From the NCBI RefSeq assembly GCF_943733665.1, contig NZ_OX030782.1:186001-250000 (forward strand): DNA of 64,000 nucleotides, in the 5' to 3' direction. The stretch is from Aquimarina sp. Aq107. Lineage in GTDB: Bacteria > Bacteroidota > Bacteroidia > Flavobacteriales > Flavobacteriaceae. The stretch's first letter is position 1; every line of letters begins with the position of its first letter. Position numbers and translations under genes: made by a program. Below the pieces are notes generated by a model. The model was not told the origin of the DNA, ran no database searches, and saw nothing but the letters and a program-made list of their open reading frames with translations. Below, piece by piece: positions 1-64,000 of the stretch.

Positions 1-1117
1 CTACATCAGGAATTGTTGCTCTAGTATTTTGAAAAACTTTTCTTACCAGATTGTTATAAGCAATATTTTGGTAAACATCTGTTGTAGACCTTCTTCCTGC
101 TAATAAGATACCAGCATTTTTAGAGATAGGCATTTTTAAATAAAGATCTCCGTGCGTTAAATTAATACCACCACCAGTTTTTATTTCTTCTATCACATCA
201 TCATCAGATTCTACAACGACTACTCCTGATATTCTATCTCCATAGCGAACACTGGTTCCACCTCTGTATACTTGTACATTTTTAGTAATAAAAGGGTTAA
301 AAGTAGAAATTTGGTTAAAAAAATGACCGTTATGATACATCTTAATTCCATCCCAAAGCACTAAATTTTGTCCAGGTGTTCCTCCACGAATATATAATCC
401 AGCCGGATCTTCTGTGGGACTATTAATACCTGGAAGTAGCTGCAAACTTTGTAAAACATCTGGTTCTACAAGTCCAGGAAGAATACGAAGTTTTTTTGTA
501 GATATATTTACCGACGCATCCTGATTTTTTTGGATACCACCAGTAAGGTATTCTTTTACTAAAACCTGTCCTAGGCTCTGAATTTCTGGTTGTAATCTAA
601 TAGTATCACAAGAATTATTAGTCAATTCTGAAATAGTAATTGTTTTGTTTTTATAACCAAAGTAAGATATACTAATGGAGTCAGAAGGGTGAAGTTGTAA
701 CTTAAAAACACCATTATTCTCGGTAAGACCAATAGTTTTTTTATTTAGGTGAATATCTGCCTGTGGAAGTTCAAATAGAGAGATAGCATCTACAACTATA
801 GCACAAACATCTATAACTTTTTTGTTTTTTACTAAAATGAAATCTGTCTCACTTACTTTTTGTAATTCATAAGAAGTTTTTTGGGCTATTATTTCTTTAA
901 GCGATATTATAGATAGATTCGCTTTTTGGAGTTCTAAAGATATATTTTTGATAGCCGTAACATCGTAGGAAAAATTGAATTTAAGTTGGTTCTCAAAGGC
1001 TTTTAGTATGTCCGTTAGAAGTTGTTTTTCATTTGTTACGGGTAATTTCACTTCTTGTGAATAACCAATAGTGATAGAGAAAAATATAAATAATGTAGTT
1101 AGTTTAAATAATCTCAC
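1..1117 (-). CDS. TonB-dependent receptor, partial (runs off left edge)
   Basis: The reading frame is open from a GTG at 1117 to the window edge (about 372 codons). It begins VRLFKLTT and has a signal peptide ending near GYSQ. An STN-like domain, a carboxypeptidase-regulatory-like domain and the start of the TonB plug (motif LYIRGGTPGQN) follow. It is a close paralogue of the complete receptor upstream, with nearly identical signal peptide and plug sequences; most of the beta-barrel lies outside the window. The GTG start and the preceding TAAGTGAG context are shared with the neighbouring copy. It is probably the last gene of the sigma-FecR-receptor operon and would import an unknown oligomer or chelate across the outer membrane. 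Confidence 0.9.
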   Translation of the reverse strand, partial: MRLFKLTTLFIFFSITIGYSQEVKLPVTNEKQLLTDILKAFENQLKFNFSYDVTAIKNISLELQKANLSIISLKEIIAQKTSYELQKVSETDFILVKNKKVIDVCAIVVDAISLFELPQADIHLNKKTIGLTENNGVFKLQLHPSDSISISYFGYKNKTITISELTNNSCDTIRLQPEIQSLGQVLVKEYLTGGIQKNQDASVNISTKKLRILPGLVEPDVLQSLQLLPGINSPTEDPAGLYIRGGTPGQNLVLWDGIKMYHNGHFFNQISTFNPFITKNVQVYRGGTSVRYGDRISGVVVVESDDDVIEEIKTGGGINLTHGDLYLKMPISKNAGILLAGRRSTTDVYQNIAYNNLVRKVFQNTRATIPDV

Positions 1118-1305
1118 TTAGTTCTTAGCGCTAGGTTTTTTTAATTTTTAAATATAACTATTATTAATGATTCTCGTATATGTTATAGTTTTTGAATCAT
1201 ACTCGCAGAGTTTTTTTTAAAAATATTAATCAGAGTATAGTAATGAATAAAACATATAAATAATTGTAGCATCTACGATTATCTGCGGTCATTTTTTTAG
1301 ATAAA

Positions 1306-3957
1306 TTAAAAATTAAAACGAAGAACAAAATCTGGAGTAAAACGTAAAGACTTATTTTCATAACCCTCAAGATAAAAATTGAAATTCTCATCTTGATTTT
1401 CTCTAAAACCCTGACTAATGGTGTTTTTCCTGTTATATATATTCCTTAGTGAAATCCCAATCATTCCATTTGTATTTTTTGATGTACTTAGAGGAAGTCT
1501 GTAGGTCACGGAGGCATCTAGTCTATGATATGGTTTAAATCGACTAGAATTAATACCTCTAGGGTCAATAACTCCACCATCTAGGTCGTTATCGTCTCTA
1601 AATATTTTAGTAAAAGGCCTTCCAGAAGCATAATTCCAGCCCAAAGCAAACTCAAATTGATTTACTTCTAAGGTCTGCGAAAGATTAAACACATGACGTT
1701 GATCATAACTGCCATCAAAATATGAATTTTGTACAAAAGGAAATGATGTAATGGTTTTACTTAGTGAGTAACCAGCCCAAAATCTATAATTGTTGATTCT
1801 TTTTTTTATTAAGAAATCAACTCCAATTCTTTCTTCTTTTCCGTAAAAAATAATAGTTTCATCATCATCAGGAACTGCTATATCTAGTACAAGATCACTT
1901 AATGAAGAAATGTCGGTTACTTTTTTGTAATATCCTTCTAAGTCAAAATTCCAGCCTTTGAAGGTATATAGAGCTCCTAACGTAAATTGCGCACTTTTTA
2001 CCACTTTAATAAAAGGAACATTTACATCTTCATTATTTGAAGAGTTATTAGAAAGAATCCAAACATTATCAGCAACAGGAAGTGTAGGAATTGTTCCAAA
2101 TGCACTATTATACGTAAGATAGTTATTAAGTTGTTGGTTTTTTAGCTCTGCAGAAGTGTTGAGGGTAAAGTTATCCAATAATTCATAAGAAGAAAACATA
2201 CGTGGTTCTATGAAAAATGAATTAGCGTTACTTACTTGTGATCCTCTCAAACCAATATTTATAAATGTTTTAGAAGTCTTGTATTTGTATTCAGAATATA
2301 TTGTGTGATTGGTCCCATTTCCATCAATAATAGATCCTCCTTCCTCAAACCCAGTTTCATCAGAAAAAATGTTTTTCGTTTCAAACTCTGTTTGATTATA
2401 GGTAAATTGATATCCAATATCTAAAGATTGTTTTTTATTAAGTGGGAAATGTACAGTGTATTCTCCTCCTATATCTTGTACCTTATTATTGTTAATTAGA
2501 CTTTCTGTTACATCATCACCAAAAGTTCGAGTTTCAATATTGTTATATCTTTGATCATAAGATGAGAAATAGAAGTTCACATTTTGATGTATACCTTCAA
2601 GATATTTTTTATCCCAATTTAAACTAAATCCAAAATTTCTGATTTTAAGTATATCTTGAACTTTCGCTTCAAGATTAGCTTCTGGGACGATGACAGTTTT
2701 ATTATTATCAAGTCTATTTTCTGCGAAGATAGAACTGAACTTTATTGTGTTATTATCATTAGGTTTCCAAAGAATTTTAAAATTGCTATCAGAAAAAGAA
2801 AAATCATCTTCTCTACTACGTTCTTCTGATGTTGATGTTTCGCCATTATCCGGAATGTTAGATCGCGTATTCTGGAATACCTTTCTTATTAGATTATTAT
2901 AGGCTATATTTTGATAGACATCTGTTGTTGATCTCCGACCGGCCAGTAAAAACCCTATTTTTTTTGATAATGGGACTTTTAAATATGCATCTACATGTGT
3001 GAAATTAAGGCCTCCTCCAGTTTGTACTTTTTCCAAAAGATCATCGTCAGATTCTATAGCAACCACACCAGATATTCTATCTCCATAACGAACACTGGTA
3101 CCACCTCTATATACAGTTACATTTTTGGTAATAAATGGATTAAAAGTAGAGATTTGGTTAAAAAAATGACCACTCTGATACATTTTAATTCCATCCCAAA
3201 GCACTAAATTTTGTCCTGGTGTTCCTCCACGAATGTATAATCCAGCGGGATCTTCTGTAGGACTGTTAATACCAGGTAATAATTGCAAACTTTGTAAGAC
3301 ATCTGGTTCTACAAGTCCAGGAAGGATACGAAGTTTTTTTGTGGATATATTTACAGATGCATCTTGATTTTTTTGGATACCTCCAGTAAGGTATTCCTTT
3401 ACTAAAACTTGTCCCAAACTTTGTATTTCCGGTTGTAGCCTAATAGTGTCGCAATTGGTGGTTAACGCAGAAGTTTTAATTGTTTTGTTTTGGTAACCTA
3501 GATATGAAATGGAGATAGTATCGGAAGGATTAAGTTGTAATTTAAAAATTCCTTTTTTATCAGTAACACCAATAGTTTTCTTATTTAAAAGTATATCTGC
3601 GTGCGGTAATTCGAATTTAGAAATCGCATCTATGACAACAGCGCAGATATCTATAACTCTAGTATTTTTAATTAGAATGTAATCATTTTTATCTACTTTT
3701 TGTAGTAGATAAGAAGTCTGAAGTTCTATTGCTTTTTGCAATGATGTAATTGATAGTTTTTCTTCATCTATATTTAATACTATATTTTTTATAGCATCTA
3801 CATCATAGGAGAAATTTATTTGTTGTTGATTCTCAAAAGTTTTTAGTACCTCTTCTAGAGATTTATAATCAGGTTCTTTTGATTGAATCACATCTTGTGA
3901 ATAACCTAAAGCAGTATAGAAACAAATTAAAAATGTAGTTAGTTTAAATAATCTCAC
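1306..3957 (-). CDS. TonB-dependent outer-membrane receptor, FecA-like with STN domain
   Basis: An 883-residue outer-membrane transporter. In order: signal peptide (1-21), STN signalling domain (about 30-100, which in the family contacts a FecR protein), carboxypeptidase-regulatory-like domain (about 104-175), TonB plug (about 195-300, with LYIRGGTPGQN and RYGDRISG), then a 22-strand type beta-barrel ending in aromatic FNF as usual for outer-membrane proteins. It starts with GTG inside the stop of fecR (GTGA overlap, 4 nt), so translation is probably coupled. The STN domain plus adjacent FecR and ECF sigma genes predicts substrate-responsive autoregulation. The ligand cannot be read from the sequence; this is not a SusC type because no SusD gene follows. 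Confidence 0.95.
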   Translation of the reverse strand: MRLFKLTTFLICFYTALGYSQDVIQSKEPDYKSLEEVLKTFENQQQINFSYDVDAIKNIVLNIDEEKLSITSLQKAIELQTSYLLQKVDKNDYILIKNTRVIDICAVVIDAISKFELPHADILLNKKTIGVTDKKGIFKLQLNPSDTISISYLGYQNKTIKTSALTTNCDTIRLQPEIQSLGQVLVKEYLTGGIQKNQDASVNISTKKLRILPGLVEPDVLQSLQLLPGINSPTEDPAGLYIRGGTPGQNLVLWDGIKMYQSGHFFNQISTFNPFITKNVTVYRGGTSVRYGDRISGVVAIESDDDLLEKVQTGGGLNFTHVDAYLKVPLSKKIGFLLAGRRSTTDVYQNIAYNNLIRKVFQNTRSNIPDNGETSTSEERSREDDFSFSDSNFKILWKPNDNNTIKFSSIFAENRLDNNKTVIVPEANLEAKVQDILKIRNFGFSLNWDKKYLEGIHQNVNFYFSSYDQRYNNIETRTFGDDVTESLINNNKVQDIGGEYTVHFPLNKKQSLDIGYQFTYNQTEFETKNIFSDETGFEEGGSIIDGNGTNHTIYSEYKYKTSKTFINIGLRGSQVSNANSFFIEPRMFSSYELLDNFTLNTSAELKNQQLNNYLTYNSAFGTIPTLPVADNVWILSNNSSNNEDVNVPFIKVVKSAQFTLGALYTFKGWNFDLEGYYKKVTDISSLSDLVLDIAVPDDDETIIFYGKEERIGVDFLIKKRINNYRFWAGYSLSKTITSFPFVQNSYFDGSYDQRHVFNLSQTLEVNQFEFALGWNYASGRPFTKIFRDDNDLDGGVIDPRGINSSRFKPYHRLDASVTYRLPLSTSKNTNGMIGISLRNIYNRKNTISQGFRENQDENFNFYLEGYENKSLRFTPDFVLRFNF

Positions 3958-4862
3958 TTATTTTTTAACGATATATTTTTTTGATTATTGACTGTATAAT
4001 TAATATTCATAGGTTCAAAACAAGTTTTCAACGCTTTATCAAGATCATTGTGTACGAAGAAACCAGAGAATAAGCGTTTGGTATCAATATCATTTGTGGT
4101 AATACGAATGTCATACTGCCTTTCTAATTCTTGGATAAGTTGTTGTAAAGTAACTTGATTAAACGTGCTTTTACCCTGCATCCAACTAGGTTTAGATCCT
4201 TTGATTTCATTAGGAGATAATGCGCCTTCAGAATTAGATTTAATAGCTTTTCCAGGAGTTAGAATTACTGTTTCTTTAGAGTTACTTACTTGTACTTTGC
4301 CTTCAAAACACTGTACTTCTATATACTCATTTCTAGAATAGACATTGAATTCTGTTCCTAATACAGTAACATCTCCATTTTTAGTTTTCACGGTAAAACT
4401 AGAACCCTTCGCTACATCAAAAAAAGCTTCTCCTTTTAAGTGGATAATCCTTGTTTCGGCAAAAGATCTTTTGTCATATTCAACAGAAGAATCAGCATTT
4501 AAGGTAACCAATGAATTATCTGGTAATGTCAAGGTTTTAGTTTCTGCCATTTCCGTATATATCTCTGTAGTTGAAAAGAATATTGTTCTTAGTCCAAACA
4601 AAACTACTATAGCTGCTGCAGCTGCATACAGCCATGGGCGTAATTTAATTACTTTCTTTCCAGAAGACTTTTTGTATCTTTTATTGTATTCTTTTTGATT
4701 TTTAAATCCTTTATCGAGATCAAAAACAGGGCGGTCGAATTTGTCAACACCTTTTAAAATATCTTTATAAGCAAGATAATCTTTTGAATTTTCGAATTCT
4801 TTCTTCTCCTCTTCAGAGATATCATTTACCAGCCATCTTCCTAGAAAATTATCTTTTTCCAT
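3954..4862 (-). CDS. FecR-family anti-sigma factor
   Basis: 302 residues. A cytoplasmic N-terminal segment (1-76) should bind the sigma factor. One membrane helix (about 77-95, alanine/valine-rich) is followed by a periplasmic FecR domain (about 103-195, with LPDNSLVTLNADS and FFDVAKGSSFTVKT) and a C-terminal DUF4974-like region (about 232-300) that resembles the receptor STN fold. It lies between the ECF sigma gene (58 nt upstream) and the receptor, which it overlaps by 4 nt. By family precedent it holds the sigma factor inactive until the loaded receptor signals. Confidence 0.95.
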   Translation of the reverse strand: MEKDNFLGRWLVNDISEEEKKEFENSKDYLAYKDILKGVDKFDRPVFDLDKGFKNQKEYNKRYKKSSGKKVIKLRPWLYAAAAAIVVLFGLRTIFFSTTEIYTEMAETKTLTLPDNSLVTLNADSSVEYDKRSFAETRIIHLKGEAFFDVAKGSSFTVKTKNGDVTVLGTEFNVYSRNEYIEVQCFEGKVQVSNSKETVILTPGKAIKSNSEGALSPNEIKGSKPSWMQGKSTFNQVTLQQLIQELERQYDIRITTNDIDTKRLFSGFFVHNDLDKALKTCFEPMNINYTVNNQKNISLKNK

Positions 4863-4919
4863 AATGTTTTTATTATTACTATACCTTTAACAGGAAACTT
4901 TAATACTTTCCAATGTAAT

Positions 4920-5432
4920 TTATACGTTACCTATTTTTTTTCTTAAAACTACTAATGCTAAATGCATTCTTTTTTCTACAGCTTTTACAGAAATGTCAAG
5001 CATTTCTGCAATTTCCTTATATGTTTTCTTTTCAATCCGATTTAAAAGAAAAACCTCTCGTTGTCCATCTTTTAATCCTCCAATAGCAGAATTTAAACGG
5101 TGCATGAACTCCTTTTCTTCCATCTGAAACTCTGGAGATTCATTGGTGTAGGTTTTTTGTTCAGTTGATTTATATTTTAGTACGGTTTTTTGATGCTTAT
5201 AATCGTTGATCGAAGCATTATTAGCTATTTTGTATAGAAAACTTTTAGCCGCTCCAAAAATAATTTTAGAGCAATTAGTCCAAAGTTTTGCAAAACTATC
5301 CTGTACAATATCTTGAGCTTTTTCCATATCACCATATTTATAATATAGATAGTAGCATATTTTTTCTGCGTGTTCTCTATACAGTTGTTCGTATACTTTC
5401 TCATCACATACGCTAATTACATTTTCAGGCAT
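4920..5432 (-). CDS. ECF RNA polymerase sigma factor (FecI-like)
   Basis: 170 residues with sigma-70 region 2 (about 10-75, including YKYGDMEKAQDIVQDSF) and region 4 (about 115-165, with KTYKEIAEMLDISVKAVEKR as the helix-turn-helix). It is the first gene of a sigma, anti-sigma, TonB receptor operon. The expected target is its own operon. The ATG at 5432 gives a normal family length. Confidence 0.95.
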   Translation of the reverse strand: MPENVISVCDEKVYEQLYREHAEKICYYLYYKYGDMEKAQDIVQDSFAKLWTNCSKIIFGAAKSFLYKIANNASINDYKHQKTVLKYKSTEQKTYTNESPEFQMEEKEFMHRLNSAIGGLKDGQREVFLLNRIEKKTYKEIAEMLDISVKAVEKRMHLALVVLRKKIGNV

Positions 5433-5501
5433 TCTTTATAAAATTTTAGGTCAATTATAAGATTACAATGAATAATATATAAAGTTGTTAATTTAACAAT
5501 A

Positions 5502-6095
5502 TTACCAAGAATAACCTATAGATATTTCTGGCAAAACATCTATATATGTATTCATTGGTCCTGAAAGTTCCTGCGTATATTGAATGCGATTGGCCGCGCC
5601 AATAGTAAATCCAGATTTAAAAACCCATTGATAGCCTCCTTTTATAGAACCTCCAATCATAACCGTGTTATAATCTCTAGGGTTAAATATAGATGCATTA
5701 TAATCTACTTCCTTATATCCACCAATGATTCCGGCACCAATAAACCAACCTTTTGGAGCATTTTTACGTTTTGAAAAATAATACCTACCTCCAATTTCTA
5801 ATCCTATCTCGTACGCTGTGATATTACTTTCCGGAACTAGAGTACCATTTGATACAACATCAGTATTTGAAAAATCTCCGTATGCTTGTAACAATAGAGA
5901 GAAATTATTTTTTAGGATGCGTTCATATTCAAAATTGATCTCTCCATATAAAGCTGATAGAGGAAGTAAACGGATACTATTTTTATAATTAGCGCTTGCG
6001 ATTTTATCTTGATTACTCGTAATCGTTTCTTGTGAGTATCCAGTACGTAGTAATGAAACCATAAAGGTTAAGATTAAAACTATTTTTCTCATCAA
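5502..6095 (-). CDS. Outer-membrane beta-barrel protein (DUF3575-like)
   Basis: 197 residues with a signal peptide (MRKIVLILTFMVSLLRTGYSQ) and alternating aromatic/polar strands typical of a small 8-strand beta-barrel. The C-terminus, EISIGYSW, ends in an aromatic residue. The pattern of an initial LPLSALYGEINFEYER strand resembles DUF3575 outer-membrane proteins. It is 69 nt upstream of the ECF sigma gene on the same strand and could be co-transcribed. The function is unknown. The TTG/ATG choice is ambiguous by one residue (MMRK versus MRK). Confidence 0.75.
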   Translation of the reverse strand: MMRKIVLILTFMVSLLRTGYSQETITSNQDKIASANYKNSIRLLPLSALYGEINFEYERILKNNFSLLLQAYGDFSNTDVVSNGTLVPESNITAYEIGLEIGGRYYFSKRKNAPKGWFIGAGIIGGYKEVDYNASIFNPRDYNTVMIGGSIKGGYQWVFKSGFTIGAANRIQYTQELSGPMNTYIDVLPEISIGYSW

Positions 6096-6275
6096 CTTTT
6101 TGCTTTATATGTTAAAAATTACAACCCTAAAACAAAAAAGAAAGAGGATACCCTACCTACATTTTAATATATTTTTAAAAACAACAAAATGAAAGAAAAA
6201 TACTACAAAAAATTGTTTTTTAAATTTGTTTAACGTGTTTAAATACATTTTTTTTAGATAAAAGACATAAAAAGT

Positions 6276-6305
6276 TTGGTGAATTGAAAAATAACTGTAT
6301 CTTTA
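6276..6305 (+). promoter_or_regulatory. Flavobacterial promoter for candidate small RNA
   Basis: TTG at 6276-6278, then 19 nt, then TATCTTTA at 6298-6305. This matches the Bacteroidetes -33/-7 consensus (TTG, 17-23 nt, TAnnTTTG). No long ORF follows; a terminator hairpin lies about 130 nt downstream. Confidence 0.6.
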
Positions 6306-6311
6306 CACCAG

Positions 6312-6440
6312 AGTTAATGAGTTAGCGTTTTCATTTCCCCCAAGATGAAAACATTTATAAAAAGTGAGTTTTAATTTTAGAATAAGCCCCTAAATTAAGA
6401 TGATTTGTGTGAAGAAAAAGAGCGTGGAGACGCTCTTTTT
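6312..6440 (+). ncRNA. Candidate small RNA, about 130 nt
   Basis: The segment is bounded by a good promoter and an intrinsic terminator and has no recognisable protein. It contains a perfect 8-bp hairpin (GTTTTCAT/ATGAAAAC, 6327-6352) whose 10-nt loop is C-rich (TTCCCCCAAG). A nine-codon ORF (6345-6374, ATG AAA ACA ... TAA) starts inside the hairpin, so this could instead be a tiny leader-type message. It lies between the convergent 3' end of the slipin gene and the 5' end of the outer-membrane protein gene. No known family was recognised. Confidence 0.45.
6415..6440 (+). terminator. Intrinsic terminator (bidirectional)
   Basis: Stem AAAAAGAGCGT/ACGCTCTTTTT with a 4-nt loop GGAG and a T-run on both strands. 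On the plus strand it ends the candidate small RNA. On the minus strand it lies about 110 nt past the slipin stop and could also end that transcript. Confidence 0.8.
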
Positions 6441-6549
6441 TGTTTTCCTTTATTTTTTTACCTGAAAGTTTAAAAATTACTAGTTTAGATTTACCTATTA
6501 AAAATAAAAAATACACTGATTATAATAACCAGTGCATTTTTTTTCACAC

Positions 6550-7659
6550 CTACCTATTCACAGAGAATATGTCTTTCAATTGTTTTACCATTCCACCATT
6601 ACCGGATAGAGTTATTTCACCTATTTTATCAGCGATTTTCTCTACATATTCCATTTCTTTTAATTTGTAGAGCATTTCGTTATCTTCCATTAGTTTTGCT
6701 GTATTCAGTAAACTTCTAGTAGATGCTGTTTCCTCACGTCTAGTAATGATATTAGCCTGAGCTCTCTTTTGTGCTACTAGTACCTGGTTCATGATTTCTT
6801 TCATTTCGCCAGTTAAGATTATATCCCTAATACCACAATTCAATACTCTTACACCTAGTTTGTTTGTTTGATTTTTGGTAGTTTCCAATATAGCTTCTGC
6901 CATACTATCTTTACGTTCCAAAAGTTCATCTAAGGTGTAATTCCCTACGAAAGCTCTAAGAGCTAATTGCATCGCGATGTATAATTGTTTTTCGTATTCT
7001 TTATTATCAAGCAATGCTTTTTCAATATCTACAACTTTATATTGTATGTAGAAATTGATACGAATTGCAGCTTTATCTTTTGTCAATAATTCTTGACCAG
7101 CTATTTCTAACTGTAGCTGACGCAGATCTGCCTTAGCGATCTTGATAGTTGTATCATTTCTCCAGAAACGATATGTGCCACTACCTAAAGTTTTAGCGTA
7201 TACATCATCTACAATGAGTACAGCTTTTTCATACGCGGCAACTTCAAAAACTCGGATGTATTTATTAAGTGCGTAATTGCTGAATAAAGATTTATCAATT
7301 TTCTCGGTAATATAGATTTTACTAAGATCTACTGTTGTAAACTCATATTCGTACAATCCTTTCCAAAGTGTGTATCTACCTGCAGAAAATACACTTTTAA
7401 AGTTACCATTCTCATAAACCAATACAATTTGATTATCCTTTACCTCAATTAGGTGTAACATATCTTCCAACACTGTATCTTTTAATAAGAGTTCCAGTGC
7501 TATTGGAGCTGCAAAGGGTTTAGATAAATCATACTGAATAACACGCTCATTAAATCTTAACCAATGGATTCCTTGTGTTATAACACGATTGTAATCTCCT
7601 TTTCTGAAAACCAAGCCTACTTTGCCAGCATTGATTCTTACTCTTTTCATTTTTTTCAT
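6550..7659 (-). CDS. Slipin / SPFH (band 7) family protein
   Basis: 369 residues. The N-terminal third holds three copies of a beta-rich motif: GKVGLVFRKGDYNRVITQG near 12, NQIVLVYENGNFKSVFSAG near 75 and KAVLIVDDVYAKTLGSG near 144. An SPFH domain (about 165-310, with KDKAAIRINFYIQYKV and the RAFVGNYTLDELLERK helix) and a coiled C-terminal helix follow. There is no clear membrane helix. SPFH proteins oligomerise into membrane-associated rings, and slipins have been described beside RNA-repair genes in several bacteria. Here the gene is the distal end of a tRNA/tRNA-like locus on the same strand. The ATG at 7659 follows an A-rich leader. The role is inferred from context only. Confidence 0.88.
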   Translation of the reverse strand: MKKMKRVRINAGKVGLVFRKGDYNRVITQGIHWLRFNERVIQYDLSKPFAAPIALELLLKDTVLEDMLHLIEVKDNQIVLVYENGNFKSVFSAGRYTLWKGLYEYEFTTVDLSKIYITEKIDKSLFSNYALNKYIRVFEVAAYEKAVLIVDDVYAKTLGSGTYRFWRNDTTIKIAKADLRQLQLEIAGQELLTKDKAAIRINFYIQYKVVDIEKALLDNKEYEKQLYIAMQLALRAFVGNYTLDELLERKDSMAEAILETTKNQTNKLGVRVLNCGIRDIILTGEMKEIMNQVLVAQKRAQANIITRREETASTRSLLNTAKLMEDNEMLYKLKEMEYVEKIADKIGEITLSGNGGMVKQLKDIFSVNR

Positions 7660-8044
7660 TTTTATGTCTTTTTATTTGAAAAAGACAGATTCAACATTAA
7701 TTGGACGATAATCCCGTAACGGAGGTGTTATCTATTTCCTTTTATACGTATTAAGGATGTTTGTTTTTTTGTTAAAAACGGTGACAGCAAATCATCTTTC
7801 CAGATCGGAGAAAATAATATGTGATATTTTCTGCAATTAGTTTTTAGTATCGAGATAGAAGAATAAGTATTAGAAAAAATACGATTGTTCTAAAATCTGG
7901 ACTCAAAAAAGTAATTACTTCTTAGTACCAACCTTTTTAATTTCTCAAAGAACCTTTAAGATTGTTCTTATCCCTAGAGTAGCATAAGAACTGATCTACT
8001 AGTCAACGTTTTTGTCATTTTTACAGCCTGACAAGCCGTGGATT
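7660..8044. other. Intergenic segment between slipin gene and tRNA-like cluster
   Basis: No ORF is supported. The minus strand carries hairpins, for example GTTCTTAT/ATAAGAAC around 7961-7995. A TGGACTCAAAA sequence near 7897 is the inverse complement of the anticodon-loop region of the Leu(CAA)-like fragment near 8083, so the transcript could pair over about 170 nt. No classical intrinsic terminator was seen, so read-through from the tRNA-like genes into the slipin gene is possible. Confidence 0.5.
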
Positions 8045-8097
8045 AGTTTTAGAAGATAACCCGAACTTCTTGAAAACGGATTTTGAGTCCATTTTGG
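8045..8097 (-). pseudogene. tRNA-Leu(CAA)-like 3' portion, degenerate
   Basis: Directly follows the Lys 5' half. It contains an anticodon arm (ATGGA, loop CTCAAAA, TCCGT; anticodon CAA) and a T-arm-like hairpin (AGAAG/CTTCT), but the T loop has 10 nt instead of 7. There is no 5' acceptor or D arm before it, and no complementary acceptor strand downstream. It may be the 3' half of a third split or permuted gene whose partner was lost, or decayed tRNA sequence. Confidence 0.5.
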
Positions 8098-8174
8098 CTA
8101 CATTAAAAGTGTAGTGCTCTACCTACTGAGCTACAAAGCAAATGGCGCTTTGACGGGAATCGAACCCGCGACAA
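8098..8174 (-). tRNA. Circularly permuted tRNA-Lys(UUU): 3' half precedes 5' half
   Basis: On the minus strand the 3' half comes first (8174-8145, positions 44-73: variable TTGTC, T arm GCGGG-TTCGATT-CCCGT, acceptor CAAAGCG, C73). A 4-nt linker (8144-8141) follows, then the 5' half (8140-8098, positions 1-43: TGCTTTG, TA, GCTC-AGTAGGTA-GAGC, CTACA-CTTTTAA-TGTAG). Reordered, it is a 73-nt cloverleaf with all conserved positions (T8, A14, G18G19, A21, T33, TTC, A58). The stems are complete except for wobbles T1:G72 and G49:T65. In linear order the acceptor does not pair with any normal partner. CCA is not encoded. Confidence 0.75.
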
Positions 8175-8180
8175 CCAACT

Positions 8181-8253
8181 AGTCTGTTGTTCTAACCACT
8201 GAACTATCTGCCTTAGGCAGAGTGGGAGTCGAACCCACGACCTACAGAGTCGA
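8181..8253 (-). tRNA. Circularly permuted tRNA-Arg(UCG): halves directly abut
   Basis: The 3' half (8253-8214, positions 34-73: anticodon TCG, stem TCTGT, variable AGGTC, T arm GTGGG-TTCGACT-CCCAC, acceptor TCTGCCT, A73) is followed without a linker by the 5' half (8213-8181, positions 1-33: AGGCAGA, TA, GTTC-AGTGGTTA-GAAC, A, ACAGA, CT). Reordered it is exactly 73 nt, with 21 of 21 stem pairs Watson-Crick and all invariant bases present. Six nt separate it from the Lys 3' half. The join lies inside the anticodon loop, so the anticodon assignment depends on the exact junction. CCA is not encoded. Confidence 0.75.
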
Positions 8254-8339
8254 GACTATTATTTGGTTAATAGTCAAACCTTCAAGGCAAGTTGGATATG
8301 AAGTGATCATACAAATCTGCAATACTTCATACAATAGTG

Positions 8340-8672
8340 CTATACAGAAACACCCAACAAGACTTGCTTGATATTTTTAAAGAGTTCAATAAATTTTTCT
8401 TTTGAAGCGCAATGGTTCAAAATTGAACTACTCATAAGCTTTAAGGGATTTGTATTTATAAATAAAATGGTCTCATCTATATTGGATAGGACGTCTTTAG
8501 AATTATAAAAAGAAATAGTTTTTTCTATATGTTCTTTTGAAAAATCAAAAGCATCAATTCCACAGCATTCAGCAACACAGTATGTTTCTAAATCTCTCCA
8601 AAATTCTTTATTGTTTTCTAAGAATTGATCTATATCAATAACTTTAGATATTTTTTTAGTACTCATAATCAT
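8340..8672 (-). CDS. Small conserved-looking protein (DUF6331-like), unknown function
   Basis: 110 residues from the ATG at 8672 (MIMSTKK; an ATG at 8666 is also possible, and a TTG at 8684 gives 114 residues but sits against a hairpin). The sequence is acidic and helical with a conserved-looking core, LETYCVAECCGIDAFDF. That core reminds me of the DUF6331 family, an assignment I cannot verify here. There is no signal peptide. It lies upstream of the permuted tRNAs on the same strand, downstream of an operator/promoter shared with rtcB and the 76-aa ORF, and after a terminator-like hairpin. The context points to RNA metabolism; the function is unknown. Confidence 0.7.
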   Translation of the reverse strand: MIMSTKKISKVIDIDQFLENNKEFWRDLETYCVAECCGIDAFDFSKEHIEKTISFYNSKDVLSNIDETILFINTNPLKLMSSSILNHCASKEKFIELFKNIKQVLLGVSV

Positions 8673-8686
8673 GTTTTTTATCAAAA

Positions 8687-8722
8687 GCCCTGCTATTTAT
8701 TTCCCTCACTTAATAGCAGGGC
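8687..8722 (-). terminator. Terminator-like hairpin in the leader of the 110-aa gene
   Basis: Perfect 11-bp stem GCCCTGCTATT/AATAGCAGGGC followed on the minus strand by TTTTG. It lies about 15 nt before the ATG of the 110-aa gene and about 50 nt after the mapped-by-eye promoter. It could end transcripts coming from the array or act as an attenuator for this gene and the downstream tRNA-like cluster. Confidence 0.6.
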
Positions 8723-8781
8723 ATTACTACAAACCCTAATCTGTTTACCCCTTATAAAAGAGGGTTTGTTTAATTACTCTG

Positions 8782-8819
8782 CAAATATTTATTATATGAG
8801 CGCAATGTATTTGCGTAGT
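8782..8819 (-). promoter_or_regulatory. Shared operator/promoter, copy 1
   Basis: On the minus strand, ACTACGCAAA (8819-8810) and the opposing TTGCG half-site (8805-8801) are followed by AATATTTG, whose TTTG occupies 8785-8782. The distance from ACTACGCAAA to TTTG (24 nt) is identical at 49996-50033 and 60382-60419. No TTG sits at the normal -33 position; the dyad occupies it, which suggests control by a DNA-binding regulator. Confidence 0.75.
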
Positions 8820-9017
8820 AATTATTTATTTGTAAAAAAATCGATTTTGATCATTTTTACTACTTGGGGTATCTGTATCATGATACAGCGCTTTGGTCAT
8901 ACTATTGATATACATAGTAGCCCATTTTAAAAGTAAATGTTGTAAGCCATTTGTTCCCTTTCTTTTGATAATCGTTGGTTGTGTTTTCATGATATTAGTT
9001 TTTACATCATTTGTTAT

Positions 9018-9338
9018 TTATGGATTGTTTAATTGTTCATATTCGTGATCACGCCTATCTATTTCTCCGAGAGGGCTTCCTTTAAAAATGGAGATGTTCT
9101 TAAATCCATTTTCTTTCAGAATTAATGAATCTTCTTTTTTAACAGCTCCTCTTCTAGAATTTCCGTAATCACCAGTAAGCTTTTTAGTAGCAGGGTCTAG
9201 ATCACCCCAAAGCTTATCTGGTTTGCCATTATCGATTGGTTCTACGAAATAGGTAATACCAGTAATTTTGGATTGAACTATGAACCTTCCTGTGTCTTCA
9301 GTTTTACATAAAAACCTTTGTAATAGATTGTTTTTCAT
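9018..9338 (-). CDS. Small soluble protein, unknown
   Basis: 106 residues (MKNNLLQRFLCKTEDTGRFI...), charged, with no signal peptide or membrane segment. A middle stretch, YFVEPIDNGKPDKLWGDLDP, looks like a beta hairpin followed by a compact acidic turn. It is encoded in the same direction as the tRNAs, 21 nt after tRNA-Phe, and so is probably on the same transcript. I recognise no family. Being embedded in a tRNA array suggests, but does not show, an RNA-related role. Confidence 0.65.
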   Translation of the reverse strand: MKNNLLQRFLCKTEDTGRFIVQSKITGITYFVEPIDNGKPDKLWGDLDPATKKLTGDYGNSRRGAVKKEDSLILKENGFKNISIFKGSPLGEIDRRDHEYEQLNNP

Positions 9339-9359
9339 AGTTTAAAGTTTAATTGTTAG

Positions 9360-9432
9360 TGGAACAGATAGGATTTGAACCTATATCTTCGGATCTTCAA
9401 TCCGACGCATTGACCAACTTTGCTACTATTCC
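9360..9432 (-). tRNA. tRNA-Phe(GAA)
   Basis: 73 nt. Acceptor GGAATAG/CTGTTCC (one wobble), anticodon arm TCGGA-TTGAAGA-TCCGA, T arm ATAGG-TTCAAAT-CCTAT, A73. CCA is not encoded. The D stem is weak. Seven nt separate it from tRNA-His. Confidence 0.9.
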
Positions 9433-9438
9433 TTTTAG

Positions 9439-9511
9439 GGTGTACTCCGGGACTTGAACCCTGTTCTTCTCATTCACAGTGAGATGCTTTACCAGATAAG
9501 CTAGAGACACC
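9439..9511 (-). tRNA. tRNA-His(GUG)
   Basis: Anticodon arm TCTCA-CTGTGAA-TGAGA. The extra 5' G can pair with C73, the tRNA-His identity feature. The acceptor has two mismatches near its base (C5:T68, C7:A66) and the T stem has one, so folding is poorer than for a normal housekeeping tRNA. CCA is not encoded. Confidence 0.85.
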
Positions 9512-9595
9512 ATTTTCTAATTTTAGAGTATTTGATTTTCAGAGTATTGATAAATAATTCTTTATATTAGTCCGTAAGATTAGAAAACAAGTTTT

Positions 9596-10453
9596 ATGGA
9601 TAATATATCGACCATTGTTTTAGCTGCATCCTTATTTATTATAATGTTAGGTATGGGGTTATCTCTTGTTATAGATGATTTTAAGAGAATACTTATTTAT
9701 CCTAAAGCAATTTTGGTTGGTTTAGCGAATCAGCTTATAGTCTTACCACTTGTAGGTTTTCTGTTAGCATCTGTGCTATCGCTAAAACCGGAAATAGCTA
9801 TTGGAATTATGATATTAGCAGCCTGTCCAGGTGGAGCGACTTCTAATTTGATTTCTCATTTAGCTAAAGGAGACATTGCATTATCTGTAACGCTTACAGC
9901 ATTTAGTAGTTTGATAACGATAATTACGATACCGTTCATAGTTAATTTTTCGTTACTTTACTTTTTATCAGAGGATCAAACTATTCAATTAAATGTAATT
10001 GAAACTATTATTCAGATTTTAGTTATAATTATTATACCTGTTGCTATTGGCATGATCATAAGAAAGTATAATGAGTCTTTTGCATTAAAGATGGCTAAAC
10101 CGGTAAAAATAGCTTCAGCATTGGTACTTGCTTTAGTTATTGTTGGTATTCTTATTAAAGAGAAAGACAATTTCATTTTTTATTTTAAAGAAGCTGGTCT
10201 TGTCGCTTTATTATTGAATATTTTGACAATGGCTATTGGTTATTATTCTGCAAAGCTATTTCGTGTTCATCAAAAAGGCGCCATATCTATCGGAATAGAA
10301 TCTGGTATTCAAAATGGTACTTTGGCGATAACCGTTGCAATTGCTATACTTCATAATACTTCTTTTGCAATTGCTCCAGCCGTATATAGTCTGTTAATGT
10401 TTTTTACAGGTGGGATCGCAATATTTTTTGGTATTCGAAATAGTAAAAAATAA
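9596..10453 (+). CDS. Bile acid:sodium symporter (BASS) family transporter
   Basis: 285 residues and about nine or ten membrane helices. The BASS-family signature ILAACPGGATSNLISHLAKGD (near 78, shown in part) and the second crossing region GIESGIQNGTLA (near 231) are both visible. The ATG at 9596 gives full length. It is the only plus-strand gene inside the tRNA locus and splits it into two blocks, so it is probably an insertion rather than part of the array. The substrate is unknown; family members carry bile acids, pantoate or other organic anions with sodium. Confidence 0.9.
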   Translation: MDNISTIVLAASLFIIMLGMGLSLVIDDFKRILIYPKAILVGLANQLIVLPLVGFLLASVLSLKPEIAIGIMILAACPGGATSNLISHLAKGDIALSVTLTAFSSLITIITIPFIVNFSLLYFLSEDQTIQLNVIETIIQILVIIIIPVAIGMIIRKYNESFALKMAKPVKIASALVLALVIVGILIKEKDNFIFYFKEAGLVALLLNILTMAIGYYSAKLFRVHQKGAISIGIESGIQNGTLAITVAIAILHNTSFAIAPAVYSLLMFFTGGIAIFFGIRNSKK

Positions 10454-10493
10454 AGTACTATATATTGACCTTCTTTTTATGAATTGATAGTAA

Positions 10494-10565
10494 CTAAGGC
10501 ATTGGGAATCGAACCCAAGACTTCCGCGATATAGCCGCGGCACTCTGCCACTGAGTTATACCTTA
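10494..10565 (-). tRNA. tRNA-Ile(UAU)-like, with C33
   Basis: Complete cloverleaf: acceptor TAAGGTA/TGCCTTA, D arm ACTC-AGTGGCA-GAGT, anticodon arm CCGCG-GCTATAT-CGCGG, T arm TTGGG-TTCGATT-CCCAA. The loop reads G32 C33 T34 A35 T36, so the anticodon is UAU (AUA codon), but the nearly invariant U33 is C. CCA is not encoded. Confidence 0.75.
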
Positions 10566-10616
10566 GTTTGATGACCTGAAAGGATTACTCATTAGGTCAA
10601 TATTTGATAATTTTGT
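10566..10616. other. Spacer with hairpin inside the tRNA array
   Basis: On the minus strand TGACCT and AGGTCA (10569-10600) form a 6-bp stem with a long loop. There is no recognisable tRNA arm and no ORF. Confidence 0.4.
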
Positions 10617-10690
10617 ACTTGTGAATGCTTGGCATTTCGAACCTTTACACCAAGAGTCAAAGTCTTGGATGCTGCCGTTACATCACAGGT
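10617..10690 (-). tRNA. tRNA-Gln(UUG)-like, degenerate
   Basis: Good anticodon arm CAAGA-CTTTGAC-TCTTG and a recognisable D region (GTAACGGCAGC). Acceptor strands CCTGTGA/TCACAAG pair at six of seven positions. The linker between acceptor and D stem is short and the T stem does not close normally (GG-TTCGAAAT-GCC only). It is probably decayed or an unusual decoy. Confidence 0.55.
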
Positions 10691-10697
10691 TAGTTTG

Positions 10698-10769
10698 TAA
10701 GCTCAATAGGAGTCGAACCTATACTTCAAGGGTCGTAACCTTGGGTGCTTCCATTTACACCATGAGCCT
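10698..10769 (-). tRNA. tRNA-Arg(ACG)
   Basis: Acceptor AGGCTCA/TGAGCTT with one wobble, D arm GTGT-AAATGGAA-GCAC, anticodon arm CAAGG-TTACGAC-CCTTG, T arm ATAGG-TTCGACT-CCTAT, A73. The body resembles tRNA-Arg(UCU) and Trp of the same array. CCA is not encoded. Confidence 0.9.
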
Positions 10770-10775
10770 TTCTTG

Positions 10776-10891
10776 TACTCCACCTAAGATTCGAACTTAG
10801 ACTGAACCGGGTTTAAACCTGAGCTTCGCTCGCAATCTTCGATAAAGCGTTGCTTTTTCTCGCCTGTCTCTGCCATTTGGGCTAGCGGAGC
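10776..10891 (-). tRNA. tRNA-Leu(UAA) interrupted by a roughly 40-nt insertion
   Basis: The ends are intact: acceptor GCTCCGC/GTGGAGT, T arm CTAAG-TTCGAAT-CTTAG, A73. The anticodon region is GG-TTTAAAC-CC (anticodon UAA). About 40-45 extra nt lie between the D arm and the anticodon arm (about 10818-10862 on the plus strand), with local hairpins GAGC-GAA-GCTC and GCAA/TTGC and flanking CAGG repeats. The variable region is short for tRNA-Leu. It may be an intron-like insertion needing splicing, or a pseudogene. Confidence 0.7.
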
Positions 10892-10896
10892 ATTTA

Positions 10897-10969
10897 TACA
10901 GGAAGAGAGATTCGAACTCTCAAGATCTTGATTCTAAGTCAAGCGCGTATGCCGTTCCGCCATTCCTGC
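10897..10969 (-). tRNA. tRNA-Leu(UAG) with short variable loop
   Basis: Acceptor GCAGGAA/TTCCTGT, anticodon arm CTTGA-CTTAGAA-TCAAG, T arm GAGAG-TTCGAAT-CTCTC. The variable region is only 5 nt, whereas bacterial tRNA-Leu normally has a long variable arm. The D stem is 3 bp. CCA is not encoded. Confidence 0.85.
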
Positions 10970-10979
10970 ATTAAAATTG

Positions 10980-11052
10980 TACTCTGTAGGAGAATCGAAC
11001 TCCTATTTCCTCATAGAAAGTGAGGTGTACTAAACCATTATACGAACAGAGC
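10980..11052 (-). tRNA. tRNA-Glu(UUC)
   Basis: Acceptor GCTCTGT/ACAGAGT (G1:T72), D arm GTAT-AATGGTTTA-GTAC, anticodon arm CCTCA-CTTTCTA-TGAGG, T arm AGGAG-TTCGATT-CTCCT, A73. CCA is not encoded. Confidence 0.9.
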
Positions 11053-11057
11053 ATTTG

Positions 11058-11129
11058 TATATCTACTAAGACTTGAACTTAGACTTAGGGATTAGAAATC
11101 CCTTGTGCTTCCAATTACACCATAGATAT
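11058..11129 (-). tRNA. tRNA-Arg(UCU)
   Basis: Acceptor ATATCTA/TAGATAT (fully paired), D arm GTGT-AATTGGAA-GCAC, anticodon arm AGGGA-TTTCTAA-TCCCT, T arm CTAAG-TTCAAGT-CTTAG, A73. CCA is not encoded. Confidence 0.9.
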
Positions 11130-11135
11130 AACTTT

Positions 11136-11219
11136 AGACCGAGAAACAGAGTTGTCTCTGTTTTCTTAGAGAGTCTAGGCTTGAACTCATTATTGTTAGT
11201 TTCAAAATGAGTTAATTTG
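11136..11219. other. Hairpin-rich spacer in the array, possible tRNA relic
   Basis: Two perfect inverted repeats are present: AAACAGAG/CTCTGTTT (8 bp) and AACTCATT/AATGAGTT (8 bp), plus a TTCAAGC T-loop-like string. No cloverleaf can be drawn in linear or permuted order. Confidence 0.4.
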
Positions 11220-11293
11220 TCTGAGAAGCAGGATTCGAACCTGCGACCTCTCGCGTCCAAGGCGAGTAAACAAAACCACCGTTATCTTCCCAG
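11220..11293 (-). tRNA. tRNA-Pro(UGG)
   Basis: Acceptor CTGGGAA/TTCTCAG (one wobble), anticodon arm CTCGC-CTTGGAC-GCGAG, variable AGGTC, T arm GCAGG-TTCGAAT-CCTGC, A73. The D stem is weak (TAAC/GTTT, 3 pairs). CCA is not encoded. Confidence 0.9.
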
Positions 11294-11301
11294 ATTTATA
11301 G

Positions 11302-11439
11302 CGGAAGAAGTGGGAGTCGAACCCACACGAGTCATTAGCTCCTAACAGTTTTAACTCCTGTTTTCTATTGCCGTTTTGGTGTCGTTGAATCGCAAGCTTA
11401 TTTCAAGACTGCGGCCACCACCTATTGGCTTGCTCTTCC
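11302..11439 (-). tRNA. tRNA-Ser(UGA) with 51-nt insertion in the anticodon loop
   Basis: Acceptor GGAAGAG/TTCTTCC, D stem GCC/GGC, T arm GTGGG-TTCGACT-CCCAC, G73, and a serine-type long variable arm (GAG/CTC). Anticodon-stem strands GCAGT and ACTGT are separated by the loop CTTGAAA plus 51 extra nt (11350-11400). The insertion sits directly 3' of the anticodon at or next to positions 37-39, the classical position of archaeal and eukaryotic tRNA introns. Removing it gives a complete class II tRNA-Ser. Confidence 0.8.
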
Positions 11440-11447
11440 GTTTTTTA

Positions 11448-11510
11448 GCAGTATCGACGGGATTCCCTTCCACCTAGCTCAGGATAAACTTCTCATCCCG
11501 AATCCTGCTT
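11448..11510 (-). pseudogene. tRNA 3'-end fragment related to tRNA-Asp
   Basis: The end AATCCCGTCGATACTGC differs by one base from the 3' end of the adjacent tRNA-Asp (AATCCCGTCGGTACTGC). The rest has no D or anticodon arm, only GGAT/ATCC and GGG/CCC hairpins. It looks like a partial duplication of tRNA-Asp that has decayed. Confidence 0.6.
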
Positions 11511-11512
11511 TG

Positions 11513-11585
11513 CAGTACCGACGGGATTCGAACCCGCGACCTTCCGAGAGACAGTCGGGTGCACTAGCCACTGTGCTACGATACT
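11513..11585 (-). tRNA. tRNA-Asp(GUC)
   Basis: Acceptor AGTATCG/CGGTACT (one wobble), D arm GCAC-AGTGGCTA-GTGC, anticodon loop CTGTCTC, T arm GCGGG-TTCGAAT-CCCGT, G73. One anticodon-stem pair (C27:A43) is broken. CCA is not encoded. Confidence 0.9.
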
Positions 11586-11632
11586 ATATTCCTAAATAGA
11601 TAGGAGTCTTTAATTTTATAATTTGTATTTAG

Positions 11633-11703
11633 CGCGCTTACTAGGATTTGAACCCAGATTAAAGATTTTGGAGACCTTTGTGCTACCATTACACTAAAAG
11701 CGC
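11633..11703 (-). tRNA. tRNA-Trp(CCA)
   Basis: Acceptor GCGCTTT/TAAGCGC (T7:T66 unpaired), D arm GTGT-AATGGTA-GCAC, anticodon arm AAGGT-CTCCAAA-ATCTT, T arm CTGGG-TTCAAAT-CCTAG, G73. The 3' CCA is not encoded. Confidence 0.9.
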
Positions 11704-11720
11704 CTTATTATTATATTTAG

Positions 11721-11803
11721 TGGAAGTAGTAGGACTCGAACCTACAAGCTCCGAAGAGACCAGATTTACAGTCTGGTGAGCCAACCAATTGCTCAATACT
11801 TCC
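11721..11803 (-). tRNA. tRNA-Tyr(GUA)
   Basis: Class II tRNA: acceptor GGAAGTA/TACTTCC, anticodon arm CCAGA-CTGTAAA-TCTGG, long variable arm (TCTCTTCGGAGCT), T arm GTAGG-TTCGAGT-CCTAC, A73. CCA is not encoded. Confidence 0.95.
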
Positions 11804-11812
11804 ATTTTTTAG

Positions 11813-11885
11813 AGACAAGAACAGGAATCGAACCTGTAAAAAACGGAGTTGCAGTCCGTAGCCTTAACCATTCAGCCACCTTGTC
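11813..11885 (-). tRNA. tRNA-Cys(GCA)
   Basis: Acceptor GACAAGG/TCTTGTC, anticodon arm ACGGA-CTGCAAC-TCCGT, T-rich variable loop, T arm ACAGG-TTCGATT-CCTGT, T73 (the Cys identity base). CCA is not encoded. Confidence 0.9.
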
Positions 11886-11889
11886 TTAG

Positions 11890-11962
11890 CGATACCAGTA
11901 GGATTTGAACCCACATCTTAAGAGTTAACAGCTCTTAGCTTTACCAGTTAAGCTATAGTATC
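11890..11962 (-). tRNA. tRNA-Asn(GUU)
   Basis: Acceptor GATACTA/TGGTATC, D arm GCTT-AACTGGTA-AAGC, anticodon arm AAGAG-CTGTTAA-CTCTT, T arm GTGGG-TTCAAAT-CCTAC, G73. CCA is not encoded. Confidence 0.92.
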
Positions 11963-11969
11963 AGTATTG

Positions 11970-12056
11970 CGGAGGACAAAGGAATTGAACCTTCACTGTG
12001 ATTAGACAGACTTGTTTAGCAGACAAGCGCAACAAACCAATATTTGCCTATCCTCC
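11970..12056 (-). tRNA. tRNA-Ser(GCU)
   Basis: Class II tRNA: acceptor GGAGGAT/GTCCTCC, anticodon arm CTTGT-CTGCTAA-ACAAG, variable arm CTGT/ACAG, T arm GAAGG-TTCAATT-CCTTT, G73. CCA is not encoded. Confidence 0.92.
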
Positions 12057-12062
12057 TTAAAG

Positions 12063-12135
12063 TTGACACAGAGGGATTTGAACCCACATCACCTCGATTA
12101 AAAGTCGAGTGCTTTTCCAATTAAGCTACGTGTCA
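12063..12135 (-). tRNA. tRNA-Lys(UUU), first gene of the array
   Basis: Acceptor TGACACG/TGTGTCA, D arm GCTT-AATTGGAA-AAGC, anticodon arm CTCGA-CTTTTAA-TCGAG, T arm GTGGG-TTCAAAT-CCCTC (one mismatch), A73. It is the most upstream tRNA, 40 nt after an intrinsic terminator. No separate promoter was seen in that gap. CCA is not encoded. Confidence 0.92.
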
Positions 12136-12175
12136 ATTTTGGTTTTCAGTATGTCAATGAACTATGTAAATAAAA

Positions 12176-12200
12176 AAAGGCGCCTTATTCGGGCGCCTTT
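12176..12200 (-). terminator. Intrinsic terminator between tiny ORF and tRNA array
   Basis: Minus-strand stem AAAGGCGCC/GGCGCCTTT with a 7-nt loop, followed by TTTTAT (7 T in total). It separates the 39-codon ORF from tRNA-Lys, so array expression would need read-through or antitermination unless a cryptic promoter exists in 12136-12175. Confidence 0.85.
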
Positions 12201-12225
12201 ATATATCTTGTGGTTGTATGTCGGT

Positions 12226-12345
12226 TTATAATCGCATACGTTTCCTTTCTATATAATAGACACCATATATATTCCAATCGGAACAATATTCTCCTTGCTT
12301 GCTAAAGAGACGGGTAATACTATGTTGTAACTTATTCGGTATCAT
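12226..12345 (-). CDS. Tiny ORF (39 aa), leader-type cassette A2
   Basis: ATG at 12345 in an A-rich context (AAATTAAAATG), stop at 12226. The product is basic, starting MIPNKLQHSITRLFSKQGEY and ending with tyrosine-rich and arginine-rich segments. It lies about 60 nt after a promoter and 26 nt before an intrinsic terminator that precedes the tRNA array. The shared LFS..Y core with the 38-aa ORF of the neighbouring cassette is suggestive only. It may be a leader peptide for attenuation or an independent small protein. Confidence 0.5.
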   Translation of the reverse strand: MIPNKLQHSITRLFSKQGEYCSDWNIYGVYYIERKRMRL

Positions 12346-12411
12346 TTTAATTTATTTGTTTTAGTAACTATGTAATCAATATTGATATTTAGTTGCACTT
12401 TGATTACGATG

Positions 12412-12441
12412 CAAAGATCAAAACTTTTTTTAAATCTCCAA
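12412..12441 (-). promoter_or_regulatory. Promoter of cassette A2 and probably of the tRNA array
   Basis: On the minus strand TTG (12441-12439), 19 nt, GATCTTTG (12419-12412). This matches the flavobacterial -33/-7 pattern with one -7 deviation. Confidence 0.65.
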
Positions 12442-12454
12442 ACATTTTTAAGAC

Positions 12455-12520
12455 TTATTTTATTGATAATCAATTAGTTATATTTGTTTTTAGGTATAGG
12501 AATCCCTGCTCGTTTTTCAA
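12455..12520. repeat. Conserved promoter-upstream block, copy A
   Basis: About 65 bp that aligns at roughly three quarters identity with 38403-38468. Shared elements in order: TTATTTTATTGA, N3-TCAAT, AGTTA, TTGTTTTTA, AGGAA, CCCTG and TCGTTT. It includes the dyad ATTGA-N3-TCAAT. In both places it lies directly upstream of the promoter that leads into an RNA-related transcription unit. Confidence 0.7.
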
Positions 12521-12626
12521 CAAGTTTTGGATATTTTGGCAATCGTCTGTCTCTCTGATGCTTACTTTCCAAATGTTATTCTTTATGTACTAATTAACTT
12601 TTAAACATTTTTTGATTTTTTTTTAA

Positions 12627-12657
12627 TAAAAAAAGCGTCCAATTTCTTGGACGCTTG
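12627..12657 (-). terminator. Intrinsic terminator of cassette A1
   Basis: Minus-strand stem AAGCGTCCAA/TTGGACGCTT, loop GAAA, followed by a 7-T run. Nearly the same stem recurs at 38566-38599. Confidence 0.85.
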
Positions 12658-12693
12658 TTATTTATATGGGTTTTATCTAAATCACTTCATAAT

Positions 12694-12810
12694 TTAAGGA
12701 TTAAAATAGCCACATAACGTCCGGTTTCGATTGGATAATTCTACTATCCATCGATAATCACACTGACTAAACAGCGATTTCGGGTTAATATGTGCTCTAT
12801 TTCTTGTCAT
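12694..12810 (-). CDS. Tiny ORF (38 aa), cassette A1
   Basis: ATG at 12810, only about 3 nt from the expected transcription start, so nearly leaderless; stop at 12694. The product is basic and starts MTRNRAHINPKSLFSQCDYR. It is followed by a GCGTCC terminator. The same DNA folds well (GGATA/TATCC nested in CGAT/ATCG), so a structured RNA is an alternative. Confidence 0.45.
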   Translation of the reverse strand: MTRNRAHINPKSLFSQCDYRWIVELSNRNRTLCGYFNP

Positions 12811-12818
12811 TTGTTATG

Positions 12819-12850
12819 CAAATATTGGATAATCTAGAGGTATTAACCAA
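12819..12850 (-). promoter_or_regulatory. Promoter of cassette A1
   Basis: On the minus strand TTG (12850-12848), 21 nt, AATATTTG (12826-12819). Confidence 0.55.
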
Positions 12851-12890
12851 ATTTCATTTGCGTTTTTTATATTTAATCCTCTAGTTTAGA

Positions 12891-13466
12891 ATGAATTTAA
12901 GCAATTTTTCTTTAAAAAGCAAAAAAGTATTATATAAAACTATATTTGTATTTTTATCAATAATGACGGTACAAGACTTTTTAAATTGGTTCAGCAATCA
13001 CCCTAATTTATTATTAGGTTATTTTGCAATTATTTTAGCGTGCACTTTAATCGGTTTACTTTTTGTAAAGCCGTCGAATTTTAAACCACCTATTAATTAT
13101 TTCTACGGAATTTTAATTTATGCGGTAACAATACCAGGCTTGTTATCTTTGGTTTTACTTCTTTATAGTTTTTTCTTTCTAAAAATTAATTTATTACAAC
13201 TTGATTTGGTAACATACTTTGTTCCATTATTATTCATGATTGTAGCCTTAGTTATTATAAATAAAACGATCCCTATGTCTCGAATTCCTGGTTTCGGAAA
13301 GTTATCAGGACTATTCATAATTATTATAATAACGTTCATAATAACATATGTCCTACAGAGAATGTTTTTTGGTGTATTCTTCGTAGGAAGGTTTCAATAT
13401 TTACTGTTGTTTTTCTTGGCTTTATTATTTGGGCTTAAAATAGCTTGGGACCGTATAGTAAAATGA
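12891..13466 (+). CDS. Polytopic membrane protein, unknown
   Basis: 191 residues with about five hydrophobic helices (around 40-57, 72-95, 105-122, 140-158 and 165-183) and a basic C-terminus. An alternative ATG at 12963 (MTVQDFLNWF) would remove a partly hydrophobic N-terminal segment. No family was recognised. It is separated from the stress-type operon downstream by 129 nt and may be independent. Confidence 0.75.
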   Translation: MNLSNFSLKSKKVLYKTIFVFLSIMTVQDFLNWFSNHPNLLLGYFAIILACTLIGLLFVKPSNFKPPINYFYGILIYAVTIPGLLSLVLLLYSFFFLKINLLQLDLVTYFVPLLFMIVALVIINKTIPMSRIPGFGKLSGLFIIIIITFIITYVLQRMFFGVFFVGRFQYLLLFFLALLFGLKIAWDRIVK

Positions 13467-13595
13467 TTGAAAAAATAATAATTGTAACATTTTGATGCTA
13501 GATGATACCTATATTATAAAGGTATATAAGGAAATACTTATCTTAGGTCCTTCTAAAAACACTTATTTTTTTAAATTTGTTTAAATTCACTAACC

Positions 13596-14276
13596 ATGCT
13601 AAAAAATTTAAAGTCCTTATTTATAGTAGATGATTCTGAAGAAGAGAATAAAGAGACTTCTGGATCATCTGAAAAAGCTGATGTAAGTTCGGATAAAAAG
13701 CCAGCCGCTTCAACACCACCGCCGCTTCCTAATAATCCAATAAGTTCTTCCTCAGAAGGAGTTTTGGACACTAAAATCGTAGAAAAGTTATTACAAGCTA
13801 TAGAGAAAAATAATCTAGATGGTTTTGATTATTTAGAATATAAAAAATCTCTAAAAGCGTTGGAGAAAATGCCAATGGATGAAGCGACGAAATATCGTTC
13901 TGCATTTGCCACTGCATCAACAATGGGAGTTACCTTAGATAAGCTTTTACAAACTACTAATTTTTATATAGGAGTTTTAGATAAAGAAAATGAGCAGTTT
14001 ATAGGCGCTTTTAAAAATCAATTTGACAGCAAGGTATCAGGTAGAGAAAGAGAGATTGCTCAGTTTGAATCAATCATAAAAGAAAAATCAGAGCAAATTA
14101 AAAAGCTAACAGAAGAAATTGCGAAACACCAAAAACAGATCGGTGATTTAAAAGCTAAAGTAGAAGAGAGTAATAGTAAGATTAATAAAACACAAAATGA
14201 TTTTAAGGTATCTTACAGTCATCTAAAAGCTCAGTTCGAAGAAGATATTGTTAAAATGCAGAAATACTTAAAATAA
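13596..14276 (+). CDS. Coiled-coil protein, first gene of membrane-stress type operon
   Basis: 226 residues. A disordered, Ser/Pro/acid-rich N-terminus (about 10-60, with ASTPPPLPNNP) is followed by a helical domain and a long coiled coil (about 145-225) rich in Lys, Glu and Gln heptads. There is no signal peptide. It ends immediately before the next gene (ATG one base after the TAA), implying translational coupling with the PspA-like membrane protein. The function is unknown; a scaffold role for the neighbouring membrane complex is plausible. Confidence 0.8.
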   Translation: MLKNLKSLFIVDDSEEENKETSGSSEKADVSSDKKPAASTPPPLPNNPISSSSEGVLDTKIVEKLLQAIEKNNLDGFDYLEYKKSLKALEKMPMDEATKYRSAFATASTMGVTLDKLLQTTNFYIGVLDKENEQFIGAFKNQFDSKVSGREREIAQFESIIKEKSEQIKKLTEEIAKHQKQIGDLKAKVEESNSKINKTQNDFKVSYSHLKAQFEEDIVKMQKYLK

Positions 14277-15290
14277 ATGGACAACAACTCATTGAAACCA
14301 AAAACATTTTGGAAAAGACCCGAAGGTAAAACCGGGATGTTATTTATGGGACTTTTAGGAGCTGGTGGATTATACGGATTGTATAAAGTACTTCCCTTTC
14401 TAATTAATATTGTAGAAAATACATTATACCTAGGAGTTTTATTAGCTGTATTAGGGGCATTAATATATATTGTATTAGATCCTAAGATGAGAAACCTTAT
14501 TTTCTATATGTATAAATCTTTTATGCGTTGGTTAACAGGTCTTTTTATACAGATTGATCCGATAGGAATTCTTAAAAGTTATATTGATGATCTTCATAGT
14601 AACTTAAAGAAGATGAATAAGCAAATTGCTGTTCTAAAAGGACAGATGAAACGTTTGCAAACCATTATATATGATAATAAGAAGAATATCAATAACAATC
14701 TAAAGCTAGCAAGTGCTGCAAAAGAAAGAGATAAGAAAGGGATTATGATTCTTAAATCTAGAAAAGCTGGTAGATTAAAAGAATCTAATATGAAATTAGA
14801 TGAACTTTATAAGAAGATGGAAATCTTATATAGAGTTTTAGTTAAGATGTACGAGAATTCAGAGATATTATTGGAAGATATAGAGGATCAAGTGATGGTT
14901 AAGGAGCAAGAAAGAAAAGCAGTAAGAGCTGGACATTCTGCAATGAAATCTGCAATGAACATTATTGCAGGAAATAATGACAAGAAGGAAATGTTTGATC
15001 GCGCATTAGAAGCAATAGCTGATGATGTAAGTATGAAGATAGGAGAGATGGAGCGTTTTATGGAAATGTCTAATAACTTCATGGATTCTATTGATTTACA
15101 GAATGGAATATTCGAAGAAGAAGGTTTAGAATTACTTGAGAAATGGGAGAATGAAGGAGTTTCTCTTATTCTTGGAAATCAAAAAGACCTGTTAGTGCAT
15201 GATCAACATAGTGTAGATCTGGATGCACCTATAGTTAAAACTAAAACCCAAAATAATCAATACTCAGACTTATTTAATTTTGAGGATTAA
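14277..15290 (+). CDS. Membrane-anchored PspA/IM30-like coiled-coil protein
   Basis: 337 residues with two membrane helices near the N-terminus (about 20-40 and 46-63). A long helical PspA/IM30-like region (about 95-285) starts DPIGILKSYIDDLHSNLKKM and contains alternating coiled-coil segments. PspA/Vipp1 proteins are ESCRT-III-like membrane-remodelling factors, usually soluble; here the fold is fused to a membrane anchor. The neighbours (AAA+ ATPase, ABC importer) fit a membrane-maintenance or stress module. The PspA assignment rests on pattern and length, not on a search. Confidence 0.7.
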   Translation: MDNNSLKPKTFWKRPEGKTGMLFMGLLGAGGLYGLYKVLPFLINIVENTLYLGVLLAVLGALIYIVLDPKMRNLIFYMYKSFMRWLTGLFIQIDPIGILKSYIDDLHSNLKKMNKQIAVLKGQMKRLQTIIYDNKKNINNNLKLASAAKERDKKGIMILKSRKAGRLKESNMKLDELYKKMEILYRVLVKMYENSEILLEDIEDQVMVKEQERKAVRAGHSAMKSAMNIIAGNNDKKEMFDRALEAIADDVSMKIGEMERFMEMSNNFMDSIDLQNGIFEEEGLELLEKWENEGVSLILGNQKDLLVHDQHSVDLDAPIVKTKTQNNQYSDLFNFED

Positions 15291-15312
15291 AAAATAACAC
15301 TAATCAAAAATC

Positions 15313-16866
15313 ATGGCAAAAGGAAGATTAACACCGTTTTCAAAAATTTTAATTGTAGTGCTCATTATTGGAGGACTATATTTTTTACTAAATAAATTTG
15401 TAAGAAATAACCCAGAGGCTAAAGAAAAAATAGAAGAACTAACTTCTTCTTCTGATAAAGGAGAAACAAAAGAAGGATATAAAGATGTTATTAATGTAGG
15501 GGTAGTAACTTGGGGAGGATATGCTGGAGGACAGTATTTCAACGAAGGATTTAAAGCCAATACAGCATCGAGATTCTATAAAGATTATGGATTTAAGGTA
15601 AACTTCGAAGTTATTGATGACTTTGATGCTTCTAGAGATGCATTTAAAAATGGTTCTATAGATCTAATGTGGGCAACAATTGATGCGTTCCCGACAGAAG
15701 TAGAAGGGTTATCGCAATACCAACCACAAGTTGTGTTCCAGGCAGATTGGAGTCGTGGAGGAGATGCTATTGTAGCAGCAAGAGGAATTAATAAGGTCAG
15801 TGATCTTAGAGGTAAGAAAATAGCCGTAGCGCCAATGACACCATCACATTCTTTTTTAATTTGGTTATTGGAAGCTAGTGATATGACGACCAAAGATGTT
15901 CAGTTGGTAGAAGTACCAAGTGCAATTGATGCTGCTGATTCTTTTAAAAGTAATACTGTTGATGCCGCTGTTGTTTGGAGTCCGGATGATGCGGATTGTG
16001 TAGCAAAAGTAGCAGGTTCTAAAGTATTAGAAAGCACTAAGAATGCAACACATATTATTGCTGACGTATTTGTTTCTAAAAAAGAATTTATAGAAACACA
16101 TAAAGAGCAATTACAAGATTTATATGAAGGTTGGATGATTGGAGCTTCAGAATTAAACAATTCTGATAGCAATAAGAGAAAAGCGGCGAAGATACTTGCA
16201 GAAGGATTGTCGCAGCCAGAAGATTTCTGTTATGACGCTATAAATAATGTACGATTAGCTACTCATGGAGATAACAAAGATTTCTTTGGGTTGAACTCAA
16301 ATTATACAGGTGTTACAGGAGAGGATTTGTATAATAAAATGAAAGTGAAATATAATAATCTTGGATATAGTACTGCTGGTGCAAAAAGTTGGAGATTACT
16401 TTCTACTAAGGATTTAGTAAATAAAACATCGCTATCTGGTGCTTCTCATAATGCCGAACAACAAAAGCAGTTTACTGCAGTTGATAAAACATTGGAGAAA
16501 AAAGAATCGCTTTCGTCAAAAAAAGTAAGTATTAGTTTTAGAACTGGAGAGTTTCAATTAGATGAAAATTCTAAACAATTAATAGATCTTCAGTTTACGC
16601 CAATCGCAAAAGCATTTGCGAACGCACGTATTAGGATTGAAGGAAATACTGATAATGTTGGATCTAGAGGTCCTAATGTTGCACTATCTAAGAAAAGAGC
16701 GCAATCAGTTGCAGATTATTTGATCCAGCAACACAGCATGCCAACGAACAGATTTATTATTTTAGGAAATGGTCCAGATAAACCAGTTCCTGGATGCGAA
16801 AGAAATCAAAATGCAGATTGTAAGTCCAAGAACAGAAGAACAGATTTTGAACTGGTTGTAGACTAA
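15313..16866 (+). CDS. ABC substrate-binding protein fused to OmpA-like domain
   Basis: 517 residues: N-terminal membrane anchor (about 9-27), a periplasmic NMT1/SsuA-type substrate-binding domain (about 58-350, VVTWGGYAGGQYF ... DLRGKKIAVAPMTPSHSFLIWLL in part) and a C-terminal OmpA peptidoglycan-binding domain (about 395-515, with GNTDNVGSRGPNVALSKKRAQ). The fusion would tether a solute receptor between inner membrane and cell wall. It overlaps the permease by 1 nt (TAATG). The ligand is unknown; the fold is that of nitrate/taurine/sulfonate importers. Confidence 0.9.
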   Translation: MAKGRLTPFSKILIVVLIIGGLYFLLNKFVRNNPEAKEKIEELTSSSDKGETKEGYKDVINVGVVTWGGYAGGQYFNEGFKANTASRFYKDYGFKVNFEVIDDFDASRDAFKNGSIDLMWATIDAFPTEVEGLSQYQPQVVFQADWSRGGDAIVAARGINKVSDLRGKKIAVAPMTPSHSFLIWLLEASDMTTKDVQLVEVPSAIDAADSFKSNTVDAAVVWSPDDADCVAKVAGSKVLESTKNATHIIADVFVSKKEFIETHKEQLQDLYEGWMIGASELNNSDSNKRKAAKILAEGLSQPEDFCYDAINNVRLATHGDNKDFFGLNSNYTGVTGEDLYNKMKVKYNNLGYSTAGAKSWRLLSTKDLVNKTSLSGASHNAEQQKQFTAVDKTLEKKESLSSKKVSISFRTGEFQLDENSKQLIDLQFTPIAKAFANARIRIEGNTDNVGSRGPNVALSKKRAQSVADYLIQQHSMPTNRFIILGNGPDKPVPGCERNQNADCKSKNRRTDFELVVD

Positions 16867-17834
16867 TGGTAGGGATCAAAAAACTGTTTGAACTTAGAGG
16901 AAATTTAGAATCAAAGGATAAAGCCATTCTTACTGTGATTGGTGCTTTGATTCTAATTGGATTATGGTTTTTATTGGCCGAAGTTTTATCTACCTCAGTA
17001 ATTACACAAGATGAGTCTATAGACATTTCTAAGATCGCTCAAAGCGAAAGAAAATACTACGAAAACGATTCGCTGTTAGTTGCTAGTTATGATGCTCTAG
17101 AGCAAATGAGTCTTGAAGAGTTAACAACATTCGGATTAAAGAAAAACAAGGTATATCCTTTACTACCATCACCGATTAAAGTGATTAAAGCTTTTCCTGA
17201 TCTAAATAAAAACGATGATGTAATAGGAAATACTTTTTATTCTATTAAATTAAATTTTTTAGGATATCTGGTAGCAATCCTTGTATCTATACCTATTGGT
17301 TTTTTATTAGGTTTGATTCCGTTATTTCGAGGATTATTTAGTCAGATTATAAACTCTTATCGTTTTATTCCATTGACTGCGGTGACTGGGATTTTTATTA
17401 TGTGGCTGGGATTAGGAAGCGATATGAAAGTATCTTTTCTAGCATTCGGTATTATAGTATATCTGATACCTGTCGTCATCCAGCGGATTGATGAAGTCCA
17501 GAATGTATATCTTAATACTGTTTTTACATTGGGAGCAACATCTTGGCAAACGATCAGAACTGTATATATTCCATATGTATTCTCTAAGATTATCGATGAT
17601 ATCAGAGTATTAACAGCTATTTCTTGGACATATATCACTATTGTAGAGATGTTGAACAAAGGAGGAGGAATAGGAGAATTAATTTGGACTGCGAAAAGAC
17701 AAAGTAGAATAGATAAAGCTTTTGCTATACTAATTATCATAGTGGTTATAGGGATATTACAAGATCGATTGTTTGTAATGATCGATAGAATATTATTTCC
17801 GTATAAACACATAAATAAAGGAAACAAACATTAA
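16866..17834 (+). CDS. ABC transporter permease, NitT/TauT type
   Basis: 322 residues. The first helix (about 23-42) is followed by an unusual extracytoplasmic insertion (about 45-120) before the binding-protein-dependent permease domain (about 125-315), which has the EAA-like loop TLGATSWQTIRTVYIPYVF. It is coupled by 1-nt overlap to the OmpA-fused receptor and ends one base before the ATPase start. Confidence 0.9.
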   Translation: MVGIKKLFELRGNLESKDKAILTVIGALILIGLWFLLAEVLSTSVITQDESIDISKIAQSERKYYENDSLLVASYDALEQMSLEELTTFGLKKNKVYPLLPSPIKVIKAFPDLNKNDDVIGNTFYSIKLNFLGYLVAILVSIPIGFLLGLIPLFRGLFSQIINSYRFIPLTAVTGIFIMWLGLGSDMKVSFLAFGIIVYLIPVVIQRIDEVQNVYLNTVFTLGATSWQTIRTVYIPYVFSKIIDDIRVLTAISWTYITIVEMLNKGGGIGELIWTAKRQSRIDKAFAILIIIVVIGILQDRLFVMIDRILFPYKHINKGNKH

Positions 17835-17835
17835 T

Positions 17836-18645
17836 ATGGCATTACAGTTTACAGATACTCCTCAGGCTCCTAATGTTATAGAACTTAGAGGGATTTCTCA
17901 ATCATACGATGGAGGAAAAACCAAAATTATAGAGAACTTAGATTTATTGGTAGAGGACAAACCAATGCAAGGGCAGTTTTCTGTCATATTAGGAATGTCC
18001 GGATGTGGTAAGTCAACTTTGCTGAGATATATTGCGGGATTGCAAGAGCCAACTGCAGGAACGGTGTTAGTCAAAGGAAAACCAGTAAGTAAAGAAAATA
18101 GGGTAAGCATGGTGTTTCAGCAATATTCATCCTTGCCTTGGATGACTGTGTTGGATAATGTTGGTTTGGGATTACGTTTTAAAGGTGTTTCTAAGAAGGA
18201 ACGTGATGAAAAAGCTATGGAAATGATCCAGTTAGTTGGATTAGATGGTCACCAAAAGAAGTATGCACAATATCCTACATTATCTGGGGGACAATTACAG
18301 CGTGTAGCCATAGCCCGTAGTTTGATGTCTAATCCAGAAATTTTATTGATGGACGAGCCTTTTGGAGCACTTGATATTAAGACACGTTTACAAATGCAAG
18401 ATTTACTAATCGGTATTTGGGAAAAGTTTAGTCCTACAATTTTATTTGTTACTCACGATATACAAGAAGCGGTATACTTAGCAGATGATATTTATATAAT
18501 GAAACATGCGCCGTCTAATTTTGTTAAGCATATAGATATTGATTTACCATTTAATAGAAATAGAGAAACGAAGCGATTAGCTCATTTTGACGAATTGGTA
18601 CACCAAGTAGAAGATGCAATGATGCAGATTGATGCTGGGAGTTAA
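17836..18645 (+). CDS. ABC transporter ATP-binding protein, NitT/TauT type
   Basis: 269 residues with Walker A GMSGCGKST, Q-loop VFQQYSSLPWM, signature LSGGQLQRVAIARS, Walker B LLMDEPFGALD and switch histidine FVTHD. It is the third subunit of the importer encoded with the OmpA-fused receptor and permease. A REP-like repeat follows it and separates it from the AAA+ gene. Confidence 0.95.
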   Translation: MALQFTDTPQAPNVIELRGISQSYDGGKTKIIENLDLLVEDKPMQGQFSVILGMSGCGKSTLLRYIAGLQEPTAGTVLVKGKPVSKENRVSMVFQQYSSLPWMTVLDNVGLGLRFKGVSKKERDEKAMEMIQLVGLDGHQKKYAQYPTLSGGQLQRVAIARSLMSNPEILLMDEPFGALDIKTRLQMQDLLIGIWEKFSPTILFVTHDIQEAVYLADDIYIMKHAPSNFVKHIDIDLPFNRNRETKRLAHFDELVHQVEDAMMQIDAGS

Positions 18646-18672
18646 AAGAGAGTTTTTTCAGATATATTGAAT

Positions 18673-18733
18673 GTCAGTCTGAGCTTGTCGAAGGCTATTG
18701 CGATCGTAACACTTCGACAAGCTCAGTGTGACA
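18673..18733. repeat. REP-like inverted repeat (CTTCGACAAGCTCAG family)
   Basis: Two oppositely oriented arms, GTCAGTCTGAGCTTGTCGAAG and its near-complement ending CTCAGTGTGAC, separated by about 19 nt. Further copies are at 38027-38050 and 38294-38343. It lies between the ABC ATPase and AAA+ genes, and a spurious GTG start for the next ORF falls inside it. Confidence 0.85.
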
Positions 18734-18760
18734 TCAAAACTTATAGAGAATTTACTACGT

Positions 18761-20665
18761 ATGACTAACAGAAAATACCATAAAGCCACAGATCAGTTTT
18801 TTTCAAAATTAAGTCAGGAGCATAAAGCTTCTTTTTTTAAAGGAAAATCGGTTAATCCATTAAAGATATTATCTATTTCTTCTGCATTTCCAACGCTGAG
18901 AATAAAGGATGAAGATTTGTTAGTGTTATATTCTTTAAAAGAGTCAATTGATGAATTAGATTTTATTATTACTACACAACATATTCATTTTGCGGATAAC
19001 AAGATTCTACTAGTTAAGGATGTGTTTCTAGATGTCAAGTTTAGTGCTTTTCCTAAGGAGCAGATTACGTTACTTAATAATTTGGTAGATGATTTGTTAT
19101 TAACCAAGAAAGATGAGAAAAAAAATCTTTCTGATTTTACCAATAAGTTTAAAGATTTCGTAAACCAAAAAGAAGATACAACTCAAGATTTTGATATCGA
19201 TTATGAGTTTCTACAAATTCTAAAAAACGAAGGAGAGAAGATTCAGAATTTGGCAGAAGACTTAAATAATAACAAGCGTTTTTCTAATACGATTAATGCT
19301 ATCGTTCATAAAACAGATGATGCTATTGAGTTTAAGGCAGAACATGTAATTCTTCAGGACATCATTAGGGTATTCAATATGATATATCCGCTAAGTGATA
19401 AAAAAAATACGGTTGCAGATGCTAAGGTGAAATTTTTATTAGCATTTATGTTTGAGAAGCTTCAGGGAAATGATATTATAGCTTCTTTGTCTATAGAACG
19501 GATTAACAAATTTGTTCAATCAGAAAAGTTTGATGAAAACATAGAAGTAATTAAAACAGCTAGTCTTTTTGATTTAGGCAATGAATATAAGAATGAATTT
19601 TTATTACCATCACTTTTAAAGCGATTGGATAGTCAGCATTTTGCTAATTCAGCATCATTTTTATATAGAATAGCTTCTTTGATAACTAAAGCGGATGGGA
19701 CAATCTCTGAGGAAGAGACAGCCTTACTGAAGAAGATCAATAGTAAATTACAACATCCTAAAGAAAAATTAGAAGGAGTAAAGCAAACAGAGATCGATGA
19801 AAATGAAACCTTAGATGATGTGATGGATGAATTGAATGAGTTAATTGGTCTAGACAATATCAAAACTTCTGTAAAAGAATTATCTAACTTTTTGAAGGTA
19901 CAAAAGCTACGCGAAGAAAAGGGGCTTAAGAATGTAAATAACTCATTACATTCGGTTTTTATGGGACCTCCAGGAACTGGTAAAACAACAGTAGCACGTT
20001 TGGTGTCTAAAATATATAAACATTTAGGATATTTAGAAAAAGGACATCTTGTAGAAACAGATAGAACAGGAATGGTAGCTGGGTATGTAGGTCAAACTGC
20101 ATTAAAGGTAGAAGAGGTAGTAAAGACTTCGCTAGATGGAGTGTTGTTTATTGATGAAGCATATTCTCTGGCAAAGGATAATAAAAAGGATTTTGGTAAT
20201 GAAGCTGTAGAGGTATTGCTAAAAAAGATGGAAGATCATCGAGATCAATTGGTTGTTATTGCTGCGGGATATCCAGATGAGATGGAAGAATTTATTGAAT
20301 CGAACCCTGGATTACAATCACGATTTAATAGATACTTTACGTTTGATCATTATAAGCCTAAAGAACTCATTGGTATTTTTGAATTGTTTTGTGGCAAGAA
20401 TGATTTTGTATTGGCAGATGAAGCAAAGGAAAAATTAGAGTTCATTTTTGATAAACTATACGAAAAAAGGCATAAAAGTTTCGGTAACGCTAGAGTTGCT
20501 AGAAATTTGTTTGAAAAAATTATAGAATACCAAGCGAACCGTATTGTATCCATAACTCCACTTACCGAAGAATTATTAAAGACAATCATAGAGGATGATA
20601 TCCCACCGATTAATCAAACGGTAGATGATTATTTAAGATTTCAGAAGGATGAAGAAGAAGCTTAA
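18761..20665 (+). CDS. CbbX/SpoVK-type AAA+ ATPase with TerB-like region
   Basis: 634 residues from the ATG at 18761 (MTNRKYHK). A GTG at 18728 is in frame but lies in a repeat. An N-terminal helical region is followed by a TerB-like segment (about 295-330, ITKADGTISEEETALLKKIN) and a C-terminal CbbX-type AAA+ domain: Walker A MGPPGTGKTT, TGMVAGYVGQTA, Walker B GVLFIDEAYSL, sensor VIAAGYPDEM, arginine finger region LQSRFNRYF. It is probably a remodelling ATPase acting on the upstream membrane complex. It is 12 nt upstream of the helicase gene. Confidence 0.92.
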   Translation: MTNRKYHKATDQFFSKLSQEHKASFFKGKSVNPLKILSISSAFPTLRIKDEDLLVLYSLKESIDELDFIITTQHIHFADNKILLVKDVFLDVKFSAFPKEQITLLNNLVDDLLLTKKDEKKNLSDFTNKFKDFVNQKEDTTQDFDIDYEFLQILKNEGEKIQNLAEDLNNNKRFSNTINAIVHKTDDAIEFKAEHVILQDIIRVFNMIYPLSDKKNTVADAKVKFLLAFMFEKLQGNDIIASLSIERINKFVQSEKFDENIEVIKTASLFDLGNEYKNEFLLPSLLKRLDSQHFANSASFLYRIASLITKADGTISEEETALLKKINSKLQHPKEKLEGVKQTEIDENETLDDVMDELNELIGLDNIKTSVKELSNFLKVQKLREEKGLKNVNNSLHSVFMGPPGTGKTTVARLVSKIYKHLGYLEKGHLVETDRTGMVAGYVGQTALKVEEVVKTSLDGVLFIDEAYSLAKDNKKDFGNEAVEVLLKKMEDHRDQLVVIAAGYPDEMEEFIESNPGLQSRFNRYFTFDHYKPKELIGIFELFCGKNDFVLADEAKEKLEFIFDKLYEKRHKSFGNARVARNLFEKIIEYQANRIVSITPLTEELLKTIIEDDIPPINQTVDDYLRFQKDEEEA

Positions 20666-20677
20666 TTTTAGTAGGAT

Positions 20678-23395
20678 ATGCATATAGAAAAAGTACTATC
20701 GTACTATCAGGATTGTTATAAGCAAGAATTTAGGGATAATGATATATTAAATTTTTTAGGAACAAAAGTTCACAAGCGATTCTTTCTAAGTAGTATTGAT
20801 CAGTTATATCGTGAAGAGGATTCTGTCTTTATGAAAACAGATTTTGGAGAAGAGTTGTATAAGTATCTCGAAATCCATAGAAAAGAAAAGACATTTGTTG
20901 CCTGTAGTTTTTTTATTACCGGAAAGCTAACCTTCTTAGGTAAAAAGAGAACAATATGTGCTCCCTTAATTATTACTCCAGCTTCATTAGAAATTAATAA
21001 TGAAGCATTATATCATATCAATTATAATTTTGAAGAAAATAGAGCAAATGATGCTTTATTGAATGTGCTGAAATCTAATTTTAATCTTGATGATTCGTTT
21101 GTCTTGGAGATAAAATCATTGATTAATGATCAGGAACCGGGCAAACAAGATATTCGCGAAGTTGCCAGAAAGCTAAGAGAGTATATAAAAATTGATACAA
21201 TTGCTCTAGAAGACTTGCCTGAGCTTATCTCTGGAGAAAAACTAAGAAGTCATTTAAAATCATCTTCATTAAAATTACTTCCCGCAATTGCTTTGGGTAT
21301 TGTCGAGAAATCAAAATCTAGCAGAAATGTTTTACATGAAATTGATGAGATAAAAGAAAGACATTTATTTAATGATACACTTAGAGGTTTCTTTTCCAGA
21401 AGAATAGTAGATGTTGATAAAGAAACTAAATCGAGAGAAGCTGTATATGTGCCTTCTAATCTTAGTGAGTCACAATTAGATATTATTCAGGCTGTAAAAT
21501 CAAATGATATTACTGTTGTAATTGGTCCTCCAGGAACTGGTAAATCGTATACAATTGCTTCACTAGCTCTAGATCAAGTATACCATAATAAAAGTGTATT
21601 GATCTGTTCTAAATCTGATCAAGCAATAGATGTACTCCAAGATAAAATTATACAAGATTTAGGAGTAAAAGGTCTTTCTATTAGAGCAGGTTCTGGTAGA
21701 AGTCATCGCGCTACTTTAAGAAAGAAAATAGAATCAATTACCAGATTTAGAAAATCTGGAGGGGATTATTTTATTCCTAAAAAGCAAGCTGAAATTGATT
21801 ATGCTAAAAATAAAATAAAGGAGATAAGTGAAGAAATACAGGAAAGAGAAGGTAGAGAAATTAAGAATGCTGAGCTGTTTTTGGATCACAAACCTTCTTT
21901 TTTTAAAAGATTAAAACGAAAATATGTCTCTAAAAAAGTATTAGAAGAATATCCTTTTTGGCAGTTAATAGAATTGTTGGATCATTATATTCATCAGAGA
22001 AATAAGTTGATCAAAGAGATCATTTCTTTAAAATACCAAGATAAAATTTCTAATTTATTACAGAAAGATCGAACTTTTTCTCAACTATTAAAGCTTGTAA
22101 AAACTAAAGATGTTGTAGAAAGAGATCGTTTATTTCAGGATATCAATTTTATATCAGTATTACAATGCTTACCTATTTGGATTACAAAGTCAACAGATGT
22201 TAGTGATGTGTTTCCATTAGAAAATGATATTTTTGATGTAGCTATTATAGATGAAGCTTCCCAATGTGATATTACTACGATGATTCCTGTATTGGCTAGA
22301 GCTAAAAAAGTGGTAGTGGTTGGTGATCCAAAACAACTAAGACATGTTTCTTTTTTATCTAGACAGGTAATGGAAAATACTGCCAATAATTACGGTCTGA
22401 TAAAGGGAGAGGATGTAATGAATTACAGGGAAACGAGTTTCTTAGATTATGCCATGGAACGACTTCCTTCTAACAGTAATATTCATTTTCTTGATGAACA
22501 TTATCGCAGTGTTCCCAGTATTATCCGATATAGTAATCAGAAATTTTATTTTGATAAGTTAAAGGTGATGTCAGATTTACAAATTCATCATAAATCTTCT
22601 GCGGTACATTGGATTTTTTGTGAAGGCGAAAAACTAAAAGATGGGACTAATCTTAGCGAGGCTAACAAAATTTTAGAAGATGTACAACAAATAATTGATC
22701 AGGAAATTCAGGTTGCGGTTGGCGTAGCAACCACAATAGGTATTCTTTCTCCTTTTAGAGATCAGGTGAATTACCTAAAGAATAAGATAGAAGAATATGA
22801 TCTTGCCGCGATAAAGAAACACAAAATAGCCGTTGGAACACCTTTCGAATTTCAAGGAGAGGAACGTGATCAAATGTATATCACATTTACCATTGATAAC
22901 AACATAAGCAGTTCTGTTTTTCAGTATTTAGATAGAGAAGATGTATTTAATGTAAGTATAACTCGTGCTAAACAAAAACAGTTTTTGTATTATTCTTTTG
23001 ATCCTAAGAATTTTAAGAATAAACATTTATTAATTGATTACCTATCAGAGACTAGAATACATCATCAACATAATCGAGCGGAAGAATATATTGATAATTT
23101 TGCAATAGAAGTACACGAAGAATTAATTCAATTAGGAATCCAAGAAGAAGATATTATTGTCAATTATTTATTAGCTGGATATATAATGGATATTTTAGTA
23201 ACTTTTAACCAAAGAACGGTATGTATTGATTTGGTTGGATATCCAGGAACCTTAGAAAAAACGTTTTCCATAGAACAATACAAAACACTCTTTAGAACAC
23301 AAATACCTATTATAACGATACCGTACGCTTACTGGTTGCATAATAAGGAGGCATGTTTGGATCATATTGCAAAGAAAGTTAGAATTAAGAAATGA
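20678..23395 (+). CDS. Superfamily 1 helicase with C-terminal nuclease-like domain
   Basis: 905 residues. UPF1/DNA2-like SF1 core: Walker A VIGPPGTGKSYT (about 285), motif II AIIDEASQCD, motif III VVVGDPKQLRHVSF, motif IV-V LDEHYRSVPSIIRYS and GTPFEFQGEERDQMYITF, motif VI NVSITRAKQKQF. A coiled insertion (about 370-460) interrupts the core. The C-terminus (about 790-900, RAEEYIDNFAIEVHEEL... TVCIDLVGYPG) looks like a PD-(D/E)XK (MTES_1575-type) nuclease fold. The stop overlaps the next start (ATGA). The substrate, DNA or RNA, is unknown. Confidence 0.88.
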   Translation: MHIEKVLSYYQDCYKQEFRDNDILNFLGTKVHKRFFLSSIDQLYREEDSVFMKTDFGEELYKYLEIHRKEKTFVACSFFITGKLTFLGKKRTICAPLIITPASLEINNEALYHINYNFEENRANDALLNVLKSNFNLDDSFVLEIKSLINDQEPGKQDIREVARKLREYIKIDTIALEDLPELISGEKLRSHLKSSSLKLLPAIALGIVEKSKSSRNVLHEIDEIKERHLFNDTLRGFFSRRIVDVDKETKSREAVYVPSNLSESQLDIIQAVKSNDITVVIGPPGTGKSYTIASLALDQVYHNKSVLICSKSDQAIDVLQDKIIQDLGVKGLSIRAGSGRSHRATLRKKIESITRFRKSGGDYFIPKKQAEIDYAKNKIKEISEEIQEREGREIKNAELFLDHKPSFFKRLKRKYVSKKVLEEYPFWQLIELLDHYIHQRNKLIKEIISLKYQDKISNLLQKDRTFSQLLKLVKTKDVVERDRLFQDINFISVLQCLPIWITKSTDVSDVFPLENDIFDVAIIDEASQCDITTMIPVLARAKKVVVVGDPKQLRHVSFLSRQVMENTANNYGLIKGEDVMNYRETSFLDYAMERLPSNSNIHFLDEHYRSVPSIIRYSNQKFYFDKLKVMSDLQIHHKSSAVHWIFCEGEKLKDGTNLSEANKILEDVQQIIDQEIQVAVGVATTIGILSPFRDQVNYLKNKIEEYDLAAIKKHKIAVGTPFEFQGEERDQMYITFTIDNNISSSVFQYLDREDVFNVSITRAKQKQFLYYSFDPKNFKNKHLLIDYLSETRIHHQHNRAEEYIDNFAIEVHEELIQLGIQEEDIIVNYLLAGYIMDILVTFNQRTVCIDLVGYPGTLEKTFSIEQYKTLFRTQIPIITIPYAYWLHNKEACLDHIAKKVRIKK

Positions 23396-24300
23396 TTACT
23401 GAAAAAGAAATATCAAAGCAAATAGGCAGAACTATTAAATCACCCATTCGAGTTGGTAGCGTTGCAGATTTAAGAATAGATGTAAGTTCTTTTCTTCACT
23501 TTTTTAGACCTTTTTTTTCTACATTACAAGATGATGTATATTTAGTAAGAAGCAAACAAATCACTTTTTTGAAGGCAAGTTTTTCTTCGGACTCGGATGC
23601 TATTGAGAAACTTCATAAACCCTATTTTGAAGGGACACAATCAATAGATGCTTTAGCATATTGGATAGAGCAATTAGATGAGAATCAAAAACAAGAATTT
23701 GATCAGTTATCCACAATTACAAGACAACGCAACATTGCTACTTTTTTGATTGAAATTTGGGATGATCAGTATTTTGTAGAAAGAATAGTAGAGCGAGGTT
23801 TTGAACAAGATGTAGATGATTTTAGAGTGTGGAAACGTGTTTTTAAACAGGCTAGTAGAAATGCTGTAGAGAACAAATTGTTTTTTGAATTGTTAAAAAG
23901 AATGGCTGGTTTGGTAAAAAAGATTCATCCAGAGGTTAGAAAAATCCAGATCACCAGTCATTTTATGAGAACTATTTCTAAAGAAAAGATAAAAGGGGAA
24001 AATTCCCCAGAAGGAGTACATGAAGATGGTGCTCAGTATATAATGTCTGCATTGGTAGTAAATCGACAAAATATAGTAGGAGCAGAGAGTCAGATTTATG
24101 AAAAAACAGATGCAAGTAACAATGAACTTATTTATAATAAAGTTTTAGATCCCGGAGAGTTTATTTTTCAGGCGGATACAGGAGAGGAATTTACTTTCGG
24201 CAATGACCTTTGGCATTACGTAACTCCTATTGAACCAGAAGACATTTCAAAACCTGGAATACGAGATATTATTGGATTTGATATGGATATTTTAGAGTAA
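23392..24300 (+). CDS. 2OG-Fe(II) dioxygenase family protein (PF10014-like)
   Basis: 302 residues. The C-terminal half has the iron-ligand pattern HEDGAQY (His-X-Asp), distal His in DLWHYVTPI and the 2-oxoglutarate-binding Arg in GIRDIIGFD, as in the 2OG-Fe_Oxy_2 family that includes amino-acid hydroxylases. It is translationally coupled to the helicase (4-nt ATGA overlap), so it belongs to the same operon. Its 3' end overlaps the convergent gene by 9 nt. The substrate is unknown. Confidence 0.85.
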   Translation: MITEKEISKQIGRTIKSPIRVGSVADLRIDVSSFLHFFRPFFSTLQDDVYLVRSKQITFLKASFSSDSDAIEKLHKPYFEGTQSIDALAYWIEQLDENQKQEFDQLSTITRQRNIATFLIEIWDDQYFVERIVERGFEQDVDDFRVWKRVFKQASRNAVENKLFFELLKRMAGLVKKIHPEVRKIQITSHFMRTISKEKIKGENSPEGVHEDGAQYIMSALVVNRQNIVGAESQIYEKTDASNNELIYNKVLDPGEFIFQADTGEEFTFGNDLWHYVTPIEPEDISKPGIRDIIGFDMDILE

Positions 24301-25596
24301 CGATTCTCCATTTGTCTCTTCTAGTATTTTTGATTCTTTTTCTATTTGTTTTTTGATAAGTTTAAAACTAGTCTTTTGATATAATTTGCGCAATTCATTT
24401 TTTCCTTCTATATCGAATTTATTGGCAAGTGTCTGAATACATATAATACCTAATGATCGAGATGTAGTACCATAATTAGTACCTAATGTTACACCAAAAC
24501 AGCGTTCTAAAATGGTTGTAATAAATTTGACACATTTTTGGTGTTTTCTAATACCAGCAAGAGATACTAAACCCTTTATTATGTCAATATTCTCTATGTA
24601 TACTTGTTCATAAGTGCCATATATATCATCCTTAGAATTGTAGACTTTATTTCTTAATGTAACGCTTCTTAGTTTTAGATAAGAAGATTTACGAATGATA
24701 TTATATAGAAAAACATCAAATTTATTTTCGTCTGTATTATCAATATACGTATTGATTTGTTGTAGTGTATTTTGGTCGATTGTATGGCAAAGAATTTTTA
24801 GAATTTTAGAAAAATTATGTTGATATTTTTCATTCATGCCAGAAAGTAGTTTGTTTACATGTGTTCCGAATGAATCTGGTAATAATTGAAAAACATATGC
24901 CGAAGGAACTAAGCTTATTTTACTATTTTCTAGAATTATCCTATGAATAGTGCTTTTAGCTTCCATATACTCTTTGATAGGTAAGTATTGTATGGATTTA
25001 GAACGTAAAAAAGAATGTAAGCAAGTATTAAGTTCTGGACTTATTTTATGATCTGTAGAATATTTTTGTAGTTGACGTAATAAAGGACGTAACGGATAAT
25101 AGTAGGGATAAGTATTTTTCCATAGTTGAAAGAAATGCGTAAAATCTGTATTGTTCAATCTCATTTTGGAATTAAGAACAAGTTGACCGAGAGCGCGTTT
25201 AAAATTTTCGGGAATCTCTGATTTAGTTTCTATAAACCTTATGCGTTTTGATCGATCTTTTTGGGATATCTCTGGTGTGATAAAATAGAAAAACTGCTTT
25301 TTAATTTCTGGGTGTGATGTGATTAATTTTTTATAATGTTCTAATGAGTTAAAACCAATTTTATAAAGATCATTATCCTCATAATTAGAGATCATTTTAG
25401 CTTCTTCATAGATATCAAACAATAATTCTTCAATTTGAGATATATCTGTGTTAATACTATCCAAATCTATAATTTCTACAATTCTTTTTTCGTCAGTTAG
25501 TGTGTCAGAGTTAATGTGTACTAGTTCTTCTTCTGTTATTTGTAGAGGTTTTTTTAGTCCAAAAAACGATAGTATTTTATTGATATTATTAGACAT
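24292..25596 (-). CDS. Unknown helical protein, paralogue 1
   Basis: 434 residues, cytoplasmic and mostly helical. The ends MSNNINKILSFFGLKKP and KESKILEETNGESLL are shared in style with the adjacent 436-residue protein (MIFDKILSFLFGIKKS ... KYSKILEESNGIGLI). The C-terminal third shares GTTSRSLGIICIQTLA with GETSQSLGKLCIYTLA of the paralogue. HEAT/ARM-like repeats are possible. The gene converges with and overlaps the 2OG-oxygenase gene by 9 nt. No family was recognised. Confidence 0.8.
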   Translation of the reverse strand: MSNNINKILSFFGLKKPLQITEEELVHINSDTLTDEKRIVEIIDLDSINTDISQIEELLFDIYEEAKMISNYEDNDLYKIGFNSLEHYKKLITSHPEIKKQFFYFITPEISQKDRSKRIRFIETKSEIPENFKRALGQLVLNSKMRLNNTDFTHFFQLWKNTYPYYYPLRPLLRQLQKYSTDHKISPELNTCLHSFLRSKSIQYLPIKEYMEAKSTIHRIILENSKISLVPSAYVFQLLPDSFGTHVNKLLSGMNEKYQHNFSKILKILCHTIDQNTLQQINTYIDNTDENKFDVFLYNIIRKSSYLKLRSVTLRNKVYNSKDDIYGTYEQVYIENIDIIKGLVSLAGIRKHQKCVKFITTILERCFGVTLGTNYGTTSRSLGIICIQTLANKFDIEGKNELRKLYQKTSFKLIKKQIEKESKILEETNGESLL

Positions 25597-25615
25597 TAAT
25601 GATGGTAAAACTATT

Positions 25616-26926
25616 TTATATTAGACCTATTCCATTACTTTCTTCCAGTATTTTTGAATACTTTAATATTTCATTCTTAATACCTTTATAGGTAGTTTCT
25701 TGATATAGTTTATTCAGTTCTTCCTTCCCTTTCTGATCGTATTGAAAAGCTAATGTGTATATACATAATTTCCCTAAAGATTGAGAAGTTTCTCCTAATC
25801 TAAGGGCTTTTGCATTAGAAAAAGAACGATTTATAATTTTTAAGAGATGAGGGATTAGACTTTTTTTATTATTAAAAGTCGCAAGTGATAAAATCATACT
25901 TTTTAAAATACTGATATTTTCTTTTTTTATGTATTGACAATTGTATTGAACTTCTAAACCAGAATTATAAGTAACTTTTTCGACTCTTAAATTACTCATC
26001 TTAGGTTTAAAGATAGAAGCTTTTTTTATAAATTCTATTATTTGCCTTTTGTAAACATTCTCACCAATTACATCTATATGTTTTTGAACTAAAACGAGTA
26101 ATTTAAATGGATTATAAAATTCTTTATTAGTCTCGAAAGTTTTGAATATTATGCAATAAGCATCTTGCTCTTTTTGATTACTATTTTTTAGAAATTTATT
26201 TATGTAATCAGCAAAAGGGTCTGAAACTAACAAAAACAAAGGGTGGTTTTCTTCTTTGTCGCTAGTATATGTATGGAGTATTTTCTGTATGGTATTTCTA
26301 GCAGTTTTGTAATAGGAATAGAAATGATTGTTAAACCTTGGGCTTTTTAGAAATAATTTTAGATAATTATAAAACTCTTCACTGATACCATTCTTTTCGG
26401 ATTTTGCTCGTAACCTCGAGGTTATAGAACCTATTGTAACATAAGTAGGATATTCTACCCAAAGGTTCATAAAATATTTAAAATCGTTTTCCTTAAAATG
26501 CAGGTTAAATCTTAATAAGAGGTTTAATATTTCATTTAGATATTGACTTTTTAATTTATGGACAGATGCTTCAGGAGCTGTTTCTAAGTTGATAATTTCA
26601 TTGGCAATCCAATAAAGAAAGTCTCTTTTAAAAGAAACCTGTTGTTCCGATAAAAATTTATAAGATTTTAAGCTTGTAAATTTCGGTGCCCAATAATTAT
26701 ATCTATTGATTTTAAATTTTTCTGTAGCTTCTTTAAAAATAGTATCTGACAATGCGGAAAAACTTCCTTTAAAGAAAGGAGTAGTATCTACATTTATAGT
26801 ATTTTCTTCTTGACTATCTTCTTTATTAATAGTCGGATTATCTATGCTTTCTAATTCCTTTTTAGTAATCTCAAACTTAGATTTCTTAATCCCAAAAAGA
26901 AATGAAAGAATTTTATCAAATATCAT
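25616..26926 (-). CDS. Unknown helical protein, paralogue 2
   Basis: 436 residues, tandem paralogue of the preceding entry (19 nt upstream, same strand). It has the same architecture: a short hydrophobic N-terminus with FGIKKS, an acidic linker, a long helical body and the FDQKGKEELNKLYQETTYK-like C-terminal segment (shown in part). The pair probably arose by duplication and may form a heteromer. The function is unknown. It lies between a stress-type operon and a methyltransferase gene 33 nt upstream. Confidence 0.8.
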   Translation of the reverse strand: MIFDKILSFLFGIKKSKFEITKKELESIDNPTINKEDSQEENTINVDTTPFFKGSFSALSDTIFKEATEKFKINRYNYWAPKFTSLKSYKFLSEQQVSFKRDFLYWIANEIINLETAPEASVHKLKSQYLNEILNLLLRFNLHFKENDFKYFMNLWVEYPTYVTIGSITSRLRAKSEKNGISEEFYNYLKLFLKSPRFNNHFYSYYKTARNTIQKILHTYTSDKEENHPLFLLVSDPFADYINKFLKNSNQKEQDAYCIIFKTFETNKEFYNPFKLLVLVQKHIDVIGENVYKRQIIEFIKKASIFKPKMSNLRVEKVTYNSGLEVQYNCQYIKKENISILKSMILSLATFNNKKSLIPHLLKIINRSFSNAKALRLGETSQSLGKLCIYTLAFQYDQKGKEELNKLYQETTYKGIKNEILKYSKILEESNGIGLI

Positions 26927-26959
26927 TGATTAGACTATTAAATGACACTTTGATAAAAA

Positions 26960-27844
26960 TTAAGACAACACACAACTAATGTCATCCAAAGAAGAACCAT
27001 AATCAAAACTAAAATCTATATGAACCAAATCTCCTGCTTTTACTTCTTGAGTATTAGTGGTTTTCAATACTGTCGGAGGCATTAAACTATCAGTACCTGT
27101 AAAATTAGAGCCTTCTGTCACTTCTACATAAGATTCTAAATACAGTGCATTTATAGTTCCTGAGAATAACACTGGAACAGAAAAACTAAGTTTTACACCT
27201 TGTTTTTTTTCTTTTAATAGTTCGATTTCATTAACCAAAAACTGCTGAGTTAAAAACATAGGTTGGTGTCTAGTAAAGTTAACCGGGTAGTGATGCACGT
27301 CCGAGTCGATCTCTGCTTCACATAACCGTGCAAAATTTACAATTCGATTCGGAAACAATTTCCCTCCAGGTTTTAAGAAATCTCTCATATGCTGAAAAAT
27401 CTGCACCTGAAATTCATTAGCACAGTAAATACTCATTAACTCGCCAACAACAAAATCTACTTTTTCAGGTAAATCTACAGTTAGCGCATCAGCATAGATT
27501 ACTTCTACTTTATCTGCCCAAGGATATTTGGCAATTTCTTTATTTATAAAAGGAATCAGATCAGGATTATTTTCAATTAGATATGCTTTTTTTACAAAAG
27601 GCATATATAGTTTAGTAAGTGGCAATGTTCCTACACCTATTTCACAAACCGTAGCATCCTTAAAATTATTATTAAGTTGAAAAGCTTTATGAAACGCATC
27701 TACACGTTGCTTATCCGTTTCCATAATCTTATAATAGATTTCTGGAAAACCAAAATGAGATTCATCAAAAGTTTGCGCTTTTAGCAAGCTATATTTTAAT
27801 GCATCATAATTGTCAATTACTTCCTCAAATAATTTGTCTTTCAT
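26960..27844 (-). CDS. Class I SAM methyltransferase, PRMT-like
   Basis: 294 residues. Motif I VCEIGVGTLPLTKLY (about 62), acidic motif after beta2 (AYLIENNP), post-II ADALTVDLPEKVDFVVGELMS, where the GELMS glutamate resembles the double-E loop of protein arginine methyltransferases, and a beta-barrel-like C-terminal half. It is likely to methylate a protein or small molecule. It is the first gene of a minus-strand group with the two paralogues downstream. Confidence 0.8.
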   Translation of the reverse strand: MKDKLFEEVIDNYDALKYSLLKAQTFDESHFGFPEIYYKIMETDKQRVDAFHKAFQLNNNFKDATVCEIGVGTLPLTKLYMPFVKKAYLIENNPDLIPFINKEIAKYPWADKVEVIYADALTVDLPEKVDFVVGELMSIYCANEFQVQIFQHMRDFLKPGGKLFPNRIVNFARLCEAEIDSDVHHYPVNFTRHQPMFLTQQFLVNEIELLKEKKQGVKLSFSVPVLFSGTINALYLESYVEVTEGSNFTGTDSLMPPTVLKTTNTQEVKAGDLVHIDFSFDYGSSLDDISCVLS

Positions 27845-28004
27845 TCTTTTAATGATTGTTTTTAGTAAATATAGTGATTAGTGATCTAAAGATATGAATA
27901 GCTAGAAAACATAAAAATGAAAAAACTTTAAAATAACTAAAAATAGGGGTAGGGTATTCTTCTATTGATGCGTTTTATTTTTGAAAACCATAAACGTCCT
28001 TTTT

Positions 28005-29294
28005 ATGATTCTTAAAATTACTAAGCTTATTACGGCTAGTTATTCTTTAAAATATCTCTTTATAATACTGGCTTTTAGTTTCCAAAGTGCTTTTTCTCAA
28101 ACTGAAAACAAATCATATTTTTTTGGTCATAGTTTGGTGAATCACAGTGCGGATCAATCTACGCAGAATCGTAGTAATATTCCTGATTGGATGTTTTTAT
28201 TAGCACAACAAGCTGGAAGTGATTATTCTGTAGATGGTCAGTTTAATTTTTTGCCATTACAAGAGTTGCCGGCAATATATCAATGGGGATTTATTGATGC
28301 GCCTAGTGCCAGAACAAATGAAACTAATAATGACTTTGGTAGTTGGGATTATGATAATGTAATTGTTACGTTGGCTAATTTTATTCAGCAGACATCAACA
28401 CCGTCTCAAAATGCATTTTGTGATCAAGAATATGTAGAAGATTGTGATGAGGATCCTAATGCCCTTAGCTCTGTGGAGGCAGTATTAAGAATCTTAGATT
28501 ATTCCAGAGATGAAGAACCTGGGATCAACTTCTATATTTATGAAAATTGGCCTGAATTTAATGGAACTTTTCCACCAGTTTCTCAAACCGAAGAAGAACA
28601 AGAATTTGGAGCATTTTATGATTATACCAGAGGAGAATTTCATGATTGGTGGATTACATTACAAGATGAGGTATTGGCTACTAGACCAGATGCTAATGTA
28701 AAACTAATTCCGGTTGGACCTATCTTATCTGATTTGTTTTCAGATAATGGGATATTATCTGAAATAGCCGCTACGACGCTCTATGAGGATTCCGCTCCAC
28801 ACGGATATCCAGTTTTATATTTTTTAACTGCCTTGATACATTATTCAGCTATTTATGGAGAGCAACCTCCACTGAATTTTCAGTTTCCAGATGCGGACTT
28901 ACCTGCGCCAATTCGAATCCCAGATATAGTAAAAAATAATTATCCAAGCATTGTAAATTTTATATGGAATAGCTTACAAGAGTATACTTTTAGTAATGGT
29001 GAAAGTAGAGTCTTTTTGGAAAATCAAATATTATCAGTAGACGATTTATCAATACATACTCCAAAGCCAATAATATATCCGAATCCTGGAAATGGTGTTT
29101 TTAATCTAGAGTTATCAGATGCTACGGTTTTTCCGATAGACATCAAGATTGTCAACACTATTGGTCAATTAATTGACGAGGTTTCCATAACTGATCATCA
29201 ATCAGCGAATATTAATTTAGATAAAAAAGGGGCGTTTTTTCTAAAGATTATTGGTGATCAGTATTCGGATATTGTAAAATTGATTGTAAAGTAA
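28005..29294 (+). CDS. Exported protein with T9SS C-terminal sorting domain
   Basis: About 429 residues from the ATG at 28005 (a TTG at 27981 is in frame). A signal peptide ending near FSFQSAFSQ is followed by a globular domain starting ENKSYFFGHSLVNH (about 190 residues of SGNH-hydrolase-like look, uncertain) and a type A T9SS sorting domain (last 75 residues, IIYPNPGNGVFNLEL ... GAFFLKI). The protein is probably released or surface-attached. The catalytic identity is unresolved. Confidence 0.8.
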   Translation: MILKITKLITASYSLKYLFIILAFSFQSAFSQTENKSYFFGHSLVNHSADQSTQNRSNIPDWMFLLAQQAGSDYSVDGQFNFLPLQELPAIYQWGFIDAPSARTNETNNDFGSWDYDNVIVTLANFIQQTSTPSQNAFCDQEYVEDCDEDPNALSSVEAVLRILDYSRDEEPGINFYIYENWPEFNGTFPPVSQTEEEQEFGAFYDYTRGEFHDWWITLQDEVLATRPDANVKLIPVGPILSDLFSDNGILSEIAATTLYEDSAPHGYPVLYFLTALIHYSAIYGEQPPLNFQFPDADLPAPIRIPDIVKNNYPSIVNFIWNSLQEYTFSNGESRVFLENQILSVDDLSIHTPKPIIYPNPGNGVFNLELSDATVFPIDIKIVNTIGQLIDEVSITDHQSANINLDKKGAFFLKIIGDQYSDIVKLIVK

Positions 29295-29316
29295 TGTTAG
29301 TAACCGAATAAGAAAA

Positions 29317-29393
29317 ATCATGCAAAGCTCATTGAGCAATTTGTGTTGAACTATTTTATTTGGGAAATAGTTTTCAATGAGCTGGCGCATGAT
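29317..29393. repeat. Long interrupted inverted repeat
   Basis: Arms ATCATGC-AA-AGCTCATTGA and TCAATGAGCT-GG-CGCATGAT around a 38-nt centre, just after the T9SS gene stop. It probably forms a large hairpin acting as a terminator or REP-like element between convergent genes. Confidence 0.7.
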
Positions 29394-29454
29394 ATAAATA
29401 TGACAATTGTGTGTGATTTTTTGAAGGAAAATCAATAGCAGCGATAACTACCTT

Positions 29455-30837
29455 TTAATCACATCCAAGATCTACTCTAGAAGCGATATCATTATTAGGG
29501 AAACAATTTCCAGAATTTGTAGATTGAGGTACATATCTTGTAAGATTAGGGTCTCTTAAGCTATTTTCAATGAATGATACAAGATTATCTATTTCGGTTT
29601 TATTTAGTTTTATGTCACCAAATTGTGATGCGAGATTTTCTGATGGAACTTCATTACTTTGAGGCACACCGTCTATTTTATACTCAATAACTTCTTTTAT
29701 TGAAGTAAAAGTTCCTCCATGTCCATAAATACCATTATCCGTTAAATTATACAAAGTAGGAGTTTTAAATTTATAGTTATCCGCAGCAACTTTTGTAAAA
29801 CCACCTCTTCCTTTTTTAACATCTTCGAAATTTACATTTGCGAGAACAAATGCATCACTTGTATTGTCAAAATCTCCCATACCAAAAGCATAAAAGTTTT
29901 TGTCATTTAGCGCTGGTCCGGTATGACATTGATAGCATTTTCCATCACCAAAGAATGCCCTTGCACCTTTTTTCTCATCATTAGATAGAGCACTGTAATT
30001 TCCTTTTAACCATTCTTGCCATGGAGATTGATTTGGTAATACAGTTCTTTCATATGCCGCAATAGCTAGCGCTGCATTTATAGTAGTATATCTTTCATTT
30101 ACAGGAGAACCTGGGAAGGCATCATCAAACATTTGTTGATATCCAAAATTAGCGGCAAAATTATCATCTACTAATAAGCGGTGTACTCCTTGTCCTTTTA
30201 TGGCTTGTACTTCAACGCCTTCAAAACCAATAAAATTTTCAGGAATATTTGTCCAATTTGCTTCGGTACCAAGATTTGTTCCTGAACCTCCGAATTGCCC
30301 GTTCCATAACATGATATCTTGATATGCCACATTTAATACAGTTGGCGACTTAATAGGTTGAATATCTGAATTACTTACAGCAATATTAGGATCAAATGTC
30401 CTACCTTCTCCATTAGTTCCAAAACCAACTCCTGCTTCTCCAATACCTTGTCTGATACCAGCACTAAAGCCTGCAGCTGCATGATGACAAGACGCACATG
30501 AATATGTGAATAAATTAGAAGCAGTTGTAGGGTTCCCTCCAGTGGCGGTTTCATGAAACAGAAGTTTTCCTAAGGTTACTTTTTCAGTAGTTATTGGATT
30601 TAATGGATCTTGAGGAATACTATTAAATTGGTTACTATCTGGAAGTATAAAATAGGATGCTCCTATCCCTCCAGAAATAGTTTCTAAATCATCTAGAATT
30701 TGTTTGTCTAATCCAGTTGGTCCTGAAGGTGCTTTCGAAAATGATGTTTGATCTACTTCTTTGTCAAGTAATATATAATCATCTTGTTCGCAGGAACATA
30801 ATGTTAGAATGACGATAATCAGATATATATTTTTCAT
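29455..30837 (-). CDS. Di-haem cytochrome c peroxidase family lipoprotein
   Basis: 460 residues from the ATG at 30837 (MKNIYLIIVILTLCSC, lipobox LCSC; the upstream in-frame start gives an implausible extension). Two CXXCH haem sites are present: CASCHH (about 154) and CYQCH (about 300). The organisation FETATGGNPTTASNLFTYS-type region and GHGGTFTSIKEVIEYK near the C-terminus is typical of CcpA/MauG-like proteins. It would reduce peroxide or oxidise a partner in the periplasm. A remnant of the same gene lies directly upstream. Confidence 0.92.
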   Translation of the reverse strand: MKNIYLIIVILTLCSCEQDDYILLDKEVDQTSFSKAPSGPTGLDKQILDDLETISGGIGASYFILPDSNQFNSIPQDPLNPITTEKVTLGKLLFHETATGGNPTTASNLFTYSCASCHHAAAGFSAGIRQGIGEAGVGFGTNGEGRTFDPNIAVSNSDIQPIKSPTVLNVAYQDIMLWNGQFGGSGTNLGTEANWTNIPENFIGFEGVEVQAIKGQGVHRLLVDDNFAANFGYQQMFDDAFPGSPVNERYTTINAALAIAAYERTVLPNQSPWQEWLKGNYSALSNDEKKGARAFFGDGKCYQCHTGPALNDKNFYAFGMGDFDNTSDAFVLANVNFEDVKKGRGGFTKVAADNYKFKTPTLYNLTDNGIYGHGGTFTSIKEVIEYKIDGVPQSNEVPSENLASQFGDIKLNKTEIDNLVSFIENSLRDPNLTRYVPQSTNSGNCFPNNDIASRVDLGCD

Positions 30838-30960
30838 TAAAATAAGTTTAAATGTTATATTTTTTCGTTTAAAATTTTGAATAACCATTTGACAGATAAC
30901 TTTTTTAATTGCAATAAAAGTTTATTCTTGAAAAGAACTTTAATCAGTAAATAGTTGTTG

Positions 30961-31215
30961 TCATTGAGTAGAGATATCAATTGATATACTTATATCTCTT
31001 AAACTATTTCCTGTAAATGGGACAAGATTTTTTATTTCAGTTTTAGTTAGTTTTATAGAACTAAAATGTTCTTCAAGATTCTCTGTTGGTACTTCTGCGT
31101 TTTGGGATAAAGTATCGATTTCATATTCAGTTATTCCATTTTCAAGTAATATATAGTCATCCTTTTCACAGGAAATCAGGGTCATAAGGGCAATAAGTAG
31201 GAATATTTGTTTCAC
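30961..31215 (-). pseudogene. Internal-deletion remnant of the peroxidase gene
   Basis: An 84-residue ORF joins the lipoprotein start of the neighbouring peroxidase (SCEKDDYILLENG versus SCEQDDYILLDKE) directly to its C-terminal segment (EVPTENLEEHFSSIKLTKTE versus EVPSENLASQFGDIKLNKTE). The whole haem-binding core is missing. It reads as a tandem duplicate that lost its middle but kept the frame, so it could still make a small lipoprotein. Confidence 0.8.
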
Positions 31216-31264
31216 GGGGTAAATTTTATTAATAGGTTATTTTTTAAATTAATTTGAATAGAAA

Positions 31265-32167
31265 TTATTCTGCTTTATACACTAATCCTAGAGAGAAACC
31301 AGAAGCTCGATCATAGTTTTTTCCGCTCATATTAGTAATGTATCCAGAGGATATTCCGATACTTTGTTTGTATATGGGAACATAGAGATTAAGATAAAAA
31401 TTGGTGTAATCTACTTCTGTTTCTGGTAATGCAGCAGCTCCACCAGCAGCCGCGAACTCTGGAGTACCTATATCTAATCCATCTAATGAATTCTGAGTTC
31501 CAACTTTTGCATGGGCGTAAAACCATTTGTTATAATATCCAAGTTTAGCACTGAAAAGTGTAGCATTCGGAATTTCAAAATCAGAATTGTTTCTTAAACT
31601 ATATGCGGCCTGTAATTCGACAAAAAGATTAGAAGGAGTACTAAGCTGAATAAAACCGCAACCATCTACAGCAGTTGCTCCATTACCCAAAGAAAGTATC
31701 CCTGCTTCTTCATAACCTCCGACAGGTACAGAAACACCAGCAGCTCCTCCAATTGCTATTTTGGATTCGTTTAGATTTTTTTCTAGAACTTTTGCCTTTA
31801 AAAAAAGACTTAAATCTTGTATTCCACTTACTTCATCGGTCTGCGAAACAGGATCTAAAACACCAGTTTCGTTTTGTGTAGAAATATAAGGTAGCGTTAC
31901 TGTACTAGATAACCAATTAAGTATGCCATATTCTCCATATACACTTATAACAGTTGATGAGATTTCTCCCATGTTCATCGGATTGGATTGGGTTTGATCG
32001 CTTCCACGAAAAAAATTGTCATAACTTTTGTAGGAGTATGAAGAAGCTAAAGTAAAGTCATTTTTCTGCGGAAAAAACCCATTTATAATGGTTTGAGCGG
32101 ATGCAGATGAAAAAAAGATTAAACAGCATATTACCGTTGTTGTTTTAAGGTTGGTAATGTTAGTCAT
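31265..32167 (-). CDS. Outer-membrane beta-barrel protein (transporter-like)
   Basis: 300 residues with a signal peptide ending ASAQ and long amphipathic strands. The C-terminus, SGFSLGLVYKAE, is typical of barrels. Gly/Ala-rich loops (GTPEFAAAGGAAALP) occur. It lies 49 nt upstream of the peroxidase remnant and may be co-transcribed with the peroxidase. The substrate is unknown; the look is of the MetA/SphX-like outer-membrane family. Confidence 0.75.
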   Translation of the reverse strand: MTNITNLKTTTVICCLIFFSSASAQTIINGFFPQKNDFTLASSYSYKSYDNFFRGSDQTQSNPMNMGEISSTVISVYGEYGILNWLSSTVTLPYISTQNETGVLDPVSQTDEVSGIQDLSLFLKAKVLEKNLNESKIAIGGAAGVSVPVGGYEEAGILSLGNGATAVDGCGFIQLSTPSNLFVELQAAYSLRNNSDFEIPNATLFSAKLGYYNKWFYAHAKVGTQNSLDGLDIGTPEFAAAGGAAALPETEVDYTNFYLNLYVPIYKQSIGISSGYITNMSGKNYDRASGFSLGLVYKAE

Positions 32168-32342
32168 AATTTGGTGTATTTAGGTTTTAAGAGTGATTAT
32201 TGGTTTGGTATACAGAGATCTCATATAATACTTTTATTTCTTCTATAGATTTGTAATTGATTAGTAAACTTACTAATCAAAGTATTGTATAAGTATCTGA
32301 TTCTTGGTTAGAAAGAATAAAAAGTTAATAAAGTAAAAGAGG

Positions 32343-33089
32343 TTAGTTATTACTTGTTATAGGAGTTTTTTTGTCATTCTTGTTAATACTCCAATCGTAG
32401 GTAACATATTTTTTGGTTATTTGTTTATCTATCGTAATCGTTGAGTATTCATTGATAAAATCAATTACGTCCATATGGTTACTAGCAAAGTCATCTTCAT
32501 ACCATTCGAATAATTGGGAAATTCTAACTGTTTTGGAGTTGATCTGATTTCTTTGCGGGTCATTGATAAATTCTCTAGTTCTTTCTTCTAAGGCGTAACC
32601 AATGTTACTACTGGTATATGCTCTATTCCATAATCTAGGCGAAGACATAGATCCACAATTAAGCAAAAAATGAATTCTAGGATCTCCAAATTTTCTTAAG
32701 ATACTATGTTCGATGTCATCCAAACTATATCGAACATCTTTTGATTTAAATGCTTTACGTTTCCATGGGTTTTCTATCTGATTTATGGATGCTATAGGAT
32801 ATTCATCAATAATCATTTTCATGACAGTAGCATTGTACACATTAAGCCAGTAAGCTAACTTTTCTTCTTTACTCCAATGATCTTCTGGAGAAATATTTTG
32901 TAGATATCTAAAGTATTTATAAAATACTAATACGTCATTTGTGACACCATCATAATCAACTAAGCCTTCGTCGGTAACGTTAAGAACCAGAATCTGATCC
33001 CATGCGTTATGATCGACAATTTCTTGTGAATTGATGTTAAAAAATGACAATGAAATTAAAAAAAATAAAGGGGTTTTAAGAGCTTTCAT
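32343..33089 (-). CDS. DUF547 family exported protein
   Basis: 248 residues: signal peptide (MKALKTPLFFLISLSFFNINS), then the DUF547 domain with EEKLAYWLNVYNATVMKMI, NPWKRKAF, DDIEHSILRKFGDPRIHFLLNCGS (partly quoted) and SSPRLWNRAY. DUF547 proteins have a papain-like fold of unclear activity. It is a stand-alone gene with its own upstream AT-rich region. Confidence 0.88.
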   Translation of the reverse strand: MKALKTPLFFLISLSFFNINSQEIVDHNAWDQILVLNVTDEGLVDYDGVTNDVLVFYKYFRYLQNISPEDHWSKEEKLAYWLNVYNATVMKMIIDEYPIASINQIENPWKRKAFKSKDVRYSLDDIEHSILRKFGDPRIHFLLNCGSMSSPRLWNRAYTSSNIGYALEERTREFINDPQRNQINSKTVRISQLFEWYEDDFASNHMDVIDFINEYSTITIDKQITKKYVTYDWSINKNDKKTPITSNN

Positions 33090-33302
33090 CTTGAGGTTAT
33101 TTTAGGGGTTTTTTTTGTTAGTAGATAGATAAGTTACCTAAAAATTAGACTAAAAACAGATTTTTTATCTAAAAATTCGATGAAATACACGTAATTTCTT
33201 ACAAATTATTGTAAGATTGTAACTACATTACTGTAAAACCATTAACATAACATTATTAAAATTTAACAATTTGTGTTTTTTGTAATTTTCCCCAAATATA
33301 AT

Positions 33303-33857
33303 TTAGGCTCCATTATGACTTATACACCAGTTCAGAATTTTTGCTATGTTTTTGGCATCATCAATTCCTCTGTGATGGGTTCCTTCTAAAGGGATATTTA
33401 GGATCTCTAATGCTCCATTCATTCCAACTTTTTTCTGAAGATCTTTTGTCTTAATAAAAAGCTCTTTTACATTGATATGATTTTGAGATAATGGATATTC
33501 TATTTCTCTAAAACTACATTGTTTTTTCATCATATTTAAATCATATTGGCCATAACTTGCCCAGGTACGTTGGTGTCCCTGATATTTATTTCTCACAATT
33601 TTACAAGCTTCAGTAAATGAAATACCTTCTTTATCTAATAGGTCTTGCGTAATCGTAGTTAATTCTGTGCAGAAAGGACTCACTTCGGATCGTTCTGGTT
33701 TGATGAGAATTCCGTCATTTTCTGAAATTTCTCCGGTTTCTGTATTCAATAAACAGATACCTATCTCTATGATTTCATGTATTTGTCCTTTTGGTATTGG
33801 ACCATTCCAGCATGTTGCTTCTAGGTCAATGATTATGATTGTATTTGTTGTTTTCAT
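33303..33857 (-). CDS. DEDDh 3'-5' exonuclease (ERI1/KapD-like)
   Basis: 184 residues. ExoI motif IIIIDLEATCW (Asp and Glu ligands), ExoII RTWASYGQYDLNMM (Asp), ExoIII HHRGIDDAKNIAKI (His and Asp). The size and the EATCW form resemble ERI1-like exoribonucleases more than DnaQ. It is the last gene of the minus-strand RNA-repair group; a processing role on RNA ends is plausible by context, but not shown. Confidence 0.88.
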   Translation of the reverse strand: MKTTNTIIIIDLEATCWNGPIPKGQIHEIIEIGICLLNTETGEISENDGILIKPERSEVSPFCTELTTITQDLLDKEGISFTEACKIVRNKYQGHQRTWASYGQYDLNMMKKQCSFREIEYPLSQNHINVKELFIKTKDLQKKVGMNGALEILNIPLEGTHHRGIDDAKNIAKILNWCISHNGA

Positions 33858-33860
33858 TTA

Positions 33861-33910
33861 GGTCTTTATAATTAAAGACCTTACAGTCTGCTGTTACAGA
33901 TGGTAAGGTC
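33861..33910 (-). promoter_or_regulatory. Overlapping alternative hairpins before exonuclease gene
   Basis: GACCTTAC (33877-33884) can pair with GTAAGGTC (33903-33910). The overlapping GGTCTTTA/TAAAGACC (33861-33880) forms a second hairpin, and the two share bases. They lie just upstream of the exonuclease ATG on the minus strand. Attenuation or mRNA processing is possible. Confidence 0.45.
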
Positions 33911-33919
33911 CGGTTATTT

Positions 33920-34468
33920 TTAATTTTTCGGAATTGTTACTAATTCTTCTCTATCTAAAGGATCAATGTTTTGATCTAATAGTTTGATTGTAGCCTGTAC
34001 TGCCCAACATTTGTCACTAGAATGGATATTAGAATATAAACCTAATAAATAAGACGGTTCTACGATCGTCCATCCTTTTGTATTACGAACTGGAATGTTC
34101 GCTTTTACAAAAAAGTCAATCGTGATTCTTACCGATTTTTCATCTTCTATGATCACGGTTTTTTCGTACCGTCTAAAGTTCTCATCACTTGGTAATTTAT
34201 CATATCGCGTCCATACTTTTTGGAAATCATTCTCCAGTAATATGTTCATTACCTCCGCTACATTTTTTGGATCAACAAAAAGATCAATATCCTTATGATC
34301 GTGCGCATGTTTATATTCTGCATGTCCTACAGGTGATAGAAAATGCCAAGCCCAACCTCCAGAAAGTATTACTAATTCTTTTAATGGAGCTAGTACAGCT
34401 AACGCATATTGGATTCTATAGCTCGGCCATAGTTCTCCATATCTTTTTTTGTTGTGTGGCGCTCCCAT
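33920..34468 (-). CDS. Nucleotidyltransferase-fold protein
   Basis: 182 residues. Motifs of the minimal nucleotidyltransferase fold: LSGGWAWHFL (glycine-rich turn), HKDIDLFVDP (metal-binding Asp pair) and VRITIDFFVK (third Asp). This resembles small aminoglycoside/lincosamide-type transferases. The target is unknown. In an operon with RtcB and PrfH, a tRNA- or nucleotide-modifying role is possible, but antibiotic-type transfer cannot be excluded. Confidence 0.78.
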   Translation of the reverse strand: MGAPHNKKRYGELWPSYRIQYALAVLAPLKELVILSGGWAWHFLSPVGHAEYKHAHDHKDIDLFVDPKNVAEVMNILLENDFQKVWTRYDKLPSDENFRRYEKTVIIEDEKSVRITIDFFVKANIPVRNTKGWTIVEPSYLLGLYSNIHSSDKCWAVQATIKLLDQNIDPLDREELVTIPKN

Positions 34469-34483
34469 ATGTTTCGATTTTTT

Positions 34484-34516
34484 AGACCTGTCAGGTTTTT
34501 AAAACCTGACAGGTCT
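34484..34516. repeat. Perfect inverted repeat AGACCTGTCAGGTTTT
   Basis: Sixteen-base arms with a 1-nt centre between the TPR and nucleotidyltransferase genes. It forms a strong hairpin in the mRNA and resembles a dispersed intergenic repeat of flavobacteria. Only one copy lies in this window. Confidence 0.8.
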
Positions 34517-34523
34517 GGTTATA

Positions 34524-35069
34524 TTATTTCTTTTTCTTCTTTGCCTTTTTAGAAGATTTCTTGGTATTCTTACCTTTTTTCTTCTTCTTTTTTGGCATTT
34601 TATCTTTGATTCTTTTTTCATCGCCTTCAATATCGCTTATGAAATAGTTGTTATAAGCATATATTTTAGCATTTTTTAGAACTTTGAGCGCTGCTTTGTA
34701 TTCTTGTTTTTGTTCAAAAAGGATTCCTTTTTTTAAATATAATACAGCTTTATCTGTTCCTTTTAGCGTCAAAGCAAAATCAATTAGTTTTTCTGCTTCG
34801 TCATAATCTTCATTCCATAGTAAGACATTGATATATTTAGGATATACATCCAATGCATACATGTCTTCTGCTAGTGCCTGTTGGTAATACTCTTTTGCAG
34901 TTTCATAGTTTCTTAGGTTTTCTGCATAGATTTGCCCCATTAAGCATAGTGCTACTGGATTTTTTTCATCATATGACAATGCGTAGTTTAATGATTCTAC
35001 GGCTTCTTCCAAGTTATATGGATATGCATCCAATGCCTGAAATAGGTATTTGTCTAGTAAATTTCCCAT
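34524..35069 (-). CDS. TPR protein with polylysine tail
   Basis: 181 residues: four tetratricopeptide-like repeats (about 15-140) and a C-terminal tail (about 158-181) made almost only of Lys with a few Ser, Gly and Asn residues, likely to bind RNA or the ribosome electrostatically. It starts 4 nt after the prfH stop, so it is tightly coupled to the release-factor gene. An adaptor role is inferred. Confidence 0.78.
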   Translation of the reverse strand: MGNLLDKYLFQALDAYPYNLEEAVESLNYALSYDEKNPVALCLMGQIYAENLRNYETAKEYYQQALAEDMYALDVYPKYINVLLWNEDYDEAEKLIDFALTLKGTDKAVLYLKKGILFEQKQEYKAALKVLKNAKIYAYNNYFISDIEGDEKRIKDKMPKKKKKKGKNTKKSSKKAKKKKK

Positions 35070-35073
35070 GATC

Positions 35074-35769
35074 TTAATTTTTTAATTCGTTGCGTAAATC
35101 TTTTTTTAATTGTTGTCGATTGGACGCATACGATTGTTTTTTATGTTCCTTTTTAAAATCAGTACCCTTAAAAACTCTAATTGGGTTACCACGCTGTATA
35201 TTCAAGTGATTTTCCCATTGATCAGATAATGATTTTTGTAATTTGGTAAGCTGACTTTGATTTACTTTTTCTTTTAATCGTTCTATTGCGATTTTTTTAT
35301 TTTGATGTTGTGATCTACTGTCCATAACTACTACCTGATCACCTGTAGGATGATAGGTAGCACGAACGGCAGAATTTACTTTGTTTACATTTTGACCACC
35401 AGGACCTGAACTCCGCATTGCCTGAAAAGAAATGTCTTTTTCTTTTATAGCTATGGTTTGTTCCTGTTTTACTTCATACATCCCGATAAACCAGTTTTTT
35501 CGTTTATGATGCTTCCTAAATTTAGAAGTACCAATCCATTGAATGGTTCCTATCCAGTTTCCTAAAAAATGGTCTATTTCTTTTCCCTTTAATTGTATGG
35601 TCGCAGATTGTACGGTTCCATTTTCAGTACCTTGTTCTCGCTGCAGTATGCTGTATGTATATCCGCTATTTTTAATTTCTTCCAGAAATAGTTTCAATAC
35701 CTGAGCTACAACCCAGCCACATTCTGCAGGTCCTCTTCCGGCCGTTATTTGAATTATTTTAGTTTTCAT
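35074..35769 (-). CDS. prfH: Peptide chain release factor H
   Basis: 231 residues. The family N-terminus AGRGPAECGWVVAQVL is followed by the release-factor catalytic domain with SGPGGQNVNKVNSAVRA (GGQ at 124-126) and a basic tail. PrfH proteins lack a codon-recognition domain and are encoded with RtcB2. In published work the pair rescues and repairs ribosomes whose 16S rRNA is cut in the decoding centre. Here rtcB lies 59 nt upstream with a hairpin between. Confidence 0.92.
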   Translation of the reverse strand: MKTKIIQITAGRGPAECGWVVAQVLKLFLEEIKNSGYTYSILQREQGTENGTVQSATIQLKGKEIDHFLGNWIGTIQWIGTSKFRKHHKRKNWFIGMYEVKQEQTIAIKEKDISFQAMRSSGPGGQNVNKVNSAVRATYHPTGDQVVVMDSRSQHQNKKIAIERLKEKVNQSQLTKLQKSLSDQWENHLNIQRGNPIRVFKGTDFKKEHKKQSYASNRQQLKKDLRNELKN

Positions 35770-35790
35770 TATTTCTTTTCTTTTTTAAAC

Positions 35791-35825
35791 ATTGAGGAGT
35801 TTTTTGATTCATTAAACTCCTCAAT
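35791..35825 (-). promoter_or_regulatory. 12-bp hairpin between rtcB and prfH
   Basis: ATTGAGGAGTTT/AAACTCCTCAAT separated by 11 nt, in the rtcB-prfH gap. It has no clean T-run on the minus strand (TGTTTAAAAAAG), so a processing or stability element is more likely than a terminator. Confidence 0.6.
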
Positions 35826-35828
35826 ATT

Positions 35829-37220
35829 TTACTTATCCATTCGCACGATTTTTGGTGTAAATGTTCCTACTACCTCAACTAATTCTTGTTGATTAGCCAT
35901 TACTTTAGTAATATCCTTGTAAGCCATAGGTGCTTCATCAATTCCTCCACCAATTAGTGTAACATCATTTACTTTTAATTCTTTTTTAATATCACTCTTG
36001 GTAAATTTCTCTTTACACTTTCTTCTGGAATGTAATCTTCCAGCTCCGTGTGATGCAGATTGCAAACTTTCTGGGTTTCCTAATCCTCTCACTATAAATC
36101 CTAGAGCTGTCATAGATCCCGGAATAATTCCTAGCTCGCCTTTTGCAGCAGGAGTAGCTCCTTTTCTATGCACGATACACTCCTCGCCGTTTACTTCTTG
36201 TTTCCAAGCAAAATTGTGATGATTTTCAATTTTTACAACCGGTCGTGATCCCAATAATTTTCCGATTCTGGCATGAATATCATCGTGACATGCTTGCGCA
36301 TAATCTCCAGCAAGATTCATTGCTAACCAATATTCCTGACCATCGTGCGTATTTAGATCTAACCAAGCTAATTGTTGTACGTGCTTTGGCAATGGACATT
36401 GTTTGGTTGCTAAATAAGTATAGTGTTTTGCAATATTGGCTCCCAATCCTCTGGAACCACTATGTGATAGCACACCTATATACGTACCTACATCCAATCC
36501 CCATTCATTTTCTGTATCTGTAATAGCTACAGTTCCAAATTCTACAAAATGATTACCACCACCAGATGTTCCCAATTGTTTATATGCTTTGTCTTTCAAT
36601 CTTTTTACTAGAGGTATGTTCTTAAACTCTTCTCTTTCAAAGATTTCATGATCATGCTTTATTTTATGGGTTTCATACATCCCGAATTTGGTGTGCTCAG
36701 ACAATATGTTTTCCAATTGATGCTTTTTCCCTTTTAAATAGGAGATAGCAATCGGATAAATTGTTAGACACATTCTACATCCGATATCTACTCCAACTCC
36801 GTATGGAATCACTGCATTTTTTGTGGCAAGCACTCCGCCAATAGGCAAACCATATCCGCTATGTGCATCTGGCATTAAAGCTCCCGCAACTGCTACTGGT
36901 AACTTGAGTGCATCATACAATTGGTATTTTGCTTGCTCATCGATTTCATTTTCGCCATAAATCTGAAATGGTGATCTGGTAGTTTTTAAAGCGTGTTTTT
37001 TTACTTCCACTGGCTTTAGTAAACTCTCAGCAATCTTACCCCATACGCCATCACCTTGATAGGCTTCTGGATTTAATAATACTTTTTTGGCTTCTATTAA
37101 TATGTGTTCTTTTTTTACTCTTTTTTGATATCGATTAATCTGACCCAATGTCACATTAATACTATTGTTTTTTGGAAAGCCTAATTTGATTAAGTCTTTT
37201 CCGCTTAATTTCTTTCCCAT
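35829..37220 (-). CDS. rtcB: RNA-splicing ligase RtcB, PrfH-linked
   Basis: 463 residues. Manganese and guanylation residues are in place: GVGVDIGCRMC (Asp145, Cys148), GGGNHF (Asn223, His224), SHSGSRG (His253), ENHHNF (His335 region), SHGAGR (His391, the expected GMP-linked histidine). RtcB joins 2',3'-cyclic phosphate (or 3'-phosphate) and 5'-OH RNA ends using GTP. Its start overlaps the upstream basic protein by 16 nt. It is sequence-distinct from the second RtcB at 48578-49975. Confidence 0.95.
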   Translation of the reverse strand: MGKKLSGKDLIKLGFPKNNSINVTLGQINRYQKRVKKEHILIEAKKVLLNPEAYQGDGVWGKIAESLLKPVEVKKHALKTTRSPFQIYGENEIDEQAKYQLYDALKLPVAVAGALMPDAHSGYGLPIGGVLATKNAVIPYGVGVDIGCRMCLTIYPIAISYLKGKKHQLENILSEHTKFGMYETHKIKHDHEIFEREEFKNIPLVKRLKDKAYKQLGTSGGGNHFVEFGTVAITDTENEWGLDVGTYIGVLSHSGSRGLGANIAKHYTYLATKQCPLPKHVQQLAWLDLNTHDGQEYWLAMNLAGDYAQACHDDIHARIGKLLGSRPVVKIENHHNFAWKQEVNGEECIVHRKGATPAAKGELGIIPGSMTALGFIVRGLGNPESLQSASHGAGRLHSRRKCKEKFTKSDIKKELKVNDVTLIGGGIDEAPMAYKDITKVMANQQELVEVVGTFTPKIVRMDK

Positions 37221-37894
37221 GATATTTCTTCTTTTATAATTTCTTGGATCTTATATTTTTTTAGATCCCTTAATTTGCTATTCGTTTTTAGCTTTTCTTT
37301 TCTACTTTTGAAGATTTGCCAATAATCTCTCCAGTTGTATTGTTTCTGTACCTCTTCGAAGTATCCGTTTTTTAGTAATTGTTGCTCTAGTAATGCATCT
37401 TCACTTTCTAGTTGAGGATCAATTCGTTTGCTATGCGTAACATATGCTTTCGTGAATTTGATCTTATAAGTACCTTTAGGTAAGTTGACATAAAACCGAA
37501 GTTTTAGTTTCTTATCCTTGGTATAATATCTAAAAGGAATACACATTCTCTGTGCACCATCACTTAACTTATTAAAGGACCTACGGCTTATGGTTGGAAG
37601 TTCTTTGTTAATTAAATATTTTGAAGTTTCCTGAAGCCATTTTTTTTCAGCTTCTTCTTTAGTTCTTCCCCAAAATGATTTTTCTAACTTTTTATGTAAT
37701 TCTTCAATGTATCTTTGATTTTTATATTTTTCTACATTTTTGGTAATTACAGATTCTTTAAACCAACCATGACGAATAGGTTTTTCTAATTTTATATAAC
37801 CTAGATTTCGTTGTTCTTCCCAGATTTTACGCTGTCTTTTTTGAATACGATGAATTTCTTTTTGTCTTTGGCTTTTAATATGTGCCGGTTTCAT
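37205..37894 (-). CDS. Basic protein of unknown function, first gene of rtcB-prfH operon
   Basis: 229 residues, strongly basic, with Lys/Arg-rich helical ends (HIKSQRQKEIHRIQKRQRK at the start, ending KKYKIQEIIKEEISWERN) around a central beta-looking domain (about 115-165, PFRYYTKDKKLKLRFYVNLP). It overlaps rtcB by 16 nt, so they are translated together. RNA binding is likely from composition. I know of no such subunit in described rtcB-prfH operons. Confidence 0.75.
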   Translation of the reverse strand: MKPAHIKSQRQKEIHRIQKRQRKIWEEQRNLGYIKLEKPIRHGWFKESVITKNVEKYKNQRYIEELHKKLEKSFWGRTKEEAEKKWLQETSKYLINKELPTISRRSFNKLSDGAQRMCIPFRYYTKDKKLKLRFYVNLPKGTYKIKFTKAYVTHSKRIDPQLESEDALLEQQLLKNGYFEEVQKQYNWRDYWQIFKSRKEKLKTNSKLRDLKKYKIQEIIKEEISWERN

Positions 37895-38026
37895 TAGACA
37901 TTTTTTTAATTCATAATTGTCTTATTAATGATTCCAGCATATCTCTTGACATCTGAAACCTTAACTGTTTTGGTTACAAAATTTCATTTGATTATTATTT
38001 AGGTTAATGTTTGTTTATTTTTCGGA

Positions 38027-38050
38027 CACTTCGACAAGCTCAGTGTGACA
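38027..38050. repeat. REP-like half repeat (CTTCGACAAGCTCAG family)
   Basis: Single arm CACTTCGACAAGCTCAGTGT of the repeat found whole at 18673-18733 and 38294-38343. It lies in the gap upstream of the rtcB-prfH operon. Confidence 0.8.
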
Positions 38051-38118
38051 ACTGGATATATCAATTGATCATTGACATTCTGAGTGCTAATTAATTCTAA
38101 GAAGAGTTATTAAAAATA

Positions 38119-38151
38119 AAAAGTCCGAAACTTTTTCTGGCTTCGGACTTT
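38119..38151 (-). terminator. Intrinsic terminator of cassette B2
   Basis: Minus-strand stem AAAGTCCGAA/TTCGGACTTT with an 11-nt loop and a TTTTTATTTTT tail. It lies about 225 nt before the first gene of the rtcB-prfH operon, parallel to the terminator in front of the tRNA array. Confidence 0.8.
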
Positions 38152-38173
38152 ATATCAAACTGTTGTAATCAGT

Positions 38174-38257
38174 TTATGAGTTATAGAAGTCCCGAAGCAT
38201 ATACATAAAAGAACCTAGTTCTCTTGATGTATCTGTGTATATGTCTGTAAAGGTCAT
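38174..38257 (-). CDS. Tiny ORF (27 aa), leader-type cassette B2
   Basis: ATG at 38257, stop at 38174; product starts MTFTDIYTDTSRELGSFMYM. It sits between a promoter and an intrinsic terminator, as at 12226-12345. The peptide sequence is not clearly related to the other tiny ORFs. Coding status is uncertain. Confidence 0.35.
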   Translation of the reverse strand: MTFTDIYTDTSRELGSFMYMLRDFYNS

Positions 38258-38293
38258 AGTACTTCGGTTATTAATAGTTATTATTATGTTCTG

Positions 38294-38343
38294 TTACACT
38301 TCGACAATGCCTGTCCTGAGCTTGTCGAAGGGCTCATTGTGAC
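38294..38343. repeat. REP-like inverted repeat inserted in cassette B2 leader
   Basis: Arms TTACACTTCGACAATG and the near-complement around CTTGTCGAAGGGCTCATTGT. It lies between the B2 promoter and its tiny ORF, so it has probably been inserted into the leader. Confidence 0.8.
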
Positions 38344-38360
38344 ATTGCTGTATTGCGGTG

Positions 38361-38391
38361 CAAATATGAAATCTATTTTTTAAGTGTGCAA
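38361..38391 (-). promoter_or_regulatory. Promoter of cassette B2 and probably of rtcB-prfH operon
   Basis: On the minus strand TTG (38391-38389), 20 nt, CATATTTG (38368-38361), followed by CACC as in cassette B1. It lies directly downstream of the conserved block at 38403-38468. Confidence 0.6.
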
Positions 38392-38402
38392 ATTATTTTT
38401 AA

Positions 38403-38468
38403 ATTTATTTTATTGATTTTCAATAAGTTACGCTTGTTTTTAAGCAAGGAAGCCCCTGTTCGTTTAGT
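38403..38468. repeat. Conserved promoter-upstream block, copy B
   Basis: Counterpart of 12455-12520 with the same ordered elements: TTATTTTATTGA, N3-TCAAT, AGTTA, TTGTTTTTA, AGGAA, CCCTG and TCGTTT. The dyad ATTGA-N3-TCAAT is a candidate regulator site. Confidence 0.7.
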
Positions 38469-38565
38469 GACGAATATTGATCTATTAGCTAATTAACTGT
38501 AGTTCTTATATGTATCGTTCAAATAACATTGTGTTGACAGTTCATAGTTTTTAAAAAATAATACA

Positions 38566-38599
38566 TAAAAAAAGCGTCCATTTTTTTTTGGACGCTTTT
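38566..38599 (-). terminator. Intrinsic terminator of cassette B1
   Basis: Minus-strand stem AAAGCGTCCA/TGGACGCTTT with an A-rich loop and a 7-T run. Same stem as the cassette A1 terminator. Confidence 0.85.
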
Positions 38600-38626
38600 A
38601 GAATATATCTTTTTTTAGTTTTTTAT

Positions 38627-38689
38627 CTATGCTTTCGATCTGAAAACAGCTTTACAGCGTCCTTTTTTATGTGTATAAAATAAATTCAT
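38627..38689 (-). CDS. Tiny ORF (20 aa), cassette B1
   Basis: ATG at 38689, stop TAG at 38627; a very basic peptide, MNLFYTHKKGRCKAVFRSKA. A promoter lies about 40 nt upstream and the GCGTCC terminator about 30 nt downstream. Coding status is uncertain. Confidence 0.35.
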   Translation of the reverse strand: MNLFYTHKKGRCKAVFRSKA

Positions 38690-38727
38690 AGATAGTTAAA
38701 ACTTGTTTTTTGTTCTTAATTCAGGTG

Positions 38728-38759
38728 CAAATATGGGATTATTAAGTATAAAGTTCCAA
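38728..38759 (-). promoter_or_regulatory. Promoter of cassette B1
   Basis: On the minus strand TTG (38759-38757), 21 nt, CATATTTG (38735-38728), then CACC; the -7 region is identical to cassette B2. Confidence 0.55.
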
Positions 38760-38827
38760 ATTTCAGGAATAATTCTTTTTGATTCTGAATAAGATAACAA
38801 CATTGAAATTCATTTAAGATATGATTT

Positions 38828-41800
38828 TTAAAACCCATATTTAATACCGATTTGTGCTCTCCATCTAGAATTTTGTAAATCTACGTTCCAAGGTTGCTCA
38901 TCTGGATCGATATTAAATTGATATTGCGGTTGTTCATTTTCTATTCCAACAAAATTGAGTAAACTAAAACTTGAATTAACTACATTAGGTACAAATACTA
39001 AGCGTCCCCAATCACGATTGATAAAGTTAAACACATTTAGCATATCTAAAGATACCGTGATACTATGTCCGTTTTTTAGTTGTTTTCCATATTGCAATTT
39101 CATATCTAATTCATGATTCCAAGGAGTTTTGGCTCCATTTCTTTCTACATAATTACCTCTTCTGTTTCTTAAGTAAGAATTGTTTTCTATATAGTTGTTT
39201 AATTGTTGCCACTGTTCATTTGCTGTGGTTGTAACAATACCATTATTATCAACAATATCTACTAGTTGTATTTCTGATTGATCTCTGGGTACATATATTA
39301 AATCATTTCTAGAGGAACCATCTCGATTAGGATCTCCTTGGTAAACGAATGAATATGGGCTTCCGGAGCGACCATTATATAAAAATGAAATTCCAGCTGA
39401 ATGTGTTTTTCCAAAATTAATGTCGTAAGAATGTGTAGATACGATTTTATGTCTGAGATCAAAATTAGAAAAGGAAATAGCAGGTTCATTCCCGAAAACA
39501 GCCTGATTCCATTCGAAGTTGGCCGCAGGAGAACTTCTAACGGTACTTGAGATATCTTTACTTTTACCGTAGGTGTATCCTAAAGTTCCTAGATAATTTC
39601 CTATTCTTTTAGAAACATTTGCGGTTATATTGTAGCGGTACCCCTTATCGGTATTAGTTAATAGAAATACATTGGTAAAATTTGGATTAACTTTTATATC
39701 CTCGCCAGTTTGCAAAAAGTAAGGACGATTATCAGCACCAGCAAAATTTCCAAGTTCATTTCTGCGATTAATGGATTGAAAAAATAATCCATTTAATACT
39801 TCGGTATATGTTCCTTCTAGGTTTATTGCCCATTGATGAGGTAATTTTGCTTCAAAAGCTAGATTTGTTTTCCACTCTCTAGGTAATGTAAAATCATTAT
39901 CAATTAGATTAATTTCAGTAAGATTAGGTTGTACACTTCGCAAATCAGCAAGATTTTCGGTAAGAGGAGTAGTATCAGTAGGTCGTAAATCAATATTAAA
40001 ATATTCTGTTCCGGAGATATATTCTACATATGCGAACCATAAATATGGAATTCTACCAGAAAATAGTCCAGTACCTCCACGTAGTTTATATCTATTATTA
40101 GTATCCAATGAATAATTGAATCCTAAACGAGGATTAAATTGTGGTGCATTGGAAATTTTATTGTCAAACTGACTAAATTCTGGTGTATTTAATACTTCCT
40201 GACTGATGGGTAAGTCACTTGGTAGAAATTGTGCATCGAGTCGAATACCTGCGGTAACAGAAAATCGGTTAGAAATTCTAAATTGATCTTGTAGATAAAG
40301 TGCTGTTTCTATAACCGAAACCGTTGCTGATGGTCGACTAGTTACAAAATCAAAATCATTATTATTAATATTATATACTCCTCGCACACGACTAGGATTG
40401 TCATCTAAAAAATCTTGCACGGATCGGTATTCCCAGCGTCCGTTCCAAGCCGATAAAAATCCATAATCTACATCATGAAATTGGGCTAATCCACCCGCTG
40501 TTATTGTATGTCTTTGTGAAGTGTACGATACTTTATCTGCTAATTGTAGTGTAGAGAAATCAGTACTATATACTGAAGCTTCTCGATAGGTTCCGGCAAA
40601 TATTCTATTACTAGAATTAGAAGCTATTTGGATATGTGGAAATACACGTCCATCAAAATCTCTGTCTTCTTTTACCGTATTGTATCCTAACGTAAGTTGG
40701 TTCGTAATTCCATTAGTAAGATTGGATTTTAACTCCAATGCTAGACTATTGGCAATACTGTTATGTCGATATCCTTGATTCCCAAAGTTAAATATAGAAG
40801 AACTCCATTCTAAATTATCAGCAAAACTGTTTACATAGTTATTACGTAACGTTATTTTATGCTGATCTGATAGATTATAATCTAGTCGAGCAAATATCTT
40901 GGTACTTGCAGTTTTAATAGAAGCGTTAGTAAAAGAACCTGGATCATAGTTGTATTCAGAAATTAGACGGTCAGCAATTAATTGTACATCTTCTGAAGAA
41001 ATATTAGAGGTTGTACTACCAGGAGCATTTAGTACAGGATTATCAGAAAGTGCTTGTTCTACATTTACATAATAAAACAACTTATCTTTTATAATTGGAC
41101 CACCGATTCCACCACCAAACTGAACATCATAAAAATTAGAACTTTCTTGTTTAATACCATCCGCATAATTACCTAATAAAAGCTGATTGTTTCCGTATCC
41201 ATATACTTCTGCTTTTGTGGTATTGGTTCCGTTTTTAGTTACTAGATTAATGCTAGCTCCACTAAAATTTCCTATGCTTACATCGAATGGAGCTAATTTT
41301 ACGGAAAGCTCTTTTATAGCACCTAATCCAATTGGTTGGGTTCTAGAGAGACTTCCTGGGGTTCCGTTGGCAGAAGATCCTGCCGCTCCACTTGCAGGTT
41401 CCTGAAAACCGATCACATCATTATTAGCAATACCATCGATATTAAGATTGTTAAAACGATTACTAGCACCACCAAAAGAATTAAGGTTGTTTTCTGTTAG
41501 ATTTTTAGTAAGATCCTGAATACTTCTGTTGATAGTTGGAGTGGTTCTAAGTTCTCGTTTTCCTAGTAAGGTTTCATTACCGTTTTTTTGACTTTTAGAA
41601 GAACCTGTTACTACAACAGTTTCTAAGGATACACTATCTTCAGACATGACAAAGTTTTTAATGGTGGTATTCCCTAATTGAATCGTAATATTCTCTTCAA
41701 TTACGGTCTCAAAACCTACATACGAAATCTGTAATTTATAGGTATTGGAAGGGGATAGGTTGGTGATATTGTAAAAACCATTTTCTTCAGAAATAGTCCC

Positions 41801-41962
41801 ATATTTATAGTTGGTAGAAACATCGATACATTGAATAGTTGCGAAGGGTATAGGGTTATTTTTAGTATCGGTAAGTGTACCCTGAAGCGTTCCCGTGGTT
41901 TCTTGAGAAATGATTAGATAAGGTGTAAAAAAAATAAAAATGACTTTAAGAAAGAGTTTCAT
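38828..41962 (-). CDS. TonB-dependent receptor, Oar-like
   Basis: 1044 residues: signal peptide (to about 20), carboxypeptidase-regulatory-like domain (about 22-110, GTLQGTLTDTKNNPIPFATI), plug (about 125-240, with RELRTTPTINRSIQDL and IDGIANNDVIGFQEP), then a large beta-barrel ending RAQIGIKYGF. Oar-type receptors have been implicated in protein or large-substrate passage. There is no sigma or FecR neighbour. It is a single gene, upstream of the DUF2064 gene in sequence but not coupled to it. Confidence 0.92.
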   Translation of the reverse strand: MKLFLKVIFIFFTPYLIISQETTGTLQGTLTDTKNNPIPFATIQCIDVSTNYKYGTISEENGFYNITNLSPSNTYKLQISYVGFETVIEENITIQLGNTTIKNFVMSEDSVSLETVVVTGSSKSQKNGNETLLGKRELRTTPTINRSIQDLTKNLTENNLNSFGGASNRFNNLNIDGIANNDVIGFQEPASGAAGSSANGTPGSLSRTQPIGLGAIKELSVKLAPFDVSIGNFSGASINLVTKNGTNTTKAEVYGYGNNQLLLGNYADGIKQESSNFYDVQFGGGIGGPIIKDKLFYYVNVEQALSDNPVLNAPGSTTSNISSEDVQLIADRLISEYNYDPGSFTNASIKTASTKIFARLDYNLSDQHKITLRNNYVNSFADNLEWSSSIFNFGNQGYRHNSIANSLALELKSNLTNGITNQLTLGYNTVKEDRDFDGRVFPHIQIASNSSNRIFAGTYREASVYSTDFSTLQLADKVSYTSQRHTITAGGLAQFHDVDYGFLSAWNGRWEYRSVQDFLDDNPSRVRGVYNINNNDFDFVTSRPSATVSVIETALYLQDQFRISNRFSVTAGIRLDAQFLPSDLPISQEVLNTPEFSQFDNKISNAPQFNPRLGFNYSLDTNNRYKLRGGTGLFSGRIPYLWFAYVEYISGTEYFNIDLRPTDTTPLTENLADLRSVQPNLTEINLIDNDFTLPREWKTNLAFEAKLPHQWAINLEGTYTEVLNGLFFQSINRRNELGNFAGADNRPYFLQTGEDIKVNPNFTNVFLLTNTDKGYRYNITANVSKRIGNYLGTLGYTYGKSKDISSTVRSSPAANFEWNQAVFGNEPAISFSNFDLRHKIVSTHSYDINFGKTHSAGISFLYNGRSGSPYSFVYQGDPNRDGSSRNDLIYVPRDQSEIQLVDIVDNNGIVTTTANEQWQQLNNYIENNSYLRNRRGNYVERNGAKTPWNHELDMKLQYGKQLKNGHSITVSLDMLNVFNFINRDWGRLVFVPNVVNSSFSLLNFVGIENEQPQYQFNIDPDEQPWNVDLQNSRWRAQIGIKYGF

Positions 41963-42126
41963 GTATTATAATATAATTGAGCGTATCATTAACCACATAG
42001 TAAGACGTTTATCGAAACGTTTAAGATTACTTAGACGCATCAATACACGATATCATCCATAGGTTGATTAGTGTTTTTTTAATAAAATAAGAGGATATGA
42101 TGTCTAAAAAACATCTTTTTTACATA

Positions 42127-42816
42127 TTAGTAGATAAGATGCGGAGACCCTTTATTATAATATGTTTTTAATGAAATATGTAATAGAAGTATTTGTCCGG
42201 AAGAAGTTGTTTTTTCCCTTTTTTGAAATATTATTTGTAATACACTTCGTAATTTTTTTAACAGAAATGGAAGTGTTTTATATATGTTTGTAATATCGGA
42301 AAAATGATCCAGATCATATAGAAAATCTAATTGAGAAAAAGACCTATTATAAGACTGTAGATATGCATAAAGTTCATTTCTTACATTAGAAGTGTTCCAA
42401 GAAAATTGAGCAAATTCTTTTTTATGAAAAGTCTCTTTATGAATTCCTAAAAGATAGAAACCTCCATCATAAGAAGGGCCAATCGCAGAGTGTCCTTTTT
42501 GTATAGCCTCAACTGCTTTTAGAAGATGGGTCTTACTAAGATTAGGTGTGTCATTTCCCAATGTAATTACCGCATGATACCCTTTTTTATAAATATCACT
42601 GATTGCATTCGAAAAGCGTTCTCCAAAACCAGTACCGGATTGTTGTTGTTCGTTATATACAAAATAATCTAATCCTGTTTTTTTGACTAAAGTAATCGTT
42701 CTAGAAGTAAGATCTGATTGTAATGAACTGTTCTTTAGAAAAGGTTTTCTTTTAATTTCCTCTTCTTGCGAAAGTGCAAAAACTAGAATTGCAATATTTT
42801 TTTTATTACAGATCAA
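42127..42816 (-). CDS. DUF2064 / TIGR04282-type glycosyltransferase-like protein
   Basis: 229 residues. GT-A fold pattern: NIAILVFALSQEEE at the start, QQQSGTGFGERFSNAI, HAVITLGNDTPNLSKTHLL (the nucleotide-sugar site) and SAIGPSYDGGFYLLGI. No ATG is available in frame; a TTG at 42816 follows an in-frame stop closely. The enzyme family is thought to transfer sugars or resemble cofactor nucleotidyltransferases; the substrate is unknown. Confidence 0.82.
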   Translation of the reverse strand: MICNKKNIAILVFALSQEEEIKRKPFLKNSSLQSDLTSRTITLVKKTGLDYFVYNEQQQSGTGFGERFSNAISDIYKKGYHAVITLGNDTPNLSKTHLLKAVEAIQKGHSAIGPSYDGGFYLLGIHKETFHKKEFAQFSWNTSNVRNELYAYLQSYNRSFSQLDFLYDLDHFSDITNIYKTLPFLLKKLRSVLQIIFQKREKTTSSGQILLLHISLKTYYNKGSPHLIY

Positions 42817-43017
42817 AAAGGTGCTTTAAGGTATTAATTGTCATACTCAGTCAAGATAAAGAAATAAAACTTACAAAAGAATGTGGATTATTTTTTTAAT
42901 GTATTTCTTTTATGAGTTACCTAAATCGTAAAAGTAATTCCCTAAATGAAAAGGTCATCTCACTCGATACGTATTGAGAATCGTCATCTAACTAGATACT
43001 TTTGAAAAAAAACAATC

Positions 43018-44148
43018 ATGAGGGCATACTCAATTATTTTATCCGTTTTTAGTATTTGTATTCTATTTTTTGGTTTCAAAAAGGGCGAAGTTTCTGATGA
43101 CCAAAAGATTACTGATGATCCAAGTAATGAACAGATTACAGAAGAAATTAAAATTAAGGAAGGAATACGTGTTCAGAATCTTACGTTATTTATGATTACA
43201 GGTGAAGAAAAAATATCTGGTGATATTTATAAAACCTTATCTGAAGCAATGAATAGAAGGGAAGTGACGGTAAAAGAAACAGGAAATGTAAATCAATTGC
43301 TATTGGATAATAATAGCGATGATTATATATTTATTCATTCTGGAGATATTGTAAAAGGAGGAAAACAGGATAGAACAATAAGTTATGATGTAATTATTCC
43401 TCCAAAAGCGAAGAATGTAGAATTACAAAGTTTTTGTGTAGAACAAGGTAGATGGAGACAACGTGGTAATGAAACTCTTTCTTCTTTTGCGTCTAATACC
43501 AAAATGTTATCATCTAGAGAATTAAAACTTGCTGCAAGACACGAAAAAAATCAGAGTAAGGTTTGGGGAAAAGTAGCGGAACAGAAGGATCGTTTAAATG
43601 ATAATCTTTCCAGAAAAAATGGAAAAACGGTAAATGTAGCCAATAACGCATCCAATACGAGCTTGCAATTAGCGCTAGAGAGTGACGAATTGGATAGTGC
43701 AAAAAAAGAATACTACAATAAGTTTAAGGATTTACTAACAACGGAAAATACAATTGGATATGCATACGCAATCAATGGTAAAGTTTATGCAGTAGAGATC
43801 TATAATAATCAACGTCTTTTTAAGAATTTGTGGGATAAAATATTAGAATCGATTATTGTCGAAGCTATTAGCGAACAAAATGATAAGGATTATGAGGCTT
43901 GTACAGTAAAAGATGTAACGAAGTTTATGGATGCAATTAAAACTGAAAATAAAGGTGTGGTTAAAAACGTTAATAAAACAACCAATTTCAGAACCGTTCA
44001 AAATAGCAACGGGAATATCGTTTTTACTACGGAAGATGTGGATAAGAAAAGATGGATTCATAAAAGTTATATGAAAAATGAAAAGACAAATGCTGTTCAG
44101 TCTAAAGAAGATTTTCCTTACAGAAGAATACAACAGCGCAATCGTTAG
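43018..44148 (+). CDS. ARPP-1-like domain exported protein
   Basis: 376 residues with an N-terminal membrane/signal segment (about 3-20). The domain has RVQNLTLFMITGEEK, YIFIHSGDIVKGGKQDRTI and QSFCVEQGRWRQRG, which I associate with the ARPP-1 (ARG and rhodanese-phosphatase associated) family. The C-terminus is Lys/Asn-rich. The biochemical function of the family is unknown. Monocistronic; 120 nt before a small lipoprotein gene. Confidence 0.75.
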   Translation: MRAYSIILSVFSICILFFGFKKGEVSDDQKITDDPSNEQITEEIKIKEGIRVQNLTLFMITGEEKISGDIYKTLSEAMNRREVTVKETGNVNQLLLDNNSDDYIFIHSGDIVKGGKQDRTISYDVIIPPKAKNVELQSFCVEQGRWRQRGNETLSSFASNTKMLSSRELKLAARHEKNQSKVWGKVAEQKDRLNDNLSRKNGKTVNVANNASNTSLQLALESDELDSAKKEYYNKFKDLLTTENTIGYAYAINGKVYAVEIYNNQRLFKNLWDKILESIIVEAISEQNDKDYEACTVKDVTKFMDAIKTENKGVVKNVNKTTNFRTVQNSNGNIVFTTEDVDKKRWIHKSYMKNEKTNAVQSKEDFPYRRIQQRNR

Positions 44149-44268
44149 GTGTTTAGTTGTATTGAAGTTTGGATTGTAAAATAGTAATAGCTTTTATAAA
44201 AATTTTGTATAATTCACCGCAACCATCAGGTAAGAGTTTCATCTATGAAATAACATATAACTTTAATC

Positions 44269-44694
44269 ATGAAAAATATACTTGTCCTTCTTTTAATCGG
44301 AGTTACAATTTTGAGCTGTTCGAATGATGATGATGTTGCAAACCCAACTAATTGTGATTTTACAACTTTGGTAGATGCTTCAGAATATGCGGATGCGCCT
44401 TCAGATCAAGTAACCATTAATAGTGTAGCAATAGCTGATAATTGTTTAAAAGTCAATTTTGGAGCGTCAGGTTGTGATGGAAATACTTGGGAACTAAAAT
44501 TAATTGATTCCGAGAGTGTATTTGAATCCAATCCGCCCCAAAGAAATTTAAGATTGTCATTGAAAAATGAAGAAGTTTGCCAAGCTTTTATTACCCAAGA
44601 ATTGGATTTCGATATTTCGAATCTACAAGTTGAAGGGAATCAAGTCTTGCTAAATATTACAAATTCTGACCAAACTGTTTTATACGAATACTAG
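44269..44694 (+). CDS. Small lipoprotein, unknown
   Basis: 141 residues with a lipoprotein signal (MKNILVLLLIGVTILSC) and an acidic S-N-D-D-D stretch after the lipid-attachment Cys, then a beta-rich domain with three further cysteines (NCDF, DNCL, SGCDG). No family was recognised. Confidence 0.8.
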   Translation: MKNILVLLLIGVTILSCSNDDDVANPTNCDFTTLVDASEYADAPSDQVTINSVAIADNCLKVNFGASGCDGNTWELKLIDSESVFESNPPQRNLRLSLKNEEVCQAFITQELDFDISNLQVEGNQVLLNITNSDQTVLYEY

Positions 44695-44744
44695 AAGATT
44701 TTAAAGCAATTTTAGCATTAGTTGATACTAATATTCACTTTGTG

Positions 44745-45626
44745 TCATTTGCAATCGGTTATGGTAATTGTATAACTACTGTTATGCGTTTTTCCTTCAT
44801 CGAGTTTTTGGATCCCTTCTTTTTCTTCGATGTTTTGGGTGGTATCTTCTACGTCAGCATATCCTAACCAAGGTTCTATACAGACATAAGGAGCTTTGGG
44901 TTTTGCCCATATACCAAGATCGGGAAAATCCTTTAAATCCATAGAAAGTACTGCCCCTTTTTCTTTATGAACAAGAGTGGCCTTTTCTGCTTTGATGTTC
45001 TTAAAAATAAGTGCGTCATTATCAAAAAGAGAATCGGTAAGCCAGATTTTGTGATCTTCTATGACAGATATAGTTTGATTACTAATCAATCCATTTGATG
45101 TAAGTACGTAACAATCAGTATTGTTCATTTTTTCTAATAAAATATAATAATCTTCATAGTTTTCTGACGAGTGTATAGGACAATTGAAAGCTGGATGTCC
45201 TCCAACTGAAAAAAACATGGGTTGCGAACCGTTATTATTTATACTATGCGAAATTATGATTTGATCGTTGACAAGTTCAAAACTAATGACGAAATCAAAT
45301 GTAAACGGATAACTATTAAGTGTTTCTTCTGAAGTAGATAGCGAAAATGAAACTTTAGTAGGATTGTTTTGCGTTCCTATTACATTTTTATTGTGTCGGA
45401 TAAATCCGTGTTTTGGTAAAGAATAACTTTTCTTTTTATAAGTATATGTTCCATTTTTTAATCCTCCAACGATAGGAAACAGCACAGGAGCCCGACTTGC
45501 CCATATAGTAGGATCACCTTGCCATAAAAATTCTTTATTATCTTTTTTGGTTTTGATACTTGTTAATTCTGCTCCAATACTATCAATACTAACAATTAGG
45601 TGGTCGTTTTCTATAGTGTGAATCAT
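44745..45626 (-). CDS. Aldose 1-epimerase family protein (LacX-like)
   Basis: 293 residues from the ATG at 45626 (MIHTIENDHLIVSIDSIGAE). A longer ORF reading to 45743 overlaps the upstream gene and is not needed. Family features: EFLWQGDPTIWASRAPVLFP, GFIRHNKN, GGHPAFNCPI and CIEPWLGYAD near the end. This subgroup resembles LacX rather than classical GalM; the sugar substrate is unknown. It follows the 220-aa gene by 65 nt, probably in the same operon as the kinase. Confidence 0.88.
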   Translation of the reverse strand: MIHTIENDHLIVSIDSIGAELTSIKTKKDNKEFLWQGDPTIWASRAPVLFPIVGGLKNGTYTYKKKSYSLPKHGFIRHNKNVIGTQNNPTKVSFSLSTSEETLNSYPFTFDFVISFELVNDQIIISHSINNNGSQPMFFSVGGHPAFNCPIHSSENYEDYYILLEKMNNTDCYVLTSNGLISNQTISVIEDHKIWLTDSLFDNDALIFKNIKAEKATLVHKEKGAVLSMDLKDFPDLGIWAKPKAPYVCIEPWLGYADVEDTTQNIEEKEGIQKLDEGKTHNSSYTITITDCK

Positions 45627-45691
45627 ATACGTATTATGTTGGTTAATGGTTATTACAAAAGTAAAGAAAGAAGTTACTTCGATATATGAAT

Positions 45692-46354
45692 CTATAGAAA
45701 AGGTTCTAAAAAACCTATTAATTTTGTTCCATCCGAACTCCATCGGATTCCATGACCGCTTGGTACTCTAATCTCATATACATATTCGTGTTGATAATGA
45801 TAAAAGATATTCCACCAAGTTTTATTTTCTATAATTTCTAGAATACGTTTTCTTACTTTTTCTTCTTTCTGAGTAGGGTTACCTTTTATTTCTCCCCAAA
45901 AATTATCAGTAGATCTTCCGATATGTTTTTCCCAAGCTCTGGTAGCTATACAGATTTGATGATTAAAAGGAGTAAAACAACTAGCTAGTAATGTTTCTTT
46001 TAATGGCGGAATCGCCTCTTCATTCTGTAACGTGGCTGAGGTACATCGTTGACCAATAAGCAATAAAAGATGCTCAAAAGGTGTGTTTTCAATAATCGCT
46101 GCCCAATCTTTTGGAGTTGTGTTGTTTTCAGCAAGAATTGTTTTAAAATTCTTGAACGCTTCGGATTGTGAAGATGTTATTTCTTCATCAAAATGGGGGA
46201 GTGGATGTTTATCTGGAATTCCAAACTGATGATAATGTTCCAGATTTTTGGAGAAAACTTGTAGATGTTCTTCTTGTAAAAAATCAGCATAGCGTTCCTT
46301 CCAGGAATCTGAAAGGAACTGTTTGCTGTTTTGTATGGTTGGATATAGGTTCAT
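45692..46354 (-). CDS. Unknown cytosolic protein (220 aa)
   Basis: Starts MNLYPTIQNSKQFLSDSWKE, 11 nt after the kinase stop. It is rich in aromatic and His residues with no signal or membrane segment; conserved-looking stretches are TFNHQICIATRAWEKHIGR-like and VYEIRVPSGHGIRWSSDG. I do not recognise the family. The tight spacing suggests co-expression with the TPR kinase and the epimerase. Confidence 0.75.
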   Translation of the reverse strand: MNLYPTIQNSKQFLSDSWKERYADFLQEEHLQVFSKNLEHYHQFGIPDKHPLPHFDEEITSSQSEAFKNFKTILAENNTTPKDWAAIIENTPFEHLLLLIGQRCTSATLQNEEAIPPLKETLLASCFTPFNHQICIATRAWEKHIGRSTDNFWGEIKGNPTQKEEKVRKRILEIIENKTWWNIFYHYQHEYVYEIRVPSGHGIRWSSDGTKLIGFLEPFL

Positions 46355-46365
46355 TGGAATTTTTC

Positions 46366-48354
46366 TTAAACAGGAATCACGATTCTTGCTTTAAAGCCTT
46401 TGTTTTTTTGCGTATCAAAAGTAATAGTCCCACCAATTGCTTCTATACGTTTTTGAATATTGCGTAGTCCATTTTTAGAGATTAATTGAGTAGTATCGAT
46501 GCCAATTCCGTTGTCTGTATAATTAATCTGTATGCTTTTACCTTCGTTAGCAAATATAACAGCTACACGATCTGCTTGACTATGCTTTTGCATATTGGTC
46601 ATTAATTCCTGTAAAACTCTATAGGTTGCTATTTTTATAGTACTGTTTGTGTGCTTCCAGAGAATGGTATCTACACCTTTTTGGACCAGTAGCAAATCTT
46701 TATTAGTATAGTTTTGAAGCATATTTTTCAGTTCTTTTTCAAAAGTTAGGTCGATTTCAAAATCGCTATTTTCTCTGGAAATATCGCGCGCTTTGGTATA
46801 ACTTTTATTTAGTTTCTCTAGTAGTTGAGGGTTATAGTTGGGAGTATTTTGATATTGTGTCATTACCTGAAAAATATCATTACCCAACTCATCATGTAAT
46901 TGTTTGGCGATACGTGTTTCTGTTTCATAAGCAGTTTGAAACTGTATGATTTTACTTTGTTGTTTAAGGTATTTGTTGCGTTGTATCGCAAAATAGATTA
47001 CAAATCCAATAAGTGTACATAATAATATGATACCCAAAAGATAGATGGTGTTTTGATCTTGTACTTGTTGTATTTCCTTGCTTTTTTGTTCATTTTCTTT
47101 TTGTAGCGTATTACTCTCATATCGTATACGTGCAAATTGATTTTTGAACAAATTATCCCTTTGAGTAAGGCTATCATTAAGGTGAATATACTTCATAGCA
47201 TATTTTTGCCCTTCTTCTGGAATACATACTAGAGCTAATAATTTATAGGCTTGAAGTAGATCATCATTATCTCGATCTTTTGTAGCATTTTCCTTGGACT
47301 TTTTAGCAAACATTCTGGCTAGATATTGATTACCTTGTGATTCATAATATTCGGATAGATGAAGAAAACTTGTAGATAGCCCATACATGTCTTTGACACT
47401 ATCTCTTATTCGATATGCTTTATTAAATAGGAATAATGAACTATCATTATTTTTATTCGCAAGAAACTTTACATATCCTAAATTATCTAGTAATCTTGCT
47501 TCGTGTTTAGGATTTTTGGATAAAAAGTCCGCATAAGACAACCCTTTACGGTAATGTGTTACAGCTAAATCATATTTTTTTTGAGATTTGTAAACCGTTC
47601 CTATGTTATTATTTGATTGAGAAAGATAAAATATCTCTTTTTTAGTGTTTTTCGCATATTCAATTGCTTTTTTGTAATACAATATAGCCTCTTCATAGTT
47701 TCCTAAATCTTTCGAAGAGATACCTAGACTATTATATGATAAAGGTATATATGATAAATTACCGGATATTTTAAATCGCTCAATCGCCTGGATAGCCAAT
47801 GCCTCACTTTGGTTATAATCCTTTACTTTCCTAGATAGTTTGGCTAAATCAACTAGTGTGATTCCATGGTAAAAGAAATAATCCGTGGGTTTAAAACTAC
47901 TATTTACATCAAAGGAAAAGTATAGTTTATTAGCTTGATAAAAACAGTAATACGCACTGTCCAAGTTCAAATTCCTTCTATAATAAATTCCAAGATTGGA
48001 ATATGATTTCGCTATTCCCAAAGAATCATTTAATTGTTTGGATAGCTTTAACATTTCCTCATCTAATTTTTTAGAGATTTCAAACTCTTTTAACCGATAA
48101 TGAGTACCAGAAATCTTATCAATTTTCTTTCTTTTATATGTATTGTCTTCCAAAGTATTATAGATAGTGTAGGCAGAATCCAGATATTTTTTTCGTTTCT
48201 CTTTGGTTTTAGTTTTATCTTCAGCTTGTTCTATAAAGTGATCAATAGGATCTATGGATTCTAGTGGAACAGTTTCTTCCTGATCACAACTGCAATGTAA
48301 GAAGCAAATAAAGAGTATAAGAATACCTGTTATTTTTTTGATATTAAAAACCAT
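46366..48354 (-). CDS. TPR sensor histidine kinase (NarX/LytS-like), orphan
   Basis: 662 residues: lipoprotein-like signal (FLHCSC), periplasmic tetratricopeptide repeats (about 60-400), one membrane helix (about 434-453), coiled linker, dimerisation/phospho-acceptor helix IAKQLHDELGNDIFQ (His about 489) and an HATPase domain (NMQKHSQADRV, NGLRNIQKRIEAIGG). It is a close paralogue of the kinase at 57277-59274 but has no response-regulator gene next to it. Confidence 0.92.
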   Translation of the reverse strand: MVFNIKKITGILILFICFLHCSCDQEETVPLESIDPIDHFIEQAEDKTKTKEKRKKYLDSAYTIYNTLEDNTYKRKKIDKISGTHYRLKEFEISKKLDEEMLKLSKQLNDSLGIAKSYSNLGIYYRRNLNLDSAYYCFYQANKLYFSFDVNSSFKPTDYFFYHGITLVDLAKLSRKVKDYNQSEALAIQAIERFKISGNLSYIPLSYNSLGISSKDLGNYEEAILYYKKAIEYAKNTKKEIFYLSQSNNNIGTVYKSQKKYDLAVTHYRKGLSYADFLSKNPKHEARLLDNLGYVKFLANKNNDSSLFLFNKAYRIRDSVKDMYGLSTSFLHLSEYYESQGNQYLARMFAKKSKENATKDRDNDDLLQAYKLLALVCIPEEGQKYAMKYIHLNDSLTQRDNLFKNQFARIRYESNTLQKENEQKSKEIQQVQDQNTIYLLGIILLCTLIGFVIYFAIQRNKYLKQQSKIIQFQTAYETETRIAKQLHDELGNDIFQVMTQYQNTPNYNPQLLEKLNKSYTKARDISRENSDFEIDLTFEKELKNMLQNYTNKDLLLVQKGVDTILWKHTNSTIKIATYRVLQELMTNMQKHSQADRVAVIFANEGKSIQINYTDNGIGIDTTQLISKNGLRNIQKRIEAIGGTITFDTQKNKGFKARIVIPV

Positions 48355-48534
48355 AGACTGTTTTAATTATAAATTTTAAAATACTAAAAATATACGGAGT
48401 GTAAAATATACTCCTCTATATCTTGTTTCATTCCAAAGAAGGACTAAGGATAGTTGTTTTTAGGAATTATATAATTACTTAATACGGTTAATAGGTTTCC
48501 TCCTATGCTTGAATGGTATCTAAGATCAACTTAT

Positions 48535-48569
48535 AAAACTGAGCTTCCTTTAAGAGGGAGCTCAGTTTT
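48535..48569 (-). terminator. Terminator after second rtcB gene
   Basis: Stem AAAACTGAGCTTCC/GGGAGCTCAGTTTT with a short loop, 10 nt past the rtcB stop. The A/T tails make it bidirectional. Confidence 0.8.
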
Positions 48570-48577
48570 GATTAAGT

Positions 48578-50033
<1,456 letters not shown>

Positions 50034-50039
50034 AAATAT

Positions 50040-50465
50040 TTTTTTTAATAATTTGTAAATTTAATCAACCTCTCTTTAATTTTATTTTCGAGTTATGTTT
50101 TTAGACCAAATGTCATTTTTTATGGTTTTTTTCCTTTTCATATAATTAATTAAAATAGGATTAAGTTTTATTTTACTTAAAGGGGAATTTACCCTTGTTT
50201 GTGTTTTTTGTCAATTATAGTAACTACTTGAAAATCTATTAAATATATTTTAAAACCATCTTTTTTTTTAGTTAAAACACTTGTAGTCAATGTGTTGTTT
50301 TTTGAAACATAAAATTAATATCACTCAATATCTAGAAAGTGCTTTTCATGGGGATAAAATAGTATTATAATTTATTAAGATAACAGTAGGGTTTTTCATT
50401 AAAAGATTGTTGTATTAGTACACAAACTCAAATTAACTTATGTATAATTTAATGAATTAACTAAA
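50040..50465. other. Long AT-rich gap between divergent rtcB and T9SS genes
   Basis: No ORF, tRNA or strong hairpin is seen. It presumably contains the promoter and 5' leader of the large plus-strand T9SS gene. No clear -33/-7 pair could be chosen among many AT-rich candidates. Confidence 0.5.
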
Positions 50466-53400
50466 ATGATTAAAAAATTAAAACGACCCATGTTGTTGGG
50501 TTTGACATTTGCAGTGGTATCTGCTGGATTTTATGTTTTTTATAAAAACTCAAAATCTAAAAAAGAAATTAGTGCTATCTCAAGTCAAAGAGAAGTACAT
50601 GAAAATCACCTTAAGGAAAGTCCTTTTAAAAATACCTTAAAGCTTTCTAAGTCTGAAAGAAAAGCCAAAGGTCTTCCTCCTAACAAATATTTTGAACAAA
50701 TGTGGGAGTTATCTATGAATCCTAAAACTGGTAGGACGGAACCGGAAAAGATTTATGAGACTCAAGAGAAATTGAGAAGAGGGTTGTCTAAAAGAGCTCC
50801 TGGAGATGATGCTAGTAATCCTTGGATAGAACGAGGACCGAATGATATTGGTGGACGTACAAGAGCAATAATGTTCGATCCTAATGATGCTTCTAATAGA
50901 CGAGTATACGCTGGTGGCGTAAGTGGAGGTTTATGGGTTAATAACGATATAACCTCTGCTGCTTCACAATGGAGTCGTGTACAGAATGTTCCGGGAAATT
51001 TATCGGTAACCTCTATTACAGTAGATCCTAGAGATTCTAATATTTGGTATTTAGGTACTGGAGAACAGTATACCGCTGGAGATGTAGTTGGTAGTGGTAT
51101 TTATCGTTCTACTGATGGAGGAACAAGTTGGCAATCACTTGCAATTCCTGCTGCAGGAGCTGGTAGTTTTGATTTCAACGCGGCTAACTTATTTATTTCT
51201 GGCATTTTTTACGTAAATGATATTTTGGCTTGGAATAATACTGCCCAAAATCGTACTGAGTTATTTGTTGGAGTTGGGGCTCACGTTTATGGAGATGCTG
51301 CAAATCCAACAAATTGGTTAGGTCTGCAAACGGCTGGATTATATCGATCGATAGATGGTGGTGCTACTTGGAGCAGAATAGAATCTACTAATATGAGTTT
51401 TGTTTTTAGTGGAGCTGATTATTTCTTTATTCCAAATGATTTTGAAATTGGTGCAGATAATACATTATGGATGGGAACTATTACAACTCCAGGAATTGGC
51501 GGAGGTGGTGGAGGTAGAGTATTTAGTTCTACAAATGGTGCTACCTGGACTGAGGCTGCAGGATCGCCTTTGGCAGATTCTAACAGAGTAGAAATTGAAG
51601 TTTCTTCTACAGATGCGAATAAACTATATGCATTAACACAAGGAAGCGGAAATACTCCGGTGCATATTTATAGAACAACCAATAAATTTGGATCTGTAAC
51701 GGAAACCGCCCTGCCAAATGATGCAGATAATGGTATTTCTGCAAATGATTTTACTAGAGGACAAGCATTCTATGATTTAATGATAGAGGCGGATCCTACA
51801 AATGATGATATTGTTTATGTAGGAGGAATTGATCTATTTAGATCTGCTAATAGCGGAAATAGTTGGGGTCAAATTTCTAAATGGTCTAACAATCCAGGTT
51901 TGGCTGGGTTACCAGTTTCTTTAGTTCATGCGGATCAACATGCGATGACTTTTAGACCAGGAAGCCCCAATCAGGCTATTTTTGGTACTGACGGAGGTGT
52001 ATATTATGCAAATAGTCTATCAACTGCTCAGAATTCAAATGTTTTTGGCGCACGAAATAGCAATTTTAATGTAACACAATATGTAAAAGCAGGGATTGGT
52101 CCTGATGGAGCTGGAGATACTTCAGGGATTTTTACAGCTGGAGCACAAGATAACGGTTCTCAGGCATTTAGAAATACAGTTCCAGGAATTAATGGATCTG
52201 AAGAATTATCAGATGGAGATGGTTTTTACACTTTTGTGGATAAAGATGGTCAATATATGACTGCAACCTTTGTTAGAAATGTTATTTATAGATTTAATCT
52301 TCCTTGGGATGGAAGAGGAAGAAGACAAGGTGGAGCTACTACTTTAGTGAGCGATCAATCTACGGGAGATTTTGTAAATCAAATGGGATATGATAGTGAC
52401 GCTAATTTTATGCTAACAAATGCGTCTTCTGGAACCAATTTTGCTATTAAAACAATTAATGTAGCGGCAAACTCTAATACTAATATTACGAACGCTTTAT
52501 TAACTAGTAAACCTACGGCATTAACTCCTTCTCCTTTTGAAAATAATGTTTGGTACGTTGGTACTGCTACAGGACAAATGTTTCGATTAACAAATGTTGG
52601 TGTTGGATCAGCAAACTGGTCAGAAATTGCTACACCGTTTGTAGGTTCAGTATCTTCGGTTAGATTAGGAGAAACGGCAAATGATATCATGGTTACCATG
52701 CATAATTATGGAGTAACTAGCGTTTGGTATTCTTCTGATGCGGGAGCTAATTGGGTAAGCAAAGAAGGTGATTTACCAGATATTCCTGTTAGAGATATGC
52801 TGCAGAATCCTTTAGATAGAAACGAAGTAATTGTGGGAACACAATTAGGAGTTTGGGTTACTACTAATTTTAATGCAACCAATCCAACTTGGAGTCAGTC
52901 ACAGAATGGAATGAGTGATGCTAGTGTTACTTCTTTTGACTATTGGGCGATAAATGGTGATGATAATAATAATAGAATAATAGCTTCTACTTACGGAAGA
53001 GGAGTGTTCACTGGTTCGTTTACAGCAAATGGAAATACTACTGATACTACTTCACCAAGTGCTCCAGAAAACTTAACGGCATCTAATATTACCCAAACAA
53101 CCGTAGATTTAAGTTGGACTGCATCAACGGATAATGTAGGTGTTACAGGATATGATGTATATCAAGACGGAGCAGTAATTAACACTGTAACAGGAACAAG
53201 CTATACTGCAAATGGATTAACAGCTAATACTTCTTATACTTTTGTAATAAGAGCAAAAGATGCAGCTGGAAACGAATCTGCAGATAGTAATACTGCAAAT
53301 GTAACCACTTCTGGATCTACAGGAGGAGGCAATGGTTGTACAGCTGGAATAACTTCATTTCCATATAATCAAGGATTTGAAAGTGGTTTTGGAGATTGGT

Positions 53401-54647
53401 CGCAAGGATCAGGAGATGATTTTGATTGGACTCGTCAATCAGGAGGAACTCCATCAAATAATACTGGACCATCTTCTGCGAATGAAGGTACTTTTTATGT
53501 ATATGTAGAAACATCTAATCCAAATAATCCTAGTAGAACTACTATTCTAAACTCCCCTTGTTTTGATTTAAGTGGAGAAACATCTGCGGATTATAGTTTT
53601 AGGTATCATATGAGCGGTAATGCTGTTGGAGAGTTGAAATTAGAAGCAAGTAGTGATAATGGAACTACCTGGGCTGAAGTTTGGAGTAGATCCGGAACTC
53701 AAGGAAATTCTTGGAATACTGCTAATGTTAATTTAGATAGTTACTCAGGAGGTTCGATGCAATTACGTTATGTAGGAACTTCAGGAAATTCTTGGCAAGG
53801 TGATATGGCAGTAGATCGTATTTCTTTAACTACCGATGGAACTACTGGAGGTAGCGGATGCTCTGGAGGAATCACAACATTCCCATATAATCAAGGATTT
53901 GAAGGAGGTTTTGGTAATTGGTCGCAAGGATCAGGAGATGATTTTGATTGGATCCGTAGATCAGGAGGAACTCCATCAAACAATACAGGACCGTCGTCAG
54001 CAGATGAAGGTACTTTTTATGTATATGTAGAAACATCTAATCCAAATAACCCAAATAGAACTACTATTTTAAACTCACCTTGTTTTGACTTAAGTAGTTC
54101 AGCATCTGCTACTTTTGGTTTCAGGTATCATATGACTGGTAATGCTGTTGGAGAATTGAAATTAGAAGCAAGTAATGATGATGGAACAACTTGGACAGAA
54201 GTATGGAGTAGATCTGGAAATCAAGGAAATTCTTGGAATACAGCTTCAGTAAACTTAAATAGTTTTGCGGGAGGTAGTATGCAGTTGCGTTATGTAGGAA
54301 CTTCAGGGAATTCTTGGCAAGGGGATATGGCCGTAGATGATGTATCGTTAAGTACCTCTGGAACTGCTGCTGTAAATGATGAATTCGCTGACCTTTTAGT
54401 TAATGAGGATGAAGTATCGGAAATAGAGTTCTATCCAAATCCGGTAAACGGAAATACCTTATATATAAAGACTTCTAGTAATGAAGAATATACATATAGT
54501 ATTATCAATATTTCTGGACAAATAGTACGTAAAGGAGTTACTAATACTAAAAGTATTGATGTACAGAATTTGACTGAAGGTGTTTATATCATTAGAACGA
54601 ACACTAAGAAAGGTGGCCAAATTATGTCACAGTTTATTAAACGATAA
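50466..54647 (+). CDS. Large T9SS-secreted protein: BNR/VPS10-like propeller, FN3, two MAM-like repeats
   Basis: 1393 residues. Signal/anchor (about 7-27), a propeller region of BNR/Asp-box repeats (about 110-850; motifs STDGGTSW, SIDGGATW, SANSGNSW, SSDAGANW), a fibronectin type III domain (about 862-948), two nearly identical jelly-roll/MAM-like repeats (about 955-1120 and 1130-1300) and a type A T9SS sorting domain (last 75, EFYPNPVNGNTLYI). It is probably a surface adhesin or carbohydrate/protein-degrading factor. There is no catalytic motif I can name. Confidence 0.9.
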   Translation: MIKKLKRPMLLGLTFAVVSAGFYVFYKNSKSKKEISAISSQREVHENHLKESPFKNTLKLSKSERKAKGLPPNKYFEQMWELSMNPKTGRTEPEKIYETQEKLRRGLSKRAPGDDASNPWIERGPNDIGGRTRAIMFDPNDASNRRVYAGGVSGGLWVNNDITSAASQWSRVQNVPGNLSVTSITVDPRDSNIWYLGTGEQYTAGDVVGSGIYRSTDGGTSWQSLAIPAAGAGSFDFNAANLFISGIFYVNDILAWNNTAQNRTELFVGVGAHVYGDAANPTNWLGLQTAGLYRSIDGGATWSRIESTNMSFVFSGADYFFIPNDFEIGADNTLWMGTITTPGIGGGGGGRVFSSTNGATWTEAAGSPLADSNRVEIEVSSTDANKLYALTQGSGNTPVHIYRTTNKFGSVTETALPNDADNGISANDFTRGQAFYDLMIEADPTNDDIVYVGGIDLFRSANSGNSWGQISKWSNNPGLAGLPVSLVHADQHAMTFRPGSPNQAIFGTDGGVYYANSLSTAQNSNVFGARNSNFNVTQYVKAGIGPDGAGDTSGIFTAGAQDNGSQAFRNTVPGINGSEELSDGDGFYTFVDKDGQYMTATFVRNVIYRFNLPWDGRGRRQGGATTLVSDQSTGDFVNQMGYDSDANFMLTNASSGTNFAIKTINVAANSNTNITNALLTSKPTALTPSPFENNVWYVGTATGQMFRLTNVGVGSANWSEIATPFVGSVSSVRLGETANDIMVTMHNYGVTSVWYSSDAGANWVSKEGDLPDIPVRDMLQNPLDRNEVIVGTQLGVWVTTNFNATNPTWSQSQNGMSDASVTSFDYWAINGDDNNNRIIASTYGRGVFTGSFTANGNTTDTTSPSAPENLTASNITQTTVDLSWTASTDNVGVTGYDVYQDGAVINTVTGTSYTANGLTANTSYTFVIRAKDAAGNESADSNTANVTTSGSTGGGNGCTAGITSFPYNQGFESGFGDWSQGSGDDFDWTRQSGGTPSNNTGPSSANEGTFYVYVETSNPNNPSRTTILNSPCFDLSGETSADYSFRYHMSGNAVGELKLEASSDNGTTWAEVWSRSGTQGNSWNTANVNLDSYSGGSMQLRYVGTSGNSWQGDMAVDRISLTTDGTTGGSGCSGGITTFPYNQGFEGGFGNWSQGSGDDFDWIRRSGGTPSNNTGPSSADEGTFYVYVETSNPNNPNRTTILNSPCFDLSSSASATFGFRYHMTGNAVGELKLEASNDDGTTWTEVWSRSGNQGNSWNTASVNLNSFAGGSMQLRYVGTSGNSWQGDMAVDDVSLSTSGTAAVNDEFADLLVNEDEVSEIEFYPNPVNGNTLYIKTSSNEEYTYSIINISGQIVRKGVTNTKSIDVQNLTEGVYIIRTNTKKGGQIMSQFIKR

Positions 54648-54670
54648 ATTTCACGTGTTAAATATGAATC

Positions 54671-54700
54671 AGAAAACCAGGCTTATAAGCCTGGTTTTCT
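54671..54700 (+). terminator. Terminator after the large T9SS gene
   Basis: AGAAAACCAGGC/GCCTGGTTTTCT with a 6-nt loop, 24 nt past the stop. The same arms recur at 55602-55630. Confidence 0.85.
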
Positions 54701-54727
54701 TGTTATAAGATGTACTAGTTATTTTTT

Positions 54728-55369
54728 TTACTGCCTAACAAAAACCTTTAAATCATCACTTTTTTTCATCGCATACGAAAGTGATTTGTTGCTAAATGAT
54801 TTTTCGGGTTTATAATTGCTTAGTGATAACACATTGGGTAGTTTCATACCCCAAGATCCAGATTTTTTGCTTTCTCCTGGAACAATCACAACTACATGGC
54901 CATATGTTTCTGAAGTGTCAATGATTAGTGCTAAACCACCTCTATTGGTATGCTCTAATGCTTGATCTATGGTTTGCTGAGTTACAGTTCCTAATTGCAA
55001 CCAACTCTTAGATCGTTCTGCAATAGGACGAATACTATCATATAACACATATCCCAATTTTTGATCCCTAAATTCTGTTACTTCAAAGACTTTGGTAATT
55101 GTTTTGGCGATACTATTTCTACAATCATTTCGTTCTGTAGCAGCTTTTTTACAAATGATAAAATTCTCCACTTCTTTAGTCAGATCAATATTAGCTGGTT
55201 TAACTACCGAAGATGTTTGATAATTATTGTTTTTCTTTTCTGCTTCTTTTTCTTGATTATCATCAGTGGATTCAATTTTATCCTCAGTATCCAAAGTTTT
55301 TTCCTTTTGTTCGTTTTTACAGGCGAATAGACAAATAACAAGAAGTAATAGCGGGATTATTTTTTTCAT
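54728..55369 (-). CDS. Lipoprotein with amidase-like C-terminal domain, unknown
   Basis: 213 residues with lipobox LFAC, a low-complexity acidic/Lys linker (about 20-52), then a domain with NDCRNSIAKTITKVFEV, GGLALIIDTSETYGHVVVIVPG and GSWGMKLPNVLSL. A Cys near a helix start followed by a GHVVVIVPG strand is reminiscent of papain-like (NlpC/CHAP-type) amidases, but this is a visual comparison only. Confidence 0.7.
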   Translation of the reverse strand: MKKIIPLLLLVICLFACKNEQKEKTLDTEDKIESTDDNQEKEAEKKNNNYQTSSVVKPANIDLTKEVENFIICKKAATERNDCRNSIAKTITKVFEVTEFRDQKLGYVLYDSIRPIAERSKSWLQLGTVTQQTIDQALEHTNRGGLALIIDTSETYGHVVVIVPGESKKSGSWGMKLPNVLSLSNYKPEKSFSNKSLSYAMKKSDDLKVFVRQ

Positions 55370-55601
55370 GTTGTTTAGTTTTAGTGATGTAATGATAGGT
55401 GATTTTTTATTAGATTCAAAGATATTTTTATGCTCAATATCCGGTTGTGTAACATTAAATAATAATTTTAAATATTAAAATGTAGGGTTTTTCTGGAGTT
55501 GGCTGTTTATAGTATAAAAAATGGCTATAAAGAAGAATATGAGTTAATTCTCGTTTTTTCATAAGCGACAAGTCAGTCGTCAGTGATTACTTTTTTAATG
55601 C

Positions 55602-55637
55602 AGAAAACCAGGATCCCGGCCTGGTTTTCTTTTTTTT
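55602..55637 (+). terminator. Terminator-like hairpin with T-run, second copy
   Basis: AGAAAACCAGG/CCTGGTTTTCT followed by eight T on the plus strand. No plus-strand gene ends nearby, so this may be a duplicated terminator or the end of an unseen transcript. On the minus strand it follows the ECF sigma stop. Confidence 0.65.
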
Positions 55638-55695
55638 AGCTATTCTTAAATTTTCTTAGCTATATCTGTTTAAAGTAAATAACTTTTGTAATTAG

Positions 55696-56271
55696 CTATG
55701 CGGTAATTCTAAGTTCACGATATAATGGATCTTTTTCGATCATCGTTAACAATTGTTTTTTGACATCAAATTTCTTTTTTCGAGTATACCCCTCAGTATA
55801 CCCAGTGATTTTTGAAATTTCCTTGGCAGATTTTCCTTCAAAATATAACAGCATTAAATTTTTGTTATCACTACTTAATTTCTGGAAATGTTTTCGGTAT
55901 AAATGCTCACGTTCTTGGTTTTCGATATCCTTGATTACGGATTCAGTTACATGTTCTGCACTCATAAATTTTGTCTCATCATGAACTACCTTATGTTTAT
56001 TGCGCAATCGAGTTCTCCAAGTGTTTTTGCAAATCCCATAAAAATAAGTTGTTAATGGAACGTTTATTTCTAAAGTTCCAGATTTTAGTTTTTGATACAA
56101 TACCACTAACGCATCCTGAAAAACATCTTCTACATCTTGCATATTACCATCATTTCTAAGGATATACCCTTGGATATATCTTACATTGTCACGATAGAAA
56201 ACTTTTAATGTCCGTTGATCTCCCTTAATGATTCCGGATATTATTGCCTGATTTGTATCCATTTTTCCCAT
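55696..56271 (-). CDS. ECF-type sigma factor, orphan
   Basis: 191 residues from the ATG at 56271 (MGKMDTNQAIISGI); a longer frame to 56391 is possible but adds an unlikely basic leader. Region 2 (about 10-75, DVEDVFQDALVVLYQKL) and a short region 4 (about 135-180, GKSAKEISKITGYTEGYTRKKKFDVK) with an unusual Lys-rich recognition helix. No anti-sigma gene is adjacent. It lies upstream of the lipoprotein gene and near the two-component pair. Confidence 0.85.
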   Translation of the reverse strand: MGKMDTNQAIISGIIKGDQRTLKVFYRDNVRYIQGYILRNDGNMQDVEDVFQDALVVLYQKLKSGTLEINVPLTTYFYGICKNTWRTRLRNKHKVVHDETKFMSAEHVTESVIKDIENQEREHLYRKHFQKLSSDNKNLMLLYFEGKSAKEISKITGYTEGYTRKKKFDVKKQLLTMIEKDPLYRELRITA

Positions 56272-56598
56272 TACTTTTTTGTTTATACCGTTTGTTTTTT
56301 GATTAGAATACTTAAATAAAATCTTACTTTTTTTTGATGGTACAAACATAGATTTACTAGCGCGGAAGTCCTTACAGATTTCCGTAATCAAAGGGAATTT
56401 TTTTAGAAAAAACAGTTTTTTTAGTAATTGTTATCTAACTAAATATAATTGCAAAAAGCAGATGAAAATGTACATCGCGATTTGATCAAAAGATCTACAC
56501 GTAATCCTACTAAGAAGGATTTTTTTAAAGAAAATATTTGTAGAAAAAGAGATTAGAAACAAATAGCTAAGAATATAGCTCGTAGTAGATTGCTTTTT

Positions 56599-57264
56599 TT
56601 ACAATAACCCCAAATCTTTTACAATTGCAACTAGATGTGTGGTGTTTTTTGCTTTAAAGTCATCAAAGAGTTTACTCACTCTTTTGTCAATAGTACTTTC
56701 GCTATTTGGCGATATTTTTTGTTTTTTTAATTTTTGCACAATTTCTTTTTTAGTAAAACCGAGTGCAAGTTCTTCTAATAACATAATATCGAAATCATCT
56801 AAATTGATGATATTATCGGTGTTAGCATCCGTTACTTCTGATGGAAGCACGATATCACCTTTATACACACCTTGTATGCAGTTTACTAAATCTTTAATTG
56901 CATGTTGGCCTTTGCATACATAGCCATTTATATCAAGTTTTTGGAATAACATATTTATCTTATCAGGTCTGCTTTCCTGAGAGTATACGATTACATTGAT
57001 AGTAGGGTCTATTTTCCGAATGTCTTGTATGAGTTCTATACCAGAAGTTCTGGTCTGCACTTTATGATCTTCTTTAAAAGAAAGATCTGTTATCAGTAAT
57101 TCAAACGGGTCTTCACCTTGATGAGCTTTTCTAAATTTGATATATGCATCATCACAGTATTTAGCTTCCTTAATATCTAGGATACCTACTTCGTCATTTA
57201 GTACTTTTACGATACCTTGATTGGCAATTTCATAATCTTCTGCTACCAATACTTTTGTAAACAT
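56599..57264 (-). CDS. Response regulator, NarL/FixJ type
   Basis: 221 residues: receiver domain (about 3-125; VLVAEDYEIA acidic pair, phospho-acceptor Asp in ELLITDLSF, Ser and Lys switch residues) and a C-terminal LuxR-like helix-turn-helix (about 150-215, ELALGFTKKEIVQKLKKQ). It starts 12 nt after the TPR kinase stop, forming a two-component operon. Confidence 0.93.
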   Translation of the reverse strand: MFTKVLVAEDYEIANQGIVKVLNDEVGILDIKEAKYCDDAYIKFRKAHQGEDPFELLITDLSFKEDHKVQTRTSGIELIQDIRKIDPTINVIVYSQESRPDKINMLFQKLDINGYVCKGQHAIKDLVNCIQGVYKGDIVLPSEVTDANTDNIINLDDFDIMLLEELALGFTKKEIVQKLKKQKISPNSESTIDKRVSKLFDDFKAKNTTHLVAIVKDLGLL

Positions 57265-57276
57265 ATTCGATCCTTT

Positions 57277-59274
57277 TTAACACGGGATTTTAATCTCAGC
57301 TTTAAAGCCTTTATTTTTTTCTGAGTCAAAGATAATAGTTCCGTTGATAGCTAGAATACGCTTTTCCGTATTACGGAGTCCATTTTTTGATTTTATAGCT
57401 GATTTTTGGATACCCACACCATTATCAGAGTACTTGATGATTAGGTTGTTTTTTTCATTTTTAAAGACAATAGCAACTAAATCTGCTTGACTATGTTTTT
57501 GCATATTGGTCATCAGTTCCTGTAATACTCTATAGATAGTAATTTTTAGGTTTTTATCCATAGTATTCCAAACGATTTTGTCGATACCTCTTTGTACCAA
57601 TCTGATATTGTTATTGGTATAATTCGTTAACATATCGGTTAACTCTTCTGTATAGGTTTCATCTACCTCGAATTCGCTGTTTTCTCTAGAGATGTCTCTG
57701 GCTTTGGTGTAGGCGGTATTCAGTTTTTTGGTAATCTGCGGATCGTGTGGATCGTTTTGATATTGCATCATTACCTGAAAAATATCATTCCCAATTTCAT
57801 CGTGTAACCGTTTAGAAATACGTGTTTCGGTTTCATAAGCTGCCTGGAACTCTACAATTTTGTTTTGTTGTGCTAAATATTTGGTTCGCTGCCGCGAGAA
57901 ATATATGATAAATCCAATGAATGTAGCAAGTAGTAAAATCCCAAGGAGATAGACGGTGTTTTGGTTTTGTACTTCCTCAATTTCCTTACTTTTCTGTTGG
58001 TTCTCTTTTTCTAAATTTTCACTTTCGAACCGTATTCTGGCGAATTTATCTCTAAAAAGATTGTCTCTTTTGGTGAGACTATCATTTAGTTTGATATACT
58101 CCATCGCGTATTTTCTTCCTTCTTCTGGTGGAGAAACTTGTGCTAATAAATCATAGGCTTGAAGAAGTCCTGTATTGCTATTTGTTGTAGTTGCAGCTTT
58201 TTCTGCTTTTATTCCAAAGGTTCGTGATAGGCTGTAATTATTATTGATAAAATAATATTCTGTTAGACTTAAACTACTTTCTGATAAACCTCTTATGTCT
58301 CCTATACTGTCTCTTATTTTATAAGCTTTATTAAGCAAAAAGAGAATACTGTCATTATGTTTATTATGTTTTAATTTGACATATCCTATATTATCCAATA
58401 AACGCGCTTTTCTTTTTAGATCTTTTTCAAAAAAGTCTACATATTTAAGGTTTTTCTTAAAGAATTTTTCCGCCTTTTCATAGTTTCCTTGAGTTTGATA
58501 GACCATCCCTAAATTATTATTTACAATAATTTTATAAAGTATGTCTTTATCTGTGTTACTTGCATATTTTAAGGCCTTTTGATTATACTCAATAGCATCA
58601 TCAAAACGCCCTAATTCTCTAGCAGTGATTCCTAAACTGGTATATGATAAGGGAAGATAGGATAGATTGCCGGATAATTGAAATTGTTTAATAGCATGTA
58701 TTGTTAAATCTTCACTATTATTATAATCTTTAACTTTCCGTGATAATTTAGCTAAATCAATCAAAACTTTTCCGTAGTCAAAAGAGTATTTTGAAGGAGT
58801 AATTTTTTTATTCTTCGCAAGAACGAAAAATATTTTATTGGCACTATAGAAATTTTGATAAGCACTATCAAGAAGATTCATTTTTCTATAATATATTCCT
58901 AGATTGCCATATAATTTTCCAGTAATAATTGAGTCTTTTATGTTTTTGGAAATTATTAAAGCTTCTTGATTTATGTCTTTATAAAGATTTAATTCATTCA
59001 AGAAGTAATACCCTACAGATATTTTCTCTAATTTTTGTATTTGGAAGGAAGATTCTTTTAGTTTTTTTACTTGATTATAGGCTGAATCTAAATATAATTT
59101 TCTCTTTGTTTTTGTAAAGCTTTTGTCATTCGCTTTTTCAATATTTGTTAATATTGATTCTTTATTCAATTTATTATCAACTTCCTTCTTTTGATTTTCT
59201 CTTGCTCCATTACAACTTATTAATGAAAATGACCAGATTATGGATATAATGATTGACTTTAGTAATCTCATCAA
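57277..59274 (-). CDS. TPR sensor histidine kinase, paired with response regulator
   Basis: 665 residues with the same layout as the orphan kinase at 46366-48354: lipoprotein-like signal ending ISC, TPR sensor (about 65-405), membrane helix (about 437-455), phospho-acceptor helix ISKRLHDEIGNDIFQ and HATPase domain (NMQKHSQADLV, NGLRNTEKRILAING). It is the first gene of a two-gene operon with the response regulator. The signal is unknown. Confidence 0.93.
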   Translation of the reverse strand: MMRLLKSIIISIIWSFSLISCNGARENQKKEVDNKLNKESILTNIEKANDKSFTKTKRKLYLDSAYNQVKKLKESSFQIQKLEKISVGYYFLNELNLYKDINQEALIISKNIKDSIITGKLYGNLGIYYRKMNLLDSAYQNFYSANKIFFVLAKNKKITPSKYSFDYGKVLIDLAKLSRKVKDYNNSEDLTIHAIKQFQLSGNLSYLPLSYTSLGITARELGRFDDAIEYNQKALKYASNTDKDILYKIIVNNNLGMVYQTQGNYEKAEKFFKKNLKYVDFFEKDLKRKARLLDNIGYVKLKHNKHNDSILFLLNKAYKIRDSIGDIRGLSESSLSLTEYYFINNNYSLSRTFGIKAEKAATTTNSNTGLLQAYDLLAQVSPPEEGRKYAMEYIKLNDSLTKRDNLFRDKFARIRFESENLEKENQQKSKEIEEVQNQNTVYLLGILLLATFIGFIIYFSRQRTKYLAQQNKIVEFQAAYETETRISKRLHDEIGNDIFQVMMQYQNDPHDPQITKKLNTAYTKARDISRENSEFEVDETYTEELTDMLTNYTNNNIRLVQRGIDKIVWNTMDKNLKITIYRVLQELMTNMQKHSQADLVAIVFKNEKNNLIIKYSDNGVGIQKSAIKSKNGLRNTEKRILAINGTIIFDSEKNKGFKAEIKIPC

Positions 59275-59363
59275 AAGGCTTGATTAAACAACTAAAATAA
59301 ATAATTATTCATAATGGAGAAAGTAAAGGAGGATTTATCTAAGTAAACCCTCCTATTCATTGA

Positions 59364-59528
59364 TTATTTATTATCTGGTTCAACTTCTTCTTCTTCATCA
59401 CCAGATAAACTTAATGTTTTAGTCTCTACTTGCTCAACTCCAACTTCTTCATTGATAGAAGGAGGGTCGCAAGAAACGAAGTTTAGACCTAATAATACGG
59501 CTAATAGTAAAAATTTTAAAGTTTTCAT
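59364..59528 (-). CDS. Small acidic lipoprotein
   Basis: 54 residues from the ATG at 59528 (MKTLKFLLLAVLLGLNFVSC); the upstream in-frame start at 59600 runs through structured non-coding DNA. The lipoprotein signal is followed by a short Glu-rich peptide (GDEEEEVEPDNK). It is 86 nt upstream of the kinase gene on the same strand. Confidence 0.7.
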   Translation of the reverse strand: MKTLKFLLLAVLLGLNFVSCDPPSINEEVGVEQVETKTLSLSGDEEEEVEPDNK

Positions 59529-59554
59529 GTTGTTAGTTGTTTGATATTCCAATT

Positions 59555-59845
59555 GTTGGGGTACGCCCATAGGTTGCAACCCCAGTTGGTATGTGCCCAC
59601 ATACCTAGTACCTATGGGAAATGATCAATAAGGTGGGAAAGTGATCCTAGTGCAGTTGCGATACCTTACTTTCCCCTTTTCGGGTAGCGGCAAACTGCAG
59701 TTTGGATGGGTTTTGTCTTCGATGGAGTTTGTCTAAATACTTAGACATCTTTTCGGCTACGATTAGACTGATTGTTTAGCTCAGACTGATGCAGATCGGT
59801 AGACAAAACGAGTTTTGTAACCTTTTTTTAATAAGCGTCATAGAA
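59555..59845 (-). ncRNA. Candidate structured RNA
   Basis: A gene-free stretch holds at least five perfect inverted repeats: GTTTTGTC/GACAAAAC (59710-59717 with 59802-59809), TGTCTAA/TTAGACA (59730-59747), GGGAAAGT/ACTTTCCC (59635-59675), CCCATAGGT/ACCTATGGG (59566-59618) and, nested in the last, GGTATGTG/CACATACC (59588-59605). The G+C content is above the surroundings. The strand is assumed from neighbours. No known RNA family was recognised; a Y-RNA-like, tRNA-array-associated or leader RNA are options. Confidence 0.55.
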
Positions 59846-60041
59846 ATGTATACCTGGATACGTTCGATATATGGATGTTGTTATCTAACAATAAGTGTCT
59901 GATATAATCTGCCTTGTGTGTCTATTAGTTTGTCGATTAGCCATTAGCTTATCGTGAGTACTATGTGAACACTTTAAGGTTTTTGATACCTTTTTTGATT
60001 TGTCGATCAAGACAAATCCCCTTATCGAGAGCTTACAACAT
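59846..60041. other. Gene-free stretch before the 76-aa ORF
   Basis: No ORF is seen. One perfect hairpin, GATTTGTC/GACAAATC (59997-60018), lies 24 nt past the 76-aa ORF stop, without a T-run. It may belong to the structured RNA to its left. Confidence 0.45.
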
Positions 60042-60272
60042 CTAAACTATATGCGAAGTAAAGCTGTCTGTTACTAGCACTTCACGAATGTGCATACTAG
60101 TGAAATTGAACTCTTTTTCCAGTACTTCTGTACCGTTTGCATTTGGCATTTTTACTGGAGTAGCATTAACAACCGAAGTGTGTAACCCTAATCCGTCGAA
60201 GCCTGCAAATGCATCGGCTAACAGATAATTTCTGATCTCCTGCTCCTTTTTAGAAAATTGATTAAACTTCAT
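60042..60272 (-). CDS. 76-aa ORF, possible truncated TROVE (Ro60) N-terminus
   Basis: Begins MKFNQFSKKEQEIRNYLLAD and continues with AFAGFDGLGLHTSVVNATPV. The order MKFN, NY, AF, L-x-L-(H/Y)-(S/T)-x-V-V recalls the first 45 residues of bacterial TROVE proteins as I remember them, but the rest of a TROVE domain is absent. It is divergent from the WYL regulator and follows the shared operator. It is either a small protein in its own right or a remnant. Low certainty on identity, moderate that it is expressed. Confidence 0.55.
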   Translation of the reverse strand: MKFNQFSKKEQEIRNYLLADAFAGFDGLGLHTSVVNATPVKMPNANGTEVLEKEFNFTSMHIREVLVTDSFTSHIV

Positions 60273-60381
60273 TGTTTTGTTTTTTTGTTGTTAATTAATT
60301 GAAACTCTTTTTTTCGAATATACCCTGCATTATTGCAGGATTTTACTTCTAAAGTTTCTTATTGTTTTGTTATTTATAGTA

Positions 60382-60419
60382 CAAATGTCTGTAAGTAGTA
60401 CGCATTCTTTTTGCGTAGT
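60382..60419 (-). promoter_or_regulatory. Shared operator/promoter, copy 3 (76-aa ORF / WYL gene)
   Basis: Minus strand: TACGCAAaaagaATGCGTA (one dyad mismatch) within 60419-60399, then GACATTTG with TTTG at 60385-60382, again 24 nt from ACTACGCAAA. It also lies 37 nt upstream of the WYL gene start on the other strand, so it could serve as that gene's autoregulatory site. Confidence 0.8.
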
Positions 60420-60455
60420 AAAAAATATTTATTATTTTTTCTAAAATATTTTTAC

Positions 60456-61466
60456 ATGGCTTCTAATAAAAATGCTTTAATACGATATAAAACGATTGAT
60501 CAATGTTTGCGTAACACCTTTAGGCGTTGGGTGTTGGATGATCTTATAGAGGCATGTTCTGATGCATTATATGAATATGAAGGAAAAGATGTGTATGTAA
60601 GTAAGCGTACGGTGCAATTAGATATACAGATGATGCGTAGTGATAAATTAGGGTATAATGCTCCTATAGAAGTGTATCAACGCAAATTTTACCGATATGC
60701 AGAAGAGGATTATAGTATTATGAATATCCCGGTGACAGATCATGATATTAAAATAATGAACGAGTCCATCCAGATACTACGCCAGTTTAAAGACTTTTCG
60801 TTGTTTAAGGAGATGAATGGAGTTATCGAACGGTTAGAAGATTCTGTATATGCAAATGAAAAAGACAACATACCTATTATTCATCTCGAAAAGAATGATC
60901 AGCTTAAAGGGTTAGAACATATCGATAGATTATACCACGCAATACAGAACAAGCAGGTTCTAAAAATGGCGTATAAATCCTTTAAAGCTAGAAGTGAGAG
61001 TGAAATTCTTATTCATCCACAATTACTAAAGGAATTTAATAATCGATGGTTTTTATTAGCGTTGGGCAATAAAAGAAAGCTCTTGACTACTTTTGCATTG
61101 GATAGGATTGTTAGTATCCATAATTCTGAAGAAGATATTGTTTATATAGATCAACATATTGATGGTGATATATATTATAAGGATGTAATAGGAGTGACGG
61201 TTTCAGAAAATGTAGTGCCAGAGCTTGTAAAGTTTAAGATAGACAATAGAAATGCCCCTTATGTAATCACCAAACCATTTCATACATCTCAAGAAACAAT
61301 ATCAAAAGATGAACTTGGTACGACTTTTACGATTAAGGTTCAAATTAATTTTGAGTTAGAACGAGTAATTCTTGGCTTTGGAGATACAATAGAGGTGTTA
61401 GCGCCAGAACGATTACGTACCAGAATTCATGGAAAGCTAAAAAGAGCTTTAGACAAGTACAAATAA
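60456..61466 (+). CDS. WYL-domain transcriptional regulator
   Basis: 336 residues from the ATG at 60456 (MASNKNALIRYKTIDQCLRN); an earlier in-frame start at 60411 lies in the operator and is unlikely. An N-terminal winged helix (about 8-85, with YVSKRTVQLDIQMM) is followed by a WYL domain (about 165-240, LKMAYKSFKARSESEILIHPQLLKEFNNRWFLLAL, quoted in parts: NRWFLLALGNKRK) and a WCX-like C-terminus. WYL regulators respond to nucleic-acid or other ligands and often control RNA-repair and defence genes. It is the likely binder of the shared operator, by inference. Confidence 0.92.
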   Translation: MASNKNALIRYKTIDQCLRNTFRRWVLDDLIEACSDALYEYEGKDVYVSKRTVQLDIQMMRSDKLGYNAPIEVYQRKFYRYAEEDYSIMNIPVTDHDIKIMNESIQILRQFKDFSLFKEMNGVIERLEDSVYANEKDNIPIIHLEKNDQLKGLEHIDRLYHAIQNKQVLKMAYKSFKARSESEILIHPQLLKEFNNRWFLLALGNKRKLLTTFALDRIVSIHNSEEDIVYIDQHIDGDIYYKDVIGVTVSENVVPELVKFKIDNRNAPYVITKPFHTSQETISKDELGTTFTIKVQINFELERVILGFGDTIEVLAPERLRTRIHGKLKRALDKYK

Positions 61467-61469
61467 TAA

Positions 61470-62711
61470 TTATTGATATAACTTTTTTACCAGTTTTCCG
61501 ATACTAAGTCCTTGTACCAGTATTGAAAAGAATACAACTACATAGGTGATATATAGTATCACTTCTGAAGAAGGGTTGTCTGCTAAACTTAGCGCCAAAG
61601 CTAGCGAAATGCCACCTCGTAATCCTCCCCAAGTTAGTATAGATACCGTTTTTATGGGGCTCATCTCAGTATGCTTTAGTAATGAATAAGGAAGTAATAC
61701 AGAAATGAACCTTGAAAAAAGGACTATAAAAATTGCAATAATACCTAATGTTAGATGTCCTGCATCAAATTTTAGAAGATGAATTGCTAACCCAATTAAT
61801 ACAAATAGAATACCATTAAAAACATCATCCAATACCTCCCAGATATCATTGATTAATTTTCTAGTAGGGCCTTTATTCGTAGCTACATTGAATTTGTTAC
61901 CAATTAACATTCCTGCGACAACCATAGCTAATGGTCCTGATACATGGATCAAAGATGCTAATGAATATCCACCCATTACAATTGCCAGACTGATCATGAC
62001 TGATAATTGTGGATTTTCTTTTACGGATTTTATGCTCTGATATCCTATAAATCCTAAAAGAGCTCCATAGACGATTCCGCCAATAGCTTCTTCTATAAAT
62101 AATTTACCAATTTCTGCGGTTACAGAACCTTCTCCATGATGTTCTCCCATTCCAGTGAGAATTAATATTCCAGAAAATACAACTACACCGATACCATCAT
62201 TGAATAAGGATTCTCCTTCAATCTTAATTCCTAAGCTTTTGGCAATATTTGCTTTTTTAAGAATGGCCATCACAGCAATTGGATCGGTAGGCGATATCAA
62301 TGCGCCAAATAGCAAAGCATCTAAAAAAGGTAACTCTATATTAATTAATTGCGCAGCACCAAAAGTCAAACCACCTACCAAAAATGTAGAAATCAAAACC
62401 CCCAACGTTGCGAATAGGATTATGGGCCATTTTTCTTTTTTTAGTTCCTCAATATTTACGTGTAAGGCTCCTGCAAATAGTAAAAAACTTAAAATCCCAT
62501 CTAATAACAAACTCCTAAAATCAGAATTAGCAACAATGTCACAAAAGAACTGATAGAAATGAGGGGCAATATTTTTACTCAATGTGATGATTACAACGGT
62601 TATTAAACTTAATAACATCAATGCAATCGTAGCAGGCATTTTTAACCATTTGTAGTTTATAAAACTAAAAAAAGCAGCAATCGAAAAAATAATACTGAAG
62701 GATTGTAACAT
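61470..62711 (-). CDS. Cation:proton antiporter, CPA1/NhaP type
   Basis: 413 residues and about 11-12 membrane helices. The family ion-binding motif [19 protein letters not shown] and [14 protein letters not shown] are present, with [15 protein letters not shown] near the end. It exchanges Na+ or K+ for H+ across the inner membrane. It converges with the WYL gene (3-nt gap). Confidence 0.93.
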
Positions 62712-62819
62712 GGTTCTTAAGATTATAATTTGCGTATAAGTTTTTAAACATGGTGATTCTATAAAACCTTCTGTATTGTATAACAGAAGCGCTTTGGGAC
62801 TTTTTAAACTTATGTTTAC

Positions 62820-64000
62820 CTAAATAAGTTTCACATCCGTTATGATTTCTAAAAGAGCTGGACCATTATGATCTCTTAGTTTTTCTAATGCGGGAATTAG
62901 TTCTTCTTTTTTAGTCACTTTGATGCCTAAAGCACCGCAATTTTCGGCATATTTAGCAAAACTTACATTATGTAATGAAGTTTGCCAGACATCTAATTCA
63001 GCGGCTTTTTGTTCTTTAGAAATTTTTCCTAATTCGGAGTTGTTGAGCAAGACATGCTTAATGTTCATATTGTATTTCACCAACGTCATCATTTCTGCTA
63101 AATATTGACCAAAACCACCATCTCCAGAAACTGACCAAATAGGCCTTTCTTTTCCTTTGGCAGCCCAAGCTCCCATAGCAGCAGGTAACGAAAATCCAAT
63201 GGAACCTAGATATCCTGACATTAATATAGATTGATTTTTAGGTTCGAAGTACCTTCCAAAAGAATAAGTATTATTACCAACATCTACAGCAATTACTGCA
63301 TTAGAGGGAGTAACTTTATTCATTGCCTCAAAAACTGCAATAGAACTTATTCCATTATCACCTTGATCTTTTAATCGATTTGCTTTTTCTTCTTTCCAAA
63401 TATCCCAACGTTCAGCAATTTCTGATCTTCTATCGATAGTATCAATATTATTTTCTGTTTGTTCCTCTATGAGAGATAGCGTTTCCGAAATTTCTCCCCA
63501 AAGCGCAGCATCTATTTTATGAAACTTACTTAATGCTGTAGGGTCATAGTCGACCTGAATGATTGGTTTTTTAGGAGTAATTCCTGTATGATTGGAAAAG
63601 GATGCTCCAAATACAATGAGTAAGTCACTTTCGTTCATAAACCAGGAAGCAATGGGAGTTCCACTACGACCTAATACTCCGCAACCCAATTCATGATCAT
63701 CAGGAATAAGTCCTTTTCCTTTAAAGGTAGTGATAACAGGACACCTTAATTTATTGGCAAAATCTATAATTGCTTTCATATGAAACCTTGCTCCATGACC
63801 AACAATAATAGCAGGCTTTTTTGATTCTGAAATCATCGAAACGGCTTTTGTTACCATTTGTCTTGGTGGAGAAATATTCATCGGAGTTATTCTTCCTTCA
63901 GGAGTTTGTGCTTCTTCACCTATAGTTTTTGGCATAAAAGCTACTTCATCTGGGAAAGTAATATGTGATACATTTCTATTGAGTATCGCACTTTTAATGG
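62820..64000 (-). CDS. Thiamine diphosphate enzyme (pyruvate oxidase/acetolactate synthase-like), partial
   Basis: The frame stays open through the right edge (about 393 codons seen; the start is outside). The visible part is the central domain (HITFPDEVAFM ... AIIVGHGARFHMKAI ... VFGASFSNHTG) and the C-terminal ThDP domain with GDGGFGQYLAEM and a metal-binding NNSELGKIS. The N-terminal pyrimidine-binding domain is missing because of the window end. PoxB-like decarboxylation of pyruvate is the likeliest role. Confidence 0.88.
   Translation of the reverse strand, partial: IKSAILNRNVSHITFPDEVAFMPKTIGEEAQTPEGRITPMNISPPRQMVTKAVSMISESKKPAIIVGHGARFHMKAIIDFANKLRCPVITTFKGKGLIPDDHELGCGVLGRSGTPIASWFMNESDLLIVFGASFSNHTGITPKKPIIQVDYDPTALSKFHKIDAALWGEISETLSLIEEQTENNIDTIDRRSEIAERWDIWKEEKANRLKDQGDNGISSIAVFEAMNKVTPSNAVIAVDVGNNTYSFGRYFEPKNQSILMSGYLGSIGFSLPAAMGAWAAKGKERPIWSVSGDGGFGQYLAEMMTLVKYNMNIKHVLLNNSELGKISKEQKAAELDVWQTSLHNVSFAKYAENCGALGIKVTKKEELIPALEKLRDHNGPALLEIITDVKLI

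Follow-up and report, generated by a model that had tools for sequence, protein, structure and literature searches.

In the 64,000-nt stretch of Aquimarina sp. Aq107 analysed here (the window), part of a 5.5-Mb genome assembled in one contig, two adjacent units on the minus strand resemble tRNAs whose halves have changed places. What are they? An earlier note, made from the sequence alone, had read them as two circularly permuted tRNA genes whose ends RtcB could join, with fragments left by deletions between tandem tRNA genes as the main alternative.

The permuted units and the RNA around them

Both units were found where the earlier note had placed them, in circularly permuted order from 8253 to 8098 on the minus strand. 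The 3' half of the "Arg" unit (8253-8214) is followed by its 5' half (8213-8181) and, after 6 nt, by the "Lys" 3' half (8174-8145), 4 nt (CATT) and the "Lys" 5' half (8140-8098). The "Arg" halves abut as described (TCTGCCT-A-AGGCAGA), and the reordered unit, read from the sequence, has 21 Watson-Crick pairs (7+4+5+5). A permuted tRNA gene is recognized by a 3' half, a short intervening sequence and a 5' half that together rebuild a cloverleaf, and this arrangement is present here. The "Lys" unit, read in the same way, would make a poor tRNA, with a U-G wobble at pair 1-72 and a C as discriminator. The statement that no cloverleaf forms in linear order stood only in part: ARAGORN calls no tRNA there, but the Rfam tRNA model matches the linear stretch 8133-8076 at 34.2 bits (gathering score, 29), without an acceptor stem.

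Very probably, the two units are modules of one structured tRNA-mimic RNA. Both belong to a larger predicted structured RNA, at about 8380-7890 on the minus strand, with the following parts:

8249..8374, minus: conserved 5' domain of the predicted RNA (model R2, 137.5 bits; training member)
8254..8275, minus: hairpin GACTATT..AATAGTC directly 5' of module 1, which covaries (columns 104-125 of alignment A4)
8183..8248, minus: module 1 ("Arg"; R1, 82.8 bits, training member; YrlA, 46.0 bits at 8246-8182)
8098..8169, minus: module 2 ("Lys"; YrlA, 43.3 bits at 8177-8109; R1, 50.8 bits)
8073..8095, minus: extra hairpin with anticodon-like loop CTCAAAA, read from the sequence and mostly within the linear Rfam tRNA match
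7890..8072, minus: remaining 3' part, with no defined end, recognizable in the displayed relatives

The 5' domain comprises a closing helix, a GTGTT..AGCAC hairpin and a long hairpin, and its range also takes in the hairpin preceding module 1. It is structured, with 37 predicted pairs, 14 of which have changes on both sides in the 30-locus alignment A4. Module 1 runs from the anticodon-stem 3' strand through the T-arm, a capped acceptor hairpin and the D-arm to the anticodon-stem 5' strand, and module 2 runs from the T-arm through the acceptor hairpin and the D-arm to an intact anticodon-like arm with the loop CTTTTAA. Folded as a single sequence, 7890-8384 has a lower minimum free energy than each of 100 shuffles (z = -3.85). 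In this fold, both modules show their T-arm, acceptor hairpin and D-arm, but module 1 lacks its closing anticodon stem. Aligning the 3' part across relatives gave no consensus fold. A search for the Bacteroidota-type promoter pattern returned 0 matches, which is uninformative with 0.4 expected.

Modules and loops across the relatives

The earlier note had also held that chance was unlikely and that related genomes should be searched for the same order. Our parser counted a module where a T-arm, an acceptor hairpin and a D-arm followed one another in the permuted arrangement, with at least 5 acceptor pairs. Its input was 63 loci, namely 87 minus 24 that were duplicates, had an incomplete or broken RNA or had been fetched for other reasons. 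The parser found 128 modules in these loci, while letter-shuffling gave 51 in 1260 segments, in agreement with the note that chance is unlikely. The permuted order recurs in the relatives with covarying stems. Outside the RNA, tRNA arrays included, it found 97 modules in 412,433 nt. By the same parser, the 63 loci carry two modules in 40 cases, three in 12 and one in 11. In nine of them, module 1 was not placed by the parser; R1 later matched it in all 63 sources, directly behind the 5' domain and at no less than 52 bits, 27 of these being training members. An R1 score alone proves no module, since ordinary tandem tRNAs score too (tRNA-Thr, 62.8 bits; tRNA-Met, 57.2 bits). In the displayed part of the loci, inspected by eye, the plan is a conserved 5' domain, a short hairpin, permuted tRNA-like modules and a 3' part; locus L067 is broken after the hairpin.

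For module 1, the alignment (A1) holds 27 of 54 sequences; the other 27 were left out, 14 because of long linkers and 13, judged by eye, because of a shifted stem register or a 3-bp D-stem, an omission that favours the fit. Within it, 98.0% of cells are paired, and double changes occur in 14 of 21 pairs, all 7 acceptor pairs included. The covariation score is 0.511, compared with 0.208 in shuffled alignments and 0.05-0.18 in slid controls, and one of the five measures, further pair types, is not unusual, as 56 of 500 shuffles reach the same number. For modules 2 and 3, the alignment (A3) holds 32 of the 66 modules with an anticodon arm, those with at least 6 acceptor pairs, a linker of at most 11 nt and a GAGC D-arm. 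Here, 99.6% of cells are paired, double changes occur in 13 of 21 pairs, covariation reaches 0.484 versus 0.172 shuffled, and no shuffle attains any of the five measures. The rows of these alignments are related species, and consequently their cells are not independent events. Acceptor strands taken in linear order pair at chance level (2.53 of 7 in 64 neighbours), and tRNAs in linear order were rejected for this reason; within 127 modules, the mean is 6.51 of 7, 5 of which the parser had demanded. On this comparative evidence, selection acts on the permuted fold at the RNA level.

The loops speak differently from the stems. Joining module 1 at 33/34 would give a loop in which 27 of 54 relatives show U33, 38 show purine 37 and 26 show the two together; the triplet would take 21 forms, so that module 1 has no conserved anticodon. 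The anticodon-like loops of the later modules have U33 in 65 of 66 cases and purine 37 in all 66, and their triplets take 16 values, such as CAT (15), TTT (13), TAG (9), GAA (7) and GTT (5); stop-reading triplets are among them (TTA in 4 and TCA in 1 of the 66). Fixed U33 and purine 37 around a changing triplet indicate a loop that is kept as an anticodon loop, while its decoding identity is not kept. The two fixed positions could partly be inherited from parent tRNAs, and when the reordered modules were compared with the ordinary tRNAs of their loci, the best matches were mixed. Thus, the permutation that the earlier note described is genuine, with stems that covary in relatives, whereas a conserved decoding anticodon loop after joining, the other mark of a permuted tRNA gene, was not found, and tRNA genes with joined ends are unsupported.

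Capping of the acceptor stem is widespread, by at most 5 nt in 91 of 127 modules, and 7 modules have no linker at all, which leaves no discriminator base. Taken alone, short caps are a weak argument, because an intervening sequence of 1 nt occurs in an archaeal permuted tRNA gene, according to an excerpt of PMC3978253.

Distribution and gene neighbourhood

With the 271 bases around the units as query, strong matches (E < 1e-22) were obtained in 19 congeners (loci L002-L020). The pattern of the 5' flank was found in 61 contigs with titles naming 14 genera, a few being titled only Flavobacteriaceae or Bacteroidetes. Aquimarina latercula DSM 2041 and Aquimarina amphilecti DSM 25232 are among the strains with such contigs. 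Six of the 14 genera were confirmed as Flavobacteriaceae by look-up, and the remaining eight presumably belong there as well. By the 5' domain model R2, the RNA is present in 28 of 299 family genomes, the window's genome counted, and in 5 of 345 genomes of a class-wide draw, all five Flavobacteriaceae. These R2 counts serve as the distribution; the R1 genome counts (203/299) do not, because ordinary tandem tRNAs, at up to 62.8 bits, swell them. Likewise, a tally of 61/66 at E 0.01 consists mostly of plain tRNA matches and was not used. A phage origin was rejected, as phage records gave no match to window positions 7600-9000 and the pattern is absent from viral contigs.

The neighbours of the RNA in the window are as follows:

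6550..7659, minus: slipin/Band_7 gene directly downstream (Pfam PF01145, 106.5 bits)
9359..12135, minus: upstream array of 14 ordinary tRNA genes (ARAGORN)
35074..35769, minus: PrfH-like RF-1 domain gene beside RtcB1 (Pfam PF00472, 85.1 bits)
35829..37220, minus: RtcB1 (Pfam PF01139, 279.5 bits), with homologues in the loci of relatives
48578..49975, minus: RtcB2, a second RtcB homologue (Pfam PF01139, 133.2 bits)

Slipin is the constant neighbour. It lies downstream of the RNA in 52 of the 53 loci whose downstream sequence spans 1300 nt or more, all except L067, and no contained ORF of at least 80 aa intervenes in any of the 55 loci with both. Same-strand tRNAs lie upstream in 38 of the 43 loci having at least 2500 nt upstream, and in 13 of 61 loci a tRNA gene ends 28 or 37 nt before the RNA motif. 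The genes upstream of the RNA vary among loci, and gene cassettes seem to have been swapped in just upstream of it. An ORF of the DUF6331 type (window 8340-8684, minus) runs into the 5' domain and stops roughly 2 nt inside the TATA motif there; the same was seen in several relatives, and most loci have no such ORF.

The window has two RtcB genes, in line with the earlier note. In the relatives, RtcB and/or PrfH homologues accompany 22 of 61 loci, all on the strand of the RNA, and none was found in the other 39, within a stretch of up to 8 kb. Gene orders include RtcB1, PrfH, tRNAs, RNA, slipin (L034) and tRNA, RNA, slipin, RtcB2 (L028), and in several relatives RtcB2 comes next after slipin among the genes looked for. 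In the window itself, the RtcB and PrfH genes share the strand of the tRNA array but lie 23 to 38 kb away from it. RtcB is therefore a genuine same-strand neighbour in relatives, while its proposed role in joining the ends is unsupported.

The name PrfH is inferred from the RF-1 domain and the RtcB neighbour. The RtcB1 and RF-1-domain pair (35074-37220, minus), found also in some relatives, resembles the rRNA-repair pair RtcB2-PrfH. In the excerpts available of PMC9223846, that pair protects E. coli from colicin E3 and reportedly gives it no protection against tRNA-targeting toxins.

The tRNA array has features of its own. It is split by a sodium/bile-acid symporter-type gene (9596-10453, plus) and contains odd tRNA-like stretches without an ARAGORN call (10620-10690, 10800-10880, 11222-11291 and 11345-11520, minus). 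One of these is Rfam-positive as tRNA (11291-11222, 33.7 bits), and an apparent Asp remnant was noted by eye; two others, also by eye, have complementary ends and long inserts.

Kinship with Y RNAs and possible function

Y RNAs are tRNA mimics with one such permuted domain and work with Ro60. The bacterial YrlA family (Rfam RF02553) matches module 1 with an E value of 1.1e-8 and module 2 with 6.8e-8. Its gathering score of 69 bits is reached by neither unit and by none of the 299 family genomes, and sub-threshold matches are unspecific, occurring at E 1e-4 in 62 of 299 family genomes and in 4 of 14 controls, E. coli and B. subtilis among them. Consequently, the likeness rests on topology and covariation, not on the score. 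As to the basal stem that binds Ro60, the matches on the two modules span only positions 23-88 of the 114 in the model, and one placement in the genome scan is full-length, at 46.5 bits. What is shared is the permuted tRNA-like effector module, that is, a T-arm, a capped acceptor stem and a D-arm closed by an equivalent of the anticodon stem. RNA-repair loci with RtcB in some bacteria are a further likeness (excerpts of PMC7790460 and PMC8394870). By topology, the RNA is a novel variety of Y-RNA tRNA mimic. It differs from YrlA in several ways: the modules are mostly 2-3 in tandem, part of them bearing an anticodon-like arm, the conserved 5' domain is another one, and the RNA stands between a tRNA array and slipin. 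Its scores also stay below gathering, and Ro60 is rare (1/299 family genomes). It was not filed as YrlA, as it lacks the presence of Ro60 and the gathering score.

The TROVE (Ro60) domain had no match in the window's own genome. The one family genome with a match is 81% complete, lies in 610 contigs and belongs to the 28 genomes that R2 detects, here at 50.6 bits. An 8.5-kb contig, L094, carries in order a tRNA array, a divergent RNA with permuted modules, slipin, tRNA-Leu, tRNA-His and a Ro60 gene of 507 aa (TROVE, 112.5 bits, plus a Ro60-type vWA domain, vWA_Ro60). Another locus, L098, has a more divergent version, with module 1 at 68.1 bits and no R2 match, and slipin and RtcB homologues immediately downstream of it. 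With these two loci in view, the RNA plausibly represents a Y-RNA branch that for the most part does without Ro60.

The excerpts of published work on YrlA indicate what such a module can do. Its tRNA-like domain mimics the D-, T- and acceptor arms and is modified by DusA and TruB, and YrlA tethers PNPase to the Ro60 homologue Rsr (PMC8394870). In Salmonella, rtcB and YrlA share an RNA-repair operon, and YrlA was proposed there as a possible competitive inhibitor of an anticodon nuclease; in the same excerpts, YrlA itself is uncut by that nuclease (PMC7790460). Loss of the repressor TrcR in Anabaena leads to a joint rise of rtcB, a slipin gene and a silent tRNA operon (PMC10272220). These are the same three gene types as here and are tied to translational stress, but in Anabaena they are scattered genes under one repressor, and the excerpted text mentions no tRNA-mimic RNA (PMC10272220).

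We favour, at a probability of roughly 55%, the reading that the units are tandem tRNA-mimicking modules of one large Y-RNA-type RNA, which would act unspliced and likely as a bait or tether for tRNA-handling proteins. The RNA would be transcribed with the tRNA array and/or slipin upon translation damage. Its capped acceptor stems would prevent charging, and its D-arm, T-arm and anticodon-like loops would display several alternative tRNA surfaces. A nuclease, a modifying enzyme or a decay enzyme would then encounter the mimic ahead of the real tRNAs or alongside them; the tRNA array would replace cut RNAs, and RtcB would repair them. The step to which this proposal commits is that the RNA would serve as a decoy or handle for anticodon-loop enzymes. 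Two published points count against the mimic reading, the uncut Salmonella YrlA (PMC7790460) and the reported lack of RtcB2-PrfH protection against tRNA-targeting toxins (PMC9223846). A narrower form of the proposal, which we offer tentatively, is that this Ro60-independent branch of the Y RNAs may be a decoy against tRNA-cutting toxins, with several permuted unchargeable heads whose anticodon loops can be exchanged, and with its gene accompanied by those for RNA ligases, a ribosome-rescue factor, slipin and a spare set of tRNAs.

The main rival of the mimic reading is a cis-acting leader of the slipin mRNA, whose modules would sense a nuclease, a tRNA-binding protein or stress and alter slipin transcription or translation; we consider it rather unlikely. 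The constant closeness of slipin fits a leader equally well, with the gene following in 52 of 53 testable loci, no ORF of at least 80 aa between in 55 of 55, and slipin staying constant while the genes upstream of the RNA vary. Moreover, tRNA-like folds can regulate in cis, as in the yjdF riboswitch, which also places a tRNA-like element ahead of a gene (excerpt of PMC9142559). That riboswitch is a single unit and is not described in the excerpt as a natural permutation (PMC9142559), and Rfam gave no yjdF match here. Against a leader, 13 of 61 loci have a tRNA gene just 28 or 37 nt ahead of the RNA motif, module number and triplets vary strongly, unlike in a usual aptamer, and in the window about 230 nt separate 7890, the end of the folded stretch, from the slipin start. 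Improbable in our judgement is a charged RNA in several pieces, like two-piece tmRNA, with acceptor stems opened by RNase P and 3' enzymes and the charged parts held together by other stems. The permuted gene order is that of two-piece tmRNA (excerpt of PMC3978253), which likewise holds a permuted tRNA-like domain inside a larger bacterial RNA, and ACCA follows the 3' acceptor strand in some modules. On the contrary, several modules are present here, their acceptor linkers are at most 5 nt in 91 of 127 cases and absent in 7, and the tmRNA model reaches 19 bits where gathering requires 47, on which tmRNA itself was rejected; an ordinary tmRNA is present in one locus, L030.

The reading of the earlier note, in which RtcB would join the cut ends of two permuted tRNA genes to yield decoding tRNA-Arg and tRNA-Lys, is more improbable still. 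The full reconstitution in the window, the RtcB genes linked to the locus in relatives and the 26 of 54 would-be joined module-1 loops with U33 and purine 37 speak for such genes. In the permuted tRNA genes of red and green algae and archaea, the 3' half likewise precedes the 5' half with a short intervening sequence (excerpt of PMC3978253). The algal genes give circular and then linear tRNAs with a working anticodon, whereas here neither anticodon nor triplet is conserved: the other 28 of the 54 module-1 loops do not combine U33 with purine 37, 21 triplets occur overall, and the triplets of later modules change freely, some being stop-reading. Furthermore, the units follow a conserved structured 5' domain and look like modules of one larger RNA, and both match, below the gathering score, YrlA, which has the same permuted topology and works without ligation. 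Debris from deletions between tandem tRNA genes, which the earlier note had already disfavoured, is scarcely credible. Tandem tRNAs suffice to produce a permuted look, as the R1 scores of true ones show (62.8 and 57.2 bits), but the stems covary, with double changes in 14 of 21 and 13 of 21 pairs, and the same plan recurs behind the same 5' domain in contigs naming 13 genera. Among Rfam families (GOLLD, ROOL, yjdF and the like), only tRNA had a gathering-score match in the window, and the open-licence literature, the scope of our search as opposed to subscription papers, held no description of this Flavobacteriaceae RNA among the matches listed.

If the favoured mimic reading is true, a multi-headed and mostly Ro60-less relative of the Y RNAs would show the purpose of tRNA mimicry, slipin would gain an RNA partner, and the idea of a Y RNA as a nuclease decoy becomes directly testable. 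For annotation, apparent permuted tRNA genes in bacteria can be mimic modules or plain tandem tRNAs.

Two minor observations concern the loci. The Rfam sRNA Flavo-1 lies near slipin or RtcB, on either strand, in 4 of 18 scanned loci (L028, L036, L040 and L064), and also in the Ro60-bearing locus (L094:3749-3819). Tandem tRNA-Met and tRNA-Thr genes are a trap for searches for permuted tRNAs: the four tandem tRNA-Met genes at L100:531-932 and the three tandem tRNA-Thr genes at L099:622-931 look permuted between copies.
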